Below are positions 1 through 64,000 of a stretch of 64,000 bases of DNA, piece by piece. The translations under genes were made by a program, and so were the position numbers. The notes below the pieces were generated by a model. It was given only the letters and a program-made list of their open reading frames with translations, ran no database searches and was not told the DNA's origin. The stretch lies in contig UCKM01000012.1 of the NCBI GenBank assembly GCA_900473175.1, forward strand, positions 1 to 64,000. Direction: 5' to 3'. Position 1 is the first letter of the stretch. The number at the start of each line of letters is the position of its first letter. Origin of the DNA: Hyphomicrobiales bacterium. GTDB taxonomy: Bacteria; Pseudomonadota; Alphaproteobacteria; Rhizobiales; Rhizobiaceae.

Positions 1-129
1 GCGCTTCTCCTCGCATCTTCTTGCCGTTTCAGGCGCCATTTCGATCCTATCTATAAATTTACGGCCTAAAATTTTAACTGTTTGATTAGATAGTCTAGGC
101 TGTCGACGACGATTCGAAGCAACAACAAT
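1..129. other. Left edge, no gene seen
   Basis: I see no supportable coding region here. The stretch from about 50 to 110 is AT-rich compared with its surroundings and probably holds the promoter or leader of the heparinase-like gene that starts at 130. In related rhizobia the gene upstream of this one is often rsmB, but no part of it is recognisable in these bases. Confidence 0.4.
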
Positions 130-1839
130 ATGGTCGCGCTCAGCGAAACACCGCAATTGTGGGGACTTGCAACAGCGCAATTGTGGCGCCGCTTCCGCAG
201 GCGCGTACGTATGGGGCCCTTGTATCGCTGGCGCTTCACCGGCTTCACCCCGGAACGCGTCCTCATCGCGCCGCAGGATCTGCGCCCCGCCGATCCGCAG
301 CTTGCCGAAGACTTCTACCACGGGCGCTTCGCCCTTGCCGGCAAGGTCGTCGAGACTGGCGGGCGCTCGCCATTCCTCGTCGAACCGCCCAACGCCGCAT
401 GGCAGGCCGCCCTGCATAATTTCGGCTGGCTGCGCAATTTGCGCGCTGCGGGTACCGAACTTGCCACCGCCAATGCGCGGGCACTCCTCAGCGACTGGAT
501 CACCAGCCATGGCCGCTCGATCGGCGGGCCGGCATGGGTGCCGGAGGTGACGGCGCAGCGCATCATCGCCTGGCTGCAGCATTCGAGCCTCATTCTCGCC
601 GGTGCTGACCTGCGTGCTTACCGCCAGTTCATGCGTTCGCTCGCCATGCAGGTGCGCTACCTGCGCACCATGGCGGCGGTCATGGACGACGGCGAGGAAA
701 AGCTTCGCGCCCGCATCGCCCTCGCGCTTGCGGCGCTGGCCTTGCCGGTCGCCTCCAGCACCAGCCGTTCGGCCCGTCGCAATCTGGAAATGGAACTCGT
801 TCGGCAAATCCTGCCTGACGGCGGCCATATATCCCGCAATCCCCTGGCGATCCTCGAACTCCTCGCAGATCTTCTGCCACTTCGTCAAACCTATGCGAGC
901 GGTCAGGAAGCGCCCCCGAAGGCGCTGATCGAAGCGATCGAACGCATGTTGCCGGCATTGCGCTTCTTTCGCCATCACGACGGCAGTCTCGCCCTCTTCA
1001 ACGGCGTCGGCGCCACCATGCCGGAACGGGTCATTGCCGTGCTGCGCCACGACGACATTGGCGGCCTGCCGCTGATCCATGCGCCGCATTCCGGCTATGA
1101 ACGCCTGTCGATGGATTCGACCACCATCATTGCCGATACGGGGCTCGCGCCGCCCGTAACGGCGTCACGCGACGCGCATGCCGGTTGTCTCTCCTTCGAA
1201 ATGTCCTCCGGCCGCAACCGCTATATCGTCAATGCCGGTGTTGATCGCTACGGCCCGCCCGAGTTCCGCCCCCTTGCGCGCTCGACCGCCGCCCATTCCA
1301 CCGCCACCATCAACGACACATCCTCCTGCCGGTTCAGCTCGACCTCCGGCCTGTCGACCATGATCGGAACGCCGATCATCGCTGGTCCGACCAAGGTGAA
1401 TATCGAGCGGATCGAACGTGAAGGCGCGGTCGGTTTCGTCGCCAACCATAATGGCTACGTGCGCCCTTTCGGCATCTATCACGAACGCCAGATTGTCCTG
1501 TCCCACAATGGCAGCGTCATCGAGGGTATCGACAGTTTCTTTGCAGCCGGGCGCAATCCGCTGCGCGATACCGGCGCCGAAGACGTTGTTATCCGTTTTC
1601 ATCTCCATCCCGCGGTCAACGTCTCCGTCGATGAAAATGGCCTGATCATCCTGCAGGCGGAAAATGACGATATCTGGATGTTTTCGGCGACGGTCCAGCC
1701 CTTCGTCGAGGACTCGCTGTTTTTTGCCGGGTTCCGCGGCCCGGTAAGGACACGCCAGATCACGCTGTCAGTCAACGCTGCCCATCGGCCCGAGGTTGAG
1801 TGGCAGTTTACGCGTACGACGCTCGGGGTTTACGGGTAG
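130..1839 (+). CDS. Heparinase II/III family protein
   Basis: 569 residues. The N-terminal half (to about residue 280) looks like the helical toroid of alginate and heparin lyases, with the family signature GGHISRNP near residues 230-240. The C-terminal half (about 300-560) is a beta-rich Hepar_II_III domain with an AHST segment near residue 390. By family it would be a polysaccharide lyase acting on an acidic glycan, but no classical signal peptide is visible, so substrate and cell location are unknown. In rhizobia a gene of this type commonly precedes purH; here an aminotransferase gene on the opposite strand lies between them. The ATG at 130 is the first good start, and I see no strong ribosome binding site before it. 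The gene ends 10 nt before the convergent aminotransferase stop. Confidence 0.85.
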   Translation: MVALSETPQLWGLATAQLWRRFRRRVRMGPLYRWRFTGFTPERVLIAPQDLRPADPQLAEDFYHGRFALAGKVVETGGRSPFLVEPPNAAWQAALHNFGWLRNLRAAGTELATANARALLSDWITSHGRSIGGPAWVPEVTAQRIIAWLQHSSLILAGADLRAYRQFMRSLAMQVRYLRTMAAVMDDGEEKLRARIALALAALALPVASSTSRSARRNLEMELVRQILPDGGHISRNPLAILELLADLLPLRQTYASGQEAPPKALIEAIERMLPALRFFRHHDGSLALFNGVGATMPERVIAVLRHDDIGGLPLIHAPHSGYERLSMDSTTIIADTGLAPPVTASRDAHAGCLSFEMSSGRNRYIVNAGVDRYGPPEFRPLARSTAAHSTATINDTSSCRFSSTSGLSTMIGTPIIAGPTKVNIERIEREGAVGFVANHNGYVRPFGIYHERQIVLSHNGSVIEGIDSFFAAGRNPLRDTGAEDVVIRFHLHPAVNVSVDENGLIILQAENDDIWMFSATVQPFVEDSLFFAGFRGPVRTRQITLSVNAAHRPEVEWQFTRTTLGVYG

Positions 1840-1849
1840 ACCGTAAGCC

Positions 1850-3079
1850 CTATATCGCCTCGCTCATGACCTGTCGTATCAATCGGCCAAGGCGGGCAAT
1901 ACCCGTGTCGGCGATCTCATCGGATGCCAGGGAAAAGCTGAGACGGATCGTGTTGGTCCCGCTGCCATCGGCGTGAAATGCCTGACCCGGCACAAAGGCG
2001 ACGCGCTCGGTCTCGATGGAACGGGCGAGCAGCTTCGCCCCGTCGATGTCCTCCGGCAAGGTCACCCAGATGAACATGCCGCCTTCCGGTCTGGTCCAGG
2101 ACACACCTTCCGGCATGTATTTTTCGAGAGCGGCCAGAACATTGTCGCGGCGGCGCCCGTAGACGCTCCGCAAGCGTTCGATCTGCTCGTCATAGATGTC
2201 GACGGCGGCATGATACATGGCCATCTGGTTGATGGTCGGGCTGTGGAGGTCCGCCGCCTGCTTCATCAACACCAGCTTGCGGATAACCGGCTTGGCCGCG
2301 CAGACCCAGCCAAGGCGAAGGCCCGGCGAAAGCGTCTTGGAGAACGTGCCGCAATATATGGTCCGGGTCGCGTCGATGTCACCGTTTCGCGCGATGTCGA
2401 GGGCAAGGATCGGCGGCACGGCATCGCCATCATAGCGAAGTCCCTGATAGGCCGCGTCCTCGATGATGGGGATGTCCATCTCCTCCGCCAGATCGAGCAG
2501 CTGTTCGCGGGCAGCGAGACTGAGGGTCTCGCCTGCCGGGTTGGAGAAATCGGGGTTGATATAGGCAAACTTTGCCCTGCCACCCGAACGTGCGGCCGCA
2601 TCGTGATAGGCCGCTGGCGTCATGTTGCCCTGGTCGACCGCCAACCGGTCATAGTTCGGCTCGTAGGCGTTGAAGGCCTGAAGCGCACCAAGATAGGTCG
2701 GGCTTGTCACGAGCGCCGTGTCCGATGGCGACAGAAACAGCTTGCCCAGATAATCGAGCGCCTGCTGCGAGCCGGACGTTATGACAATATTGTCGATGCC
2801 GCAGGTGATGCCAAGGTCGTTCAGCCTCTCCGCAATCCATTCCCGCAACGGCGCATAACCCTCGCTGACCGAATACTGCAGCGCCGGTCCAGCCTGGCCA
2901 TCGGAGAGCGCACGCTCATAGGCCTTGCGGAAAGCCTCGGCAGGAAAAAGCGCGGGGTCGGGAATGCCTCCTGCGAATGAAATAATGTCCGGCTGGTCCA
3001 ACAGCTTCAGAAGTTCACGGATTTCCGAAGCGCGCATCCGGTTTGCACGCGTTGCGTATCTGGCTTCCCAGTTGCTCAT
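1850..3079 (-). CDS. PLP-dependent class I/II aminotransferase
   Basis: 409 residues, a full-length fold-type-I aminotransferase. Visible motifs are the phosphate-binding SGSQQALD (about 102-109), NPDFSNPAG (about 175-183), the IIEDAAY segment with the pyridine-nitrogen Asp208 and Tyr211, and TFSKTLSPGLRLGW with the Schiff-base Lys248. The sequence style resembles the 2-aminoadipate/aromatic group (LysN, MocR-like catalytic domain) rather than AspC. The amino acid substrate cannot be read from sequence. There is no helix-turn-helix domain, so this is an enzyme and not a MocR regulator. It is divergent from purH with a 243-nt gap and convergent with the heparinase gene. Confidence 0.9.
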   Translation of the reverse strand: MSNWEARYATRANRMRASEIRELLKLLDQPDIISFAGGIPDPALFPAEAFRKAYERALSDGQAGPALQYSVSEGYAPLREWIAERLNDLGITCGIDNIVITSGSQQALDYLGKLFLSPSDTALVTSPTYLGALQAFNAYEPNYDRLAVDQGNMTPAAYHDAAARSGGRAKFAYINPDFSNPAGETLSLAAREQLLDLAEEMDIPIIEDAAYQGLRYDGDAVPPILALDIARNGDIDATRTIYCGTFSKTLSPGLRLGWVCAAKPVIRKLVLMKQAADLHSPTINQMAMYHAAVDIYDEQIERLRSVYGRRRDNVLAALEKYMPEGVSWTRPEGGMFIWVTLPEDIDGAKLLARSIETERVAFVPGQAFHADGSGTNTIRLSFSLASDEIADTGIARLGRLIRQVMSEAI

Positions 3080-3322
3080 TTTGCACTCGTTCGATCTAGA
3101 ACCTGCTTAAGCACTCCTCGCCCGAAACTTCCTCCCGGACGCGCATAAGCCGTGCGGATATCACTCCAAGCGGCAGAATATGTCAATATATCTGACCTAA
3201 TTTCGCGATTGGTAGCGGCATTATTCCGGACAAATGGCCCATCGGACATAGGAATCTTTGGTTGCCTGTGCTAACCGGCTGGCAAAATCCCGCATTCATC
3301 ATTCTGCTAAGGACGAACTCCC

Positions 3323-4939
3323 ATGGCCGTCGCCGCAAAATCATTTACCCCGCCGAACCTCTACCCAGTCCGTCGGGCGTTGCTTTCAGTCTCTGATAAG
3401 ACAGGGCTGAGTGCGCTCGCCCATGCCCTGCATCGCCACGGCATCGAGATCCTGTCCACGGGCGGAACCTCGAAGGCGATTGCAGCTGAGGGCATTCCGG
3501 TTCGCGACGTTTCCGACATCACCGGTTTTCCCGAGATCATGGATGGCCGCGTCAAGACGCTGCATCCCAAGGTTCATGGTGGCCTCCTTGCCGTGCGCGA
3601 CGACCCCGAACACGTTGAAGCAATGAAGACGCACGGCATTGCCGGCATTGATCTCGTCGTCATCAACCTTTATCCGTTCGAGGAAGTCCGCCACTCCGGC
3701 GCCGACTATGCCAATATCGTCGAGAACATCGACATTGGCGGTCCCGCCATGATCCGCGCCTCGGCCAAGAACCATGCCTATGTCGGGGTCGTCACCGATA
3801 CGGGCGATTACGACATGGTCATCGCCATGCTCGACAAGCATGAGGGGTCGCTGCCCTATTCGTTCCGCCAGAGCCTCGCCGCCAAGGCCTATGCGCGCAC
3901 CGCCACCTATGACGCCGCAATCTCCGGCTGGTTTGCCGAGGCTTTGATGACGGAAACACCGTCGCGTCGCGCCATTGGCGGGCACCTGCATTCGGTCATG
4001 CGCTATGGCGAGAACCCGCACCAGTCGGCAGGCTTCTATCTCACCGGCGAGAAGCGCCCCGGCGTCGCCACCGCGACTCAGCTTCAAGGCAAGCAGCTTT
4101 CCTACAACAACATCAACGATACGGACGCGGCCTTCGAACTCGTCGCCGAGTTCGACCCCGCCCGCACCGCGGCGGTCGCCATCATCAAACACGCCAATCC
4201 CTGCGGCGTTGCCGAGGGAGCGACGCTGAAGGAGGCCTATCTGAAGGCATTCGCCTGCGATCCGGTCTCGGCCTTTGGCGGCATCGTCGCGCTCAACAAG
4301 ACCCTCGACGCCGAGGCCGCCGAGGAAATCGTCAAGATTTTCACCGAGGTCATCATCGCGCCCGATGCCACCCCGGAAGCCCAGGCCATCGTCGCCGCGA
4401 AGAAGAACCTGCGCCTGCTGGTGACCGGCGGTCTGCCTGATCCGCGCGCCTCCGGCATCAGCGCCAAGACCGTTGCCGGCGGCATCCTGGTGCAGTCGCG
4501 CGACAGCGGCGTTGTCGATGATCTCGACTTGAAGGTCGTCACCAAGCGGGCACCCACGCAAGCGGAAATGTCCGATCTGAAGCTCGCCTTCCGCATCGCC
4601 AAACACGTGAAGTCCAACGCAATCGTCTATGTCAAGGACGGCGCGGCCGTCGGTATCGGCGCCGGGCAGATGAGCCGGATCGACAGCGCTCGCATTGCAG
4701 CGCGCAAGGCGGAGGATGCCGCCGAGGCCGCAGGGATGGCAACGCCGCTCACCAAGGGTTCGGTCGTTGCGTCCGACGCATTCTTCCCCTTCGCCGATGG
4801 ACTTCTGTCAGCCGTAGCCGCCGGCGCGACAGCGGTAATCCAGCCGGGCGGATCGATGCGCGACGAAGAAGTCATTGCCGCCGCCGACGAACATGGCATC
4901 GCCATGGTCTTTACCGGGATGCGGCACTTCCGGCATTAG
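3323..4939 (+). CDS. purH: Bifunctional AICAR transformylase / IMP cyclohydrolase
   Basis: 538 residues, normal for PurH. It catalyses the last two steps of purine biosynthesis, AICAR to FAICAR and then to IMP. The N-terminal MGS-like cyclohydrolase domain shows [17 protein letters not shown] and [13 protein letters not shown]. The C-terminal transformylase domain shows [18 protein letters not shown] with the catalytic Lys-His pair near residue 290, and SAFGGI. The start is the ATG at 3323, preceded by an AAGGA-type ribosome binding site. The 3' end overlaps the convergent transporter gene by 29 nt, so no dedicated terminator fits between them. Confidence 0.98.
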
Positions 4940-6311
4940 AGCCAGGCATCGCGGCCGGATAGGGCGTCCTGAAAAGGACCGCCAAGCCGGCCAGCAGGAA
5001 CGCGATGATGGTCGCCATGCCGAGGCGTGGCGATCCGGTCAGCGCCGTCACTGTCGCCACCAGGAATGGCGCAAGAAAGCTCGTTGCCCGCCCGGACAGG
5101 GCATAGATGCCGAAATAGCGGCCCGCCTCATCGGCCGAGACGCTGCGCGCCATATAAGAGCGCGACGAAGCCTGCACCGGCCCGAAGGCAATGCCGATCA
5201 ACAGACCGAAGCCGATATAGGCTTTCTCCGCCGGCGTGCCGAACAGGCCGCCGCTGTCTGCGCCGGGCATCTGCACGATACCAAACAAAGTATAGCCCGG
5301 CCCGGTCGAGACGATGCCGATCGTCGCGATGGTGAGCAGGACCAGCGATATCACGACGACCACCTTCGAGCCGAGCATCGTATCGAGCCTGCTCGCCGCA
5401 AGACAGCCGAAGATGGCAACGACGTTGAGGATGATGCCGAAAATTCCAATCTCGGCGGTCGCCCAGCCGAACATGGTGGCGGCGAAGGCGCCGCCGAGCG
5501 CCAGCAGCGCATTGACCCCGTCCTGATAGATCATGCGCCCGATGAGAAAGCGGACAATTCCGGGGCGCTGCCGGGCTTCGTTCAACGTCGATCGCAGTTC
5601 GGCGAGCCCGGCGCGCACCGCCTTACCGGCAGGCAGGCCGCGCTTTCCGTCAGGCGTGAAGAAGAACATCGGCAGCACGAACACCAGATACCACAGTGCT
5701 GCAAGCGGGCCGGTGGCGCGGTCGCCCTCGCCGGCAGCCGGATCGAGCCCGAAGATCGGCGTGAGGCCCAGCATGGTCTTTCCTGTCTCAGGCGAGCCCG
5801 CCATGAAGGCGACGACAAAGATGAGCGCGATCATGCCGCCGAGATAGCCGAGGCCCCAGGCCACGTTGGAAATCCGCCCGATATCCTTCGGCGCAACCAG
5901 CCGCGGCATCATCGAATCGTTGAACACGATCGAAAACTCCGCTGCGATCGACGCCAGCGAGAAGAACACCAGCGGCGCGATCACGTCTGAACCTGGCGCC
6001 GCGAACCACAGCATGATCAGCGAGGCGATTTTGATGACGGCAAAGAAGCCGATCCACGGTTTGCGCCGCCCGGTCTGGTCGGCGATCGATCCGAGCACCG
6101 GCGACAGCACGGCAATGAACAGTCCCGAAACGGCGATCGCATAGCCCCACGCCGCCTGGCCGACAGCGGGGTCGCTCGCCATGCGCGAGACGAAATAGGG
6201 CCCGAAGATGAAGGTGGTGACGACCGTGAAGAATGGCTGGGCCGCCCAGTCGAACAGCATCCATCCCCAGATTCCGCTTTTGGCTGTTTTCGGCACATCC
6301 AGCTGGTTCAT
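4911..6311 (-). CDS. UMF1-type major facilitator transporter
   Basis: 466 residues with about 12 hydrophobic segments. The opening [17 protein letters not shown] and the [11 protein letters not shown] loop resemble the UMF1 / Atg22-like branch of the major facilitator superfamily. The substrate is unknown. I place the start at 6311 (Met-Asn-Gln-Leu), where a GGAGA ribosome binding site precedes the ATG. The open frame runs 30 codons further upstream to 6401, but that extension is read from a dispersed palindromic repeat and is not credible protein. The gene is convergent with purH and overlaps its 3' end. Confidence 0.88.
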
Positions 6312-6344
6312 ATCGTCTCCAAGTCCATTCGCCGAACGTTGCCG

Positions 6345-6493
6345 CCTCTTTCCCTCCCCTTGTGGGGAGGGACGCTGCGACTCAACGGTAACAGGAACCA
6401 TTAAAGAAATATCGTGCGCAGCCTGTGAAGATTGGTCACCCCAAACCGGGCCCTCTCTGGACCCGGTCTGACCCTCCCCGCAAGGGGGAGGGA
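6345..6493. repeat. Dispersed palindromic repeat, variant copy
   Basis: Two short hairpins flank this unit: CCCTCCCC-ttgt-GGGGAGGG at about 6352-6371 and CCCTCCCC-gcaa-GGGGGAGGG at about 6472-6493, separated by about 100 nt. The composition matches the rhizobial family of intergenic palindromic elements found at 12877-13032 and 30390-30543, but the arms are diverged. It lies between the glutamate dehydrogenase stop and the transporter start. No T-run follows either hairpin in the direction of transcription, so I call it a repeat and not a terminator. Confidence 0.6.
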
Positions 6494-6506
6494 AAAAGGA
6501 CCAGTT

Positions 6507-9500
6507 CTAGGACAGATCCGAAAGCAGCCCGGCGGCGACAGCTAGCCGCGAGACGGTGAGATCGCCTGTTTCCACGATATTGGCCATGCGCTGGCGCACC
6601 TCGTCCACCCGCGCGCCCCGGTTTGTCAGCCAATCTTTTGCCGGATCAGCCTGGTTGCCATATTGGCTGAGCGCCGCGACCGCGATGCCGCGCCGCGCCT
6701 GCGAGATCAGGTCGGTCGCCCGCGCAAGCGCCAGCCCGTCATAGTAGTCGGCAACGGAAACGCCACGCGCCGCATCCTCGATGCGCCCGATGCGGAAGGC
6801 TTCGGAGATTTCGAAATAGGCCCTGCCGGCCTTAGCTATGTCGATATTGGCGCGCTGCGCCACCGCAGCGATATCCGGGATGATGGGCGCAACGGAGAGC
6901 CGCGCCAATTGTGCCGCAAGCCCCGCAGGGGCACCCAGCGCCGTATTGCTGGCCGTGTCCTCGCGGATGAGCCCGGTCATCGAGACGGGCAACAGTTTGT
7001 CGAGTCGCGGCTGCAGCGCATTGCGGGCGTTCTTGATCTCTTCGATCGCCGCCGTGAGGCTGTCCGCACTCGTGCCGTTGCGCAAGACCCAGGCAGTCGT
7101 CCAGTTGAGCATCTGTGCCACCTTGGCATAGAAACCGTTCTGCGTGTCGCCGGGCACCGCATTGTCCAGCTCGTCAATCGCCGCAAACACGCTGTCGAGT
7201 TCGAAGCCGTCCCGTACGATCACATAGGCACGCACGATCTCGGGTCCCGACCGGCCAGTCAGGTCGGCAAGGCGGCTGACGAAGGTCGGACCGCCGCGAT
7301 TGATCACGTCGTTGGCAAGTTGCGTCGCGATGATTTCACGGCGCAGGCGATGCGTGCGGATCTCCTCGCCGAAGCCCTCCTTCATCTGCCGTGGGAAATA
7401 TTCCATCAGCTCGTGCTCGAGATAGGGATCGTCCGGCAGGTCGCTCGCCAGCAGCTGGTCGGAAAGCACAATCTTGGCATAGGCAAGCAGCACGCCGAGT
7501 TCGGCGCGGGTCAGCGGAATGCCGTCCACCTGCCGTTCCGACAGCGCCTTGTCGTCCGGCAAGGTCTCGACCTTGCGGTTGAGAAGCTTCTTCGTTTCCA
7601 GGTCGCTGATGAACCTCGCCTGGTAGGCGAGATCGGCAAGGCCGCGCCGCTGCGCCAGCGACAGTGCCAGCGTCTGCAGGTAGTTGTTGCGCAGCACGAG
7701 ATCGGCAACCTCGCCGGTCATCGATTCCAGGATCTTGTCGCGCTGCTCGCGTTTGAGCTTCCCGGCGCGCATGGCCTGCGCCAGCGCGATCTTGATATTG
7801 ACCTCGACGTCCGAGGTATTAACGCCGGCCGAATTGTCGATCGCATCGGAGTTGCAGCGCCCTCCGAGCAGACCGAACTCGATACGGCCTTTCTGTGTCA
7901 CGCCGAGATTGGCACCCTCGCCGATCACCTTGGCCCGCACATCGCTGCCGGTGATGCGGATGGCGTCATTTGCGCGGTCGCCTGCTTCCGCGTCGCTTTC
8001 CAGTGACGAGCGGATATAGGTACCGATACCGCCAAACCAGAGAAGATCGACCGGCGCCTTGAGGATGGCTGTCATGATTTCATACGGGGTTGCCGTGGTC
8101 TTGGCGAGGCCGATGACCCGCGCGGCTTCCTTCGACAGTGTGATCGATTTCAGCGAACGGGAGAACACGCCGCCACCCGCCGAGATCTTGGATTTGTCGA
8201 AGTCCTGCCAGCTCGAGCGCGGCAGATTGAACAGGCGCTGGCGCTCCTTGAGGGTCGCCTTCACGTCCGGTTCGGGATCGATGAAGATATCGCGGTGGTC
8301 GAAGGCCGCGACCAGCCTGGTCTGCGGCGACAGGAGCATGCCGTTGCCGAACACGTCGCCCGACATGTCGCCGACACCGACGACGGTGAACGGGGTCTTC
8401 TGGATATCAGTGCCGATCTCGCGGAAGTGGCGCTTAACCGCTTCCCAGGCGCCACGCGCGGTAATGCCCATCTTCTTGTGGTCATAGCCCGCCGATCCCC
8501 CCGAAGCGAAGGCATCGTCTAGCCAGAAATCATGCGCCTGGCTGATTGCATTGGCCGTATCGGAGAATGTCGCCGTGCCCTTGTCGGCGGCGACGACGAA
8601 ATAGGGATCATCGCCATCAACCCGGATGAGGTTGGCCGGCGGCACAACGGTCTCTCCCTGGAGATTGTCGGTTACCGACAGCAGCGTCGATATGAAGGTG
8701 ATATAGGCGGCGCGACCGGCTTCAAAGATGACATTGCGGTCGCCGCTCGTGGGCAGATGTTTCGGATAGAAACCACCCTTCGCGCCAACCGGCACGATGA
8801 CGGCATTCTTCACCTGCTGTGCCTTGACGAGACCCAGCACTTCCGTGCGGTAGTCCTGGGCGCGGTCCGACCAGCGCAGGCCGCCGCGGGCAACGGGTCC
8901 GAAACGCAGGTGCACGCCTTCGACCTCCGGTCCATACACGAAGATTTCGCGGTATGGCCGTGGCTCCGGCAGCTCGTCGAGTGCGCGCGGGTCGAGCTTG
9001 AAGGCCAGCGATACGCGCTCGCTGCCATCGTCTTCCGGCGAAAAGGCATTGGTGCGCAGCGTCGATTCGACGAGGTTGAGATAGCGCCGCAGGATCCGGT
9101 CGTCGTCGAGACTGGGAACGCCTTGCAGCGCCGCCTCGATGGCGGCCCTGATTGAGGCCTGCTTGCGTTCAGATTGGATTTCCTTGGCCTTTGCCGGGTT
9201 TAGCCGCTGCTCGAACAGGTCGAAGATCAGTTTCGCGATGCCCGGATAGCGATTGAGGGTTATCGCAATGAAATCCTGCGAATATGGAATACCCGCCTGT
9301 TGCAGATAGCGGCCATAGGCGCGCAGGATGATGATCTGCCGTGCGGTCAACTGGCCGCTCAGGGCAAGCCCATTATAACCGTCATTGTCGGAACCGCCGC
9401 TCCAGATCGTGCGGAAGACATCCTCGAACAGGTCGCCATTGTCGGCAAGATCAATCGGTGCGCCGGAGGCGCTAGTCAGCTCCATGTCGTGAACATAAAG

Positions 9501-11300
9501 CGCGCTGCCATCGGCTGCCGGGAGGGCGAACGTCTGTTCGCTGATCACGCGGAAGCCCATGTTTTCAAGCAGCGGAACGCGCTGCGAGAGCGCGACAGCC
9601 GAGCCGTAATGGTAGATCTTCAGCGAGGCGGCATTGGGCCCATCGGTCCTGTGACGGTAGAAATCGACGAAGAGCGGGTTGTTGCGCGACAGGCCGGCGA
9701 TGCGGCTGGCATCGACCAGCGCCTCGTCGGCAGAAAAATTCTCGCGGTAGGAGTCGGGAAAGACGGCGGCAAGGGGCGTAAACTCGGACATTCCCGTCCG
9801 GTCACCGACTTCGGCGACGGCATCCTCCCAGGTGCGCACGATGGCGCGGACTGCCTCTTCAAGCGTCTCGCGCTTGACCTTCGGGAAATCGTCCTCGCCG
9901 TGGCCGATGATGAAATGTACCCGGGCGAGATTGCCTTCCGGGAACGCCGGATAATAGGCGGATACGTGGCCCTCATAGACGGATGCGAAGTATGAGCCCA
10001 TCTTCTCGCGCACGACGGAATCGTAGCGTTCACGCGGAACGAAGACGATGATCGAGGCAAAGCGGCCGAACGGATCGACACGCGGCAGGACGCGGACGCG
10101 CGGACGCTCGCCAAGTGCCAGGATGATCTCGGCGTAGCGGGTCAGCGTCTTCACGTCGATCTGGAAAAGATCGTCACGCGGATAGCCCTCGAGTACGTTG
10201 AGAAGCGCTTTGCCCGAATGGTCTTCGCGGTTGAAGCCAAGGCGACTTATAACGGCCTCAGTCTTTGAGCGCAGGTAGGGGATCTTCAAAACCGAACGGG
10301 TATAGGCACTGGAGGTGAAGAGCCCGACGAAACGCAGCTCGCCGCTGACCTTGCCATCGGCATCGAAGGTCTTGACGCCGATATAGTCCATGTAGCCGCG
10401 GCGGTGCACCAGCGATTTGGTGTTTGCCTTGGTTACGATAAGCGGTTCGGGCCCGGTCAGGAATGCGATGATCTGGGGTGTCGTGGTGACGCCCTGACTA
10501 CCGCGCTTCAGCACACGCACGTCGGGATCGCCCAGAATGCCAAGGCCCGGCTTGCCGGAACGCTCGAGTTCGCCCTGGCTGTCATCGCCCTGATAGTCGT
10601 ACTCGCGCACGCCAAGGAAGGTAAAATTGTCGTCGAGCAGCCATTCGAGAAACGCCACTGCCTCTTCGGCGGCGGCTTTCTTCATCGGCACCTTTCCGGT
10701 CTTGTAGGCCGTGATCGCATCACCGAGACGCGCCAGCATGGGCTTCCAGTCCCGCACCGCCTCGCGCACCTGCTTAAGGACGGTCGTAAGCGCCGCAGCC
10801 ATGATCTCGCGTGAAGTCGCATCGAGTGCAGGGATGTGAATCTGCATGACGCTGACACGCACGATATTCTCGCCTGGCTTATCGGGCCCAGCAGCGCCAA
10901 TGACCTTGTTCGTCCTTGCATCGATATCCATGACCGGATGCAGGACGAGATAGATGGCGCTTGCGCGTTCGCTGATTTCCCCAAGGACGGAATCGAGCAG
11001 GAACGGCATATTGTCATTGATCAGGGTGATGATCGTGACCGGGCGGCCATCGCGATAGACCAGGTTGCTGTCGCTGATGTCGACGACGGACTTGCCTGTG
11101 CTGAACTGCGCCAGCGCATTCTCCGCGAGCTTCGCGGAGGTGCTGATTTCGTCCGCGTCATAGACTGCGAGGTCTTCGTCGGGAGCGCGGGCGAACAGCA
11201 GGTCCTCAAACAATCCGGCCTCGGCCTTCCTGTCTTTCACAGCCTTGGGCGGAGTTGGCTTCGTGGCTGTCTTCGGAGCCGTTTTTGTCTGTGAAGCCAT
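6507..11300 (-). CDS. gdhB: NAD-specific glutamate dehydrogenase, large (180-kDa) class
   Basis: 1597 residues, the usual size of the L-GDH180 class. It oxidatively deaminates glutamate to 2-oxoglutarate and ammonia with NAD+. The N-terminal half carries the ACT-like regulatory region of this class. The catalytic core shows RFGPVARGGLRWSDR, VKNAVIVPVGAKGGF with the substrate-binding lysines, and GVGDMSGDVFGNGMLLS of the dinucleotide-binding fold. A low-complexity Lys/Thr/Pro leader opens the protein. The ATG at 11300 has a GAGGGGGAA ribosome binding site. It appears to be transcribed alone, with a 107-nt gap to the TPM gene upstream and a palindromic repeat downstream. Confidence 0.96.
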   Translation of the reverse strand: MASQTKTAPKTATKPTPPKAVKDRKAEAGLFEDLLFARAPDEDLAVYDADEISTSAKLAENALAQFSTGKSVVDISDSNLVYRDGRPVTIITLINDNMPFLLDSVLGEISERASAIYLVLHPVMDIDARTNKVIGAAGPDKPGENIVRVSVMQIHIPALDATSREIMAAALTTVLKQVREAVRDWKPMLARLGDAITAYKTGKVPMKKAAAEEAVAFLEWLLDDNFTFLGVREYDYQGDDSQGELERSGKPGLGILGDPDVRVLKRGSQGVTTTPQIIAFLTGPEPLIVTKANTKSLVHRRGYMDYIGVKTFDADGKVSGELRFVGLFTSSAYTRSVLKIPYLRSKTEAVISRLGFNREDHSGKALLNVLEGYPRDDLFQIDVKTLTRYAEIILALGERPRVRVLPRVDPFGRFASIIVFVPRERYDSVVREKMGSYFASVYEGHVSAYYPAFPEGNLARVHFIIGHGEDDFPKVKRETLEEAVRAIVRTWEDAVAEVGDRTGMSEFTPLAAVFPDSYRENFSADEALVDASRIAGLSRNNPLFVDFYRHRTDGPNAASLKIYHYGSAVALSQRVPLLENMGFRVISEQTFALPAADGSALYVHDMELTSASGAPIDLADNGDLFEDVFRTIWSGGSDNDGYNGLALSGQLTARQIIILRAYGRYLQQAGIPYSQDFIAITLNRYPGIAKLIFDLFEQRLNPAKAKEIQSERKQASIRAAIEAALQGVPSLDDDRILRRYLNLVESTLRTNAFSPEDDGSERVSLAFKLDPRALDELPEPRPYREIFVYGPEVEGVHLRFGPVARGGLRWSDRAQDYRTEVLGLVKAQQVKNAVIVPVGAKGGFYPKHLPTSGDRNVIFEAGRAAYITFISTLLSVTDNLQGETVVPPANLIRVDGDDPYFVVAADKGTATFSDTANAISQAHDFWLDDAFASGGSAGYDHKKMGITARGAWEAVKRHFREIGTDIQKTPFTVVGVGDMSGDVFGNGMLLSPQTRLVAAFDHRDIFIDPEPDVKATLKERQRLFNLPRSSWQDFDKSKISAGGGVFSRSLKSITLSKEAARVIGLAKTTATPYEIMTAILKAPVDLLWFGGIGTYIRSSLESDAEAGDRANDAIRITGSDVRAKVIGEGANLGVTQKGRIEFGLLGGRCNSDAIDNSAGVNTSDVEVNIKIALAQAMRAGKLKREQRDKILESMTGEVADLVLRNNYLQTLALSLAQRRGLADLAYQARFISDLETKKLLNRKVETLPDDKALSERQVDGIPLTRAELGVLLAYAKIVLSDQLLASDLPDDPYLEHELMEYFPRQMKEGFGEEIRTHRLRREIIATQLANDVINRGGPTFVSRLADLTGRSGPEIVRAYVIVRDGFELDSVFAAIDELDNAVPGDTQNGFYAKVAQMLNWTTAWVLRNGTSADSLTAAIEEIKNARNALQPRLDKLLPVSMTGLIREDTASNTALGAPAGLAAQLARLSVAPIIPDIAAVAQRANIDIAKAGRAYFEISEAFRIGRIEDAARGVSVADYYDGLALARATDLISQARRGIAVAALSQYGNQADPAKDWLTNRGARVDEVRQRMANIVETGDLTVSRLAVAAGLLSDLS

Positions 11301-11407
11301 AAAATATTCCCCCTCATTGCGTGTTTTGCCCGATCATAGCCATTCGGAAGGCATTTTCGACCCCAAACTGCATCGCGGGGGTGAAAATCGTGTGACACGC
11401 AACAAAA

Positions 11408-12040
11408 TTACAATTCGATGAGATGGTCATCCAGTTCGTTGACGTCGTCAGGGCCGACGGGGAAATGTTCTTGCAGCAACAAACCAGCTTTTTCGATGGC
11501 TTTCAGGAACCCTGCCGTCAATTCATCGCGCCTGGCATGGGCGATCAAAATCGCAACAATATTGTTCCATTCTTCCTGGCCAACCTTGGCATTGATGCCG
11601 GCATCCGCAACCACTTCGGCATAGCGTTCTTCTACCGAGACGAACAGTAGAACGCCAGTGCGCTGCGTCGTGAGGTGGACATTGCGGGCCAGAAATTGCT
11701 GGACGGCATTGAGATGCGCGCGCTGGTAGCGGATGCGCTTTGGCACGAGCCACATGATAAGCCCCGGAAACAGCCAGAGTGCCAGCACCGCTGTCAGGAA
11801 GGCGGCGAGGATTGCGAGGCCGAAAACCGGAAGCGGCACAGTATACCAATACCAGTGTGCGGCTAGCGCGACGAAGACCGCAGCCAGGAGAATGCCGCAG
11901 GCAACCATGAAGCCCGCGACGAAGAAATAGCTGTCGCTACGCCGCGCCAGCACCGCATAGATTTCGCCGCTTGTGCGGCTTTCTGCATCGCGGATTGCGG
12001 CGGCTATGCTTGCGTGCTCGGCCTCGTCCATCAGTCTCAT
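11408..12040 (-). CDS. TPM-domain membrane protein (second TPM gene)
   Basis: 210 residues. An N-terminal segment (MRLMDEAEHASIAAAIRDAE) leads into a TPM-like fold (SGEIYAVLARRSDSYFF), followed by two or three transmembrane segments (about 35-95) and a C-terminal region typical of the short TPM partner found beside LemA. The start at 12040 is one base after the stop codon of the upstream TPM gene, which indicates translational coupling. The frame stays open to 12157, but that part is antisense to the glycine-rich tail of the neighbour and is rejected. Function is unknown; the family is linked to envelope maintenance. Confidence 0.82.
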   Translation of the reverse strand: MRLMDEAEHASIAAAIRDAESRTSGEIYAVLARRSDSYFFVAGFMVACGILLAAVFVALAAHWYWYTVPLPVFGLAILAAFLTAVLALWLFPGLIMWLVPKRIRYQRAHLNAVQQFLARNVHLTTQRTGVLLFVSVEERYAEVVADAGINAKVGQEEWNNIVAILIAHARRDELTAGFLKAIEKAGLLLQEHFPVGPDDVNELDDHLIEL

Positions 12041-12041
12041 G

Positions 12042-12899
12042 CTACCAGCCCCCTGACGCGCCGCCGCCGCCGGACGATCCGCCCCCGCCGGAAAAGCCGC
12101 CTCCGCCGCCGCCCGATGACCAGCCGCCGCCTCCACCCGACCATCCACCGCCACCACCGGACCAGCCGCCTCCGCGGTTGCTCGATGAGCCGATGTTGAA
12201 GACCATGCCCAGCCATTCGTAGCGACCGGGCCCGATCTTGCGTCCGAACGACGTCACCATCGCCGGCAAAATCATACCGCTGAAGAAGATCAGTACCCAG
12301 AACGCTATAAAGAGGATCATTACCCAGTCGACGTCGGATGAGGGCTCCTGGATGTTCCGCTTCGCCCGGGCTTCGAGTTCTGCCGCATCGCCGGAGAGGA
12401 CGGTCAAAATGCCGTCCACACCCCGCGAAATTCCGCCTGGATAATCGCCTGAACGGAACTGCGGAATGATCATGTTCTCAATGATGAGCTTTGACAGAAG
12501 ATCGGTCAGCGTGCCTTCGAGCCCATAGCCCACTTCTATGCGCACCTTGCGGTCGTTCGGCGCGACGACCAGGAGCACGCCATTGTTTTCCTGTTTCTGA
12601 CCGAGCGCCCAAGAGCGATATAGGCGATTGGCATATGGCTCGATCTCCTCGCCGCCGAGGCTCGGCACTGTCACCACCACGACCTGGTCGGATGATTTCG
12701 CCTCGTATGCCGCGAGCTTTTGGGTAATCGCCTCGCGCGTCGCCGCGTCGATGACGTTGGCCCCGTCGACAATTCGTCCGGTCAGGGCTGGGAGTTCGGC
12801 GGCAAAGGCGCTGACAGAGAAAATCAGGAATAGAAGGATTGCAGTCACGTATTTTACGAGACAGGAAAAACTCTTACCCCCCTCTGCCCTGCCGGGCAT
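12042..12899 (-). CDS. TPM-domain protein, YgcG-like, glycine-rich tail
   Basis: Up to 285 residues. A hydrophobic signal (VTAILLFLIFSVSAFAA) is followed by a TPM domain (LTGRIVDGANVIDAATREAI through the VLLVVAPNDRKVRIEVGYGLEG motif), one transmembrane segment (MILFIAFWVLIFFSGMI) and a tail of glycine and serine blocks. The N-terminal start is unsettled. The ATG at 12899 lies inside a palindromic repeat. A GTG at 12848 starts right at the signal sequence but has no clear ribosome binding site. The frame even reaches 13046 through the repeat. It is part of the lemA-TPM-TPM cluster, probably one transcript with lemA upstream. Confidence 0.8.
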   Translation of the reverse strand: MPGRAEGGKSFSCLVKYVTAILLFLIFSVSAFAAELPALTGRIVDGANVIDAATREAITQKLAAYEAKSSDQVVVVTVPSLGGEEIEPYANRLYRSWALGQKQENNGVLLVVAPNDRKVRIEVGYGLEGTLTDLLSKLIIENMIIPQFRSGDYPGGISRGVDGILTVLSGDAAELEARAKRNIQEPSSDVDWVMILFIAFWVLIFFSGMILPAMVTSFGRKIGPGRYEWLGMVFNIGSSSNRGGGWSGGGGGWSGGGGGWSSGGGGGGFSGGGGSSGGGGASGGW

Positions 12900-13032
12900 C
12901 TCCCCCGCATGGGGGGAGATCAGATAACATTGCCTGCTTGTTCGCCACGCAACAGCTGCGATTAGCACCGCCGATACTGAAAGCCGATCTCCCCCCTTGC
13001 GGGGGAGATGCCCGGCAGGGCAGAGGGGGGTG
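12877..13032. repeat. Dispersed palindromic repeat element
   Basis: Inverted arms of roughly 45 nt face each other across about 65 nt. Each arm reads CCCTCTGCCCTGCCGGGCAT next to a C-rich/G-rich hairpin (CTCCCCC-gcat/ttgc-GGGGGGAG). A second copy with nearly the same arms but another core lies at 30390-30543. The element sits exactly between lemA and the first TPM gene and provides the sequence through which the TPM frame extends. It resembles intergenic palindromic elements widespread in Rhizobiales. It carries no ORF and must be non-autonomous. Confidence 0.8.
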
Positions 13033-13066
13033 CCAAAAGCATGCAAATTCTTTTCCTGGAAAACCG

Positions 13067-13681
13067 CTAGAACTTCACTTGCGGCGTCTGTTTGGCTGCA
13101 TCGTCGATCGTGAAGGTCTGGAACGGCTCATTGCCGGTAAACCAGATCCATTTCCATATCATCGTCGGCATCGTCCTCAGCGAGGTGTTATAGACGCGTA
13201 CAGCTTCGATATAATCGCGGCGCGAGACGGCAATACGGTTTTCCGTACCTTCCAGCTGCGACTGCAGGGCAAGGAAGTTCTGGTTCGACTTCAGATCCGG
13301 ATAGTTCTCGACCACGGCAAGCAGCCGCGACAACGCGCCGGTGAGGTTCGCCTGATTGTCCTGGAAGGCCTTGAACGCATTGGGATCGGTCAGCGTTTCG
13401 GGCGTGACCTGCACCTGCGTCGCCTTGGCCCGTGCCTCGACCACGGAAGTCAGCACATCCTTCTCCTGCGCCGCATAACCCTTGACGGTCTCGACCAGGT
13501 TCGGAATGAGATCGGCGCGGCGCTGATACTGGTTGAGCACCTCGCTCCAGGCCGCCTTGGCCCGTTCCTCGTTGGTCGGAATGGTATTGAACCCGCAGGC
13601 GGACAAAAGCGGCACCAGAAGCGCGAGCGCAAGAACGGAAAGCGCACGGCGCGGCACGGCAAACGACGTCAAATATTGCAT
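13067..13681 (-). CDS. lemA: LemA family lipoprotein
   Basis: 204 residues. The N-terminus is a lipoprotein signal: basic start, hydrophobic run and an LLSACGF lipobox near residue 30. The LemA domain follows with the characteristic NQYQRRADLIPNLVETVKGYA, then long helices (TSVVEARAKATQ, LLAVVENYPDLKSNQNF) and VYNTSLRTMPTMIW. The role is unclear; LemA proteins are membrane-anchored helical proteins commonly paired with TPM proteins, as here. The start at 13681 has a GGAGAGGA ribosome binding site; the 16 extra codons upstream are not needed. It is the likely first gene of a three-gene operon reading left. Confidence 0.92.
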   Translation of the reverse strand: MQYLTSFAVPRRALSVLALALLVPLLSACGFNTIPTNEERAKAAWSEVLNQYQRRADLIPNLVETVKGYAAQEKDVLTSVVEARAKATQVQVTPETLTDPNAFKAFQDNQANLTGALSRLLAVVENYPDLKSNQNFLALQSQLEGTENRIAVSRRDYIEAVRVYNTSLRTMPTMIWKWIWFTGNEPFQTFTIDDAAKQTPQVKF

Positions 13682-13819
13682 CGGAATCCTCTCCCCAAGT
13701 TCAGATTCACCGGCCGGACGGCCTTCCAAACGAAGCAGTGTCGAGCCTAGTCATTTTTTTCTGCAAAAGGAACTGGCAAAGCGCTATGGTCATGCTTGGC
13801 CCAATCATATGGAATCGTT

Positions 13820-14068
13820 ATGTCTCAACACAATGACAAGCGACCGCCGGATACCGAATCCAGGCGCATTCTGGACCGCATCGAGCGAGAAACCGCTGGC
13901 GCCGGAAACACCATTGTTACCCGCGCCAAGGGACATTTCGCCGCCGAGGATGCCGACGCGACCGATCCGATCGAAGTCTGGGGTACGCGCATTGGCAGGT
14001 TTCTGGGATTGCTTGTGCTGATCGCCATGTTTATCTGGTTGCTCAGCTCCATTTTCAGCAAGGGCTGA
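13820..14068 (+). CDS. Small single-pass membrane protein, hypothetical
   Basis: 82 residues. A polar N-terminal half rich in charged residues is followed by one C-terminal transmembrane helix (GLLVLIAMFIWLLSSIF). I do not recognise the family beyond it being the kind of short conserved hypothetical seen in rhizobia. The ATG at 13820 (Met-Ser-Gln-His) is preferred; an alternative ATG eight codons upstream at 13796 has no better ribosome binding site. It is divergent from lemA and 50 nt upstream of the pyridoxal kinase gene, which may be cotranscribed. Confidence 0.6.
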   Translation: MSQHNDKRPPDTESRRILDRIERETAGAGNTIVTRAKGHFAAEDADATDPIEVWGTRIGRFLGLLVLIAMFIWLLSSIFSKG

Positions 14069-14118
14069 GTCCCGACCGATTGTGTCGAGCCCTCCGAACT
14101 CCTGCATGAGTGCCCTTT

Positions 14119-14997
14119 ATGACCGCTGCTGTTTCTTCCAATGCCGTCATCGTCATCTCCAGCCATGTTGTGCGCGGCTCCGTCGGCAATCGTGGCGCCG
14201 TATTTGCGCTTGAAACGCTGGGCCATCCGGTCTGGGCCGTTCCGACGGTCATCCTGCCCTGGCATCCCGGTCACGGCCCCGCCAAGCGCATCGTTCCGGA
14301 GCCGCAACAATTCGACGATCTGATCGCAGATCTCGAACGCGCGCCATGGCTTGGCGAAGTCACAGCCATCATGAGCGGCTATCTCGGCAATGCAGCGCAG
14401 GCGGCAAGCGTCGCGCGCCTGGTCAAGACGGTAAAAGCCCGCAACCGGCAGGTGCTTTACCTGTGCGATCCGGTGATCGGCGACGAAAAGGGGCTCTACG
14501 TTCCCGAAGCAACGGCCATCGCCATACGCGATCAACTGATGCCGCTAGCCGACATTGCAACGCCCAACCGTTTCGAGCTCGTTTGGCTGGCAGGCGCCGA
14601 TCTTCCAGATAACAAGGCGATCATGCAGGCAGCGCTCCATGCCGGCCCCGGCACCATGCTCGTCACCTCGGCGCATCCAATGCTGGCCGGCGGCACCGGC
14701 AACCTGCTCGTCACGCATTCGCTGGCGCTGCTCGCAGAACACCGGCTTGTCACCGGCCCGACCAACGGACTTGGCGATCTGACCTCGGCGTTGTTCCTGG
14801 CACGCATCCTTGCCGGTCTCGAACTCGAACAGGCGCTGCAGCGGACCACCGCATCGGTCTTTGAGATCATGGCCCGTTCGGCCAAACGCGGCGCCGACGA
14901 ACTGATGCTGGAGGCCGACGCGCCAAGTCTGTCGAACCCCATGGCCATGACGCAGATGCGCCGTCTGGTGCATCCGAGCAAGAACATCCGGGCGTGA
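14119..14997 (+). CDS. pdxY: Pyridoxal kinase
   Basis: 292 residues of the PfkB/ribokinase-like fold. It phosphorylates pyridoxal (and related B6 vitamers) in the PLP salvage pathway. Motifs include the N-terminal ISSHVVRGSVGNRGAVFALE, MSGYLGN, CDPVIGDEKGLYV, TPNRFEL and the anion-hole/catalytic segment TGPTNGLGDLTSALFLA, where the Gly-Asp pair supplies the catalytic base. The ATG at 14119 is chosen; a GTG three codons earlier (14110) is also possible. The gene lies directly upstream of a carbonic anhydrase gene on the same strand with a 72-nt gap. Confidence 0.93.
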   Translation: MTAAVSSNAVIVISSHVVRGSVGNRGAVFALETLGHPVWAVPTVILPWHPGHGPAKRIVPEPQQFDDLIADLERAPWLGEVTAIMSGYLGNAAQAASVARLVKTVKARNRQVLYLCDPVIGDEKGLYVPEATAIAIRDQLMPLADIATPNRFELVWLAGADLPDNKAIMQAALHAGPGTMLVTSAHPMLAGGTGNLLVTHSLALLAEHRLVTGPTNGLGDLTSALFLARILAGLELEQALQRTTASVFEIMARSAKRGADELMLEADAPSLSNPMAMTQMRRLVHPSKNIRA

Positions 14998-15069
14998 GGG
15001 ACAAGCGTTCCAGGATACCCCTACTGAAGACCAATTGATCTTCCGCATGATCGGGATTACAGCAAAGTC

Positions 15070-15738
15070 ATGACCCTGCTTCCTGAGAAACTCCTTACCG
15101 GCTATCGCAACTTCATGGCGCATCGTTATGCCAACGAGACGTTGCGCTACAAGCAGCTCGCCGACCAGGGCCAGACTCCTGAAACGCTGGTCATTGCCTG
15201 CTGTGATTCCCGTTCGGCGCCCGAGATCATCTTCGACACGGCGCCGGGCGAAATCTTCGTCGTGCGCAACGTCGCCAACCTGGTCCCGCCATACGCTCCG
15301 GATGGCGAATACCATGCCACCTCCGCTGCGCTCGAATTTGCTGTGCAAAGCCTCAAGGTCAAGAATATCGTGGTGCTCGGCCACGGCCGCTGCGGCGGCA
15401 TCAAGGCGGCGCTCGATCCCACCAGCGAGCCGCTATCGCCCGGCGATTTCATCGGCAAGTGGATGAGCCTCGTCGGCCCCGCTGCCGAGGCCGTATCCGC
15501 TAATGAATTGATGACACCCTTCGAGCGGCAGACGGCGCTTGAGCGCATCTCGATCCGCTACTCGATCAGGAACCTTCGCAGTTTCCCCTGTATCGATATT
15601 CTCGAAAAGAAGGGTCGCCTGACCCTGCATGGCGCGTGGTTCGATATTTCCACCGGCGAACTCTGGATCATGAATCCCGAAACCGGTGACTTCCTTCGTC
15701 CTGACCCTGAAACGGTCAGCGCCGCTACGCTGGAGTAG
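15070..15738 (+). CDS. Beta-class carbonic anhydrase
   Basis: 222 residues. It interconverts CO2 and bicarbonate. The zinc ligands of the beta class are visible: Cys in ACCDSRSAP (near residue 45, with the Asp-Arg dyad) and the GHGRCGGI segment near residue 105-112 that supplies His and Cys. VVRNVANLVPPY and SALEFAVQSLKVKNIVVLGH are also typical. No signal peptide is visible, so it should be cytosolic. It is followed 10 nt later by a small secreted protein gene, suggesting one transcript that ends at the terminator near 16180. Confidence 0.95.
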   Translation: MTLLPEKLLTGYRNFMAHRYANETLRYKQLADQGQTPETLVIACCDSRSAPEIIFDTAPGEIFVVRNVANLVPPYAPDGEYHATSAALEFAVQSLKVKNIVVLGHGRCGGIKAALDPTSEPLSPGDFIGKWMSLVGPAAEAVSANELMTPFERQTALERISIRYSIRNLRSFPCIDILEKKGRLTLHGAWFDISTGELWIMNPETGDFLRPDPETVSAATLE

Positions 15739-15748
15739 GAACACGGCG

Positions 15749-16159
15749 ATGACGCGGTTGTTCTATGCCATCGTCGTCATCCTCTCCCTGGCATTCGCTG
15801 CCCAAGCGGACCCCGCCCATGAAAAGCTTGTCGAGCGCTGGTACACCGGTCTTGCCACCGCCGACCGCGCCGTTTTCAACGAAATCCTGGCGGAAGACGC
15901 GAAAGTCATCCTCGAAGACATCGACGCGATCCAGACCAAGGATGAATTTCTCGCGAGCCTCGATGAATGGAAGAATGCCGTACTAGGCGCCACCGTCCGC
16001 CACCGGATTGGCAGCACCGCGGATAACACGATCACCGTTTTCGTCTGCTATCAGTTCCCGAGCAATTCCACCTACACCCGCGAGATCTTCAGCTTTCGTG
16101 ATGCGAAAATTATCGAAAGTGCGCAGAGCTCAATTGGCGAGGCGTGCGAGGGTTTTTGA
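15749..16159 (+). CDS. Secreted NTF2/SnoaL-like protein
   Basis: 136 residues. A clear Sec signal (MTRLFYAIVVILSLAFAAQA) is followed by a small alpha/beta domain. The pattern (HEKLVERWYTGLATADRAVFNEILAEDA, a repeated I-D-x-I strand, YTREIFSFRDAKI at the end) is that of the NTF2/SnoaL cone fold. No catalytic residues can be assigned. The ATG at 15749 has an AGGAAC ribosome binding site, 10 nt after the carbonic anhydrase stop; the longer frame from 15686 overlaps that gene and is rejected. Probably periplasmic, function unknown. Confidence 0.65.
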   Translation: MTRLFYAIVVILSLAFAAQADPAHEKLVERWYTGLATADRAVFNEILAEDAKVILEDIDAIQTKDEFLASLDEWKNAVLGATVRHRIGSTADNTITVFVCYQFPSNSTYTREIFSFRDAKIIESAQSSIGEACEGF

Positions 16160-16165
16160 AACAGA

Positions 16166-16195
16166 AAGAGCCGGCGCAATGCACCGGCTCTTCTT
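16166..16195. terminator. Bidirectional intrinsic terminator
   Basis: A perfect stem AAGAGCCGG / CCGGCTCTT with a 9-nt loop is flanked by A-rich sequence on the left and TTCTTGTT on the right. It sits between the convergent ends of the NTF2-like gene and the lytic transglycosylase gene and can serve both strands. Confidence 0.75.
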
Positions 16196-16212
16196 GTTCA
16201 TGTCGATCGTGA

Positions 16213-17031
16213 TTACTCGCCGTCGATCTTCGAACCGATGATCGCAATGGCCTGCTGATAGACGCTGGCCGCATTCCAGCCCTGGATGGCCGCGAAATTC
16301 GCCTGACCGGGCTGATAACCGGCTCCCGCCTGCCAGCCATGGCCGCGCAGGAAATTCGCCGTCGAAGCAAGCGCGTCGGCCTTGGAACGCAGATCGATGT
16401 GGCCGTTGCCGTCACCGTCCACACCGTAGCGAAGGACGTTGAGCGGCAGGAACTGGGTCTGTCCGATCTCGCCGTGCATCGCACCGATGGAATTTGCGGA
16501 AAGCGTTCCCTGGTCAACCAGCTTCAGCGCCGCGTTCAATTGCTCGCGGAAATACTCCGGACGGCGGCAGTCGAACGCAAGGGTCGTGACGGCGGAAAGT
16601 GTATTCTGGTTGCCCATGAAGCTGCCGAAACCGGTCTCCATGCCCCAGATGGCGATCAACGGGCCGGCCGGAACACCGAACCGACGCTCGATACTGGCGA
16701 ACAGCGCAGCATTTTGCGCCTTCTGCGACCGGCCGCGCGAGATGATGGTCTGCCCGCCACGGACCTGCATGAACTTGTCGAGCGAATATTTGAAGCTCTT
16801 CTGGTTGCGATCGGCATTGATGGTCTTTGACGCATAGCTCACGGTATCGAGTGCGCTGACGCCGCGGCTGCCAATGCCCTGCGCCTGTGCCTGCTGCTTG
16901 TATTGCGCGACCCAATCCTGAAATCCAGCGGAATTGTTGCCACATGAAGGGGCGGCGACAGCCACGCCTGCAGTCATGAGAAGGGCGGTGGCGGTGGCCG
17001 CCAAAAATCTGCCGTTGGCAACGGATGCCAT
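16213..17031 (-). CDS. Lytic murein transglycosylase, MltB family
   Basis: 272 residues. A signal peptide (about 1-27, ending AVA-A) is followed by an SLT_2-type domain. It cleaves the MurNAc-GlcNAc bond of peptidoglycan with formation of 1,6-anhydroMurNAc. The catalytic glutamate is Glu132 in IAIWGMETGFGSFMG. GEIGQTQFLPLNVLRYGVDGDGNGHIDL and the LRGHGWQAGAGY segment are family hallmarks. There is no lipobox, so this is a soluble periplasmic form. The start has an AAGGAGA ribosome binding site. It shares a bidirectional terminator with the convergent NTF2-like gene. Confidence 0.94.
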   Translation of the reverse strand: MASVANGRFLAATATALLMTAGVAVAAPSCGNNSAGFQDWVAQYKQQAQAQGIGSRGVSALDTVSYASKTINADRNQKSFKYSLDKFMQVRGGQTIISRGRSQKAQNAALFASIERRFGVPAGPLIAIWGMETGFGSFMGNQNTLSAVTTLAFDCRRPEYFREQLNAALKLVDQGTLSANSIGAMHGEIGQTQFLPLNVLRYGVDGDGNGHIDLRSKADALASTANFLRGHGWQAGAGYQPGQANFAAIQGWNAASVYQQAIAIIGSKIDGE

Positions 17032-17392
17032 GAAAATCTCCTTAAAAGTTGAATCGTCGTGGCCCTATCTGCCATTTTTCTGCAACCCTGTCATCTGGCT
17101 GAATCGCCCATCCGCCGGTCAAAAGGTCTCAACTTTCCGGCATTTTGCGGCAATTTTGTTCGATTTGCGGCAAAACACGCGTTTTGCGTATGCGCGGACC
17201 GCAGCTTGGCCTGCTCGCCTTCTACACAACCTTCAGTTGATATTTGGGTAGTTTGAGCATGGCTTTTTCAGCCAGACCCAAGATGTCGCGTTGGATTGCG
17301 CACGTCGTCTATCTCTGGCAAGAACGCGAGCTTTCCGCTAAGCTTCTGCGTATTTATCGTATATACAATAATTATTGACCAAAGCGATTTTC
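17032..17392. other. 361-nt intergenic region
   Basis: No convincing gene is present. The left part holds the transglycosylase leader. The middle (17060-17330) has no repeat or ORF that I can support. The right end turns AT-rich and contains the palindrome listed at 17354-17371 just before brnT. Confidence 0.5.
17354..17371. promoter_or_regulatory. Probable BrnA autoregulatory operator
   Basis: An 18-bp palindrome, TTATCGTATATACAATAA, with only one mismatched pair, lies 21 nt before the brnT ATG in an AT-rich promoter-like stretch. BrnA-type antitoxins (ribbon-helix-helix) are known to repress their own operon, so this is the obvious operator candidate. Confidence 0.55.
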
Positions 17393-17662
17393 ATGAATAC
17401 ATTTGAGTGGGATCCTGACAAGGCGAAAAGCAATCTCCGCAAGCACGGGGTATCGTTTGCAAAAGCGCACACCTTTCAGTTTGAAACTGCGAAGGAATGG
17501 CTGGATGACAGGGCGGACTATGGCGAGGAACGGATAAGAGCGACGGGCTTTATCGGTACGACATTGTACGTGCTTATTTATACCACGCGTACCGATACAA
17601 TCCGGGTCATATCGTTGCGGAAGGCCAACAGAAGCGAGATTGATGAATATGTCGGAGCCTAA
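17393..17662 (+). CDS. brnT: BrnT family ribonuclease toxin
   Basis: 89 residues, the normal BrnT length. The N-terminal EWDPDKAKSNLRKHGVSFAKA and the C-terminal RVISLRKANRSEIDEY are the family signatures; BrnT folds like RelE and cleaves RNA when free of antitoxin. The ATG at 17393 gives the expected Met-Asn-Thr-Phe-Glu-Trp opening; a TTG six codons earlier is not needed. It overlaps brnA by 20 nt, the standard toxin-first arrangement. The pair sits alone between a transglycosylase gene and ffh. Confidence 0.9.
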   Translation: MNTFEWDPDKAKSNLRKHGVSFAKAHTFQFETAKEWLDDRADYGEERIRATGFIGTTLYVLIYTTRTDTIRVISLRKANRSEIDEYVGA

Positions 17663-17960
17663 ACATAAAATCTGGACACGCGAAGAGGCCACTGCGCTCG
17701 CTTTGGCCTATCGCGCTTCTTTGACAGATGAAGAAGATGCCAAGCTGACCAAGGCCGCATTGGAGGATCCAGACACCGCGTTGGCAGGCGTACTTACCAA
17801 GCGACGCCCCGGTCGCCCCTTCGGCGAAGCGACCAAGAAGGCCGTCTCGATCCGGCTCAGTCCGGATGTGCTGGAGCATTTTCGATCCGGCGGTCCAGGC
17901 TGGCAAAGCCGCATCGATGATGCATTGCGCAAGGCAGCCGGCCTCAAGAAGCGCGCGTAG
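17643..17960 (+). CDS. brnA: BrnA family antitoxin
   Basis: 105 residues. The C-terminal ribbon-helix-helix segment (KKAVSIRLSPDVLEHFRSGG then PGWQSRIDDALRKAAG) is the BrnA DNA-binding and dimerisation domain. The N-terminal part binds and neutralises BrnT in studied homologues. The ATG at 17643 is used; another ATG two codons later (17649) is equally possible. It overlaps the 3' end of brnT, consistent with coupled translation. Confidence 0.9.
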   Translation: MNMSEPKHKIWTREEATALALAYRASLTDEEDAKLTKAALEDPDTALAGVLTKRRPGRPFGEATKKAVSIRLSPDVLEHFRSGGPGWQSRIDDALRKAAGLKKRA

Positions 17961-17984
17961 CGCCACGCTGGCACCGCGCCGGTC

Positions 17985-18130
17985 TTGACTCGTCGCGCAC
18001 TTTCCTGTTTAAGCCGGGCATCAATCCGCGACGAGTTTGAAACTCCGAGCAGCCGACCGGGACCCCGAAAGGGTTGAATCGATCCCGGAGGTCAACACCC
18101 GACAGCGCGATGCGCCCTCGGGTGTCATTT
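17985..18130 (+). ncRNA. Candidate structured RNA upstream of ffh
   Basis: Three helices follow each other in a non-coding gap. ACTCGTCGCG (17988-17997) pairs perfectly with CGCGACGAGT (18027-18036). GACC-GGGA (18055-18062) pairs with TCCC-gga-GGTC (18083-18093) and encloses CCC-GAAA-GGG (18064-18073), a stem with a GNRA tetraloop. ACACCCGA (18095-18102) pairs with TCGGGTGT (18118-18125) and is followed by CATTTTG, like a weak terminator. It may be a small RNA, the 3' trailer of brnTA, or a leader of ffh. I judge only that stable structure is present. Confidence 0.45.
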
Positions 18131-18180
18131 TGCTTTGAGCCATTGGCCCTGGCGCGGATTGTGCTTACCTTCCACGGAAA

Positions 18181-18202
18181 CAGGTCCCTGGAAGGAAGAA
18201 GG
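18181..18202 (+). promoter_or_regulatory. SRP-RNA-like motif in the ffh leader
   Basis: The leader reads CAGGTCC-CT-GGAAGGAAG-AAGG directly before the ffh start (ATG at 18211). The universal core of SRP RNA domain IV, the Ffh binding site, reads CAGGTCC-GGAAGGAAG-CAGCC. The match is exact apart from a two-base insertion in the loop and the last bases. The same purine-rich stretch also works as the ribosome binding site, which is the simpler explanation. Confidence 0.35.
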
Positions 18203-18210
18203 AAAACTGG

Positions 18211-19791
18211 ATGTTTGAGAGCTTACAGGAACGATTAGGTTCGATTTTGAATGGCCTGACCGGTCGCGGCGCGCTGTCGGAAGCCGACGTCGCCGCGGCA
18301 TTGCGCGAAGTGCGCCGGGCCTTGCTCGAAGCCGACGTCGCGCTCGATGTCGTCCGTTCCTTTACCGACAAGGTTCGCACCAAGGCCGTAGGCGCCGAAG
18401 TCCTGAAGAGCATCAAGCCCGGGCAGATGGTGGTCAAGATCGTCCACGACGAGCTGGTCAGCATGCTCGGCGAGGAAGGGGTCACCATCGACCTCAATGC
18501 ACCCGCACCCGTTGTCATCATGACGGTGGGCCTGCAGGGCTCCGGCAAGACCACGACCACCGGCAAGATCGGCAAGCGGCTGACCGAACGGTCGCGCAAA
18601 AAGGTGCTGTTGGCCTCGCTCGACACGCGCCGCCCCGCCGCCCAGGAACAGCTGCGCCAGCTCGGCGTCCAAACCGGCGTCGATACCCTTCCGATCATTG
18701 CCGGCCAGTCGCCGGTCGAGATTGCCGCTCGCGCCGTACAGGCCGCCAAGCTCGGTGGCCATGACGTCGTCATTCTCGACACCGCTGGCCGCACCCATAT
18801 CGACGAGCCTTTGATGGTCGAGATGGCGGACATCAAGAAGAAGGCCAATCCGCATGAAATCCTGTTGGTCGCCGATGCTCTGACCGGCCAGGACGCTGTC
18901 AATCTTGCCCGCTCCTTTGATGAGCGCGTTGGCATCACCGGTCTTGTACTGACGCGCATGGACGGCGATGGCCGTGGCGGTGCTGCCCTTTCGATGCGGG
19001 CCGTTACCGGCAAGCCGATCAAGCTGATTGCCACCGGCGAAAAAATGGATGCGCTCGAGGAGTTTTATCCTCGCCGCATCGCCGACCGTATTCTCGGCAT
19101 GGGCGACATCGTTTCGCTGGTCGAAAAGGCAGCCGAAAACATCGATGCGGAAAAAGCCGCAGCGATGGCCAAGAAAATGCAGTCCGGCAAGTTCGATCTC
19201 AATGATCTGGCCGACCAGATCGGCCAGATGCAGAAGATGGGCGGCATGGGCGGCATCATGGGCATGATGCCCGGCATGGGCAAGATGAAGGATCAGATGG
19301 CTGCCGCCGGCCTCGACGATTCCATTTTCAAGCGCCAGCTCGCCATCATCTCGTCGATGACGGCTGCCGAACGCGGCAATCCCGACCTGCTCAAGCATTC
19401 GCGCAAGCAGCGCATCGCCAAGGGCTCGGGCACCAATGCCGCCGACATCAACAAGCTTCTGAAAATGCACCGCCAGATGGCGGACATGATGAAGGCGATG
19501 GGCGGCAAGGGCAAAGGCGGCATCATGAAGCAGATGATGGGCGGCCTCGGCGCCAAGATGGGCTTGGGTGGCCTCGGCGGTATGGGCGGCATGCCCGACC
19601 TGTCGAAAATGGACCCCAAGCAGCTTGAGGCTCTGCAGAAGCAGGCGGAAGCTGCCGGCTTTGGCAAGGGCGGCGGGATGCCTGGCGGCCTTGGTGGCTT
19701 GCCCGGCGGTCTCGGTGGTTTGGGCGGCGGCATGCCGCGCCTGCCCGGACTTGGTGGTGGTCTTCCGGGCCTGCCAAAGAAGAAAGGGTGA
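18211..19791 (+). CDS. ffh: Signal recognition particle protein Ffh (SRP54)
   Basis: 526 residues. Ffh binds signal sequences and 4.5S RNA and, with FtsY, delivers ribosomes to SecYEG. The N domain (1-95) is followed by the GTPase G domain with GLQGSGKT (108-115), DTRRPAAQEQL, DTAGR (about 190) and TRMDGDGRGGAALS (about 250). The methionine-rich M domain starts near 300. The tail after about residue 440 is unusually long and rich in Gly, Met and Pro, a low-complexity extension beyond the M domain that is common in rhizobia. A purine-rich ribosome binding site precedes the ATG. The chorismate mutase gene follows with essentially no gap. Confidence 0.98.
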   Translation: MFESLQERLGSILNGLTGRGALSEADVAAALREVRRALLEADVALDVVRSFTDKVRTKAVGAEVLKSIKPGQMVVKIVHDELVSMLGEEGVTIDLNAPAPVVIMTVGLQGSGKTTTTGKIGKRLTERSRKKVLLASLDTRRPAAQEQLRQLGVQTGVDTLPIIAGQSPVEIAARAVQAAKLGGHDVVILDTAGRTHIDEPLMVEMADIKKKANPHEILLVADALTGQDAVNLARSFDERVGITGLVLTRMDGDGRGGAALSMRAVTGKPIKLIATGEKMDALEEFYPRRIADRILGMGDIVSLVEKAAENIDAEKAAAMAKKMQSGKFDLNDLADQIGQMQKMGGMGGIMGMMPGMGKMKDQMAAAGLDDSIFKRQLAIISSMTAAERGNPDLLKHSRKQRIAKGSGTNAADINKLLKMHRQMADMMKAMGGKGKGGIMKQMMGGLGAKMGLGGLGGMGGMPDLSKMDPKQLEALQKQAEAAGFGKGGGMPGGLGGLPGGLGGLGGGMPRLPGLGGGLPGLPKKKG

Positions 19792-19793
19792 TC

Positions 19794-20099
19794 ATGTCCT
19801 CGTCATCGCTTCCAAAGGAACTCATCGAACTGCGCGCTTCAATCGACAATATCGATGCGGCGCTGATCCACATGCTCGCCGAGCGTTTCCGCTGCACAAA
19901 GGCAGTGGGCGTGCTGAAGGCAAAGAATGGCCTCGCCGCGGCCGATCCGGCCAGAGAAAAACGACAGGTCGAACGTCTGCGCTCATTGGCGCAAGACGCC
20001 GACCTCGACCCCGATTTTGCCGAGAAGTTCCTGAACTTCATCGTCAAGGAAGTGATCAGGCATCACGAAACAACAGCCGCCAAGGAAAACGGCGTCTAA
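19794..20099 (+). CDS. Chorismate mutase, AroQ class
   Basis: 101 residues, the size of a stand-alone AroQ domain. It converts chorismate to prephenate for phenylalanine and tyrosine synthesis. The helical pattern LIELRASIDNIDAALIHMLAERF, the basic residues KAVGVLKAKNG, and the C-terminal helix FAEKFLNFIVKEVIRHH are typical. The ATG at 19794 starts three bases after the ffh stop; a GTG at 19788 overlaps that stop and would allow coupling. It lies between ffh and rpsP, an arrangement common in alphaproteobacteria. Confidence 0.9.
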   Translation: MSSSSLPKELIELRASIDNIDAALIHMLAERFRCTKAVGVLKAKNGLAAADPAREKRQVERLRSLAQDADLDPDFAEKFLNFIVKEVIRHHETTAAKENGV

Positions 20100-20123
20100 C
20101 TCAACTCTTAAGGAGAAATAACC

Positions 20124-20564
20124 ATGTCACTGAAAATCCGTCTGGCCCGCGCAGGGTCGAAGAAGCGTCCTTACTACCACGTCGTCGTTGCAGACGTTCG
20201 CGCACCGCGCGACGGCCGTTTCATCGAAACCGTTGGCGCATGGAACCCGATGCTTCCCAAGGATGGCGACCGCGTCAAGCTCGACGCCGAGCGCATCCAG
20301 TACTGGATCGGTCACGGCGCACAGCCGACCGACCGTGTTCTGCGCTTCCTCGATCAGGCTGGCGTTGTCAAGCGCGATGCCCGTAACAATCCTGAGAAGG
20401 CTCTCCCGGGCAAGAAGGCGCAGGAGCGCGTTGCCCTTGCCAAGCAGGCTGAAGAAGATGCGAAGGCCAAGATTGCCGCTGAAGCAGAAGCCGCCAAGGC
20501 TGCCGCTGAAGCTGCCAAGGCCGCTGCGGAAGCTCCGGCCGAGGAAGCTGCTGCCAGCGAGTAA
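20124..20564 (+). CDS. rpsP: 30S ribosomal protein S16
   Basis: 146 residues. The S16 core occupies about 1-85 ([52 protein letters not shown]). The remainder is an Ala/Lys/Glu-rich tail, a known alphaproteobacterial extension. The ribosome binding site TAAGGAGAAA is strong. It is followed by a strong terminator, and the usual partners rimM, trmD and rplS do not follow. Confidence 0.98.
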
Positions 20565-20592
20565 GCTGTCAGGCACTCTTGATTGCATTTGG

Positions 20593-20619
20593 AAACGGGT
20601 GGCTTTGCCGCCCGTTTTT
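20593..20619 (+). terminator. Intrinsic terminator after rpsP
   Basis: An 11-bp stem AAACGGGTGGC / GCCGCCCGTTT (one G-U pair), a TTT loop and a run of T at the 3' side. It closes the ffh-chorismate mutase-rpsP transcript. Confidence 0.9.
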
Positions 20620-20736
20620 CATTTAGACCAGGCAATCTCTTGAACCCAACAAATTGTCACGGGCCTGCAAAAAAACCGAAACATTCCCGGCGCAAGAAGG
20701 AGCAACCAGCCACCACCAGCCAGGAGAAACAATTTC

Positions 20737-22311
20737 ATGACGAAATCGGCTTCATTCACGCGCCGCAACTTTCTCGTTTCAACCGGAGCCGTTGGGCTCA
20801 CCGCATCGGGCCTCGCCCTCCCATCCTACTCTCGTGCCGCTTCCCGCCCCGTCTTCACCCATGGCGTCCAGTCGGGCGATGTCGATTCGGCAGCGGGAAT
20901 GATCTGGACACGGACCGACCGGCCGGCACGCGTCAATATCGAGGTTGCCACCACCGAGAGCTTTGCGAACCCGGTAAGGCTGCCGCCGCTCAATGCTTTT
21001 CCCGAAAGCGACTTTGCCGTGAAGCAATTGCTGACGGATCTCGCTTCAGACCAGGACGTCTTCTACCGCCTGACTGCGGTGGATCTGAGCGATCTCAATG
21101 CCGTTTCAGAACCGATCATCGGTCGTTTCAGGACCGCTCCAACGTCACGGCGCAATATCCGCTTTGCCTGGTCCGGTGACACGGTTGGTCAGGGTTGGGG
21201 CATCGATCAAACCGGCATGAAGACCTATGCCACCATCGCCAGCCACACGCCGGACTTCTTCCTGCACTCGGGCGACACAATCTATGCCGACGGCCCCCTG
21301 CTTGAGGAAGTCGACCTGAAGGACGGCACCAAATGGAAGAACCGCATCATCACTGACGAGAAACGCAAGGTCGCCGAGACACTGGACGAGTATCGCGGGC
21401 AGTGGAAATACAACATGCTCGACGATCATGTGCGGACGCTGAATGCGGTCTGCCCGACCTTCTTTCAATGGGACGATCATGAGGTAACCAACAACTGGTC
21501 TTCCTCGAAGAACCTCAGCGCCGATGATCGCTACACGGAAAAATCCATTGCGCTTCTCTCCGCCCGCGCTGGCCGCGCCTTTCACGAGATGACGCCGATC
21601 CGTTACACCCCGGCGGAACCCGGCCGCGTTTATCGCAAGATCGCCTATGGTCCCCTGCTCGACGTTTTCTTCCTCGACTTGCGCTCCTATCGCGGCCCGA
21701 ATGGTCCGGATATGGAAGAGACGATCTCGCCGCAGTCCGCCATCGTCGGCGAACGGCAGGTAAAGTGGCTCAAACGCGAACTTCTGAATTCCAGAGCCAC
21801 CTGGAAGGTCATCGCTTCGGACATGCCGCTCGGACTGGTTGTCTGGGACAATGGCAAGGACAAGAAGGGCGCGGAGGCCGTTTCCAATGGAGACAACGGT
21901 CCGGCAAAGGGCCGGGAACTTGAGATCGCCGATCTGCTGCGCTTTATCAAGACCGCCGGTATCAGGAACACCACATGGTTCACCGCCGACGTCCACTACA
22001 CGGCAGCGCATTATTACAATCCGGACAAGGCACAGTTTCAGGATTTTGAACCGTTCTGGGAATTCGTTTCGGGTCCGATTCATGCGGGAACCTTCGGGCC
22101 GAACGATCTCGACCAGACATTCGGGCCGGAGCTTAAATTCATCAAGGCCCCGACAGCCGAGCAAGGGCAGAACTTGCCGCCGTCAGCGGGCCTCCAGTTC
22201 TTCGGCCTGGTCGATATTGACGGAGCGAGCGAACAGATGACCGTGCGGCTGATGGACCGCGACAATGCCGAGCTCTACAAGGTGACATTGGATCCGGTTC
22301 GCCAGGGTTGA
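20737..22311 (+). CDS. phoD: Alkaline phosphatase D, Tat-exported
   Basis: 524 residues. The N-terminus is a Tat signal (TRRNFLVSTGAVGLTASGLAL, twin Arg9-Arg10), so the folded metalloenzyme goes to the periplasm. PhoD enzymes hydrolyse phosphate mono- and diesters using Fe3+/Ca2+. Visible motifs: HGVQSGDV (substrate lobe), WSGDT, SGDTIYADGP, WDDHEVTNNW, FLDLRSYRGPNG and ADVHYTAAHYYNP with metal-binding Asp and His. It is monocistronic between terminators at 20593 and 22330. No Pho box was found by eye. Confidence 0.94.
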   Translation: MTKSASFTRRNFLVSTGAVGLTASGLALPSYSRAASRPVFTHGVQSGDVDSAAGMIWTRTDRPARVNIEVATTESFANPVRLPPLNAFPESDFAVKQLLTDLASDQDVFYRLTAVDLSDLNAVSEPIIGRFRTAPTSRRNIRFAWSGDTVGQGWGIDQTGMKTYATIASHTPDFFLHSGDTIYADGPLLEEVDLKDGTKWKNRIITDEKRKVAETLDEYRGQWKYNMLDDHVRTLNAVCPTFFQWDDHEVTNNWSSSKNLSADDRYTEKSIALLSARAGRAFHEMTPIRYTPAEPGRVYRKIAYGPLLDVFFLDLRSYRGPNGPDMEETISPQSAIVGERQVKWLKRELLNSRATWKVIASDMPLGLVVWDNGKDKKGAEAVSNGDNGPAKGRELEIADLLRFIKTAGIRNTTWFTADVHYTAAHYYNPDKAQFQDFEPFWEFVSGPIHAGTFGPNDLDQTFGPELKFIKAPTAEQGQNLPPSAGLQFFGLVDIDGASEQMTVRLMDRDNAELYKVTLDPVRQG

Positions 22312-22329
22312 GCCAGCCTATACAATTGC

Positions 22330-22357
22330 CAGACGGGTGGCGCTGCCGCCCGTCTTG
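22330..22357. terminator. Bidirectional intrinsic terminator
   Basis: A perfect stem AAGACGGG-type (AGACGGGTGGC / GCCGCCCGTCT with one G-U) and a GCT loop lies between the convergent phoD and TetR genes. The stem sequence is almost the same as the terminator after rpsP at 20593. Confidence 0.75.
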
Positions 22358-22360
22358 CTG

Positions 22361-22972
22361 TCAGGTGCCCTGTGAGGTCAAGGTGTCCCACCCGGCCATG
22401 GCGGCATTGGCCGTGTTCATCAACGCTTCCAACGACGCTCCATCGCGGGCCGTAATCGACATGCCGTGCTGCACGGTCGCATAGAATTCGGCGACCTGCT
22501 GGCAATCAACTGTCGTCGGTAGCTCGCCGTCGCGGACGCCCTGTTCAAGCCTCTCGCGCAACTTTGTCACGTTAGCGAGGCGTTGTTCGCGTAACAGCGT
22601 ACACACTGATTCCGATCCCTGTTCGCCGTGGAGAGCCCCAAGTACGATGAGACAGCCGTGCGGCTGGTCCACCTGCGAATAGGCCAGTGCTGTCTCCTTC
22701 AGAAAATTGGTGAAGCCCTCGCGCGCCGTCGCGGCTTGGGGAAGCGCTTCCCAGATCTGCACACCGACATTGGCTTGGTAGACTTCCACTGCCTGTTTGA
22801 AGAGCTCGGCCTTGCTGCCGAATGCCGCGTAAAGGCTCGGCGCATTGATCGCCATGGCGTCCGTCAAATCGGCCAGTGAAGCTCCCTCATAGCCTTTCTT
22901 CCAGAAAACCTGCATGGCGCAGGCCAGAGCCTCATCCCGGTTGAATGCGCGTGGGCGGCCGCGTTGAGACAT
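22361..22972 (-). CDS. TetR family repressor
   Basis: 203 residues. The N-terminal helix-turn-helix (about 10-55: FNRDEALACAMQVFWKKGYEG, SLADLTDAMAINAPSLYAAFG) is clear. The C-terminal domain with LIVLGALHGEQGSESV and a Cys-containing helix resembles the TetR_C group that accompanies SDR or oxidoreductase genes. It is divergent from an SDR gene, and two matching palindromic sites lie in the 100-nt spacer, so it should repress the SDR and itself. The inducer is unknown. Confidence 0.9.
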   Translation of the reverse strand: MSQRGRPRAFNRDEALACAMQVFWKKGYEGASLADLTDAMAINAPSLYAAFGSKAELFKQAVEVYQANVGVQIWEALPQAATAREGFTNFLKETALAYSQVDQPHGCLIVLGALHGEQGSESVCTLLREQRLANVTKLRERLEQGVRDGELPTTVDCQQVAEFYATVQHGMSITARDGASLEALMNTANAAMAGWDTLTSQGT

Positions 22973-22987
22973 GGCTGCTTCCTTTCT

Positions 22988-23001
22988 GTAGTGATCAATA
23001 C
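22988..23001. promoter_or_regulatory. TetR operator, site 1
   Basis: GTAGTGATCAATAC is a near-perfect palindrome (GTA-n-TGATCA-n-TAC). It is placed just upstream of the TetR gene start and matches the second site at 23044-23057 in inverted order. Confidence 0.6.
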
Positions 23002-23043
23002 ATAAAATGCTTGACGCCTTTTGGCAAGCATGACAGATATTTT

Positions 23044-23057
23044 GTATCGTTCACTAC
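23044..23057. promoter_or_regulatory. TetR operator, site 2
   Basis: GTATCGTTCACTAC, read on the other strand as GTAGTGAACGATAC, matches site 1 at 11 of 14 bases. It lies 15 nt before the SDR start, where bound repressor would block transcription or translation initiation. Confidence 0.6.
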
Positions 23058-23072
23058 ATAAAAGGAACTTGC

Positions 23073-23813
23073 ATGTCACGTCTGGACAACAAGGTAGCTT
23101 TCATAACCGGCGGAAGCCGCGGCATCGGTGCCGCCATCGCACTCAAATTGGCCGAGGATGGTGCAGACATTGCTATCACCTTTACCAGCGCGGCCGGCAA
23201 GGCGGCGGAAATCGTTGGTGCTGTCGAAAGGCTGGGGCGGCGGGCCATCGCCATCAAGGTGGACAATCTTGACGCGGCCGCTCTCGAAGCCGCTGTCAAT
23301 GAAGCCCATCACAAGCTCGGCCGATTGGATATTCTGGTCAACAGTGCCGGGGTCTACTCGATGGATACGGTTGATACGTTGACGCTCGAGGAGTTTGACC
23401 GGGTAATGTTCATCCATGTCCGGGCAAGCTTTGTTGCGGCAAAGGCGGCTGCGGCACTCATGGGTCCAGGCGGGCGCGTAATTTCGATTGGCAGCAATCT
23501 CGGCGAGATCGTGCCCTTCCCGGGGCTCGTCGCCTACGCAACCAGCAAGGCCGCGCTTACCGGCCTCACCAAAGCACTCGCCCGCGATCTCGGTTCACGG
23601 GAAATCACCGCGAATATAGTCCAGCCGGGATCAACCGATACGGACATGAATCCAGCCAACGGCGATCACGCGGACGGCCAGCGCGCCCGCATGGCGATTC
23701 CGCGTTTCGGCCAGGCAAAGGACATTGCCGGGCTCGTCGCTTTTCTAGCCGGCGAGGAAGGCCGTTTCATAACCGGCGCATCGCTCACCATCGATGGCGG
23801 CGCCAACGCTTGA
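23073..23813 (+). CDS. Short-chain dehydrogenase/reductase
   Basis: 246 residues, classical SDR. The nucleotide-binding motif TGGSRGIG spans 12-19, the NSAG motif is near 90, and the catalytic set is Ser141, Tyr155 and Lys159 (YATSK). The pattern is close to 3-oxoacyl-ACP reductase or sugar dehydrogenase-like SDRs; the substrate cannot be told. An AAAGGAAC ribosome binding site precedes the ATG. It is divergently transcribed from a TetR gene with shared operators and is likely induced by the TetR ligand. Confidence 0.9.
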   Translation: MSRLDNKVAFITGGSRGIGAAIALKLAEDGADIAITFTSAAGKAAEIVGAVERLGRRAIAIKVDNLDAAALEAAVNEAHHKLGRLDILVNSAGVYSMDTVDTLTLEEFDRVMFIHVRASFVAAKAAAALMGPGGRVISIGSNLGEIVPFPGLVAYATSKAALTGLTKALARDLGSREITANIVQPGSTDTDMNPANGDHADGQRARMAIPRFGQAKDIAGLVAFLAGEEGRFITGASLTIDGGANA

Positions 23814-23842
23814 TGACAACGGGCCGGTGCGCAAACGCCACC

Positions 23843-24232
23843 TCAGCGGTCGCCCTTGCGCACCAGCTTGCCCTCTTCGGCCTTGTGAAAATATTGCGAG
23901 CAGACGAGCCAACCCTTCAGCGGCCGCAACAGGATCAGGCTCCCGAGCAGGGTTAGCGGCAACGTCGTGACAAGATGCACCCAGATCGACACTTCATAGG
24001 TTGTCTGCAGCCACAGCGCGAACAGCATGGCAGGCACGGCAACGATTGTCATGGCGAAGAAAGCCGGGCCGTCCGCCGGATCCGCAAATGAATAATCCAA
24101 CCCGCATACCTCGCATGACGGGGCCAGCCTCAGGAAGCCGTTGAACAAATGGCCCTGCTGGCATTGCGGGCAACGTCCCAGAATGCCGGTTTGCATCGGG
24201 TTTTTCGTCGCGTGGTAGTGAACGTTTGACAT
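23843..24232 (-). CDS. DUF983 membrane protein with zinc ribbon
   Basis: 129 residues. Two CxxC pairs, Cys21-Cys24 and Cys40-Cys43, form a zinc ribbon ahead of two transmembrane helices (about 56-76 and 84-102) and a short basic tail. This is the DUF983 architecture, whose function is unknown to me. The ATG has an AAAGGCGA ribosome binding site. The gene is divergent from a MocR regulator gene, and both promoters carry copies of one palindromic site, so the regulator very likely controls it. Confidence 0.88.
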   Translation of the reverse strand: MSNVHYHATKNPMQTGILGRCPQCQQGHLFNGFLRLAPSCEVCGLDYSFADPADGPAFFAMTIVAVPAMLFALWLQTTYEVSIWVHLVTTLPLTLLGSLILLRPLKGWLVCSQYFHKAEEGKLVRKGDR

Positions 24233-24258
24233 GGCAATCGCCTTTCAATGCCCGTCTC

Positions 24259-24285
24259 ATTGTATGGTTATTGTGCACATACAAT
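24259..24285. promoter_or_regulatory. MocR operator, DUF983 side
   Basis: ATTGTATG and CATACAAT form an inverted repeat with 11 nt between. The 16-mer ATTGTATGGTTATTGT starting here recurs exactly, inverted, at 24397-24412. It lies 27-53 nt upstream of the DUF983 start codon. Confidence 0.7.
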
Positions 24286-24387
24286 TGAGACCTTATCTGC
24301 GGCACTATACGCCTTGTATGGATTAAAATAAAGAATAATTCATCAATCAGCGACAATTTGACTTGCAAACGCTTCGTTCTTCCCCTA

Positions 24388-24412
24388 ATTGTATGGACAA
24401 TAACCATACAAT
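24388..24412. promoter_or_regulatory. MocR operator, autoregulatory side
   Basis: ATTGTATGG and CCATACAAT form a perfect 9-bp inverted repeat with 7 nt between, ending 9 nt before the regulator ATG. A lone half-site TTGTATGG also occurs at 24314-24321 between the two operators. Confidence 0.7.
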
Positions 24413-24421
24413 GGATACCCT

Positions 24422-25801
24422 ATGTCTCTTTGGAAGCCCCGCATCGAAGCCCACGCCAGATACAAGCATCAGGGCATTGCCGATGCGCTTAAGGCCGACA
24501 TAACGCGCGGACTCATCAAATCCGGCGACGCGCTCCCGCCGCAGCGCGACATCGCCCGCGCGCTCGGCGTTGATCTTACCACAGTGACCCGTGCATTGAA
24601 TGAGGTTCGCCGTCTGGACCTCATCGAGGCGCGCACGGGCTCCGGCACCTTCGTGAAGATGCGATCCGGCCAACGGGCAGCGGCGACGCCGGCCACCGAG
24701 CTCGACCTTAGCATGAACATACCGCCGCAGCCAGTCGGGGCCGATCTGCCGGGACGGATCGCCAATGGCGTTGGCGCCCTTCTGGCCGGCGAAACGGCCC
24801 GCTTTCTCTCCTATCAGGAGACGGCCGGAACTGGGCCTGCTCGCCAAGCGGGGGCAGCGTGGCTCACGCCACGCTACGGCGCTGCGCCGGCCTTCGAGCG
24901 CCTGCTTGTCGCGGGCGGCGCCCAGAGTGCCCTCTTTGCGATCTGCAATCTTCTTGCCAATCGCGGCGCCATCTGCGCCGGAGCCATGACCTATCCTGGC
25001 CTGAAATCGATCGCCGCGGCCCTCGGGCTGACCATCCACCCTCTGGCCATGGACAAGCACGGCATCGTCCCCGCGGCGTTCGAGGAATGCTGCCGGCGCG
25101 CTGCCCCAAGCGCCCTCTATGTCATCCCATCCATCGACAACCCGACGACGGCAACCATGCCCCTTGAGCGGCGGCAGGACATTGCGGCAATCGCCAACCG
25201 CTACCGCGTCGCCATCATCGAGGACGACCCCTATGCGGAGCTTCTCGATCAGCCACTCCCGGCGCTGGCAACGTTCGCTCCTGACCTTACCTGGCACATC
25301 GCTACCCTTTCAAAATGCGCGAGCCCGGCGCTGCGGGTCGCCTATGTCGCCTGCCCTTCGCCGCTCGATGTGCTTAAGCTTGCCGCAAGCCTTCGCGCCA
25401 GCAATCCCGGCGCCTCGCCTCTGCTTGCCGCGCTTGCCACCAGTTGGATCGAGGACGGCACGTTGCAACAGATCGCGTTGGCGATCCGGGCCGAAAGCCG
25501 GGCGCGCCAGGGCCTTGCCGCTACCATTCTTCATGACTGGACCTATGCCGCCGAACCGGCCGGGCACCATCTGTGGCTGACGCTTCCCGAACAGTGGCAC
25601 GCCAGCGAGTTTGCCGCGCTGGCCCGCCGGTCCGGCCTCGGCATTGTGCCGGCATCCGCATTCAGCACCGGACCATCCGGGATCGAAGCTGTCCGTGTCT
25701 CACTGGGCGCGGCGCCCGATAGGGCAAGCCTCGGCGAAGGTCTGGCGCTCCTCGACAGGCTGCTGCGCGAGGCCACGTTCAGTCCGGGGATGATCGTCTA
25801 G
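24422..25801 (+). CDS. MocR/GntR-type PLP-dependent regulator
   Basis: 459 residues. A GntR-type winged helix (about 12-78: GIADALKADITRGLIKSGDALPPQRDIA then LGVDLTTVTRALNEV and GTFVKM) is joined to an aminotransferase-like domain. IPSIDNPT, IIEDDPYAEL and TLSKCASPALR carry the PLP-binding elements, with Lys298 as the probable Schiff-base lysine. MocR proteins sense PLP or an amine/amino acid bound through PLP. Palindromic operators upstream point to autoregulation and control of the divergent DUF983 gene, which is not an obvious metabolic target. Confidence 0.93.
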   Translation: MSLWKPRIEAHARYKHQGIADALKADITRGLIKSGDALPPQRDIARALGVDLTTVTRALNEVRRLDLIEARTGSGTFVKMRSGQRAAATPATELDLSMNIPPQPVGADLPGRIANGVGALLAGETARFLSYQETAGTGPARQAGAAWLTPRYGAAPAFERLLVAGGAQSALFAICNLLANRGAICAGAMTYPGLKSIAAALGLTIHPLAMDKHGIVPAAFEECCRRAAPSALYVIPSIDNPTTATMPLERRQDIAAIANRYRVAIIEDDPYAELLDQPLPALATFAPDLTWHIATLSKCASPALRVAYVACPSPLDVLKLAASLRASNPGASPLLAALATSWIEDGTLQQIALAIRAESRARQGLAATILHDWTYAAEPAGHHLWLTLPEQWHASEFAALARRSGLGIVPASAFSTGPSGIEAVRVSLGAAPDRASLGEGLALLDRLLREATFSPGMIV

Positions 25802-25820
25802 AGCCAAACCTTCACTTCGG

Positions 25821-26654
25821 TCACTGCAACTGTGCGCAAACACCCGGATCCGATTGAACATATTTTTGAACCTCCGACAGCATTGAATCGCATTCCAATC
25901 TGACCTCGGCCTGCTTCTTTCTTATTGGGCCGAATTCGCCCTTGCTGCCACCACTCGTGCGCATGAGGACGGCAGCGTATTCCGTCGCGAAGGCGGGGCA
26001 TGCCTTTGTCAATTTTTGCCATTCGGCACCTTGACCCTCGCCCCATGTCTTCGCATCCCATTCCTTGCACGCGACCCTGGACTTGAACACATCCAGCAGA
26101 CACCCTTTCGTGTCGGATTGATAAAATTCAAACAAACGGGCCATCTCGGGACTCGCGACCCTCGCACCCCAGGATGTTTGGAACAGACCTGCTTCGGCGC
26201 TATCTGCCGTGCTGAAATCTGCACTTTTGTCCCTGCCAACGCAGTATTGGCCGGAGCTTTCCATCATGCCCAGGCCAAACAGCAGCGTATAGCTGTGGCG
26301 CAGCGTGTCTACGCCGCTTTGGCTGTTGCTGAGGCCGCTTTTCGAAAACTCATCCTTGTACCAGGCAAGTCCGTCCTTGCGCTCGGAAGCGCCGCCCACA
26401 CCCATCGCCGACGAGACCACCTTCACATCGGGCCGGTCAGGGTGACACACCGCCTTGGCGTAGACCAGCGCAACCCCGCGGATGAACGCCTTGGGTGCGA
26501 TTCCGCGCCTGTGGGACCAGTTCACGGAGGCACATGTTGATTTTTCGGCAATCTTCGAAATGTGTTCGACCGCCTGATCTGCGAAGGCGCTGGATGAGAC
26601 ACCTAAAACTGCCAGAAGGCCCATGCAAGAAAGAGCGGCAACGACGGTCTTCAT
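25821..26654 (-). CDS. Secreted lysozyme-fold-like protein, hypothetical
   Basis: 277 residues. A Sec signal (MKTVVAALSCMGLLAVLGVSSSAFA) opens the protein. The centre has GLGMMESSGQYCVGRD followed by EAGLFQTSWGA. An E-S-S-G glutamate on a helix followed by a GLFQ/GLMQ turn is the hallmark of the lysozyme-like/SLT fold, so a peptidoglycan-active role is possible. Several cysteines suggest disulfides in the periplasm. I do not recognise the exact family. The ATG at 26654 is preferred over a TTG five codons upstream. It is convergent with the MocR gene. Confidence 0.65.
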   Translation of the reverse strand: MKTVVAALSCMGLLAVLGVSSSAFADQAVEHISKIAEKSTCASVNWSHRRGIAPKAFIRGVALVYAKAVCHPDRPDVKVVSSAMGVGGASERKDGLAWYKDEFSKSGLSNSQSGVDTLRHSYTLLFGLGMMESSGQYCVGRDKSADFSTADSAEAGLFQTSWGARVASPEMARLFEFYQSDTKGCLLDVFKSRVACKEWDAKTWGEGQGAEWQKLTKACPAFATEYAAVLMRTSGGSKGEFGPIRKKQAEVRLECDSMLSEVQKYVQSDPGVCAQLQ

Positions 26655-26930
26655 TTGAGATTTCCCCAACCTCTCGGTATTGCAAATATAAAAGGCGTTG
26701 CCGCTACTGTAAACTTAACAGAAGGTATGAATTATTTCAGACGCGCGCGAGTGTCACACAAAATATATACTGCAACATTCTTGTTTAGTCGGCATGCCAA
26801 CTTGTCTTTGTAGGACCATGGCGCCTGGCCCACCTGTCTGATCCGGCTTCGGAAGGCCTTGACCATGCCGGCAAGACGGGGCTTTGATCGGACCAATGCA
26901 CCCTGCATCGGCATTGGAATTGAGAACGAA

Positions 26931-27662
26931 ATGGCACAGAACATCTACGACAAACCGGAGTTCTTCGCGGGCTACAGCGCGCTGCAGCGTTCGGTTGAAG
27001 GGCTCGGCGGTGCTGCGGAATGGCCCGCCATCCGCGCCCGAATGCCCGACCTCAAGGGCAAGCGGGTCATCGATCTTGGCTGTGGCTTTGGCTGGTTTTC
27101 GCGCTGGGCCCAGGAGCAAGAGGCGGCGCATGTGCTCGGTGTCGACCTCTCCGAGAACATGATCGCACGCGCGAAAGCCGATACCAACGACCAGGGGATC
27201 GAATACGAGATCGCTAATCTCGACCATTACGAGTTGCCGAAACATGCGTTCGATTTCGCCTATAGTTCACTGGCCTTTCATTATATCAGCGACTTCAAGC
27301 GACTGATCGCCACGATCCATGAGGGCCTCCTGCCGGGAGCGCACCTCCTTTTTACGATTGAGCACCCGATCTATATGGCGCCGACCAGGCCGGGATGGCA
27401 GGCCACGGAGGGGGGCAAGCTATGGCCGGTCAATCAATATTCCGTCGAAGGGCGCCGCATCACCGACTGGCTTGCCAAGGGCGTCGTAAAATACCACCGC
27501 ACCTTGGGCACCACCTTGAACACGCTCATCGACAACGGCTTTTCAATCCAGCACGTGGAGGAATGGCAGCCGGACGATGATCAGATCAAAAGGAACCCCG
27601 ATCTCGCCGAGGAACGGGAGCGGCCAATGATCCTCATCGTCGATGCACAGCGAACGTTCTAG
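26931..27662 (+). CDS. Class I SAM-dependent methyltransferase
   Basis: 243 residues. The SAM-binding motif I is VIDLGCGFGWFSRWA (near residue 46-60), followed by VLGVDLSENMIARA (motif post-I) and FDFAYSSLAFHYI (motif II/III). HLLFTIEHPIYMAP and NGFSIQHVEEWQP are typical of Methyltransf_11/25 proteins of small-molecule type. The substrate is unknown. The ATG at 26931 has a GAGAAC ribosome binding site; the open frame from 26859 adds residues that look unconserved. Its stop overlaps the convergent ogt stop by 4 nt. Confidence 0.88.
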   Translation: MAQNIYDKPEFFAGYSALQRSVEGLGGAAEWPAIRARMPDLKGKRVIDLGCGFGWFSRWAQEQEAAHVLGVDLSENMIARAKADTNDQGIEYEIANLDHYELPKHAFDFAYSSLAFHYISDFKRLIATIHEGLLPGAHLLFTIEHPIYMAPTRPGWQATEGGKLWPVNQYSVEGRRITDWLAKGVVKYHRTLGTTLNTLIDNGFSIQHVEEWQPDDDQIKRNPDLAEERERPMILIVDAQRTF

Positions 27663-28227
27663 AAGAAACTGCCCTGTGCGGTGATCGGATGGAATACCGG
27701 CCGGCCGGCCATACCTGCCAGCACCCGATGCTCCAGATCGAGCAGGAACCGCTTGCGCCGCTGGCCGCCGCCATAGCCGGTCAGCGCGCCATCCGACCCG
27801 ATCACCCTGTGACAGGGAACGACGATGGCAACGCGATTCTGCCCATTGGCCGCACCGACGGCGCGACTGGACCCCGGCTTGCCAATGCCTCGCGCCATGT
27901 CGCCATAGGATCGCGTCTCGCCGTAGGGAATTTGCTGCAGCCTTGACCACACGTGGCACTGGAAGGAATTGCCCGGCAAAGCCAGCTGCGTGTTGAACAC
28001 CGTGAGCGTTCCGGCAAAATAAGCCCGAAGTTCCGTTTCAATCTGATCGAGGATACGGTTGCACCCAGGCTTGATCGTGTGGCCGAGCGTTGTTGCAACT
28101 CCTCAATTTCCGCAGGCAAGGCCGGCCTGTCGTCAAACTCTAGCAACGACAGTGCGTCGTCGCTTGCCATTGCCATCATCGGGCCGACTGGTGTCTCGAT
28201 CGTTTTGTGCAGCAGCAGTTTTGTCAC
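27659..28227 (-). pseudogene. ogt: Methylated-DNA-protein cysteine methyltransferase, frameshifted
   Basis: The gene would encode about 189 residues of Ogt, which repairs O6-alkylguanine by taking the alkyl group onto a cysteine. The N-terminal part (LLLHKTIETPVGPMMAMAS) is read from a GTG at 28227. The rest (FQCHVWSRLQQIPYGETRSYGD, AIVVPCHRVIGSDG with the acceptor Cys) is read from another frame. A single missing base near 28086 explains the switch: restoring one T turns CGC-TCGGCCAC into CGC-TTC-GGC-CAC (Arg-Phe-Gly-His). The total of 569 nt is one short of a multiple of three. It is either a recent mutation or a sequencing error. An internal start giving the C-terminal 113 residues would keep the active site but lose the N-terminal domain. 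Confidence 0.85.
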
Positions 28228-28322
28228 GTCATTACCCGATGATTGAGAAGATCCCGCGACTTTACCGCGCTGGGACAGGTCGCCCACCCGATTCCGGAAT
28301 GAACGCCGGCTAACCGATGATG

Positions 28323-29087
28323 TCAGGCCCTGGACGCGACCGTAACTGTCGTGCCGGCCGCGTGCAGCGCCTGGAGAATATCGTCCGGCGGGTCACGATC
28401 GGTTACAAGCTCGTCAAAACCGCTGAGATCGCAGACTTGCACCAGCCCGCGCCGCCCGAATTTCGATGCGTCGGTGATCGCAATTGCCCGCGCCCCGCGC
28501 GACAAAACCGTGCGGGCAAACTCTGCCTCGGCGAGGTCGTAATCGGTGACCCCGCCGGGTGCGTCGAGTGCGCCCACCGAAATGACGGAATGGGCAACGC
28601 TGAAGCGGCTGACGAACTCGATCGCCGAGACACCGAAAGCCGCGCCGCTATCACTGCGCAATTCGCCGCCCGCCATGAAAACCCTGTTGCCGTTGACCGT
28701 GGCGAGCGTACGGGCGATATCGGATGAGTTGGTGACAACGGTCAGATTGCGGTGTTGCAGCAACTCGCGGGCAAGAAAGCTTGTGGTCGTTCCAGTGTCG
28801 AGCATGATGGATTCGCCGTTGCGGATTGTCCCGGCCACCCATTGTGCGATGAGGCGCTTGGCACCCGCGTTCTCGCGCATGCGCAGTTCGAACGGCGCTT
28901 CGCCCAGGTGTTGCGGCAGACCAACGGCGCCATGGACGCGGGTGATCGCCCCCTCGTCGGTCATTGGCTTCACATCGCGCCGGATCGTCTCCAGTGAGAC
29001 GCCGAGCTTCTGCGCCAAGTCGGCAATCGAGATTGTGCCCTCCTCCTGCAACAGCCGCCTGATTTCACCACGCCGCTTTGAACTCAC
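28323..29087 (-). CDS. DeoR family transcriptional regulator
   Basis: 254 residues. The N-terminal helix-turn-helix (RRGEIRRLLQEEGTISIADLAQ, LGVSLETIRRDV) is followed by the DeoR C-terminal sensor domain with GESIMLDTGTTT, TNSSDIA, VFMAGGELR and ITDASKFGRRGL. Such regulators usually bind a phosphorylated metabolite. The start is a GTG at 29087 behind a GAGG ribosome binding site. It is divergent from a choline-kinase-like gene, and direct repeats lie in between, so control of that kinase and the FAD-GcvT oxidoreductase is likely. Confidence 0.9.
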   Translation of the reverse strand: MSSKRRGEIRRLLQEEGTISIADLAQKLGVSLETIRRDVKPMTDEGAITRVHGAVGLPQHLGEAPFELRMRENAGAKRLIAQWVAGTIRNGESIMLDTGTTTSFLARELLQHRNLTVVTNSSDIARTLATVNGNRVFMAGGELRSDSGAAFGVSAIEFVSRFSVAHSVISVGALDAPGGVTDYDLAEAEFARTVLSRGARAIAITDASKFGRRGLVQVCDLSGFDELVTDRDPPDDILQALHAAGTTVTVASRA

Positions 29088-29128
29088 GTCAAAACCTCAG
29101 ATTTGATTGTTAATCAGTCATTAATACC

Positions 29129-29178
29129 ACAAATAATAGCATCAACGGGCAATAAAACCACAAATAGCCACAAAAAAT
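29129..29178. promoter_or_regulatory. Direct repeats, likely DeoR operator
   Basis: CCACAAATA occurs at 29129-29137 and 29160-29168, and CCACAAAAA at 29170-29178. DeoR-family regulators often bind tandem or inverted short A-rich repeats in their divergent promoters. The sites lie 42-91 nt upstream of the deoR-like start. Confidence 0.45.
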
Positions 29179-29230
29179 TGTTGACAGAAGGCCTAAGATG
29201 GAGGAACCTCAACGCATGGGATTAATGGTA

Positions 29231-29404
29231 GTGCGTGGTTCGACAGGCTCACCATGAGGGGGCACATCCTTGCAGGTACCCAAGATGCCGCGGGGATACG
29301 AGGTGGAAGTCTTTGCCATAGACCGATTTCCTGTTCGCGGAGAGTCCACAACCTTCATGCGACAGGACACCTTTCACATGGTGAGTCTGTCGAACCACGT
29401 ACGC
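29231..29404. repeat. Inverted-repeat element, copy A
   Basis: The left arm (29231-29260) contains GGTTCGACAGGCTCACCATG, and the right arm (about 29374-29404) carries the same sequence inverted with a few changes. The core of about 113 nt has no ORF. A second copy with nearly the same arms but an unrelated core is at 63298-63422. It has landed in the leader of the kinase gene. It resembles paired REP-type or Bru-RS-like palindromes of Brucella relatives. Confidence 0.75.
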
Positions 29405-29455
29405 ATCTGCCGATGTCCCGGCACATGCAAATACCTGATGGGGTGAGCACCGCTT

Positions 29456-30361
29456 ATGACCCCTGACGACAATCTTTCTCCCGATAGTTCCGTGGCACAA
29501 CGCATTGCCGCCTTGCCACTTTGGCAAGGAGAAATAAAGATTGCGTTGCTCAAGGGCGGCATCAGCAATGAAAGCTATGTGGTCGAGGACGCGCGGCGCA
29601 GATACGTGGTGCGCTTTGGCAAGGACTACCCGTTCCATCATGTGTTTCGCAACAGGGAGGCGATGACGGCCGAGGCGGCGCACCGCGCCGGTTTTGCCCC
29701 CGAACTATTCCATGCGGGCGATGGCGTCATGGTCACCGCATTCCTCGGTGCAAAGACCTATGACGCAGCGGATCTCCGGGCCAATATTCCGCGCATCGCC
29801 CAACTCATCCGCCAATTCCACCTTGAGATGCCGGAACACATCCAGGGTCCGGGCTTCATGTTCTGGGTCTTCCACGTCATTCGCGACTATGCCCGCACCC
29901 TGCAAGCCGGCAAGAGCCGCATGGCGCCGCATCTCGCCAACTACCTTGCCGTCGCCGCGGAAATGGAGGCTGCGCAGAAGCCTCTGCCGATCATCTTCAG
30001 CCACAATGATCTTTTGCCCGCCAATATCCTCGATGACGGAAGCCGCCTCTGGCTGATCGATTTCGAATATGCCGGCTTCTCCACCGCCATGTTCGATCTT
30101 GCGGGGCTGGCCTCCAATGCGGGATTTAACCAGCAAGAGTCCGAAGCCCTGCTTGAGGCCTATTTCCAGGCACCGGCGGACGCTGCACTCAAGCGCGCTC
30201 ATGCGGCCATGCAATGCGCCTCGCTCTTGCGCGAAGCCATGTGGAGCATGGTCTCCGAACTCTACCTCAGCGCCCCGGGCGTCGATTATGTCGCCTACAC
30301 CACCGATAATTTGCAGCGGCTGGAGCAGGCGCTCGACCATTACAGAACGACCTACACATGA
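29456..30361 (+). CDS. Choline/ethanolamine-kinase-like phosphotransferase
   Basis: 301 residues of the APH/choline kinase fold. LKGGISNESYVV forms the nucleotide loop, SHNDLLPANIL (about 183) is the Brenner catalytic motif, and WLIDFEYAG (about 200) is the metal-binding DxE segment. It phosphorylates an alcohol group on a small molecule; choline or ethanolamine fits the family, but the true substrate is unknown. It precedes the dimethylglycine dehydrogenase-like gene and is divergent from a DeoR gene. DeoR regulators usually sense phosphorylated compounds, which would match a kinase product. Confidence 0.85.
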   Translation: MTPDDNLSPDSSVAQRIAALPLWQGEIKIALLKGGISNESYVVEDARRRYVVRFGKDYPFHHVFRNREAMTAEAAHRAGFAPELFHAGDGVMVTAFLGAKTYDAADLRANIPRIAQLIRQFHLEMPEHIQGPGFMFWVFHVIRDYARTLQAGKSRMAPHLANYLAVAAEMEAAQKPLPIIFSHNDLLPANILDDGSRLWLIDFEYAGFSTAMFDLAGLASNAGFNQQESEALLEAYFQAPADAALKRAHAAMQCASLLREAMWSMVSELYLSAPGVDYVAYTTDNLQRLEQALDHYRTTYT

Positions 30362-30389
30362 ATTGTGAGACATTGATGCGCATGTTCCG

Positions 30390-30543
30390 TCCCCCTCTGG
30401 GCTGCCGCCCATCTCCCCCGCAAGGGGGGAGATCGAATTGGAACGCGTGGCCGCCAATCGCCCCGATCGAAGCCTGTACGGAAGCGTATTGCAAGCTGAT
30501 CTCCCCCCTTGCGGGGGAGATGTCCGGCAGGACAGAGGGGGGT
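30390..30543. repeat. Dispersed palindromic repeat element
   Basis: Inverted arms (CCCCCTCTGGGCTGCCGCCC with a CTCCCCC-gcaa-GGGGGGAG hairpin on the left, and the complementary GGGGGAGATGTCCGGCAGGA with AGAGGGGGG on the right) enclose about 65 nt. It is the same family as 12877-13032 in the arms; the cores differ. It lies between the kinase and the oxidoreductase genes, which probably still share a transcript. Confidence 0.8.
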
Positions 30544-30599
30544 GGCCCCTATAGACAACCCTTTATCCGCTTGCCGCGATCAGTTGGAAGAATTGCACG

Positions 30600-33041
30600 A
30601 TGACATTGCCCACCCATGCCCAGATCGTCGTCATAGGCGGCGGAATCATCGGCTGCTCCACAGCCTATCATCTTGCGAGGGACCACAAGGCGGACGTGGT
30701 TCTCCTCGAAATGGGCCAGCTGACTTCGGGTTCCACCTGGCATGCGGCGGGTCTTGTCGGCCAGCTGCGCTCATCCGCTTCGATCACCCGCGTGCTGAAA
30801 TATTCGGTCGACCTCTACAAGCGGCTTGACGCCGAGACCGGTCTTGCCACCGGCTGGAAGATGACAGGATGCCTGCGCCTTGCGACCAATCAGGACCGCT
30901 GGACGGAATTCCGCCGGCTGGCGACCACGGCAGGAAGCTTCGGCATGGAGATGCACCTGCTTTCACCGCAGGAGGTAAAGGCAATGTTTCCGCTGATGCG
31001 GGTCGACGACCTTATTGGCGCAAGCTGGCTGCCCACGGACGGCCAGGCCAGCCCCTCGGACATCACCCAGTCGCTGGCGCGCGGCGCCCGGATGCACGGG
31101 GCGAAGCTCATCGAGAATATCCGCGTTACCGGTTTTGACATGGAGGGCGAGCGCGTCGTCAAGGTCAAGACCGACAAGGGTGATATTGCCTGCGAAAAGG
31201 TGGTCAACTGCGCGGGTCAGTGGGCGCGGCAAGTCGGTGAGATGGCTGGCATCAATGTGCCGCTGCAACCCATCAAGCATCAGTACGTCATTACCGAGAA
31301 GATCGAGGGCCTGTCTTCCAATGCACCGACCATTCGGGACCCGGACCGCCGCACCTATTTCAAGGAGGAAGTCGGCGGTCTGGTAATGGGCGGCTATGAG
31401 CCAAACCCACAAGCCTGGATGACCGGCGACGTGCCCAACGACTGGCAGTTCCGCCTGTTCGACGACGATTTCGACCATTTCGAACAGCATATGGTTCAGG
31501 CGATCGAGCGCATCCCGGCGCTCGAAGACGCCGGCGTCAAGCAGATGATCAACGGTCCCGAAAGCTTCACGCCCGATGGCAATTTCATCCTCGGGGTCGC
31601 GCCGGAATGCTCCAACATGTTCGTCGGCGCGGGTTTCAACGCCTTCGGCATCGCATCGGGCGGTGGCGCCGGCTGGGTGCTGGCGCAGTGGGCCATCGAT
31701 GGGGAAGCGCCGCTCGATTTGTGGACGGTCGATATAAGGCGCTTCTCCAATCTGCACCGCGATCGTCAATGGGTTCTCGACCGTACGCTCGAAGCCTACG
31801 GCAAGCACTACACCGTCGGCTTTCCGCATGAGGAATATGCATCCGGTCGCCCGGCCATTGTGTCACCGCTCTATGAACGCCTGAAAAAACACCGCGCCGT
31901 CTTCGGCTCCAAGCTTGGCTGGGAACGTCCGAACTGGTTCGCGCCGCAAGGCGTGGCTGTGGAAGACGTCTATTCGATGGGCCGCCAGAACTGGTTTGCC
32001 GCCGTGGGCGGCGAACACCGCCACGTGCGTGAAAAAGTCGGCATCTTCGATCAGTCGTCCTTCGCCAAGTTCGAGCTTGCCGGCAAGGATGCTGGCAAGG
32101 CGCTCGACCATATTTGCGCCAATGACGTGTCGAAACCGGCTGGCCGGTTGACCTACACGCAATTGCTCAACACTCGCGGCGGCATCGAATGCGACCTGAC
32201 CGTCGCGCGCCTTGCCGAGGACAGATTCTACATCGTCACCGGAACAGGCTTCCGCACCCATGACTTTGCCTGGATAAGGGACCATATCGGCGACGGCCTC
32301 GATGCCAGGCTCACCGACATCACCGAAGCGTTTGGCACCCTCTCCCTGATGGGACCGAGAGCCCGCGACGTCCTGGCTAAGGTCACCAGTGCCGACGTTG
32401 GCCAAGCCGCCTTTCCGTTTGGCCATGTGCGCGAGATCGAGATCGCCGGAACGATGGTGCGGGCACTGCGCGTCACCTATGTCGGTGAACTCGGCTGGGA
32501 GTTGCATGTGCCGATCGATGCTACCGGCGCGGTCTTCGACGCCCTCATGCAGGCCGGCGAGGCGTTCGGCATCAGGCCGGTCGGCTATCGCGCCCTAGAG
32601 TCGCTGCGGCTGGAAAAAGGTTACCGCGCCTGGGGCTCCGACATCACGCCGAACGACTCGCCCTTCGAAGCGGGGCTCGGCTGGGCCGTCAAGCTCACGA
32701 AGAACGTCGATTTCATCGGCCGCACGGCGGTTGACGCCATTCATGCCGCACCGTTGAAAAAACGGCTGGCCGGGTTCACGGTCATGGATAAGGAGGTGGT
32801 GCTCCTCGGCCGCGAAACGATCCTGCGCAACGGCAAACAGGTGGGCTACCTTACCAGCGGCGGCTATGGCTACACCGTCGATCGCCCGATCGGCTTCGGC
32901 TATGTGCGTAACGCCGAAGGTGTCAGCGACGCGTTCCTTGCCGAAGGCAATTATGAACTGATCGTCGCCAATGAACGCTTCGCCGCCGAGCTTCATATGA
33001 GGCCGCTTTACGACCCCGGCAACGATCGGGTGAAGGACTGA
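30600..33041 (+). CDS. Dimethylglycine/sarcosine dehydrogenase-like FAD-GcvT protein
   Basis: 813 residues. An N-terminal DAO-type FAD domain (VVIGGGIIGCSTAYHLA, residues 10-26) carries the segment STWHAAG with His48, the position of covalent FAD attachment in dimethylglycine and sarcosine dehydrogenases. An FAO_M linker follows (about 370-425). The C-terminal half is a GcvT-type tetrahydrofolate domain (about 430-800, ending in a GCV_T_C barrel with GYLTSGGYGYTVDRPIGFGYV). The family oxidises N-methyl groups of glycine derivatives and passes the carbon to folate. The exact substrate here is unknown. It appears to form an operon with the upstream kinase despite an intervening repeat. Confidence 0.9.
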   Translation: MTLPTHAQIVVIGGGIIGCSTAYHLARDHKADVVLLEMGQLTSGSTWHAAGLVGQLRSSASITRVLKYSVDLYKRLDAETGLATGWKMTGCLRLATNQDRWTEFRRLATTAGSFGMEMHLLSPQEVKAMFPLMRVDDLIGASWLPTDGQASPSDITQSLARGARMHGAKLIENIRVTGFDMEGERVVKVKTDKGDIACEKVVNCAGQWARQVGEMAGINVPLQPIKHQYVITEKIEGLSSNAPTIRDPDRRTYFKEEVGGLVMGGYEPNPQAWMTGDVPNDWQFRLFDDDFDHFEQHMVQAIERIPALEDAGVKQMINGPESFTPDGNFILGVAPECSNMFVGAGFNAFGIASGGGAGWVLAQWAIDGEAPLDLWTVDIRRFSNLHRDRQWVLDRTLEAYGKHYTVGFPHEEYASGRPAIVSPLYERLKKHRAVFGSKLGWERPNWFAPQGVAVEDVYSMGRQNWFAAVGGEHRHVREKVGIFDQSSFAKFELAGKDAGKALDHICANDVSKPAGRLTYTQLLNTRGGIECDLTVARLAEDRFYIVTGTGFRTHDFAWIRDHIGDGLDARLTDITEAFGTLSLMGPRARDVLAKVTSADVGQAAFPFGHVREIEIAGTMVRALRVTYVGELGWELHVPIDATGAVFDALMQAGEAFGIRPVGYRALESLRLEKGYRAWGSDITPNDSPFEAGLGWAVKLTKNVDFIGRTAVDAIHAAPLKKRLAGFTVMDKEVVLLGRETILRNGKQVGYLTSGGYGYTVDRPIGFGYVRNAEGVSDAFLAEGNYELIVANERFAAELHMRPLYDPGNDRVKD

Positions 33042-33308
33042 GACGGCTTTTGCAGCTTTCTCCTTGAGAAACGCGATGCTGTTGAAAGGAAACTGCTGAC
33101 TCTTGCGCAACAATTCCCGAAATGTGTGCGAAAATCGCCAGTTTTAGCTCGCATTTTTCAACTTCTGATCCGGGCTTGAAGTGCACGAAGTTGTGTTTTC
33201 GCAAACCCGACCCAAGGGCTTGACTTTGCTTCTGGACAAGACCAAATGACAGCGCGCGGGTCCTCGCATTTGCAAGCCTGTGCATCTTTCAACCGGAGTT
33301 TATCTCTC
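33042..33308. other. Upstream part of the mgtE leader region
   Basis: Between the oxidoreductase stop and the upstream ORF I see no gene, hairpin of note or repeat. The mgtE promoter must lie here, but no convincing -35/-10 pair could be read by eye. Confidence 0.4.
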
Positions 33309-33368
33309 ATGCCCAACGACGACAGTCATAGTCGATTGTTTGCGCCGTCATCGGCGATCGTGGCCTGA
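33309..33368 (+). CDS. Candidate leader peptide of mgtE (19 codons)
   Basis: An ATG at 33309 behind a CGGAG ribosome binding site (10 nt spacing) opens a 19-codon frame ending in TGA at 33366. The peptide is MPNDDSHSRLFAPSSAIVA. It begins with Pro and two Asp, the residue types reported to destabilise translating ribosomes at low Mg2+ in enterobacterial mgtL. Its last codons form one arm (GGCGA 33353-33357, CTGAT 33365-33369) of a possible anti-sequestrator helix. It lies 60 nt before mgtE. Coding function is an inference from position and RBS only. Confidence 0.5.
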   Translation: MPNDDSHSRLFAPSSAIVA

Positions 33369-33425
33369 TTTGTAAGATCAGCTCGCCTCGATCCCCATGA
33401 CGGCGGATCGACAGAAAGGCGAGCT
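33353..33425 (+). promoter_or_regulatory. Two competing hairpins controlling the mgtE ribosome binding site
   Basis: Sequestrator: AGCTCGCCT (33380-33388) pairs perfectly with AGGCGAGCT (33417-33425), which contains the mgtE Shine-Dalgarno, and CGATCC (33389-33394) pairs with GGATCG (33405-33410). Anti-sequestrator: GGCGA (33353-33357) pairs with TCGCC (33383-33387), and CTGAT (33365-33369) pairs with ATCAG (33377-33381). The two folds share 33380-33388 and cannot coexist. A ribosome finishing the 19-codon leader ORF would cover the anti-sequestrator arm and favour the closed form. Confidence 0.6.
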
Positions 33426-33428
33426 AAA

Positions 33429-34814
33429 ATGAACGACCTTCGCTTTACCAAGGATGTGGTTGATGCCGGACTTGCATCAGCCATGACCCTTGCCGACCAG
33501 CTTGCAACGATGCAGGCGGCAGATGCCGTCGAGCTTCTGAACGAGCTCGAACTTGACGATACCATTGGCATTATTGCCGAAATGCCGCGCGATCACGCGG
33601 TGCTCATACTCGATCAACCGGAGTTGCATTCGGCTGCCACGATCATTGAGGCGCTTCCCGATGCGGCCGCCTGCGCGCTGCTTGATGCCATGTCGGCCGA
33701 CCGCGTCACCGACATCTTTCACGAGCTTGATGAAAAGGTTCGCGACCGGCTGTTTCCCGGGCTTGGCCGCGAGACGCAGGCGGCCTTGCGCAAGCTGCTG
33801 CGCTATCCACCCCATACGGCGGGTAGCCTGATGACCACCGAGTTTGTCAGCGTGCCGGCGAACTGGAGCGTTGCCCAGACGTTGCAATACATCCGCGAGG
33901 TCGAGCGTTCCCGCGAGACGGTTTATGCCATCTATGTCACTGATCCTGCAACGAAAAGCCTGCTGCGGGCTGTCGCCCTGCGGCGGCTGATCACGAGTGA
34001 ACCCGACGTTTCCATCATGAGCGTCGGCCGCGATGTCGCCCCCGTGACGGTCGCACCGCTCACCGATCAGGAGGACGTTGCACGCCTCTTCCGCAAGCAT
34101 GATCTTTTGGCCGTTCCCGTGGTCAATGACGGCAACCAGATCATCGGCATCGTTACAGTCGATGATGTGATCGACGCCATGACCCAGGAAATGACCGAGG
34201 ATACCTTGAAGTTCGGCGGCATGGAGGCTTTGAACAAGCCCTATATGCAGATCGGATTCCTGCACATGATCCGCAAGCGTGCCGGCTGGCTCGGCGTGCT
34301 TTTCCTGAGCGAAATGCTCACCGCCAGCGCCATGCAGCATTTCGAGGGGGAATTGGAGAGGGCAGTCGTCCTGACCTTGTTCATTCCACTGATCATGAGC
34401 TCGGGCGGCAATTCCGGATCGCAGGCGACATCGCTCCTGATCCGTGCGCTTGCCCTGCAGGAACTGCGCCTGAAAGACTGGTGGCGTGTTGCCTTGCGCG
34501 AAATACCGACCGGTCTCGTGCTCGGCTCCTTCCTGGGTCTGATCGGCGTTGTCCGCATCACCACGTGGCAGATGCTCGGCCTTTTCGACTACGGCCCGCA
34601 TTGGCCGCTGATCGCCGCGACCGTCGGCACGGCGCTCGTCGGCATCGTGACCTTCGGCTCGCTGGTCGGTTCGATGCTGCCGTTCATTCTGCAGAAAACC
34701 GGCTTTGATCCTGCGAGCGCGTCGGCGCCCTTTGTCGCGACGCTGGTCGATGTCACCGGGTTGGTGATCTATTTCAGCATTGCCCTTGTGATCCTCTCAG
34801 GCACGCTGCTTTAG
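33429..34814 (+). CDS. mgtE: Magnesium transporter MgtE
   Basis: 461 residues, the family length. An N-terminal superhelical domain (about 15-130) holds the acidic EALPDAAACALLDAM repeats. A CBS pair (about 135-255) includes VPANWSVAQTLQYIREV, LLAVPVVNDGNQIIGIVTVDDVIDAM. Five transmembrane helices (about 285-460) contain LTLFIPLIMSSGGNSGSQA, which forms the channel gate region. It is a Mg2+-selective channel that senses cytosolic Mg2+ through the N and CBS domains. The RBS AAAGGCGAG lies in a sequestering hairpin. A strong terminator follows the stop by one base. Confidence 0.97.
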   Translation: MNDLRFTKDVVDAGLASAMTLADQLATMQAADAVELLNELELDDTIGIIAEMPRDHAVLILDQPELHSAATIIEALPDAAACALLDAMSADRVTDIFHELDEKVRDRLFPGLGRETQAALRKLLRYPPHTAGSLMTTEFVSVPANWSVAQTLQYIREVERSRETVYAIYVTDPATKSLLRAVALRRLITSEPDVSIMSVGRDVAPVTVAPLTDQEDVARLFRKHDLLAVPVVNDGNQIIGIVTVDDVIDAMTQEMTEDTLKFGGMEALNKPYMQIGFLHMIRKRAGWLGVLFLSEMLTASAMQHFEGELERAVVLTLFIPLIMSSGGNSGSQATSLLIRALALQELRLKDWWRVALREIPTGLVLGSFLGLIGVVRITTWQMLGLFDYGPHWPLIAATVGTALVGIVTFGSLVGSMLPFILQKTGFDPASASAPFVATLVDVTGLVIYFSIALVILSGTLL

Positions 34815-34815
34815 A

Positions 34816-34853
34816 CGAAAGGCGGCAAATTCGTCAGGATTTGCCGCCTTTCG
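34816..34853 (+). terminator. Intrinsic terminator after mgtE
   Basis: A perfect 15-bp stem CGAAAGGCGGCAAAT / ATTTGCCGCCTTTCG with an 8-nt loop starts right after the mgtE stop. No long T-run follows, but the stem itself is strong. Confidence 0.75.
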
Positions 34854-35011
34854 GCCCTGCGAGGGGCAATCTGTTTGCATGGCTGCCATGCCGGGCCAAG
34901 CCGGTCAAAACGCTTTGCCCCCTTTCGCAATTGCGAAAAAACATGTATGGAGCGCGCAAATGTAAAGCGGCGCATCATATGTGGCGTCCACAATCCTCCA
35001 AAGAGAACCTT

Positions 35012-36838
35012 ATGAAACTGCGCAACATCGCGATCATCGCACACGTTGACCATGGCAAGACCACCCTTGTTGACGAACTTCTGAAACAGTCCGGCAACTT
35101 CCGCGACAACCAGCGCGTTGCCGAACGCATGATGGATTCCAACGACATCGAAAAAGAACGCGGGATCACCATTCTCGCCAAGGCCACCTCGGTCGTCTGG
35201 AAGGACACGCGCATCAACATCGTCGACACGCCCGGCCACGCCGACTTCGGCGGTGAAGTCGAGCGCATCCTGAGCATGGTCGATGGCGCCATCGTTCTGG
35301 TCGACGCTGCCGAAGGCCCGATGCCGCAGACGAAATTCGTCGTTGGCAAGGCGTTGAAGGTCGGCCTCCGCCCGATCGTCGCGATCAACAAGATCGACCG
35401 TCCGGATGCGCGCCACGAGGAAGTCGTCAACGAGGTCTTCGATCTTTTTGCCGCGCTCGACGCGACCGACGAACAGCTTGATTTTCCGATCCTTTACGGC
35501 TCGGGTCGCAATGGCTGGATGGCGAAGGCCCCGGAAGGCCCGCAGGACCAGGGTTTGGCCGCGCTGTTCGACATGGTTATCGATCACGTTCCGGCGCCGA
35601 CCGTCGGCGAAGGCGCGTTCAAGATGATCGGTACCATCCTTGAGGCCGATCCATTCCTTGGCCGCATCATCACCGGCCGCATTCACTCGGGCACGGTCAA
35701 GTCCAACCAGCAAGTCAAGGTCCTGCACGGCGACGGCACCCAGCTTGAAACCGGCCGCATCTCCAAGATTCTGGCTTTCCGCGGCCTTGAGCGCCAGCCG
35801 ATCGAGGAAGCCCATGCGGGTGACATCGTCGCCATTGCCGGTCTGCAGAAAGGCACGGTTGCCGACACGTTCTGCGCGACCGAAGTAACCGAGCCGCTGC
35901 ACGCCCAGCCGATCGATCCGCCGACCGTCACCATGTCCTTCATCGTCAACGATTCCCCGCTGGCAGGCACAGAGGGCGACAAGGTCACGAGCCGTGTCAT
36001 CCGTGATCGCCTGTTCAAGGAAGCCGAGGGCAACGTCGCGTTGAAGGTGGAAGAATCCGGCGACAAGGATTCGTTCTTCGTTTCCGGACGCGGTGAATTG
36101 CAGCTTGCCGTTCTCATCGAAAACATGCGCCGCGAAGGCTTCGAGCTTGGCGTCTCGCGCCCGCGCGTCGTCATGCAGAAGGATGAAGACGGCAACATGC
36201 TCGAGCCGATCGAGGAAGTGCTGATCGACGTCGACGAGGAATATTCCGGCACGGTCGTACAGAAGATGTCCGAACGCAAGGCCGAGATGGTCGAGTTGCG
36301 GCCATCCGGTGGCAATCGCGTGCGCATGGTATTCTACGCCCCGACCCGTGGCCTGATCGGCTACCAGTCGGAGCTTTTGACCGACACACGCGGCACCGCG
36401 ATCATGAACCGTCTGTTCCGCGCCTACGAGCCCTATAAGGGCGAGATCGCCGGCCGCAACAATGGCGTACTCATCTCCAACGACCAGGGCGAGTCCGTCG
36501 CCTTCGCGATGTGGAACCTCGAAGATCGCGGCCCGATGGTCATCGACGCAGGCGTCAAGGTCTATGCCGGCATGATTATCGGCATTCACTCGCGCGACAA
36601 CGATCTCGAGGTGAATGTGCTCAAGGGCAAGAAGCTGACCAATATCCGCGCTGCCGGCAAGGATGAAGCCGTCAAGCTGACGCCGCCAATCCGCATGACG
36701 CTGGAGCGTGCTCTATCGTGGATCCAGGACGATGAACTCGTCGAGGTGACGCCAAAATCCATCCGCCTGCGCAAGCTCTATCTCGATTCAAACGAACGCA
36801 AGCGTTTTGAAAAGGGCAGCAAGGCCGGCGCGGCATAA
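35012..36838 (+). CDS. typA: Translational GTPase TypA/BipA
   Basis: 608 residues, exactly the TypA size. GTPase motifs are [14 protein letters not shown] (10-23), switch I with [21 protein letters not shown] and [10 protein letters not shown]. The beta-barrel domain II, the EF-G-like domains III and V ([42 protein letters not shown]) and the family C-terminal domain follow. It binds ribosomes and helps 50S assembly and stress adaptation. The ATG at 35012 has AGAGAACC as RBS; the open frame starts at 34841 inside the mgtE terminator and is not the real start. A terminator follows. Confidence 0.97.
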
Positions 36839-36863
36839 GGCGTCGACGTTTTTCGACATTTGC

Positions 36864-36894
36864 AAAGGCGGCGATTTTCGCCGCCTTTCTTTTT
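36864..36894 (+). terminator. Intrinsic terminator after typA
   Basis: The stem AAAGGCGGCGA / (T)CGCCGCCTTT with a TTTT loop is followed by CTTTTT. A textbook Rho-independent terminator. Confidence 0.9.
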
Positions 36895-36967
36895 CGTGCA
36901 CACGCGCAAAAATCGCTTTCAAGGACAGTTGCGAAATATCCGGTTGCGGGTCTATGGTTAAGAAACC

Positions 36968-37474
36968 ATGAACACCCATGTGACCGAGATAAGACGCGCT
37001 GAACTGGCCGACGCCGAAGCGATTTCGGCGATTCATCTGGCTGCGTGGGAGGGAGCCTATACCGGAATCATTCCGCATAAGGCGCTCAACACGATGCTTG
37101 AACGCCGCGGCGCCTCCTGGTGGAGCCGCGCAATCCAGCGCTCGACCCAGATTCTGGTTGCCGATATTGGCGGCGTTGTCGCTGGCTACGCGACGCTCGG
37201 CCCCAATCGTGCGCGCCAGCTGCCGCAAAAAGGCGAAGTCTACGAGCTCTACATCCGGCCGGAATACCAGGGCTTCGGCCTCGGTACGCGACTTCTGGGC
37301 GCGGCCCGGCGCAGCCTGATCGATCAGGGCATGAAGGGACTGGTCGTGTGGGCGCTGGAGGACAATGACCTCGCCGTTTCGTTCTACGAAAGCGCCGGTG
37401 GCCGCGATGTCGCAGAGGGTGTCGAGTGCTTCGACGGCAAGACCCTCAAGAAACTGGCCTTTGTCTGGAATTGA
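36968..37474 (+). CDS. GNAT family N-acetyltransferase
   Basis: 168 residues. The acetyl-CoA motif A is visible as LYIRPEYQGFGLGTRLLGAA (about 96-115), where Q/R-x-x-G-x-G/A gives QGFGLG. An N-terminal strand (EIRRAELADAEAISAIHLAAWEGAY) and the C-terminal NDLAVSFYESAGGR (motif B) complete a standard GNAT fold. It transfers an acetyl group to an amine of unknown identity. It is flanked by the typA terminator and 219 nt of sequence before ppa. Confidence 0.88.
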   Translation: MNTHVTEIRRAELADAEAISAIHLAAWEGAYTGIIPHKALNTMLERRGASWWSRAIQRSTQILVADIGGVVAGYATLGPNRARQLPQKGEVYELYIRPEYQGFGLGTRLLGAARRSLIDQGMKGLVVWALEDNDLAVSFYESAGGRDVAEGVECFDGKTLKKLAFVWN

Positions 37475-37693
37475 CATCCTTTGCAATGCATGCCGGCCAA
37501 CCCGAAATCATCTCTGTCCGCAACGCTTTGCTGATAGCCTCCTTGAATTCCGTTCCGAAATGATGGCTGTTTCCCGTCATTTCCGGCCAATTGGCCCTTC
37601 AAGAGCAATCCCGGCTCGTCACCGACGACGCTATTGTTGCGCCGCCTCGTAAAAATCAGTACAGCACTCCCAAAGCAATAAGGACTCCACAAC

Positions 37694-38230
37694 ATGCGCA
37701 TCGATGCCATTTCTGTCGGCAACAATCCCCCTGAAGATGTCAACGTGATCATCGAGGTCCCGGTCGGCGGTCAACCGATCAAGTATGAACTCGACAAGGA
37801 TTCCGGCGCCCTCTTCGTCGACCGCTTCCTGCACACGCCGATGACCTATCCGGGCAATTACGGCTTCGTCCCGCACACCTTGTCGGACGACGGCGATCCG
37901 ATCGACGTTCTGATCTGCAACACGCGCGCCCTGATGCCCACGAGCGTTATCAATGTGCGTCCGATCGGCGTTCTCGTCATGGAAGACAACAAGGGCCAGG
38001 ATGAGAAGATCATAGCCGTCCCATCGCCGCACCTCACCCTGCGCTATGAGAAGGTGCACAACTATACCGATCTGCCGGACATCACGCTCAAGCAGATCCA
38101 GCATTTCTTTGAGCACTACAAGGATCTGGAGCCGGGCAAATGGGTGAAGATCGGCGACTGGGGCGATGAAGATGCGGCCCGTCAGCTGATCACCGAGGCA
38201 ATCGAGCGCCACAAGGCCAAAAAGGCCTGA
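37694..38230 (+). CDS. ppa: Inorganic pyrophosphatase
   Basis: 178 residues, family I soluble pyrophosphatase. It hydrolyses pyrophosphate to phosphate and drives biosynthetic reactions. The metal-binding signature is DDGDPIDVL with the Asp cluster, preceded by the [16 protein letters not shown] strand and [13 protein letters not shown]. The start has an AAGGAC RBS at 37680. It ends one base before the convergent DUF167 stop codon. Confidence 0.97.
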
Positions 38231-38231
38231 T

Positions 38232-38552
38232 TCAATACCGGACTTCGGGCGAGCCGATATCCGACAGCTTCAAAGCCAAGGTTTCCGGATCGCCCGAAAT
38301 TTTCACCTGCTTCAGCCGCGACGTCGCACCCGACGTTATCACTACATCGCGCGGCGCGAGCCCCAACGCTTTTGCCAGCAGTTTTTGTAGAGCGGCATTG
38401 GCTTTTCCATCTTCAGGTACCGCGCGTACCCGCATCCTGACGTGGGCCCGCCCGTCGGCAGTGACCTCCACCCCTTCAATCGCATCTTTTGCGGATTTCG
38501 GCGTCAGACGCACAAAGAGCGTGACGCCGTCACGCTCTTTGCGAAAATACAT
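38232..38552 (-). CDS. DUF167 (YggU) family protein
   Basis: 106 residues. The pattern VRLTPKSAKDAIEG, VRAVPEDGKANAALQKLLAKALG and GATSRLKQVKISG is the YggU/DUF167 family, a small RNA-binding-like alpha/beta fold of unclear role. The ATG at 38552 is chosen; a TTG at 38564 touches the yggT stop and is possible. It is cotranscribed with yggT, a conserved pairing. Confidence 0.9.
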   Translation of the reverse strand: MYFRKERDGVTLFVRLTPKSAKDAIEGVEVTADGRAHVRMRVRAVPEDGKANAALQKLLAKALGLAPRDVVITSGATSRLKQVKISGDPETLALKLSDIGSPEVRY

Positions 38553-38564
38553 TAGCCCGACCAA

Positions 38565-38855
38565 TCAGACCAGTAAGGGCGCGATCGTGGTCCACAGAAG
38601 CTGGCGCAGGAAGAAAATGATCAGCAGAAGCACGATTGGCGAAACGTCGATGCCACCGAGGTCTGGCAGAAAGCGGCGGATCGGTCGCAGGGCCGGTTCG
38701 GTAACACGATAGAGGAAATCCCCAACCGAAGCGACAAAGCGGTTGCTCGAATTGATTACATTGAAGGCAAAAAGCCACGAGAAGATCGCGCTGGCTATAA
38801 TGATCCAGGTATAGATGTCGAGGGCCAAATCTATGGTGCGGATAAGGGCGAGCAT
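38565..38855 (-). CDS. yggT: YggT family membrane protein
   Basis: 96 residues with two hydrophobic helices (about 10-32 and 70-92) and the conserved [26 protein letters not shown]. YggT proteins are small inner-membrane proteins linked to osmotic stress and, in Gram-positives, to cell division. The ATG at 38855 has a strong AGGAGAAA RBS. First gene of a two-gene unit with the DUF167 gene. Confidence 0.93.
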
Positions 38856-38950
38856 ATTTTTCTCCTAACAGTCACGCGACATGTAGCGATTGCCTGGCTT
38901 ACGGGCAAGAGGTAGCAGTTGCGGGAGGCGGCCTCTGGCATTTTTGAATG

Positions 38951-39031
38951 ATACTTTGGTGGTATACTTTGGTTTTTAATCCGTAAATTCCGCGCGAAAC
39001 AAGTTAAAAAATACGATCTATATTGATAGAT
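38951..39031. promoter_or_regulatory. AT-rich control region between yggT and aqpZ
   Basis: The sequence ATACTTTGG occurs twice with a 13-nt period (38951-38959 and 38964-38972). An inverted repeat ATCTAT/ATAGAT lies at 39016-39031. These sit in the divergent spacer between the yggT and aquaporin genes, where promoters are expected. No regulator can be named. Confidence 0.35.
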
Positions 39032-39112
39032 ATTGTTGAATTTCGAAAACATGAATAATTTGCTCGTGTGATTCGGGCTATCCTGGCCCGCTCTTTCATT
39101 GAGGGAGTTCTC

Positions 39113-39799
39113 ATGATCAACAAACTATCCGCCGAATTCTTCGGCACATTCTGGCTGGTTCTTGGCGGCTGCGGCAGTGCCGTTATAGCCGCCGCATTTC
39201 CGGATGTCGGAATTGGTCTGCTGGGCGTTGCCTTTGCCTTTGGTCTTACGGTTCTTACCATGGCTTACGCGGTCGGAAGTATATCCGGTGGTCACTTCAA
39301 TCCTGCCGTCTCGCTTGGTCTTGCCGTTGCCGGCCGCTTCGGGTTCAAGGATCTGATCCCCTACTGGATCGCTCAGGTCGCAGGCGCCATCGTCGCAGCG
39401 GCCGTGCTTTTTCTTATTGCTTCCGGTAAGGCGGATTTCACCGCCGGAGGTTTCGCTTCAAACGGCTACGGTGATCTTTCGCCCGGCAAGTATGGAACGA
39501 CTGCGGCACTCATCGCCGAAATCGTTTTTACGGCATTCTTCCTCATAATCATCCTTGGCGCGACATCCGCTTCCGTCCCGGCAGGCTTTGCGCCCATCCC
39601 CATTGGCCTTGGCTTGACCCTCATCCACCTCGCTTCAATTCCGGTGACCAACACGTCGGTCAATCCGGCGCGCTCGACGGGTGTCGCGCTCTTTGCGGAC
39701 ACGGCCGCCTTGGGCCAGCTCTGGCTGTTCTGGATCGCACCGTTGATCGGCGCGGCGCTCGGGGCGATCATCTGGAAAGCGCTGCTCGGCAAGGACTGA
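39113..39799 (+). CDS. aqpZ: Aquaporin Z
   Basis: 228 residues, six transmembrane segments plus two NPA half-helices. The NPA boxes are GGHFNPAVS (near residue 60) and [10 protein letters not shown] (near 183). The pore region with the NPARS serine/threonine matches water-selective AqpZ rather than glycerol facilitators. It equilibrates water across the inner membrane. The ATG at 39113 has a GAGGGAG RBS; the 15 codons upstream are not conserved-looking. A terminator follows. Confidence 0.95.
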
Positions 39800-39809
39800 A
39801 CATCCACAT

Positions 39810-39842
39810 AAATGGGCCGGCTACCCAGCTGGCCCATTTTTC
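39810..39842 (+). terminator. Intrinsic terminator after aqpZ
   Basis: The stem AAATGGGCCGGCT / AGCTGGCCCATTT (one G-U) with a short loop is followed by TTCTC. Rho-independent terminator. Confidence 0.85.
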
Positions 39843-39915
39843 TCATTTTCATTATCCCCATTGGCGCCAAACTGGTCTAGAAGAGGTCTCCAGCCTCCGG
39901 AGCCCTTCAAAGCAA

Positions 39916-41157
39916 ATGTCCTCCCCCGACACGATAGCGGCGCATGACCGCTATGCCGCATTCCGCCATTCGTCGTTCACGCTCTATTGGCTGGCGCGCT
40001 TCTTTGGATCGTTTGCCATCCAGATCATCAGCGTGTCTGTTGGCTGGCAGATTTACGATCAGACCCGCGATCCCTTCTATTTGGGCATAGTCGGCCTCGT
40101 GCAGTTCGCGCCATCGCTGCTGCTGGTGCTTATTACCGGCGCGGCATCGGACCGGTTCGGCCGCCGCCTGATCATGGGATTGTCGCTCTGTGTCGAGGTT
40201 ATCTGCGCTGCCCTGCTGCTTATCCTGACAGCCACGCATCTTTTCACACCGGGGCTGGTTTTTGTTATTCTTGTCGGGTTTGGTATCGGACGCGCTTTCC
40301 TCGGCCCCGCATCCGCGTCGCTCGTGATAAATCTCGTTCCGACGGAGACGTTTTCCAACGCGGTGTCGTGGAATTCTTCGGCCTGGCAGATTGCCACGAT
40401 CGTCGGCCCAGTTGCTGGCGGCCTGCTGTACGGGCTATCGCCCATCGCGGCCTACAGTATTGCCACCATCATGATTGCGATTGCCGCGATCTGTACCTTT
40501 TCGATCCCGAAGCCTGCCCAGCACACGCTGCACGAGGCGCGATCGCTGCAGACGCTCCTTGCCGGCTTCCATTACATCTGGAAGGAAAAAGTGGTGCTTG
40601 GTGCGATCTCCCTCGATCTCTTCGCCGTGTTGCTCGGCGGGGCGGTTGCGCTGCTGCCAGTCTATGCGCGCGATATTCTTGAGCTTGGGCCGTGGGGCCT
40701 CGGCATGCTGCGTGCTGCGCCCGGTATCGGCGCCATTCTGACTGCCGTCTGGCTGACCGGGCATCCCATCCGCGATCATGCAGGGTTGATCATGTTCGCC
40801 TTCGTCGCCCTGTTTGGCCTCCTCACGATCATGTTCGGCGTTTCAAATATTGCCTGGCTGTCGATCGTCGTGCTGGTGCTTATGGGCGCGGCCGACATGA
40901 TCAGCGTCTATATCCGCGAGACGCTCTTGCAATTGTGGACGCCTGACCATGTTCGCGGCCGTGTCAATGCGGTCAACATGGTCTTCGTAGGTGCTTCCAA
41001 CGAGCTCGGTGAATTCCGCGCCGGGATCATGGCATCGCTGATCGGCACGATCCCTGCGGTGGTATTTGGCGGAATTGGGACAGTCGCGGTTGCCGGCCTG
41101 TGGGCCTATTGGTTCCCGCAGCTGCGCAAGGCGCGCAATCTGCAGGGCAGGACCTAG
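39916..41157 (+). CDS. MFS transporter, EntS/MFS_3-like
   Basis: 413 residues with about 12 transmembrane helices. The opening FRHSSFTLYWLARFFGSFAIQI, the DRFGRRLIMGL loop between helices 2 and 3, and RGRVNAVNMVFVGASNELGEFRAG in the second half match the EntS-like exporter branch (MFS_3) found widely in rhizobia. The exported compound is unknown. No clear siderophore genes lie nearby. The RBS before the ATG is weak. It ends 18 nt before the convergent amidotransferase stop. Confidence 0.88.
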   Translation: MSSPDTIAAHDRYAAFRHSSFTLYWLARFFGSFAIQIISVSVGWQIYDQTRDPFYLGIVGLVQFAPSLLLVLITGAASDRFGRRLIMGLSLCVEVICAALLLILTATHLFTPGLVFVILVGFGIGRAFLGPASASLVINLVPTETFSNAVSWNSSAWQIATIVGPVAGGLLYGLSPIAAYSIATIMIAIAAICTFSIPKPAQHTLHEARSLQTLLAGFHYIWKEKVVLGAISLDLFAVLLGGAVALLPVYARDILELGPWGLGMLRAAPGIGAILTAVWLTGHPIRDHAGLIMFAFVALFGLLTIMFGVSNIAWLSIVVLVLMGAADMISVYIRETLLQLWTPDHVRGRVNAVNMVFVGASNELGEFRAGIMASLIGTIPAVVFGGIGTVAVAGLWAYWFPQLRKARNLQGRT

Positions 41158-41175
41158 ACCCTTTCTCGCTCGCAA

Positions 41176-41910
41176 TCAGGCGATTGCCGGGACTCCAAAG
41201 ATCGTAGCAAGAAACCGCTGCAGCCAGGCCTTGAGCACGGCATCGTGGATCATGCGCCCTTCGAGGTGGGCTTTGCCCTGCTGCGCGCCGCACAGCGCAA
41301 AGCGCTCAGAGCCACGAACGACCCAGCGCTGCATCATGGCGCGCGTCAGCTCCGCGTGAAATTGCACGCCCCAGGCGTTTTTGCCATAGCGGAACGCCTG
41401 ATTGGGGTAGTTTTCACCGGTGGCAAGCAGGGTTGCGGTCTGCGGCAGCTCAAAGCCTTCGCGATGGAAATGATAGACCATTGAAGGCCAATCCATGAGT
41501 TCGCTTCCGGCCTTCGTCGGCTCGAGCGGATACCAGCCGATTTCGACAAGCCCACCCGGATGAGGCCCGACCCTTCCGCCGAGATGATTGGCAAGCATCT
41601 GTGCACCGAGGCAAATGCCGAGGAACGGCTTGTCTTCGGCAAGAGGTACCGCCAGCCAGTCTGTTTCATTGCGAACAAAATCGTCAGGATCGTTGGCGCT
41701 CATTGGTCCGCCGAAGATGATTGCTCCGGCGTGATCTTCCAGCGTTTTCGGGAGGGGATCGCCGAGCGGCGGGCGGCGCATATCGAGCGCGAACCCGGCT
41801 TCGATCAGCAAATGGCCGACCCGTCCGGGGCTTGAGTGTTCCTGGTGTAGCACCGTCAGGATTTTCGGGCGTCGCGGCTGCCGGCTTTCCATCCAGTCGG
41901 TCTGGAACAT
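41176..41910 (-). CDS. Class I glutamine amidotransferase-like protein
   Basis: 244 residues. The nucleophile elbow FLGICLGAQMLA (Cys near residue 99) and the GVQFHAE segment with the catalytic His are intact, and IFGGPMSANDPDDF is the usual oxyanion region. Stand-alone proteins of this kind are often annotated as GMP synthase-like or gamma-glutamyl hydrolase-like. The acceptor partner is unknown. The start at 41910 has a GAGGCGA RBS. It lies 12 nt downstream of the TerB-like gene, on the same strand. Confidence 0.88.
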   Translation of the reverse strand: MFQTDWMESRQPRRPKILTVLHQEHSSPGRVGHLLIEAGFALDMRRPPLGDPLPKTLEDHAGAIIFGGPMSANDPDDFVRNETDWLAVPLAEDKPFLGICLGAQMLANHLGGRVGPHPGGLVEIGWYPLEPTKAGSELMDWPSMVYHFHREGFELPQTATLLATGENYPNQAFRYGKNAWGVQFHAELTRAMMQRWVVRGSERFALCGAQQGKAHLEGRMIHDAVLKAWLQRFLATIFGVPAIA

Positions 41911-41921
41911 TCGCCTCGATC

Positions 41922-42398
41922 CTATTCCTCTTGCACCGTTTGCTTGGCGCGAAGTGCCGCCTGCTGCTTCATGGTCACACGATCGCGCGTTGATACGCCG
42001 ATCAGTTCGGCCACCCGCCAGACGACATTGTCTTCGAGCTCATGCGCGGTTCCATCGGCAAAGACGACATCCCACATGAGTTCAATGAATCGGATGCGCG
42101 CTGCTTCGTCAAGGTTGCGTTTGATAATGCTGGTGAAACTGTAGAGATCGACTGCTTCCTGGTCCGCCTGCTCGCTATCATCGAGCAGGCGTTTCAATGC
42201 TTCGCCCTTGAGGCCATAGGCTTCTGAAATGAGCTGCGCGACCCGTTTGCGTTCGACCGTTCGCCGTTCGCCGTCCGCGTCCATCACGTGAAAAAGCAGC
42301 GCGGCCGCGGCCAGTCGCGGATCGCTCTTGGAGAAGTGCTCCTTCCCGCTGTCGCTCGACGGGAGGGATTTGAAAAACGTCACGAGGTTATCGAACAT
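41922..42398 (-). CDS. TerB-like tellurite resistance domain protein
   Basis: 158 residues. The helical pattern LAAAALLFHVMDADGERRTVERKRVAQLI and WDVVFADGTAHELEDNVVWRVAELIGVS is the TerB (DjlA-like) repeat with acidic metal-binding loops. Function in rhizobia is unknown; the tellurite name comes from the ter operon, and none is present here. I chose the ATG at 42398 (Met-Phe-Asp-Asn). Starts at 42425 and 42452 are possible, but the extra residues look unstructured. It lies downstream of the HemY-like gene. Confidence 0.82.
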   Translation of the reverse strand: MFDNLVTFFKSLPSSDSGKEHFSKSDPRLAAAALLFHVMDADGERRTVERKRVAQLISEAYGLKGEALKRLLDDSEQADQEAVDLYSFTSIIKRNLDEAARIRFIELMWDVVFADGTAHELEDNVVWRVAELIGVSTRDRVTMKQQAALRAKQTVQEE

Positions 42399-42503
42399 GG
42401 AAGAGGGTCTACCGGTCTTGGACATAACCCACAGATAGCTTGCCCGGTTCAATACCGCTACTGTTCATCTTGCCGCAAATGGCGGGCAAGCCCGAACCTG
42501 CAA

Positions 42504-44168
42504 TCAGAACAGCCGGAATTTCTTGGCCGGACGCTCCACCTGATACTCGGGCCGCACCCCCGGATCATCCGGAACCGGTATGACGAGTTCCGCATCCTTT
42601 TGCTGCGATTCCTTTGGTTTTTGCAAAACCGAGGCGGTTTTGTCGCTGTTTTCTGCCTCTTTGGGCTTTTTCGCCACCAGTTTCGGTTCGAGTTGCACGA
42701 TTTCGGCGTCAACGATGTCAGCGTCGCCGCGGTAGCCTGCAGCCGCCGCTTCGTCCTCGTCAACGACGCGCAATTTAGCCGGGAGCATCGGCTTCACATC
42801 TTCGCGAGGTGGGTTCTGCCGGGCCGGTTCTTCGGCAAGAGCGCTGTCAAAATCCTCACGGTAGTCAATGACAGGTCCGATCTGCTCGACCGGGACCTTC
42901 CACTCGAACGCATCGAGCTTGCCGGTCACTGGCGAGGCCGGCGCCCAGCGGTCAGAGACGTAGCCATCCGCTGTCCAGGCCGGATCGCGCGGCGCCTTGA
43001 CCGCGCGCGACAGCCATTGGCGGACGCGGCCCTGATCGCCGGTTTGCGCCTCCTCAATGTCGGCCAGCAAAAGGTAGGCACTCTCGCGCGGCGCCCGGCG
43101 GAGCACTCCTTCGGCGGCTTCCCGCGCTTCCTTCAGTTCACCGGCCGCGAGCGCAGCGCCAGCAATCGCCAGACCCGACTCCGGATGGTGCGGATAGAGC
43201 GCAGCCAGATGACGGGCGCGCTTCAGCCGGTCGATCGCCGAATCCCCAAGCCGCGCATGGACATAAGTCTCGGCGACCTCCGGGTTGGGCTCCTTTTTCC
43301 AGACATGTTCGAGAATTTTCGATCCCTTGCGCAGATCGCTTTGCTGGAACAGCACTTTCGCGGCGATGACCGCTGCGGGCACCAGATCGGGCGCGAGCTT
43401 GTTGGCTTCAATCGCAATGGGCCTTGCGCTGACAGGGTCAGCGTCGAACGTCTCGATGGCTTTGGCGGTCAGCAGCACCGCGCGCTCCCGCCTGGCCTTC
43501 TCCCTGTCGATCTGCTTGCCCGCCTTTTGCTTTTCCAGGAGCGCCAAGGCGCCATCCCAGTCGCCATGGGTGGTTTTCTGGCCGAGTGCCGCTGAGGCCG
43601 CCCACTCAACATTGGGCGCAAGTAAAGCAGCCTCCTCGGCATAATGGCGAGAGGCGTCGCGGGCGCCAAGGCGCTGCGCCTCGAGGTAGAGCCCCCGCAA
43701 TCCGAGAAGCTTGGTCTCCGGATCGTCCAGCATGGCTTCAAACTTGGCCCGGGCATCTTCGCCTCGGCCTTCGAGCATGGCGGCCTGGGCATCAAGAAGC
43801 TTGATCAACGGCTCCTGGTCGACGTTCAACAACTTCTCGGCCTGCTTGATCATGCGCAGCGCGGTCTGACCGTCGCCGGCACCGGCCGCGATCAACCCTG
43901 TCGAGAGCGACTGGTAACCGCGGTCGCGCTTGCGCGCACGAAAATGGCGGCGCAGCGCATAGGGCGATGCTACGAGGCTCTTGATCACCCACCATGTCAG
44001 CATGACGAGTGCGACAATCGCGACGATGGCCGAGGCGGCGACCATGAGCGTGACTTTGTACTGCATGCCGGCCAAAGTGACGACGAGGTCGCCCGGGCGG
44101 TCGGCTAGCCAGGCGAAACCGACACCCAGGAGGAGAACGACCAGGAAGAAAGTGAGTAAGCGCGTCAT
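42504..44168 (-). CDS. hemY: HemY-like TPR membrane protein
   Basis: 554 residues. Two transmembrane helices at the N-terminus (4-24, 40-62) are followed by the HemY_N domain (ALRRHFRARKRDRGYQSLSTGLIAAGAGD) and TPR-like helical repeats, then a Glu/Lys/Pro-rich tail. It is not the protoporphyrinogen oxidase of the same symbol. It is the alphaproteobacterial protein of the heme operon, often called Orf52, found next to Mic60. It starts 10 nt after the Mic60 gene. It is likely an inner-membrane scaffold facing the periplasm or cytosol. Confidence 0.88.
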   Translation of the reverse strand: MTRLLTFFLVVLLLGVGFAWLADRPGDLVVTLAGMQYKVTLMVAASAIVAIVALVMLTWWVIKSLVASPYALRRHFRARKRDRGYQSLSTGLIAAGAGDGQTALRMIKQAEKLLNVDQEPLIKLLDAQAAMLEGRGEDARAKFEAMLDDPETKLLGLRGLYLEAQRLGARDASRHYAEEAALLAPNVEWAASAALGQKTTHGDWDGALALLEKQKAGKQIDREKARRERAVLLTAKAIETFDADPVSARPIAIEANKLAPDLVPAAVIAAKVLFQQSDLRKGSKILEHVWKKEPNPEVAETYVHARLGDSAIDRLKRARHLAALYPHHPESGLAIAGAALAAGELKEAREAAEGVLRRAPRESAYLLLADIEEAQTGDQGRVRQWLSRAVKAPRDPAWTADGYVSDRWAPASPVTGKLDAFEWKVPVEQIGPVIDYREDFDSALAEEPARQNPPREDVKPMLPAKLRVVDEDEAAAAGYRGDADIVDAEIVQLEPKLVAKKPKEAENSDKTASVLQKPKESQQKDAELVIPVPDDPGVRPEYQVERPAKKFRLF

Positions 44169-44178
44169 GATCGTTCCC

Positions 44179-45450
44179 TCAGTTGGATACTGCCGGTGCC
44201 TTGACGCCGGTCAGGGCATTCGAAAGCGCCTTTGACACGACCTCATCTGCCTTCTGGCACGCTTTCATTGCATTGGCAAAATCGGCGGAAATGGCTTTGG
44301 CGTTGTCCGGCAGCTTTTCCCATTCGGCAATGGCGGCGCCAAGATCGCCTGCATTCAGTTGCGCCTCGATGCGGGCCGTTACTGCATCAACCCCCTCACC
44401 TTCCACCATCCCGACAGGACGTACTTGCACCAGGCCCTCCGCGCTCGCCCATAACCGGTCCAGCAGGCTGGCATTGGGATCGGCGCCGCGGCTGGCCGCT
44501 ATGATCTTTGTCGCCACGTCGCCGAACTGCTTTGCCAGGGTGCCGGTTGTCGGCACACCTTTGGCCGCTAAAGGCCGAAGACTTTCAATATCCGGTGAGG
44601 CGGGGGCGACGGCGGCATAGGTGTCAAGCTCGGCACCAAATGGGTAACCACGGTCCAAGGCCGCCTTGAGGCTGGTGGCGGCCATGGCAAGTGCCATGTT
44701 CGTTTGGCCCGATGTGTCATTGACCTTCGCTTCGAGCGCATTGAGCCTTTCCGTAGCGCCCGCAACTGCGCCGGCTTGCTGCTGGCTGCTGTTCAACTTC
44801 GTTTCCAGCTCTGCTATGCGCGACTCCAGGGCGCCATTTTCCGCCTGACCCGATCCGCCATTTTGCTTCAAAGCCTCGACACTTTGCTTGATCAAAACGA
44901 CATCGTGTGAAAGCGTCGATACCTGTTCGGAAGCCTGCTTGGCATTTTCCACAGCACCGTTGAGCGCCATCTGAGCGCCTTCGTCGAGCGCCTGGGCAGG
45001 CGCCTTTTGCAATGCGGCGATCTGCTGCTCTACCGCCGATAGATCGGCTTTTGGCGACGGCAATAGCCCCACCCACTGCAAGGCCGCGGCACCGACGAGA
45101 GCCACCAGAGCTCCGACTAGCCCCGACGCCAGGCGGCCAAACTGATCGCTGGATCGGCGTGGGGGCGTCACCGAGGCGCTTGTTGCAGGCCCTTCCGACG
45201 TTTGCGTCCGTCCATATTCCCGATTGGGTTCCGGAGTCGTCGTTGCTGGTTGCGCCGCGACCTGCGGTGTCGCAGATACGAACGATTCCGCCGGTCGAAA
45301 CTGTTCCTGCCTTGGTGCCACGGGATCGAAGCCCACGGGCTCCGCCGCTGGAGTGGTCTTTGCCGGCTTGCTTACGGCCGATGGCTCAAGTTCGATCGTG
45401 ACTGGCTTGCGGGCAGATTTCGAATGCCGCGGGACGGACGGTTTGGCCAT
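44179..45450 (-). CDS. Mitofilin/Mic60 homologue
   Basis: 423 residues. A Pro/Thr/Ala-rich N-terminal region (1-105) is followed by one transmembrane helix (GLVGALVALVGAAALQWVGLL, about 110-130), a coiled coil (about 135-260) and the C-terminal mitofilin domain (RGYPFGAELDTYAAVAP, IAEWEKLPDNAK). Alphaproteobacterial Mic60 is the proposed ancestor of the mitochondrial cristae-junction protein and shapes inner-membrane contacts. It lies between hemD and the HemY-like gene, the conserved order. Gap to hemD is 102 nt; the HemY-like gene follows in 10 nt. Confidence 0.9.
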   Translation of the reverse strand: MAKPSVPRHSKSARKPVTIELEPSAVSKPAKTTPAAEPVGFDPVAPRQEQFRPAESFVSATPQVAAQPATTTPEPNREYGRTQTSEGPATSASVTPPRRSSDQFGRLASGLVGALVALVGAAALQWVGLLPSPKADLSAVEQQIAALQKAPAQALDEGAQMALNGAVENAKQASEQVSTLSHDVVLIKQSVEALKQNGGSGQAENGALESRIAELETKLNSSQQQAGAVAGATERLNALEAKVNDTSGQTNMALAMAATSLKAALDRGYPFGAELDTYAAVAPASPDIESLRPLAAKGVPTTGTLAKQFGDVATKIIAASRGADPNASLLDRLWASAEGLVQVRPVGMVEGEGVDAVTARIEAQLNAGDLGAAIAEWEKLPDNAKAISADFANAMKACQKADEVVSKALSNALTGVKAPAVSN

Positions 45451-45552
45451 GAGCAGTCTCTCTGGTCTTGAGGTTTTGCGTGAATTTCGAAGCTAGCAAG
45501 GAAGTGCCCCCTGCGAAATCCCAAATGCGACGAGACTGCAGCACAAGACGAT

Positions 45553-46263
45553 TTATACGGTCCGCATGAGTTCAAGGAGAGCGTCCTCATCAGGCCTGTT
45601 CGCGATATGGATCACGTTTCGATCCCGTCCCGCCAACACCTCCGCAATCCGGGAAGAAAGGCAGAAAATCGCTGCATTATCAAAATGATGCGCGATCTCA
45701 GGGCGACTTGCCAAACGTAGAAATTCCTCCGCGCCCCAGCGGGAATAGAGGGGGCAGCAATCAATGCGCTTCTGCGCAAAAAAATCAGCCAGAAAATCAG
45801 TTGTATAACTGACTGAAATTGTATCGTAGGTCAGCATGCACCTGTAGTGAACGCCAGATTTTCGCAGCGCTTGCTCAAAATCCGGTGCTCGCACCTGTCC
45901 GGTCAGATAAAGGATGTGCCCGCCCGTCGGCAGTTCTTCGATTACGGTCTGCGCCAGCGATGCGCCGTCTCCACCACCCGTCGTGACGGTCTCAAATCCG
46001 CGCGCGCGGGCGGCCGCAGCGGTGGCTTCGCCGACGACGAAACAGGGTAGCTTCAGCAGCGGTTCCAGCGTCTGGGCAGACGCCTCGCGGAGCGCACTGG
46101 CGCTCGTCACCGCAATCGCAGCAAACCTGACCTTGGGTTTGACGGCTTGAAGCGGGACGATCTTAGTCAGCGGCAGCACAAGCGGCAAAAAACCACTGCA
46201 AAGCAGGCGCTCACAGGTTCTGGTCGCTCCGGGCTGGGGCCGCGTGACCAGGACCGTTTTCAT
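45553..46263 (-). CDS. hemD: Uroporphyrinogen-III synthase
   Basis: 236 residues. The sequence is poorly conserved, as is usual for HemD, but [55 protein letters not shown] and DAALLELMR-like segments fit. It cyclises hydroxymethylbilane to uroporphyrinogen III. Its ATG overlaps the hemC stop codon by one base (TGATG), so translation is coupled. Heme/cobalamin/siroheme precursor pathway. Confidence 0.93.
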   Translation of the reverse strand: MKTVLVTRPQPGATRTCERLLCSGFLPLVLPLTKIVPLQAVKPKVRFAAIAVTSASALREASAQTLEPLLKLPCFVVGEATAAAARARGFETVTTGGGDGASLAQTVIEELPTGGHILYLTGQVRAPDFEQALRKSGVHYRCMLTYDTISVSYTTDFLADFFAQKRIDCCPLYSRWGAEEFLRLASRPEIAHHFDNAAIFCLSSRIAEVLAGRDRNVIHIANRPDEDALLELMRTV

Positions 46264-47192
46264 CAGAGCCAGTCCGTGAAGAAGTGGGAACCCGCCCGTT
46301 CCCGTATGCGCAAGGCCGCATCCCGGCCGATCTCGGCTGCATCGGCGAGTTTTCCCTCGCCGGAAACCTCATGCGCCTCATTGCCGTTAGGCAACAGGAT
46401 CATGCCGTGGAACTGAACAAGATCACCCGACACTGTCGCCAATCCCGCAATCGGCGTGCGGCAGGATCCGTCAAGGGCACCAAGGAATGCCCGCTCACAG
46501 GCAAGGGCAGTCGATGTCGGCAGATGATTGATCGGCGCAAGCAAACCATCAACCCGGTCGTCGCCGATGCGGGTTTCAACAGTGATCGCGCCCTGGCCCG
46601 GCGCCGGCGGGAATGTCCTGACATCCATCAGTTCCGTAACGACATCGCCGAGCCCAAGCCGCCGCAGGCCCGCATAGGCAAGGAACGTCGCATCGACTTC
46701 ACCCTCCGCAAGCTTGCGCAGCCGTGTCTCGACATTGCCACGGAACGTCACAACCTTGAGATCGGGACGAGCCCGCAAGATCAGAGCTTGCCGGCGCAAC
46801 GATGACGAGCCCACCACCGCGCCGCGCGGCAGATCGAGCAGCGTTTTCACGTCGCGACCGATGAACGCATCGCGCGGATCTTCCCGTTCCAGGAAGATCG
46901 ACAGATGCAGGCCTTCCGGCAGGAAGGTTGGCATGTCCTTCGATGAGTGGACCGCAAGGTCAATACGCCCATCGGCCAATTGCTCTTCGATCTCGAGCGT
47001 GAATAGCCCCTTGCCGCCGACTTCCGTCAGTGGCCGGTCCTGAATCCGGTCGCCACTGGTTGATATGACGACAATCTCGATATCCTCTTCGCGTAGCCCA
47101 TGGTGCTTCATCAGCCGATCGCGCGTTTCACGGGCTTGTGCAAGCGCGAGCGCGCTCCCACGTGTACCGATCTTGAGCGATTTTGTTTGCAT
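46263..47192 (-). CDS. hemC: Porphobilinogen deaminase (hydroxymethylbilane synthase)
   Basis: 309 residues. It links four porphobilinogens to hydroxymethylbilane. Seen motifs are [20 protein letters not shown] with Asp86, [10 protein letters not shown] and the dipyrromethane-cofactor Cys244 in [10 protein letters not shown]. Overlaps hemD by one base. Divergent from tsaD with a 96-nt spacer, a conserved alphaproteobacterial layout; both promoters must lie within that spacer. Confidence 0.97.
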
Positions 47193-47288
47193 TGGCTGCT
47201 GTCCGTGTTACGCGAAGTTTGAGTTGAAGCCTCTGCCTAGCGAAGTTTTATTCGACCGGCAATGCGGCGAAGGATATCAGGTTTATCG

Positions 47289-48368
47289 ATGCGTGTTCTA
47301 GGTATTGAAACAAGTTGTGACGAGACGGCAGCGGCGATCGTCGAACGCGACGGTCACGGCCACGGCCGCATCCTGTCGAACGTTGTTTTGAGCCAGATCG
47401 ATGATCACGCACCCTATGGCGGTGTGGTGCCGGAAATTGCCGCGCGGGCCCATGTCGAGGTACTCGACCGGCTGATTGGTCAGGCGCTGCATGAAGCGCA
47501 GATGTCGCTCGATGATATAGATGCCGTTGCCGCCACTGCAGGGCCCGGGCTGATCGGCGGGCTCATCGTCGGACTGATGACCGGCAAGGCCATCGCCATG
47601 GCGGGGCAAAAACCCTTCTATGCAATCAACCACCTCGAAGGCCATGCGCTGACGCCCCGCCTTACCGACCGCATTGATTTTCCCTATCTGCTCCTCCTCG
47701 TATCCGGCGGCCATACACAGATGGTTCTGGTAAAGGGCCTGGGCGATTATGAGCGCCTTGGCACCACCATTGATGACGCACTCGGCGAGGCCTTCGACAA
47801 GACGGCAAAACTGCTCGGCCTTCCCTATCCGGGCGGCCCTGAGGTTGAAAAGGCCGCGCTCCTCGGCGATCCGAACCGCTTTGTGCTGCCACGTCCGCTG
47901 AAGGGGGAGGAAAGGCTCGACTTTTCCTTCTCCGGCCTGAAGACCGCCGTGCGCCAGCTGGCCGGCACGCTGGAGCCGCTATCGGAGACGGACGTGAACG
48001 ATATCTGCGCAGCATTTCAGACCGCCGTCGCCGACACACTGGACGACCGCGTGTCACGCTCATTGAAGCGGTTCCGCCAAACCTTTCCGGATGTCCAGGC
48101 TCCGGCGCTTGTCGTTGCTGGCGGCGTGGCCGCGAACAAGGTATTGCGTGCCGGATTGCAGCGCCTCTGTTCCGACAGCGGCTTCCGGTTCATCGCACCA
48201 CCCATGGCACTATGCACCGACAACGCCGCGATGATCGCCTGGGCCGGCGCAGAACGCGCCGACACTGAACCTGCCGACACACTCGATATCGCGCCGCGCT
48301 CGCGCTGGCCGCTCGACATGCAATCGGCACCGCTGATCGGAGCTGGCAGACGAGGCGCCAAGGCATGA
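47289..48368 (+). CDS. tsaD: tRNA N6-adenosine threonylcarbamoyltransferase
   Basis: 359 residues. TsaD, with TsaB and TsaE, transfers threonylcarbamoyl to A37 of ANN-decoding tRNAs. Motifs of the ASKHA fold are [28 protein letters not shown] with the metal-binding histidines, [14 protein letters not shown] and [23 protein letters not shown]. The ATG at 47289 matches the family opening; the frame start at 47262 adds nine unneeded codons. The stop overlaps the gpsA start (ATGA). Confidence 0.97.
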
Positions 48369-49351
48369 CCGGCAAAGTCAACATTTCCGTACTTGGCGGC
48401 GGCGCGTGGGGCGCGGCGCTGGGAACGATGGCGGCGCGCAGCGGCAATGCGGTGTGCCTTTATGCGCGCGACAAGGCCGTCGTGGAATCGATCAACACCC
48501 ATCATCGCAGCGAGCGCTATCTTCCGGGGATCGACCTTGATCCGTCGCTCATCGCAAGTGCCGATGCCGAAGACGTCCTCAGCAGCAGCGATCTCATCCT
48601 TTGCGTCATCCCGGCTCAGGCACTGGCCGGTGCGTTGCGCGAACTGAAGGACCTGATCCCGGCCAATGTTCCGCTTGTCATCTGCGCCAAGGGTATTGAA
48701 CGGTCAAGCGGCTTGCTCATGTCGGAGGTAGTTGCCGGCATCTTGCCGGATCAACTGCTGGGAGCCCTCTCCGGACCAAGCTTTGCCACCGACGTCGCGA
48801 AAGGATTGCCGACTGCCGTGACGGTGGCGGCGGGCAGCCAGGCATTGGCGGATCGTATAGCCCTTGCCCTGTCTGGTCCGACCTTCCGCTGCTATTCGAC
48901 CGACGATCTCATTGGTGTTGAGATTGGCGGAGCGTTGAAGAACGTGCTGGCAATTGCTGCTGGCGCCGCGATTGGACGCGGCTATGGCGCCAGCGCCCAG
49001 GCTGCGCTTGTCACGCGCGGCTTTGTAGAATTGCGCCGCATTGGTCAGGCGCTTGGGGCGCGTCCGGAAACGATCATGGGTCTGTCTGGCCTTGGCGACC
49101 TCATGCTCACCTGTTCGACCCCGCAATCGCGCAACTATTCCTATGGGCTGGCGCTCGGCCGCGGCGAAGATCTCACGGGACGGCCGCTGGCAGAGGGCGT
49201 TGCGACGGCTGCGATTGCCGCCCAGCTCGCCGCCCGCCACGCGGTCGAAGCACCAATTATCGCCGCTGTGGCGCAGATACTCGGTCGCCACATCACCATC
49301 GACGAGGCCATGGAGGCTCTGCTTTCCCGGCCCCTGAAAAACGAAGATTGA
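48365..49351 (+). CDS. gpsA: Glycerol-3-phosphate dehydrogenase (NAD(P)+)
   Basis: 328 residues. It reduces dihydroxyacetone phosphate to sn-glycerol 3-phosphate for phospholipids. The Rossmann motif [10 protein letters not shown] (about 9-18), [32 protein letters not shown] with the catalytic Lys, and [20 protein letters not shown] are present. It overlaps tsaD by four bases and is followed after 23 nt by a YciI-like gene, so tsaD-gpsA-yciI likely form one transcript. Confidence 0.97.
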
Positions 49352-49374
49352 ACCTTTTGATTGGGAGATACTGA

Positions 49375-49665
49375 ATGCTCTACGCACTTTTATGCAACGA
49401 CAAGCCTGATCATTTGCAGGTGCGCCTCGATACGCGTTCTGCGCATCTCGACTATCTGAGTAGCCTCGGCGATCTGCTGAAGTTTGCAGGCCCCTTTCTG
49501 GGCGACGATTCAAAGCCGAACGGCAGTATGGTCGTGATCGCAGCCAGCGATCTTGCCGAAGCGAAAGAAATCGCTGCCAACGACCCCTACGCCAAGGCAG
49601 GCCTCTTCGCCTCGGTCGATATCCGCCCATGGAACTGGGCAATCAAGAATCCAGAAAACAAATAG
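49375..49665 (+). CDS. YciI-like protein
   Basis: 96 residues, a single YciI domain (dimeric ferredoxin-like fold). The opening MLYALLCNDKPDHLQVRLDTRSAHLDYL contains the conserved His near residue 22-24, and FAGPFLGDDSKPNGSMVVIAAS and AKAGLFASVDIRPWNWAI complete the pattern. Catalytic role unknown. RBS GGGAGATA. Twenty nt before the EVE-domain gene; likely cotranscribed. Confidence 0.9.
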   Translation: MLYALLCNDKPDHLQVRLDTRSAHLDYLSSLGDLLKFAGPFLGDDSKPNGSMVVIAASDLAEAKEIAANDPYAKAGLFASVDIRPWNWAIKNPENK

Positions 49666-49684
49666 GCTAGGAAAGGCTCCAGAC

Positions 49685-50113
49685 ATGGCATTCTGGCTAT
49701 TCAAATCCGAACCTAACGCATGGTCTTGGGACAAACAGAAGGCAGCGGGGCCCAAGGGCACCGAGTGGACCGGCGTGCGCAACTACCAGGCCCGCAACAA
49801 CATGCGGGCAATGCAGATCGGCGACAAGGGCTTTTTCTACCATTCGAATGATGGACTGGACGTCGTCGGTATCGTGGAGGTTTGCGCGCTCGTCCACCAC
49901 GATTCCACGACCGATGATCCGCGCTGGGAATGCGTCGACATCCGCGCCGTCATGGACGTGCCAAACCCCGTTACTCTCAAGGATGTCAAGGCAAACCCAA
50001 AACTCGCCGACATGGCTCTGGTGACCTCGATGCGGCTCTCGGTTCAGCCCGTGATGCCGGATGAATGGGCAGAAGTCTGCCGCATGGGCGGTCTCGTCCC
50101 CGCGCCCGAATGA
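49685..50113 (+). CDS. EVE domain protein
   Basis: 142 residues. MAFWLFKSEPNAWSWDK, GTEWTGVRNYQARNNMRAM, GDKGFFYHSNDGLDVVGIVEV and DPRWECVDIRAV are EVE-domain signatures. The fold is PUA-like and is suggested to bind modified nucleobases; thymocyte nuclear protein 1 is the eukaryotic relative. The ATG at 49685 is the family start. The stop overlaps the next gene start by four bases (ATGA), indicating coupling with the methyltransferase. Confidence 0.93.
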   Translation: MAFWLFKSEPNAWSWDKQKAAGPKGTEWTGVRNYQARNNMRAMQIGDKGFFYHSNDGLDVVGIVEVCALVHHDSTTDDPRWECVDIRAVMDVPNPVTLKDVKANPKLADMALVTSMRLSVQPVMPDEWAEVCRMGGLVPAPE

Positions 50114-50793
50114 CCGTTTTGGCGAGCGAACCAGCCCTTGATCCGGAGAGCGACCGATATCGCCGGTTCGTTCGCGCCAATACGACCCTTCAGTCGCCGC
50201 CGCATGTGCCGGAGATCAGGCTTCATCTCGCCGATGAGGCCCATGATCTGTGGCACCGAACGGAAGAGGAGCTGGCGACCTTAGGCCTGCCGCCCCCGTT
50301 CTGGGCTTTCGCATGGGCCGGTGGCCAAGGTGTAGCACGCTACGTTCTTGATAATCCTGAAATCGCTGCCGGATCGGTCGTGCTGGACTTTGCCTCGGGC
50401 TCTGGACTTGTCGGCATCGCAGCCGCCATGGCGGGCGCGGCCAAGGTCACAGCCTGCGATATCGACGCATTCGCCCGGCCGGCGATTGCGCTCAATAGCG
50501 AGGCAAACGCGGTGTCGATCGACGTGAGGATAGAAGATCTAATTGGCAGCGACGATGGCTGGGACCTTGTTCTCGCCGGTGACGTCTTTTACGACCAAAC
50601 GCTGGCCAGCCAGCTGATTCCGTGGTTCGAGGCGCTCGCCGCGCGCGGGGCGACCGTTATCGTTGGCGATCCCGGGCGGTCCTATTTTCCCGAACGACTT
50701 CTGGAAAAGCTCGCTGCTTACGCAGTTCCCGTCACGCGCGTCCTTGAGGACGCCGAGGTCAAGCAAACGACAGTCTGGCGCTTCCGGCCCTAG
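50110..50793 (+). CDS. Lysine methyltransferase-like SAM enzyme (METTL20/ETFBKMT type)
   Basis: 227 residues. Motif I VVLDFASGSGLVGIAAAMAGA is followed by VTACDIDAFARPAIALNSEANA and the diagnostic LVLAGDVFYDQTLASQLIPWF. The PPPFWAFAWAGGQGVARYVLDN lead-in is the Methyltransf_16/PrmA-like pattern. The closest described group known to me methylates lysines of electron-transfer flavoprotein beta. Coupled to the EVE gene by a 4-nt overlap, and its 3' end overlaps the convergent L,D-transpeptidase gene by 4 nt. Confidence 0.85.
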   Translation: MTVLASEPALDPESDRYRRFVRANTTLQSPPHVPEIRLHLADEAHDLWHRTEEELATLGLPPPFWAFAWAGGQGVARYVLDNPEIAAGSVVLDFASGSGLVGIAAAMAGAAKVTACDIDAFARPAIALNSEANAVSIDVRIEDLIGSDDGWDLVLAGDVFYDQTLASQLIPWFEALAARGATVIVGDPGRSYFPERLLEKLAAYAVPVTRVLEDAEVKQTTVWRFRP

Positions 50794-51323
50794 CGCAGCA
50801 CCCTGATCGTCGTCCGATTGGACAGATACGGCAGCAGCCGGTCCATGTCCCGCCGGCTGAGCGCAATGCAGCCTTCCGTCGGCGTGTGGCCTGGCCGCGC
50901 CAGATGAAAGAAGATGGCGCTGCCGCGCGCGCGGCGGCGCGGCCGTATGTTCCAGTCCATGACGATGCAGATATCGTAGAGATCATCCTTGCGCCACATG
51001 GTCTCGTGGCTCGCGCCATAGGGAATGCGGACCTTCCGGTTGTAGTTGCGGTCATTGCTCACTTCGCACCAACCGTCATTGGTGCGAAGTGGGTGAAGCT
51101 GCAGACTACTCGCCCCCTTGATGTTCTTGTCTGGACGTTTGAAGCCATAGAGCAGTCGCATGCGCGTCAGCGGGGTGGCGCCGTCGCCCTCGCGCTTGAA
51201 TGCAGTTATCCCACCTTTGCCGAGTGCGCAGCGCAGGGTCATGTTGCCCGCCATCAGCTGCCCTTGGCTGGCGTGGCCCGGCCGGGCGCGAACATCGATT
51301 ATTTTCAGCGACTTTCGGCTCAT
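50790..51323 (-). CDS. L,D-transpeptidase (YkuD domain)
   Basis: 177 residues. The YkuD catalytic motif is FFHLARPGHTPTEGCIALS with His140 and Cys152. By family it forms 3-3 peptidoglycan crosslinks or attaches proteins to the wall. No signal peptide is evident at the N-terminus, so export is unexplained; this short form without a leader is common in Rhizobiales. Divergent from cenR with a 129-nt spacer. Confidence 0.9.
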   Translation of the reverse strand: MSRKSLKIIDVRARPGHASQGQLMAGNMTLRCALGKGGITAFKREGDGATPLTRMRLLYGFKRPDKNIKGASSLQLHPLRTNDGWCEVSNDRNYNRKVRIPYGASHETMWRKDDLYDICIVMDWNIRPRRRARGSAIFFHLARPGHTPTEGCIALSRRDMDRLLPYLSNRTTIRVLR

Positions 51324-51452
51324 GCCTGCCTCATAAAAAGCCTTTTTGTGTCAGACTGGTGCGCCACGCAACCAATATCAAGTCGATCCCCTTTCTTTCC
51401 TCCGTAATTCGACTTAAATTCCAACAACTTCTTTCCACTTGCGGGAGATCTG

Positions 51453-52136
51453 ATGACAGCGCGTACTATTCTCATCGTCGATGACGACGCGGACTTGCGG
51501 GCCATTCTGGTCGAGCAGTTGAGCCTATACGAAGAATTCCAGATCATCGAGGAAGACAACGCCACCAAGGGCGTTCAGGCGGCAAGAAACGGTGTCGTCG
51601 ACCTTCTGATCATGGATGTTGGCCTGCCGGACATGGATGGCCGCGAGGCGATCAAGCTTTTGCGCAAGGGCGGCTTCAAGGCCCCGGTCATCATGCTGAC
51701 CGGCCATGACACCGATTCGGACACGATTCTCGGACTTGAGTCGGGCGCCAATGACTACGTGACCAAGCCATTTCGCTTTGCGGTCCTTCTCGCACGCATC
51801 CGCGCGCAGTTGCGCCAGCACGAGCAGAGCGAGGACGCGACCTTCATTGTGGGCCCCTACACGTTCAAGCCCGGGCAAAAGATGCTGATCGACGCCAAGG
51901 GCGGCAAAATTCGGCTGACCGAAAAGGAAGTCGCGATCATCAAGTATCTTTACCGCGCCGGAGGCAAGGTCATCACCCGTGATGTGCTGCTGGAAGAGGT
52001 CTGGGGATACAACTCCGGGGTTACGACACATACGCTGGAAACACACGTCTACCGGTTGCGGCAGAAAATCGAACACGACCCATCGAATTCAACCATACTC
52101 GTCACGGAAAGCGGGGGATACAAGCTCATTCCTTGA
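51453..52136 (+). CDS. cenR: OmpR-family response regulator, CenR/OtpR type
   Basis: 227 residues. The receiver domain has the acidic pair Asp10-Asp11, phospho-acceptor Asp55 (LLIMDVGLPDMDG) and Lys105 (DYVTKPF). The C-terminal winged helix (about 130-225) has KIRLTEKEVAIIKYLYRAGGKVITRDVL and THTLETHVYRLRQKIE. Sequence and position beside a cyclic-nucleotide-binding gene match the alphaproteobacterial CenR (Brucella OtpR), a regulator of envelope integrity. No histidine kinase gene is adjacent. Confidence 0.85.
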   Translation: MTARTILIVDDDADLRAILVEQLSLYEEFQIIEEDNATKGVQAARNGVVDLLIMDVGLPDMDGREAIKLLRKGGFKAPVIMLTGHDTDSDTILGLESGANDYVTKPFRFAVLLARIRAQLRQHEQSEDATFIVGPYTFKPGQKMLIDAKGGKIRLTEKEVAIIKYLYRAGGKVITRDVLLEEVWGYNSGVTTHTLETHVYRLRQKIEHDPSNSTILVTESGGYKLIP

Positions 52137-52174
52137 TGCCGATCGGGCCAATCTAGGTATATGTCTGTTATTGC

Positions 52175-52633
52175 ATGGCAATTGAAGATGACATTCGCAT
52201 TCTGGAGACGGTGGGGCTGTTCGAAACGTTTACGCGCGATCAGTTGCGTCTGCTTGCCTTTGGAACGGAACGGCTCATCCTGAGGGAAGGGCGCGAACTC
52301 TACCGCGAGGGTCAGTCTGCCGATTGCGCCTATGTCATTGATCGCGGCGAGATTTCGCTGTTTCGCGAAGGTCCTTCAGGCCGGTTGATCCTGAAGACCG
52401 TGGGTCCTGGCGCCGTCCTGGGTGAAATGGCGATCATTGCCCAGACGAAACGCCTCACCAGCGCCATGGCGGAGACAGAGACCGAGGTCATCCGGCTCAA
52501 TCGCTCGCTTTTTCGCCGCATACTGGAAGAATATCCCGAAATTGCCGCCGCACTGCATGACAAGATCGTCGCCGACCTCGATGAGATGATCAAGGCGATC
52601 GCCAGCTATGAGGGCCTGTTCGGCGAACGCTGA
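52175..52633 (+). CDS. Cyclic nucleotide-binding domain protein
   Basis: 152 residues consisting of one cNMP-binding beta-roll and helices. LREGRELYREGQSADCAYVIDRGEISLF and GPGAVLGEMAIIAQTKRLTSAMAETETEVIRL form the phosphate-binding cassette. The position that is usually Arg after the Ala-Ile-Ile-x turn is Lys-Arg here. No DNA-binding domain follows, unlike Crp. In Brucella the matching gene is annotated as a cAMP-dependent kinase regulatory-like subunit next to otpR. 38 nt after cenR; likely one operon. Confidence 0.88.
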   Translation: MAIEDDIRILETVGLFETFTRDQLRLLAFGTERLILREGRELYREGQSADCAYVIDRGEISLFREGPSGRLILKTVGPGAVLGEMAIIAQTKRLTSAMAETETEVIRLNRSLFRRILEEYPEIAAALHDKIVADLDEMIKAIASYEGLFGER

Positions 52634-52641
52634 GGTCTTGG

Positions 52642-53448
52642 CTAATCCAGGTTGAACCGTGCTATGACCGGCACATGGTCTGACGGGCGCTCCCATCCCC
52701 GCGCTTCGCGCAAGATGGTGATGTCGGTAAGGTCGTTTTCGAGATCTGGCGATCCCCAGATGTGATCGAGCCGTCTTCCGCGATCAGCGGCCGCCCAGTC
52801 GGCGGCGCGATAACTCCACCAGGTATAGATTTTCTCATGCGCCGGAATGTGGTGGCGCATCAGATCGCTCCAGCCGCCATTCTTGCGCAGGGCCTCAAGG
52901 CCCTCGGTCTCGATGGGCGTGTGGCTGACGACCTTGAGCAACTGCTTGTGCGACCAGACGTCAGTCTCGAGCGGCGCGATGTTCAGGTCTCCCACGAGCA
53001 GCGACGCATGGCCATCGCCGTAGACGGCATTCATCGCCTTCATCTCATCCAGAAAGCCGAGCTTATGCGCGAATTTCGGGTTGATCTCGGGATCCGGCTC
53101 ATCCCCACCCGCCGGCACATAGAAATTGTGAATGCGTAACCGTTTCGATCCGGCGGTAATGACTGTGCTGAGGTGGCGGCAATCGGCAATGTCGCAAAAA
53201 CCGACCCGCGCCGGTTCGCTCAAGGGGCGGCGTGATAGCGTCGCCACGCCGTGATAGCCCTTCTGGCCGCTTATCTCGATATGGCTGTATCCCGCCTGGT
53301 GAAAGGCTTCATGCGGGAAAAGGTCATCCGGACATTTCGTCTCCTGCAGGCACAGCACATCCGGCTGATAATCGCGAAGAAACTGCAGGACCAACGGCAG
53401 GCGAAGGCGCACCGAATTGATGTTCCAGGTGGCAACGGAAAAAGGCAT
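52642..53448 (-). CDS. xthA: Exodeoxyribonuclease III (AP endonuclease)
   Basis: 268 residues. FSVATWNINSVRLRLP with Asn, LCLQETKCPDDLFP with the metal-binding Glu, ISGQKGYHGVATLSR, GDLNIAP (catalytic Asp-x-Asn) and DHIWGSPD / SDHVPVIA (Asp-His pair) are all present. It acts in base excision repair at abasic sites and as a 3' exonuclease. Downstream of lolA on the same strand with a 95-nt gap. Confidence 0.96.
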   Translation of the reverse strand: MPFSVATWNINSVRLRLPLVLQFLRDYQPDVLCLQETKCPDDLFPHEAFHQAGYSHIEISGQKGYHGVATLSRRPLSEPARVGFCDIADCRHLSTVITAGSKRLRIHNFYVPAGGDEPDPEINPKFAHKLGFLDEMKAMNAVYGDGHASLLVGDLNIAPLETDVWSHKQLLKVVSHTPIETEGLEALRKNGGWSDLMRHHIPAHEKIYTWWSYRAADWAAADRGRRLDHIWGSPDLENDLTDITILREARGWERPSDHVPVIARFNLD

Positions 53449-53543
53449 GGAATCTCGCGGAGTGGACCAACTTGCAAACGCACGGCTGGTTCAACACACC
53501 GTGCGCGTTGCTCATGCCAAAAGATCAGGACAACCGCAACCGG

Positions 53544-54215
53544 CTACTTCTTCATGGCGATGCGGGTATAGTCAATTGCGAACATGTCGTTGGCGAAGCG
53601 GACACCGGTCCGCACGTTTGTGATCATGACCGTCGTATCGAGGCCCTGCGCATCTGTGATGGTCCACTGACGCAAATCGGAGGTTTTGGGATCAAACATC
53701 ATGCTGATCGTAGAATTGCCGAAGATCGACTTGTCACCAAGCACGATCGTCGTCATGTCCGGCTCTTGCTTGACCGACTTCACCTTGCCCCCGGAAAGAT
53801 CGATCTGATCGCTGAGCAGCAGCTTCAGCGGCGTCTTTGACAGGGGATAGAGGTCCCACGTGTCAAGCTTGCGATTGTTGATCACAACCGACTGCCCATC
53901 CGATATCACCCTGATTGGCGACGGCTTGTTGTAGTTGAAGCGTATCTTACCCGGGCGCTCGATATAGAACGTGCCCTCGGTTTGTTCGCCACGTGGCCCG
54001 AATTGAACGAAATCGCCCGTCAGCGTTTTGACACTGGAGAACTTGTTGGCGATTTCCTGCGCAGCGCTGACGCCGCCAGGGGCGGCCTGCGCCAACGCGG
54101 GTGTCGCAAGCGCAAGGCAGGCTCCAGCAACGACGCCCATGCCGACCATGGACGCAACCGCGGAGGCCCTGGCGAGTGCGCCAAGTGCATGAAACGGTTT
54201 GCTTGTATTGGTCAT
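53544..54215 (-). CDS. lolA: Outer-membrane lipoprotein carrier LolA
   Basis: 223 residues. A long signal peptide (about 1-43, ending LAQA) leads into a LolA beta-barrel: SSVKTLTGDFVQFGPRGEQTEGTFYIERPGKIRFNY, DGQSVVINNRKLDTWDLYPLSKTPLKLLL. It ferries lipoproteins through the periplasm. The ATG at 54215 has an AGGAGA RBS. Between ftsK and xthA, a conserved alphaproteobacterial neighbourhood. Confidence 0.92.
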   Translation of the reverse strand: MTNTSKPFHALGALARASAVASMVGMGVVAGACLALATPALAQAAPGGVSAAQEIANKFSSVKTLTGDFVQFGPRGEQTEGTFYIERPGKIRFNYNKPSPIRVISDGQSVVINNRKLDTWDLYPLSKTPLKLLLSDQIDLSGGKVKSVKQEPDMTTIVLGDKSIFGNSTISMMFDPKTSDLRQWTITDAQGLDTTVMITNVRTGVRFANDMFAIDYTRIAMKK

Positions 54216-54401
54216 GGTCGTGTCTCCTGTCGTCATGTCCCTGTATAGAAAGCCAGTTTGGCTGCACTATGGCTAAGTAACGGCGAGAAGCGTTTCTTGT
54301 TCCTGAAAGCCGTTACGTAACCGCCTTATTTCCAGTAAGTAATCATCCTCAGCTCACTATTCCACGACAGGCGTAAAATTGTGCCGTTACGGCACAGGAT
54401 A

Positions 54402-57050
54402 CTAGAACTCGTCATCCTGTGTCGGCACGAGAATGTCGCGCTTGCCGGCGTGATTGGCGGGGCCGACGAGGCCTTCCTGCTCCATGCGTTCGATGATCGA
54501 GGCGGCGCGGTTGTAGCCAATGCCAAGCCTACGCTGAATATAACTCGTCGAGGCCTTTTTGTCGCGCAGGACCACGGCCACGGCCTGATCGTACGGATCG
54601 TCGGAATCCTCGAGATTGGAGGTGCCGGACGGGCCACCGCCACCCTCGTCCTCGTCATCCTCTTCGGTAATCGAATCGAGATATTCAGGGACGCCCTGCA
54701 ATTTCAGATGCTGGACGATTTTCTCCACTTCGTCATCGCCGACAAAGGGTCCGTGCACACGCTGGATTCGTCCGCCGCCGGCCATGTAGAGCATGTCGCC
54801 CATGCCAAGTAGCTGTTCGCCGCCCTGCTCTCCGAGAATCGTGCGCGAATCGATCTTCGAGGTAACCTGGAAGGAAATGCGAGTCGGGAAATTCGCCTTG
54901 ATTGTGCCGGTGATGACATCGACCGAAGGACGTTGCGTCGCCATGATCACATGAATGCCGGCTGCACGCGCCATCTGTGCGAGGCGCTGCACTGCGCCTT
55001 CAATATCCTTGCCGGCAACCATCATCAGATCGGCCATTTCATCGATGATGACGACGATATAGGGCATTGGCTTCAGGTCGAGTTCTTCCGTTTCATAGAC
55101 GGCCTCACCTGTCGCCCGGTCGAAGCCAGTCTGCACGGTGCGGGCAATGCGCTCGCCCTTCTTGGTCGCCTGTTCGACACGCTGGTTGAAGCCGTCGATA
55201 TTGCGCACACCGACCTTCGACATCTTGCGGTAGCGATCCTCCATCTCCTTGACCGTCCACTTCAATGCGACGACGGCTTTTTTCGGATCGGTGACGACAG
55301 GCGTCAATAGATGCGGGATGCCATCATAGATCGACAATTCCAGCATCTTCGGGTCGATCATGATCAGGCGGCACTGCTCCGGCGTCATGCGATAGAGCAG
55401 CGACAGGATCATGGTGTTGATGGCGACCGATTTGCCCGAGCCTGTGGTACCCGCCACCAGAAGGTGCGGCATCTTCGCAAGATCTGCGATAACCGCCTCA
55501 CCATTGATTGTCTTGCCAAGGGCGAGAGCAAGCTTGGTCTTGGTCTGCTCGAAGTCGCGGCTCGCGAGGAGTTCGCGCAGATACACCATCTCGCGCGTCT
55601 GGTTCGGCAATTCGATACCTATGGCGTTGCGTCCGGGCACGACAGCGACGCGCGCGGCAATAGCGCTCATCGAGCGGGCAATATCGTCGGCGAGCGTGAT
55701 AACGCGAGAAGATTTGATGCCGGGTGCGGGCTCGAGCTCATAGAGCGTGACGACCGGACCCGGGCGAACGTGGATGATCTCGCCGCGCACGCCGAAATCT
55801 TCAAGCACGCCTTCCAGCAGCCGCGCATTCTGCTCCAGCGCCTCCTTCGAAAGACTTGGATTGCGCACCACATTCTTTGGTTCGCTCAGGAAATGCAGCG
55901 ACGGCATCTCGAATTCATCGGACTTGATCAGCGATGTCTGCGCCTCACGCTGCACCCGCGCTCCGGCTCTGGGCGCTGGTGCAGGCGTATCGATACGCGC
56001 CGCCGTCGGGCGTCCAGCCGGGATGCCCCCGGGTCGATTGGGCGTCTGCTGCGGCGCCCAATCATCGATGTCGTCATCCTCATCGCTGAACGCGACAGGA
56101 TCGAATCGCGCCGGCCGGGCGCCGAATCCGTCATTGCCGATGTCGATGGACGGCGCCTCGATGCGTGGGGTGCCATCGTCAAAACCGGGTTCGCGCCGGA
56201 CGCCCTGAGCATTCTTTCGGCTGGAGCTCGGAACACTATCGAGATAGTCGTCATGTCCCCGGCTTTTGCCGATGGCACGAGCACTGCCATGGAGGCCCGA
56301 TCCTTGGCCGAAGATGCGCCGAAAGAGCGCCCGCATGCTCAGGAACCAATGGGTCAGTGCACCAAGCGCCAGAAGTCCACTGCCTTCGCGGTCGTCCTCG
56401 TCATCCTCATTGTCCTCATCATCGTCCTCTTCCGCCACGTGCCTTGCCGCTTTCTTGGCGACCGCGGGCTCAAGATCGCGATAGGTAATGCCGCTTGCAA
56501 AGCCGAAGATCCACAGTGTCGGCAGTGCGAGCACCGCAACGAGGATCATCGCAAGGCCACCGCGCGGGAATGTGCCGATGAAGATTGCCGGAATTTTGAG
56601 CACCATGTCACCGAATACACCGCCAAGCCCGATCGGCATCGGCCAACTCGATGGAATCGCGAAACAACCAGCCATGGCCGCGGCCAGGAGGGATGCACAA
56701 AACCAGGCAAACGCGCGCCTTGGCATGCGATCGACACGCCGGCCGGTGACCATGAATCCGCCCCAGAAGAGCGCCGGCATCAAGGCGACGACCATGGAAA
56801 GTCCGAAAAACTGCATGCCGAAGTCTGCGAAAACCGCGCCCGGGTAACCGAGCGCATTTTGTACAGGGTTCGACGTCGCGTGGCTGAAGCTCGGGTCGAG
56901 CACGTTCCACGTCGCCAGACTTCCGATCGCAAAGGCAACGAGGCAGAACAGCGCCAATCCCCACAGCATGAGAATTTGCTTGCGGAAAATGGTTGTCAGA
57001 CCGTGCCGCTCGTCGTCGATGGCATAAGAGGCCGAATATCCTTGACGCAT
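54402..57050 (-). CDS. ftsK: DNA translocase FtsK
   Basis: 882 residues. Four or five transmembrane helices fill the first 200 residues. An acidic linker ([14 protein letters not shown]) and a proline-rich region follow to about 400. The RecA-like motor shows GTTGSGKS (Walker A), [12 protein letters not shown] (Walker B) and [12 protein letters not shown]. The C-terminal gamma winged helix ([29 protein letters not shown]) reads KOPS polarity. It clears chromosome dimers at the septum. The ATG at 57050 is chosen by its RBS and family-like start; the frame runs to 57113. A CtrA-type box lies upstream. Confidence 0.95.
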
Positions 57051-57129
57051 GAAAGCTTGCCCCACGTGAACGCATGCCCAGCGGCTGTGGCCAGCCGCAG
57101 ATTTGATTCTCACGTTAAGATGCGGATGG

Positions 57130-57145
57130 TTAAGGGGGCATTAAC
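57130..57145 (-). promoter_or_regulatory. CtrA box upstream of ftsK
   Basis: TTAA-GGGGGCA-TTAAC matches the full CtrA consensus TTAA-N7-TTAAC. A further TTAA at 57115-57118 and a GATTC (GANTC, CcrM methylation site) at 57105-57109 lie between it and the ftsK start at 57050. Both kinds of site mark cell-cycle-controlled promoters in alphaproteobacteria. Confidence 0.6.
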
Positions 57146-57204
57146 CATGGGAACGGACAGGTACGAAATCGCAACTGTGAAGTCGGCGGGCAGTGCCGGG
57201 ATGA

Positions 57205-57240
57205 ATAAAAGGCGGGCCCGGAATTCCCGGACCCGCCTCG
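57205..57240 (-). terminator. Intrinsic terminator of glnK-amtB
   Basis: Read on the minus strand, AGGCGGGTCCGG-gaat-CCGGGCCCGCCT forms a strong hairpin followed by TTTTATTC, 41 nt after the amtB stop. A smaller hairpin (AACGGCGG/CCGCCGTC, 57255-57275) lies between. Confidence 0.85.
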
Positions 57241-57280
57241 ATTTGTTTCGGAAACGGCGGCAAACCGCCGTCGCTCACTA

Positions 57281-58714
57281 TCAGCTATGGTAAGCTGCTT
57301 CGCCATGCGAGGTGAGGTCGAGACCTTCACGCTCGGCTTCTGGCGACGCACGCAGGCCGATGATCAGATCGACGATCTTGTAAAGGATCGCGCTGCCGAT
57401 ACCTGACCATAGGAGCGTGACAATCACGCCCTTGAACTGCGCCCAGAGCTGGACTGTCGTGCCGGCATAGGTCGCGGCGAAGTCGGCTGTCGAGTAATCG
57501 ACGATACCAGCGCCACCGAGGGCAGGATTGACCAGAATACCCGTGCCAAGAGCACCGATGACGCCGCCAACGCAATGGATGCCAAAGACGTCCAGGCTGT
57601 CATCATAGTCGAACTTGTTCTTCACCACCGCGACGAAGAAGTAGCAGACGAACGTAACGACCGCGCCGAGGACGATCGCGCCCATTGGACCGATGAAGCC
57701 GGCGGCAGGGGTAACCGCAACGAGACCAGCAACGGCGCCTGAAGCACCACCGAGCATTGAAGCTTTGCCGCGCAGGAAGCCTTCAAGGATAATCCACATG
57801 ACGGCTGCGGCCGCGGTTGCCACGAAGGTGTTGATCATTGCAAGACCGGCATAGGCATTGGCTTCGAGGTTCGAACCAGCATTGAAGCCGAACCAGCCGA
57901 CCCAGAGCAGCGAGGCGCCGATCATGGTCATCGTCATGGAGTGCGGAGCCATGATGTCCCGCTTGTAACCGACACGCTTGCCGATCATCAGGGCGCCGAC
58001 AAAACCGGCAATACCGGCATTGATGTGGACGACCGTGCCGCCGGCAAAGTCAATCGCGCCAAAGCCAAAGATGAGGCCGGACGGATCGGAGTAGGCGCTC
58101 GGACCGCCCCAGAACCAGACCATGTGTGCGATCGGGAAGTAGACGAACGTAACCCAGAGAATGACGAACAGGATGACTGCAGAGAACTTGACGCGTTCGG
58201 CGAAGGCGCCGACGATCAGCGCCGGCGTGATGCAGGCGAAGGTCATCTGGAAGCAGACATAGACCAGTTCAGGAATAGCCACACCCTTCGAGAAGGTCTC
58301 TGACATCGTTGTCACGTCGACGCCGTGCAGAAACGCCTTGGAAAGCCCGCCGACGAACACGTTGCCGGGCGTGAAGGCCAGGCTGTAGCCGTAGAACACC
58401 CAGATCAGCATAACCACTGCCGTGATCGTGAAAACCTGCATGAGCACTGAAAGCATGTTCTTGGACCGTACGAGACCGCCATAGAAAAGCGCAAGGCCGG
58501 GGATCGTCATCAAGAGAACGAGGACGGTCGAGATCATCATCCAGGTGGTGTCACCCTTGTTGACCGTAAATGCGGGCGCCGCAGCGGCAGCCGCATCCGC
58601 TGCGGCTGGCGCGGCTTCCTGAGCGAACGCGGCCAGCGAGCCGAATGCGGTCAGCACCAGCGAACCCAGAAGGGTGCTGCGCGCCGCAGATATGTAACTT
58701 GTCGGAATTTTCAT
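57281..58714 (-). CDS. amtB: Ammonium transporter AmtB
   Basis: 477 residues. A signal peptide (about 1-32) and an Ala-rich linker precede 11 transmembrane helices. GDTTWMMISTVLVLLMTIPGLALFYGGLVRSKN, FAGGTVVHINAGIAGFVGAL with the first pore His, and FGIHCVGGVIGALGTGI with the second are typical. It conducts ammonium into the cell and is gated by GlnK. The ATG at 58714 has an AAGGAGA RBS; glnK lies 26 nt upstream. Confidence 0.97.
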   Translation of the reverse strand: MKIPTSYISAARSTLLGSLVLTAFGSLAAFAQEAAPAAADAAAAAAPAFTVNKGDTTWMMISTVLVLLMTIPGLALFYGGLVRSKNMLSVLMQVFTITAVVMLIWVFYGYSLAFTPGNVFVGGLSKAFLHGVDVTTMSETFSKGVAIPELVYVCFQMTFACITPALIVGAFAERVKFSAVILFVILWVTFVYFPIAHMVWFWGGPSAYSDPSGLIFGFGAIDFAGGTVVHINAGIAGFVGALMIGKRVGYKRDIMAPHSMTMTMIGASLLWVGWFGFNAGSNLEANAYAGLAMINTFVATAAAAVMWIILEGFLRGKASMLGGASGAVAGLVAVTPAAGFIGPMGAIVLGAVVTFVCYFFVAVVKNKFDYDDSLDVFGIHCVGGVIGALGTGILVNPALGGAGIVDYSTADFAATYAGTTVQLWAQFKGVIVTLLWSGIGSAILYKIVDLIIGLRASPEAEREGLDLTSHGEAAYHS

Positions 58715-58740
58715 TATTGTCTCCTTGAACCCCAAATAAT

Positions 58741-59079
<339 letters not shown>

Positions 59080-59195
59080 TCACTATACCCCTGCGCTAGC
59101 GCGGTACCCGTCAGGTGGTATTACCCGACAAGCAGCAACCCGCGTTGAACCCATCTCCTAAAGCCGCGTGGCCATTGGTGACTGGTCAGGAGTAT

Positions 59196-59211
59196 TCAAG
59201 TTCCGTGCCAA
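59196..59211 (-). promoter_or_regulatory. Sigma-54 promoter candidate for glnK-amtB
   Basis: On the minus strand TTGGCACGGAACTTGA matches the -24/-12 consensus TGGCAC-N5-TTGC at all but the final base (A in place of C). Its position, about 117 nt ahead of the glnK ATG, and the nitrogen role of the operon support it. No clear NtrC site was recognised. Confidence 0.5.
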
Positions 59212-59332
59212 ACTCGAAACTTGAAACTAACACATTGATAATAAAGGTGTATTTTTATTCGGTGATGACAAAGCAATCGATTATGCGGCAGCATGCCTAA
59301 AAATTATGCAAATGTAAGTGAAAGGTTAGATC

Positions 59333-60202
59333 TCACTCCTGCGGATGCACACGAATTAGGCCCTCTTGCGCCGTAGAGGCAATAAGAGTGCCGTCGCGGC
59401 TGTAGAGCGCGCCTCGGGTAAACCCGCGGGCGCCAGAGCTGCTGGGACTGTCTGCGGTGTAAAGCATCCAGTCATCAAAACTGCATGGGCGATGAAACCA
59501 CATGGCATGATCAAGGCTTGCCACCTGCAGGTCACGGTCGAAGATCGAGCGGCCATGAGCATAGAGCGACGTATCGAGCAAGGTCATGTCTGAAAGATAG
59601 GCAAGTACGGCCGCCTGCACAGCCCGGTCGGCAGGCACCGGTCCCGTGGTCTTGATCCAGACATTCTGCTCCGGCGCCAATTTCTCCCTGGAGAAGTAAT
59701 GGGTCAGTGACAGCGGCTTCAGCTCGATCGGCCGCTCCTGCTCCCAATACCGCCTGATATTCGCGGGCGCGTTTTGCAGGTACTGCTCTTTCAGGTCCTT
59801 GTCGCTGATGAGCTGTTCCGGCGCGGTGATATCAAGTGGCCGCGGCTTTTGATGCTCGAGACCGGACTCTTCGATCTGGAAGGAGGCTTCAAGCGAAAAG
59901 ATCGCATGACCATGCTGGATTGCGACCACGCGCCGTGTGGTGAAACTCGAGCCATCCCGAATGCGGTCCACCTCATAGATGATAGGAACCTTGGGATCGC
60001 CGGCGCGCATGAAATAGCCATGCAAGGAGTGCACGTGCCGCGATGGATCAACGGTTCGCTGGCCGGCGACCAGAGCCTGGCCGATCACCTGTCCGCCAAA
60101 GACGCGCTGCCAGCCGACTTGCGGGCTGCGACCTCGAAACAGGTTGTGTTCGAGCGTCTCAAGATCGAGTATGGACAAAAGCTCTTTCATGGCGTTGGAC
60201 AT
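59333..60202 (-). CDS. tesB: Acyl-CoA thioesterase II
   Basis: 289 residues, a double-hotdog thioesterase. RVFGGQVIGQALVAGQRTV, HSLHGYFMRAGDPKVPIIYEVDRIRDGSSFTTRRVVAIQ and the second half with DHAMWFHRPCSFDDWMLY are TesB marks; the catalytic Asp-Thr-Gln triad positions look intact. It hydrolyses medium/long acyl-CoAs. The ATG at 60202 has a GGGAGGTG RBS. Divergent from the UbiH-family gene with a 92-nt spacer. Confidence 0.94.
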   Translation of the reverse strand: MSNAMKELLSILDLETLEHNLFRGRSPQVGWQRVFGGQVIGQALVAGQRTVDPSRHVHSLHGYFMRAGDPKVPIIYEVDRIRDGSSFTTRRVVAIQHGHAIFSLEASFQIEESGLEHQKPRPLDITAPEQLISDKDLKEQYLQNAPANIRRYWEQERPIELKPLSLTHYFSREKLAPEQNVWIKTTGPVPADRAVQAAVLAYLSDMTLLDTSLYAHGRSIFDRDLQVASLDHAMWFHRPCSFDDWMLYTADSPSSSGARGFTRGALYSRDGTLIASTAQEGLIRVHPQE

Positions 60203-60294
60203 GACAGGCACCTCCCGTTGGCGCGTTTTTCCACGCTTGCAACAGGAACGGGCCGACAAGTCAAGCGTTGCATAGCGGGTACAAGGAGACAGCC

Positions 60295-61554
60295 ATGGTT
60301 GAACCTCGAAGCACGGATGTCGTCATCGCCGGCGCGGGCTATGTCGGCCTCGCGACCGCAGTGGCGCTCAAGGCATCGGCCCCGCACCTCAGCGTCACCG
60401 TCATCGATGCTGCGCCCACGGGTGTCTGGCGCAACGATACGCGCGCGTCGGCGATAGCCGCGGCCGCAAGCCGTATGCTCGACAGGCTCGGCTGCTGGGA
60501 TTCGATTCTTCCGGAAGCCCAGCCGATCAATGAAATGATCGTCACCGATTCACGCACCTCCGATCCCGTCCGTCCAGTGTTCCTGACATTCAACGGAGAA
60601 ATAGAGCCGGGTGAACCTTTCGCGCATATGGTGGAGAACCGCATCCTCAATGCCTCGCTGCGCGCGAAGGCGGATGCGCTCGGCGTCACGTTCATCGAAG
60701 GCGCGCCTGTCGATGGTTTCGAGCACGGCGAGGCGCATCTCATCGTGAACTACGCGGACGGCAAGAGCCTCGCCACCCGTCTGTTGATCGCCGCCGATGG
60801 TGTGAAGTCGCGCCTGCGCGACATGGCGGGCATAAAGACGGTAAACTGGGAATACGGGCAATCGGGTATCGTATGCACCGTGGCGCACGAGCGGCCGCAC
60901 CATGGCCGCGCCGAGGAGCATTTCCTGCCCGCCGGTCCCTTTGCGATCCTGCCACTCACGGGCAATCGGTCTTCGCTGGTGTGGACCGAGCGAACCGCCG
61001 ATGCCGAACGATTGATCAACGAGGATGATTTCCTGTTCGATGCCGAACTTGAACAGCGTTTCGGCCTGAAGCTTGGCGAACTGCGCGTCGAAGGCGCCCG
61101 CAAGTCATTCCCGCTGGGGCTGACGCTCGCGCGCGACTTCGTCAAGCCGCGCTTTGCGCTGGCAGGCGATGCGGCGCATGGCATTCATCCGATCGCCGGC
61201 CAAGGTCTCAACCTGGGCTTCAAGGACGCGGCAGCCCTGGCGGAGACAATTGTCGATGCAGATCGCCTCGGCCTCGACATCGGATCAATCGCCGTGCTCG
61301 AACGCTATCAGACGTGGCGCCGTTTCGACACGGTGCAAATGGGCGTGACCACCGATGTCCTGAACCGCCTGTTCTCAAATGACAGCGTGCCGGTGCGCGC
61401 CTTGCGTGATTTTGGCCTCGGCCTTGTTGAACGGATGCCGCGGCTCAAGGGATTCTTCATCCGCCAGGCCGCGGGACTATCAACCACAGCCAAAATTGCT
61501 GCAGGGCCAGCCGATCTAGGTCGCGGATTAAACTATAGCGGCCTGGGGTATTGA
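60295..61554 (+). CDS. UbiH/UbiF/Coq6-type FAD hydroxylase
   Basis: 419 residues. The FAD-binding GAGYVGLATAVALK (about 13-26), RASAIAAAASRMLDRLG with the conserved Arg, ADGVKSRLRD and GDAAHGIHPIAGQGLNLGFKD (about 295-315) define the ubiquinone-ring hydroxylase family. The exact ring position cannot be told from sequence. AAGGAGA RBS before the ATG at 60295. The 3' end overlaps the aldo-keto reductase 3' end on the other strand by 22 nt. Confidence 0.93.
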   Translation: MVEPRSTDVVIAGAGYVGLATAVALKASAPHLSVTVIDAAPTGVWRNDTRASAIAAAASRMLDRLGCWDSILPEAQPINEMIVTDSRTSDPVRPVFLTFNGEIEPGEPFAHMVENRILNASLRAKADALGVTFIEGAPVDGFEHGEAHLIVNYADGKSLATRLLIAADGVKSRLRDMAGIKTVNWEYGQSGIVCTVAHERPHHGRAEEHFLPAGPFAILPLTGNRSSLVWTERTADAERLINEDDFLFDAELEQRFGLKLGELRVEGARKSFPLGLTLARDFVKPRFALAGDAAHGIHPIAGQGLNLGFKDAAALAETIVDADRLGLDIGSIAVLERYQTWRRFDTVQMGVTTDVLNRLFSNDSVPVRALRDFGLGLVERMPRLKGFFIRQAAGLSTTAKIAAGPADLGRGLNYSGLGY

Positions 61555-62573
61555 CGGTGTATCGCCTCGATCTCGCTGAGGATCTGCGGCGACAGTCCGA
61601 CATTAGCCGCACCTATATCCGTTCTCAGCTGATCCATCGTGGTCGCACCAATGATCACCGAGGTCATGAATGGCCGCGTCAATGCAAAGGCGATGGCGAG
61701 TTGCGCCACATCGAGATCATACTTCCTGGCAAGGTCGATATAGGATCTCACCGCCGGCGCTGAATGGTCGTTGTTGCGCCAAAGGCCACCCGGCTGGATC
61801 GCGCCGCGCGTGCCTGCAGGCACTTTGCCGCCAAGATACTTGCCGGTGATCACACCCGAGGCCAGCGACGAATAGGCCAGCAGCCCGACATCCTCGTGAT
61901 GGCTGAGTTCGGCAAGGTCGAGATCGAATACGCGCTGTAGTAGACTGTATTCGTTCTGCACCGAGGCCACACGCGGCAAATCATGTTGGTCGGCAAGCTT
62001 CAGCCATTGGCCGATGCCCCACGCTGTCTCATTGGATAGGCCGATATGGCGGATCTTGCCCTCCCTGACCATGTCGCCAAGGCCTTGAAGCGCATCCTCG
62101 ATCTGGACCGGGACCTGATGCTTGTCCTGATTGTGCGGCGCATATGTCCAACCTGATCCGAAATGGTAGTGGCCGCGCGTGGCATAGTGAACCTGATAAA
62201 GATCGATATAGTCGGTCTGCAGCCGCTTCAGGCTCCCTTCGACCGCCTCGCGCACCGACCGCCTGCTCGGGCGCGATCCATCTCGAATCCAGCTGTTGCC
62301 ACCGCCGGAGACTTTGGTCGCGAGGATGAACCGGTCGCGTTTGCCGGATTTCTTGAACCAGGTGCCTATGTAGTTCTCGGTCTTGCCGTAGGTCTCGGCG
62401 CTTGCCGGAATGGCATAGACTTCCGCCGTGTCCATGAAATTGATGCCGCTATCCAGCGCATAGTCTATCTGCCGGTGTGCATCCTCTTCTGTGTTCTGCA
62501 CACCCCAGGTCATGGTGCCGAGGCAAATTTCCGTGACGTCGATATCGGTACGGCCAAGCTTCTTGAGTTTCAC
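61533..62573 (-). CDS. Aldo/keto reductase
   Basis: 346 residues. A TIM-barrel NADPH oxidoreductase of the Tas/YajO type: LKKLGRTDIDVTEICLGTMTWG, SGINFMDTAEVY with the catalytic Asp and Tyr, RFILATKVSG with the Lys, YQVHYATRGHYHFGSGW with the His. Physiological substrate unknown. The start is most likely the GTG at 62573, which gives the standard family opening; the frame extends to 62669 but upstream residues look random. RBS is poor. Confidence 0.9.
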   Translation of the reverse strand: MKLKKLGRTDIDVTEICLGTMTWGVQNTEEDAHRQIDYALDSGINFMDTAEVYAIPASAETYGKTENYIGTWFKKSGKRDRFILATKVSGGGNSWIRDGSRPSRRSVREAVEGSLKRLQTDYIDLYQVHYATRGHYHFGSGWTYAPHNQDKHQVPVQIEDALQGLGDMVREGKIRHIGLSNETAWGIGQWLKLADQHDLPRVASVQNEYSLLQRVFDLDLAELSHHEDVGLLAYSSLASGVITGKYLGGKVPAGTRGAIQPGGLWRNNDHSAPAVRSYIDLARKYDLDVAQLAIAFALTRPFMTSVIIGATTMDQLRTDIGAANVGLSPQILSEIEAIHRQYPRPL

Positions 62574-62800
62574 GGGGAGGTTCCAGTTCTGGCGATGGGA
62601 TTGTTGGGGACAGGCGTCAGGCCGCGACGACACGGCCACTGTAGACTCAATTTCTAGCCGAGGGCGCAAGCATCATCAATGGGTGACCGGACCCAAGTAT
62701 GATTCCCGACATGCATCTGTGTCAGAACTGCACTATGCTCGCGGCGTCACTATCTGATGCGAGCCCGATGGCTCTCAATCCGTCAAAGAGGGAGATACCC

Positions 62801-63229
62801 ATGGACAGACAAGCAACTGCAATCTGGAAAGGCGCACTTAAGGACGGTACCGGCACGCTCGACACGCAAAGCGGTGCGCTCAAGGGTCTTCCCTACAATT
62901 TCAAGGCACGCTTCGAAGATGCCAGCGGCACCTCAGGCACCAATCCCGAAGAACTGCTCGGCGCGGCGCATGCCGGCTGCTTTGCCATGCAGCTGTCGCA
63001 TTTCCTCGCTGAGAACGGCACGCCCGCAGCAAAGCTCGAAGCCAAGGCCGTCGTGACCCTCGATCCGGGGGCAGGCGCAATCACCAAAAGCGCGCTGACC
63101 CTGGTTGGCGACGTGCCGGGTATCGACGAAAAGACTTTTGGTGAGCTCGCCGCCCGTGCCAAAGCCAATTGCCCGGTATCCAAAGCGCTCGGGGCGATTG
63201 AGGTAACGCTGGACGCCAGGCTCGCGTGA
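62801..63229 (+). CDS. OsmC/Ohr family peroxiredoxin
   Basis: 142 residues. The two redox cysteines are Cys60 (GAAHAGCFAMQLSHFLA) and Cys124 (KANCPVSKAL), and Glu51 lies in the NPEELLGAAH motif. The pattern matches OsmC rather than Ohr. It reduces organic hydroperoxides with thiols. The ATG at 62801 has an AGAGGGAGAT RBS; the open frame from 62699 is not the real start. A terminator follows. Confidence 0.94.
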   Translation: MDRQATAIWKGALKDGTGTLDTQSGALKGLPYNFKARFEDASGTSGTNPEELLGAAHAGCFAMQLSHFLAENGTPAAKLEAKAVVTLDPGAGAITKSALTLVGDVPGIDEKTFGELAARAKANCPVSKALGAIEVTLDARLA

Positions 63230-63246
63230 TTTGAACCGCAAACAAA

Positions 63247-63271
63247 GAACGGGCGCTTGTGGCGCCCGTTC
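63247..63271 (+). terminator. Intrinsic terminator after osmC-like gene
   Basis: A perfect 10-bp stem GAACGGGCGC / GCGCCCGTTC with a 5-nt loop is followed by TATATTACT. Confidence 0.8.
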
Positions 63272-63297
63272 TATATTACTCAGATTGCATCGTTTTT

Positions 63298-63422
63298 GTG
63301 CGCGGTTCGACAGGCTCACCATGAGGGAGGTTGGGCGGTTGCAGCGAGCCAAGAACCGCAAGGTCGGTCGTTATCTTGCAAAGCACTCACCTCCCCCATG
63401 GTGAGCCTGTCGAACCACGCAC
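63298..63422. repeat. Inverted-repeat element, copy B
   Basis: Arms GTGCGCGGTTCGACAGGCTC (63298 on) and the inverse (about 63390-63422) enclose a core of about 62 nt unlike that of copy A at 29231. The arms match copy A closely. It lies between the osmC-like terminator and the sdhB 3' end, in neutral space. Confidence 0.8.
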
Positions 63423-63445
63423 GACACTACTGCCAGCCGGCTAAA

Positions 63446-64000
63446 TCAAACCCGGCGTTCCACCATCATCTTTTTGATTTCGGCGATTGCCTTGGCCGGG
63501 TTAAGGCCTTTCGGGCAGGTCTGCGCGCAGTTCATGATCGTGTGGCAGCGATAGAGCCGGAAAGGATCTTCGAGATTGTCGAGGCGCTCGCCCGTCGCCT
63601 CGTCGCGACTGTCGATCAGCCAACGATAGGCCTGCAGGAGCACGGCGGGGCCGAGATAGCGGTCGCCATTCCACCAGTAGCTCGGGCAGGACGTGGAACA
63701 GCAGGCGCAAAGAATGCACTCATAGAGCCCGTCGAGCTTGGCGCGGTCTTCATGGCTTTGCAGCCATTCCTTTGCCGGCTCCGGCGAAACGGTTTTCAGC
63801 CATGGCTCGATGGAGCGGTGCTGGGCATAAAAATTTGACAGGTCCGGGACCAGATCCTTGACCACAGGCAGATGCGGCAAGGGATAGATCTTCACCGGGC
63901 CCTTGATCTCGTCCATACCCTTGGTGCAGGCGAGCGTGTTGGTCCCGTCGATATTCATCGCGCAGGAGCCGCAAATGCCCTCGCGGCAGGAACGGCGCAG
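63446..64000 (-). CDS. sdhB: Succinate dehydrogenase iron-sulfur subunit (partial)
   Basis: The 3' part of sdhB; the 5' end lies beyond the right edge and the reading frame is open at 64000. The visible part begins in [19 protein letters not shown], the [2Fe-2S] cysteine cluster. [25 protein letters not shown] and [21 protein letters not shown] provide the [4Fe-4S] and [3Fe-4S] ligands. It passes electrons from SdhA to ubiquinone in complex II. About 185 residues are seen of a usual 260. Confidence 0.97.

Follow-up and report, generated by a model that had tools for sequence, protein, structure and literature searches.

A probable leader-peptide switch upstream of mgtE and other Mg2+-transport genes

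We propose that the RNA immediately upstream of mgtE in the window, by which we mean the whole 64,000-nucleotide stretch of DNA that was analysed, is probably a leader-peptide (uORF) translational switch belonging to a group of Mg2+-transport genes. The proposal is based on a short conserved ORF, on two mutually exclusive RNA folds that covary among relatives, and on a folding model in which a ribosome on the ORF decides between them.

The leader ORF and its two exclusive folds

The first-pass annotation of this DNA had claimed a leader of 19 codons with its own ribosome-binding site in front of mgtE, and such an ORF is present at 33309-33368, with its ATG at 33309-33311, its TGA at 33366-33368 and a Shine-Dalgarno (SD) sequence at 33293-33298. 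Its stop lies 60 nt from the mgtE start, and the gene upstream of it, encoding a DAO/GCV_T protein, ends at 33041. In a 20-member genus alignment the motifs TTGACTTT and CCAAATG are invariant or nearly so while their flanks vary; because a simple scan of 32700-33700 for sigma-70 promoters gave none, we name them a candidate promoter on the basis of conservation. The features of the region are as follows.

33220-33227 and 33242-33248, + strand: candidate promoter, TTGACTTT and the box CCAAATG (genus conservation)
33293-33298, + strand: SD of the leader ORF, CCGGAG (sequence)
33309-33368, + strand: leader ORF, 19 codons, MPNDDSHSRLFAPSSAIVA (in-frame spacers; conserved first half)
33330-33335, + strand: Ser-Arg codons AGT CGA, codons 8-9 (codon counts; folding against ribosome position)
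33331-33336, + strand: antisequestor P1, 5' arm GTCGAT, pairing with 33407-33412 (probability 0.80-0.88)
33344-33350, + strand: antisequestor P2, 5' arm GCCGTCA, pairing with 33398-33404 (probability about 0.96)
33365-33381, + strand: antisequestor P3, CTGAT 33365-33369 with ATCAG 33377-33381, overlapping the leader stop (probability 0.96-0.97)
33380-33394, + strand: sequestor 5' arm, AGCTCGCC TCGATCC (folding; outer helix covaries)
33398-33412, + strand: antisequestor 3' arms, TGACGGC (33398-33404) and ATCGAC (33407-33412) (folding, covariation)
33405-33425, + strand: sequestor 3' arm, GGATCGA ... GGCGAGCT, containing the mgtE SD (covariation and folding)
33415-33423, + strand: SD of mgtE, AAAGGCGAG (sequence)
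33429-34814, + strand: mgtE, Mg2+ transporter of 461 aa (Pfam MgtE, MgtE_N and CBS above cut-offs)

A hairpin burying the mgtE SD, as first described, is borne out by folding: 33380-33394 pairs with 33405-33425, the outer helix joining AGCTCGCC (33380-33387) to GGCGAGCT (33418-33425) and the inner helix joining TCGATCC (33388-33394) to GGATCGA (33405-33411). The competing helix that had been proposed against this sequestor fared unevenly. Its letters are where they were said to be and its CTGAT/ATCAG portion forms, whereas GGCGA/TCGCC (33353-33357/33383-33387) has a pair probability of 0.000 and was rejected as the competitor; forcing the two portions together costs about 12 kcal/mol (-40.9 versus -52.8). 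The competitor that does form in the model, 33331-33336/33407-33412 together with 33344-33350/33398-33404, is larger than the one first proposed. Since they share nucleotides, the sequestor and this antisequestor cannot coexist. The 141 nt of 33300-33440 fold at -52.8 kcal/mol, as compared with -37.8 +/- 4.1 for shuffled sequences (z -3.7, 0/200), and the window favours the antisequestor state over the sequestor state (-49.8) by a gap of 3 kcal/mol. In the open state of this fold the mgtE SD is partly paired with the mgtE start and so is not fully free.

The first-pass annotation had suggested an alignment of related genomes, and there the leader ORF is conserved and both of the exclusive folds covary. 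The covariation alignment holds 38 family sequences from the 64 stretches then collected, nine short-type loci and near-duplicates having been excluded; the sequences are related and hence not independent. The antisequestor scores 0.180 (shuffles 0.116 +/- 0.009; slid controls at most 0.093) and the sequestor 0.289 (shuffles 0.181 +/- 0.011; slid controls at most 0.104), and both folds beat the shuffles and the slid controls in score, in paired cells and in cells with a change on each side. By further pair types, which were matched by 188/500 and 251/500 shuffles, neither fold stands above its control, and shifting the antisequestor by -2 leaves the number of double-change pairs at 6, though with fewer such cells (12 versus 29). 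The signal is spread over several helices: both sides have changed in four of the eight pairs of the sequestor outer helix, in four of the seven pairs of P2 (88.3% of cells paired) and in two of the five pairs of P3. P1 gives no evidence of covariation because it is near-invariant, with 99.6% of its cells paired and four of its six pairs never varying.

We then asked of a folding model what it costs to open the downstream SD for each codon position of a ribosome on the leader, letting only the RNA 3' of the ribosome fold. From a set of 190 distinct elements, described below, 184 entered the model (start-to-start distance up to 150). On ribosome-free leaders opening takes 4.1 kcal/mol on average; with the P site at codons 1-7 the mean is 3.6-4.3, and it then climbs to 5.1 at codon 8, 5.8 at codon 9 and 7.4 at codon 18. 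For the window the cost starts at 4.3 with no ribosome, is 4.1 when codon 8 is reached, and goes to 5.1 at codon 9 (CGA), 7.4 at codon 10 and 8.0 at the stop. A ribosome at the stop makes opening costlier than no ribosome in 176 of the 184 elements (mean difference +3.10), as compared with -0.08 and 49% above zero for dinucleotide shuffles of the region; the remaining eight elements show no closing at the stop.

These calculations suggest how the switch would work. The translated leader would overlap the 5' arms of the antisequestor. With no ribosome, or with one at codons 1-7 or so, the antisequestor is predicted to form and the downstream SD to be cheaper to open; a ribosome that moves past the Ser-Arg codons and on to the stop would cover the antisequestor arms, and the sequestor would hide the SD. 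When Mg2+ is plentiful the leader would be read through and mgtE kept off, and when it is scarce ribosomes would pause or drop off within the first eight or nine codons, turning mgtE on. That full translation closes mgtE and early ribosome loss opens it had been the inference of the first-pass annotation, and it draws support, at the level of a model, from conservation and modelling.

Distribution, reading frame and codons of the leader

The region is present in all 20 members of the genus that were searched, the window's genome counted, and the leader and switch have a mean column identity of 89% in the genus alignment. At the family level we collected 62 loci of mgtE orthologues (E below 1e-160): 45 carry the leader by a nucleotide regex and one more (L071) by a peptide regex, and it is absent from the other 16, of which 12 belong to genomes of 1.0-2.4 Mb. 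In the order, which we take to be Hyphomicrobiales, 61 of 397 genomes have a covariance-model hit to the element (E <=0.01); strict filters were applied, and the model does not pick up the short type present in genus g89. An order-level mgtE orthologue occurs in 33 of 259 genomes; the peptide regex detected the leader at 20 of 24 newly fetched mgtE loci, one case being decayed (L307), and at the other four of the 24 a regex gave no leader. A sample of 240 genomes of the class, the window's among them, holds no exact match to the leader pattern, which the window's genome escapes because its leader has an extra GAC, and gives no hint that the leader occurs beyond the order. Nor was such a leader seen at the seven examined of 19 Mg ATPase loci from the class. 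In several loci (L026, L028-L030, L037-L040) an in-frame ATG precedes the assigned start of mgtE by 30 nt and falls within the switch.

The 190 distinct elements were collected with a nucleotide regex that allows in-frame gaps only, ends in CGA and requires Pro or Ser at residue 2 and Asp or Glu at residue 4; given that the regex demands them, this set cannot test the frame, CGA, Pro2 or Asp4. The frame was instead judged by scanning named genomes for Asp-Ser and Ser-Arg codons separated by a spacer of 0-3 nt, which returned at least 119 loci. Spacers of 1 and 2 nt were permitted, and among the matches listed all 119 have 0 or 3 nt (93 are 27 nt long and 26 are 24 nt long; lengths of 25 and 26 nt do not occur); therefore the leader is, judging from sequence, very probably translated. 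Within the genus, the one length change in the first half is the loss of a whole codon (3 of 20 members). That half of the peptide is conserved and the second half variable, with a frame shift near codon 14 in four of 20 members. From the whole-codon change early and the frame shifts late we conclude that the first half is read as codons and that the end of the peptide is free. Among the 190 elements the peptide has a length of 10 to 24. The SD and start of the leader are kept in relatives as their surroundings vary; the SD is a purine-rich one in most, and is missing at this position in L300-L302, L305 and L318. A term count of the main text of an S. meliloti ribosome-profiling paper found no mention of mgtE.

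The leader has a near-invariant block, Asp-Ser-(x)-Ser-Arg, whose Ser and Arg are encoded by AGT and CGA, both of them rare codons. We counted codons in 47 distinct leaders from 86 loci reached via the MgtE protein. The Arg codon is CGA in all 47, although the mgtE genes themselves use CGA for just 1.4% of their Arg, and the Ser codons are AGT in 46/46 and 44/45, as against 6.0%. The regex used for the count lost 28 loci, of which L069, L300-L303, L305 and L318 nonetheless have the leader and L307, L313 and L319 have decayed or shifted forms of it, partly judged by eye. Conservation of AGT and CGA is greater than the peptide requires, and no single pairing partner accounts for it in all subgroups. 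The CGA codon pairs mostly downstream in the 108 long types before mgtE (0.39), mostly with an upstream CGAC in the 33 elements before small membrane proteins (0.56), and little with either partner in the 23 of the short type (0.12 and 0.04); with the preferred partner differing in this way, one RNA partner was rejected as the general cause. AGU is read by wobble. In most bacteria, according to the part of the source used here, CGA shares an inosine tRNA with CGU and CGC (PMC3711424). Slow wobble decoding may set the timing of the switch, and the sensor might be poor elongation over Pro-x-Asp-Ser-(x)-Ser-Arg, aided by AGU and CGA, both rare and decoded by wobble; an acidic run would then not be the main sensor.

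The first-pass annotation had placed the sensor in an acidic and proline-rich run, which does not describe the leaders at large: two or more acidic residues among the first eight occur in 35 of the 190, and the other 155 have one. The window's own leader, which reads Pro-Asn-Asp-Asp, is an exception with its Asp-Asp pair. One form of the proposed switch would nevertheless take its signal from acidic and proline residues that destabilise the ribosome intrinsically, in the manner of mgtL and mgtQ, whose EPDP and Asp2/Glu5 act thus in the available text of the papers (PMC11282234, PMC8092293). It would be consistent with the window's leader and with the Pro found at residue 2 in 179 of the 190 (Ser in the rest), a count from a regex that permitted these two residues alone. 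The single acidic residue of most leaders argues against it, as do the leaders that read MPSNDHSR (L097, L101, L113) and the statement in the same mgtL paper, as far as its text goes here, that di-acidic residues are not sufficient alone (PMC11282234), and it leaves the fixed AGT and CGA codons unexplained. We regard this form as possible and rather doubtful, its probability overlapping with that of the switch of which it is a version.

Genes behind the leader and the Mg2+ signal

By BLAST, the next ORF behind the 190 distinct elements encodes MgtE in 131, a small membrane protein in 33, an ABC permease in 8, MgtC in 3, a DUF1003 protein in 2, MgtA in 1, OprB in 1 and another protein in 11. 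Among these 11 are three mgtE loci (L032, L071, L132) and two that match the small membrane proteins (L177, L245). Three DUF1003 loci with MPSNDHSR (one of them tested) lie outside the collecting regex. Profiles place MgtC behind the leader at L160, L203 and L217 (above Pfam and below NCBIfam equivalog cut-offs), a Mg-translocating P-type ATPase at L180 and L183 (above the TIGR01524 cut-off) and a CorA-family protein at L224 (above the Pfam and below the TIGR00383 cut-off). The ATPase and CorA-family genes are second or later ORFs, and at L160, L180, L183 and L224 a short ORF separates the leader from the Mg2+ gene. Single genomes can carry two leaders: one Ochrobactrum genome has one before mgtE and another before an mgtA operon, genome G480 before mgtE and a small membrane protein, and G632 before mgtE and an ABC operon. 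From the MgtE, MgtC, Mg ATPase and CorA contexts we conclude that the leader marks a gene group with a strong Mg2+ component, and since it also stands before mgtC, Mg ATPase and CorA-family genes the link to Mg2+ does not hang on one gene name.

Several of the other genes recur. A duplicated ABC permease is found behind the leader at L104:1641-3143, L114, L124, L143, L160:4458-6200 and L174; at L143, where this was tested, it is accompanied by an AAA_assoc_C ATPase, and a homologous permease (L325:1-1230) follows an M-box. The leader-linked permease is probably a Mg2+-regulated transporter. In Methylobacterium, Aestuariivirga, Chelatococcus, Microvirga and others the leader is followed by small proteins (64-95 aa) that have a single hydrophobic stretch (L103, L109, L119, L122, L125, L131, L153, L173, L177, L224), with no confident family among those tested; at L224 the CorA-family gene comes after one of them. 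Another kind of small protein, W..dp.tgr..CrW-like, lies directly behind the leader at L183:1841-2158, L210:2752-2952, L236 and L267, being followed by the Mg ATPase at L183; two that were tested have no Pfam match.

The switch could also be real and its signal be some other slowing of translation, such as the charging of tRNA-Arg or tRNA-Ser, growth rate or another ion or stress, the tie to Mg2+ being partial. This reading draws on the same structure and codon data, the rare AGT and CGA could report the state of their tRNAs, and for roughly 50 of the 190 leaders, about one in four, the gene that follows has no known role in Mg2+. We nevertheless think it unlikely, in that four unrelated families of Mg2+ transport share the leader, and in that an M-box, the Mg2+ riboswitch, adjoins the leader in Tsukamurella and another precedes a homologue of the leader-linked ABC permease.

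In the two Tsukamurella loci (L203, L217) the leader lies about 50 nt behind the M-box and before mgtC, which in L203 is followed by an ABC permease and ATPase; they are the only loci with an M-box among 17 relatives' loci scanned, the other 15 having none. We sampled M-boxes in the order of Tsukamurella (7 of 81 genomes) and in its class (17 of 296), two overlapping samples that gave 33 loci (L321-L353); a search behind the M-box turned up a short ORF with a good SD in 27 and none in six. Inspected by eye, 20 of these 27 uORFs begin M/V-S-[PSI]. Among the 20, residues 5-6 are Asp-Ser in 13, and elsewhere His, Gly, Arg or Ser replaces Asp, the next codon being AGT. CGA follows a few codons on in six of the uORFs and AGA in three; those of L323, L325 and L342-L344 differ, L326 is the Tsukamurella locus, and in L351 the motif is within a longer frame. 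Many uORFs of these loci thus follow the pattern MS[PS]x(D)SP, use AGT and resemble the alphaproteobacterial leader, a resemblance that by itself does not establish common descent. We take them to be probably of the Rv1805A (uORF2) kind from their position behind the M-box and their proline 7. In the available text its authors call the Rv1805A peptide specific to mycobacteria and assign it no function (PMC12810186). Seven proteins behind M-boxes were profiled: a P-type ATPase, two Nramp, a CorA, two MgtE and an ABC permease, the last being 42% identical to the leader-linked one.

A wider reading would join these observations: the ribosome itself would sense Mg2+ by way of decoding and not of an acidic nascent chain, the wobble-read AGU and CGA of a start block Pro/Ser-x-Asp-Ser-(x)-Ser-Arg causing ribosomes to slow down or be lost as Mg2+ drops, and the block would be an old and portable leader, spanning Hyphomicrobiales (mgtE, mgtA, corA), sphingomonads (mgtC and the ABC operon) and Mycobacteriales behind M-boxes, with the Rv1805A-type uORF as its relative in the last. 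We offer this joint reading tentatively, and as a whole it is improbable.

Relation to known systems

The closest described system is mgtQ of Salmonella, an 8-aa uORF before mgtB in which, in the text available to us, stems 1:2 and 3:4 exclude stem 2:3, the target SD lies in 3:4, efficient translation shuts mgtB and early ribosome loss opens it (PMC8092293). A short leader, exclusive stems, a buried target SD and, in our model, the logic by which translation shuts the gene are common to both. According to the same text, mgtQ sits between mgtC and mgtB in the enterobacterial mgtCBRU and needs Asp2/Glu5 (PMC8092293), whereas the present leader is promoter-proximal, has another sequence and fixed AGT and CGA codons, and serves several gene families. 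With mgtL of mgtA, as described in part of its paper, it shares a start with Pro and acidic residues, a Mg2+-transport gene and the decisive role of early ribosome loss (PMC11282234). Membership in the mgtQ or mgtL sequence family was rejected because the acidic pair (EPDP, or Asp2 with Glu5) that destabilises ribosomes there is lacking, one early acidic residue being the rule among the leaders and two the case in the window. The M-box uORF2/Rv1805A systems, too, have a short conserved uORF within the leaders of Mg2+ genes (PMC12810186, in part); unlike these, the window and the 15 scanned loci outside Tsukamurella have no M-box. The mgtE motif SRC-65-1 likewise places a structured RNA over the SD of mgtE; it covers the AUG too, and in the source as available it is a riboswitch candidate found exclusively in Thioalkalivibrio (PMC11109978).

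We think it very unlikely that the output is Rho-dependent attenuation of transcription and not occlusion of the SD. E. coli mgtL does act in this way, governing access to a Rho-dependent terminator in the text seen (PMC11282234), and 60 nt lie between the leader stop and mgtE; the structure studied here, however, addresses the SD, with which the covarying sequestor pairs directly. No terminator-like site was found in 32700-33700, a scan that does not bear on Rho.

Still slightly less probable is a classical riboswitch, in which the RNA itself would be the receptor for Mg2+ or for a different ligand, the short ORF being incidental: strong nucleotide conservation, covariation and a place before Mg2+-transport genes like that of the M-box speak for it, and against it stand the in-frame spacing of all 119 matches listed, the retention of the leader SD and start amid varying surroundings, constant nucleotides that are those of the leader codons and stems with no complex aptamer core seen, and the lack of an Rfam match to the element. 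Rfam gave no family at its cut-off on the element and none on it at the relatives' loci scanned, and up to E 10 the stretch 33200-33500 has just two chance-level matches (CRISPR-DR20, HOTAIR_3); with no covariance-model match, membership in any Rfam family was rejected. The same holds for the M-box, RF00380 being absent from the window and, up to E 10, from 33200-33500.

In the literature consulted, mostly open-access papers, and in Rfam we found no such leader for alphaproteobacterial Mg2+ genes, and a text search for MPSDS returned no related paper. We see in the leader a probable form of the known kind of uORF switch. One leader on four families of Mg2+ transporters would amount to a post-transcriptional regulon for Mg2+ among rhizobia, methylobacteria and related bacteria, and would suggest roles in Mg2+ for the small membrane proteins, the DUF1003 proteins and the ABC transporter. 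The leader could also explain what the conserved uORF downstream of M-boxes does in mycobacteria, and it provides a clean test of whether codon decoding can itself sense Mg2+.

Two further RNAs were noted in passing. In a Sphingobium arseniciresistens record a chrB-a RNA (RF03078) lies at L160:314-391, some 3 kb upstream of the leader, and the window contains an ordinary ffh small RNA (Rfam RF01793) at 18081-18132.
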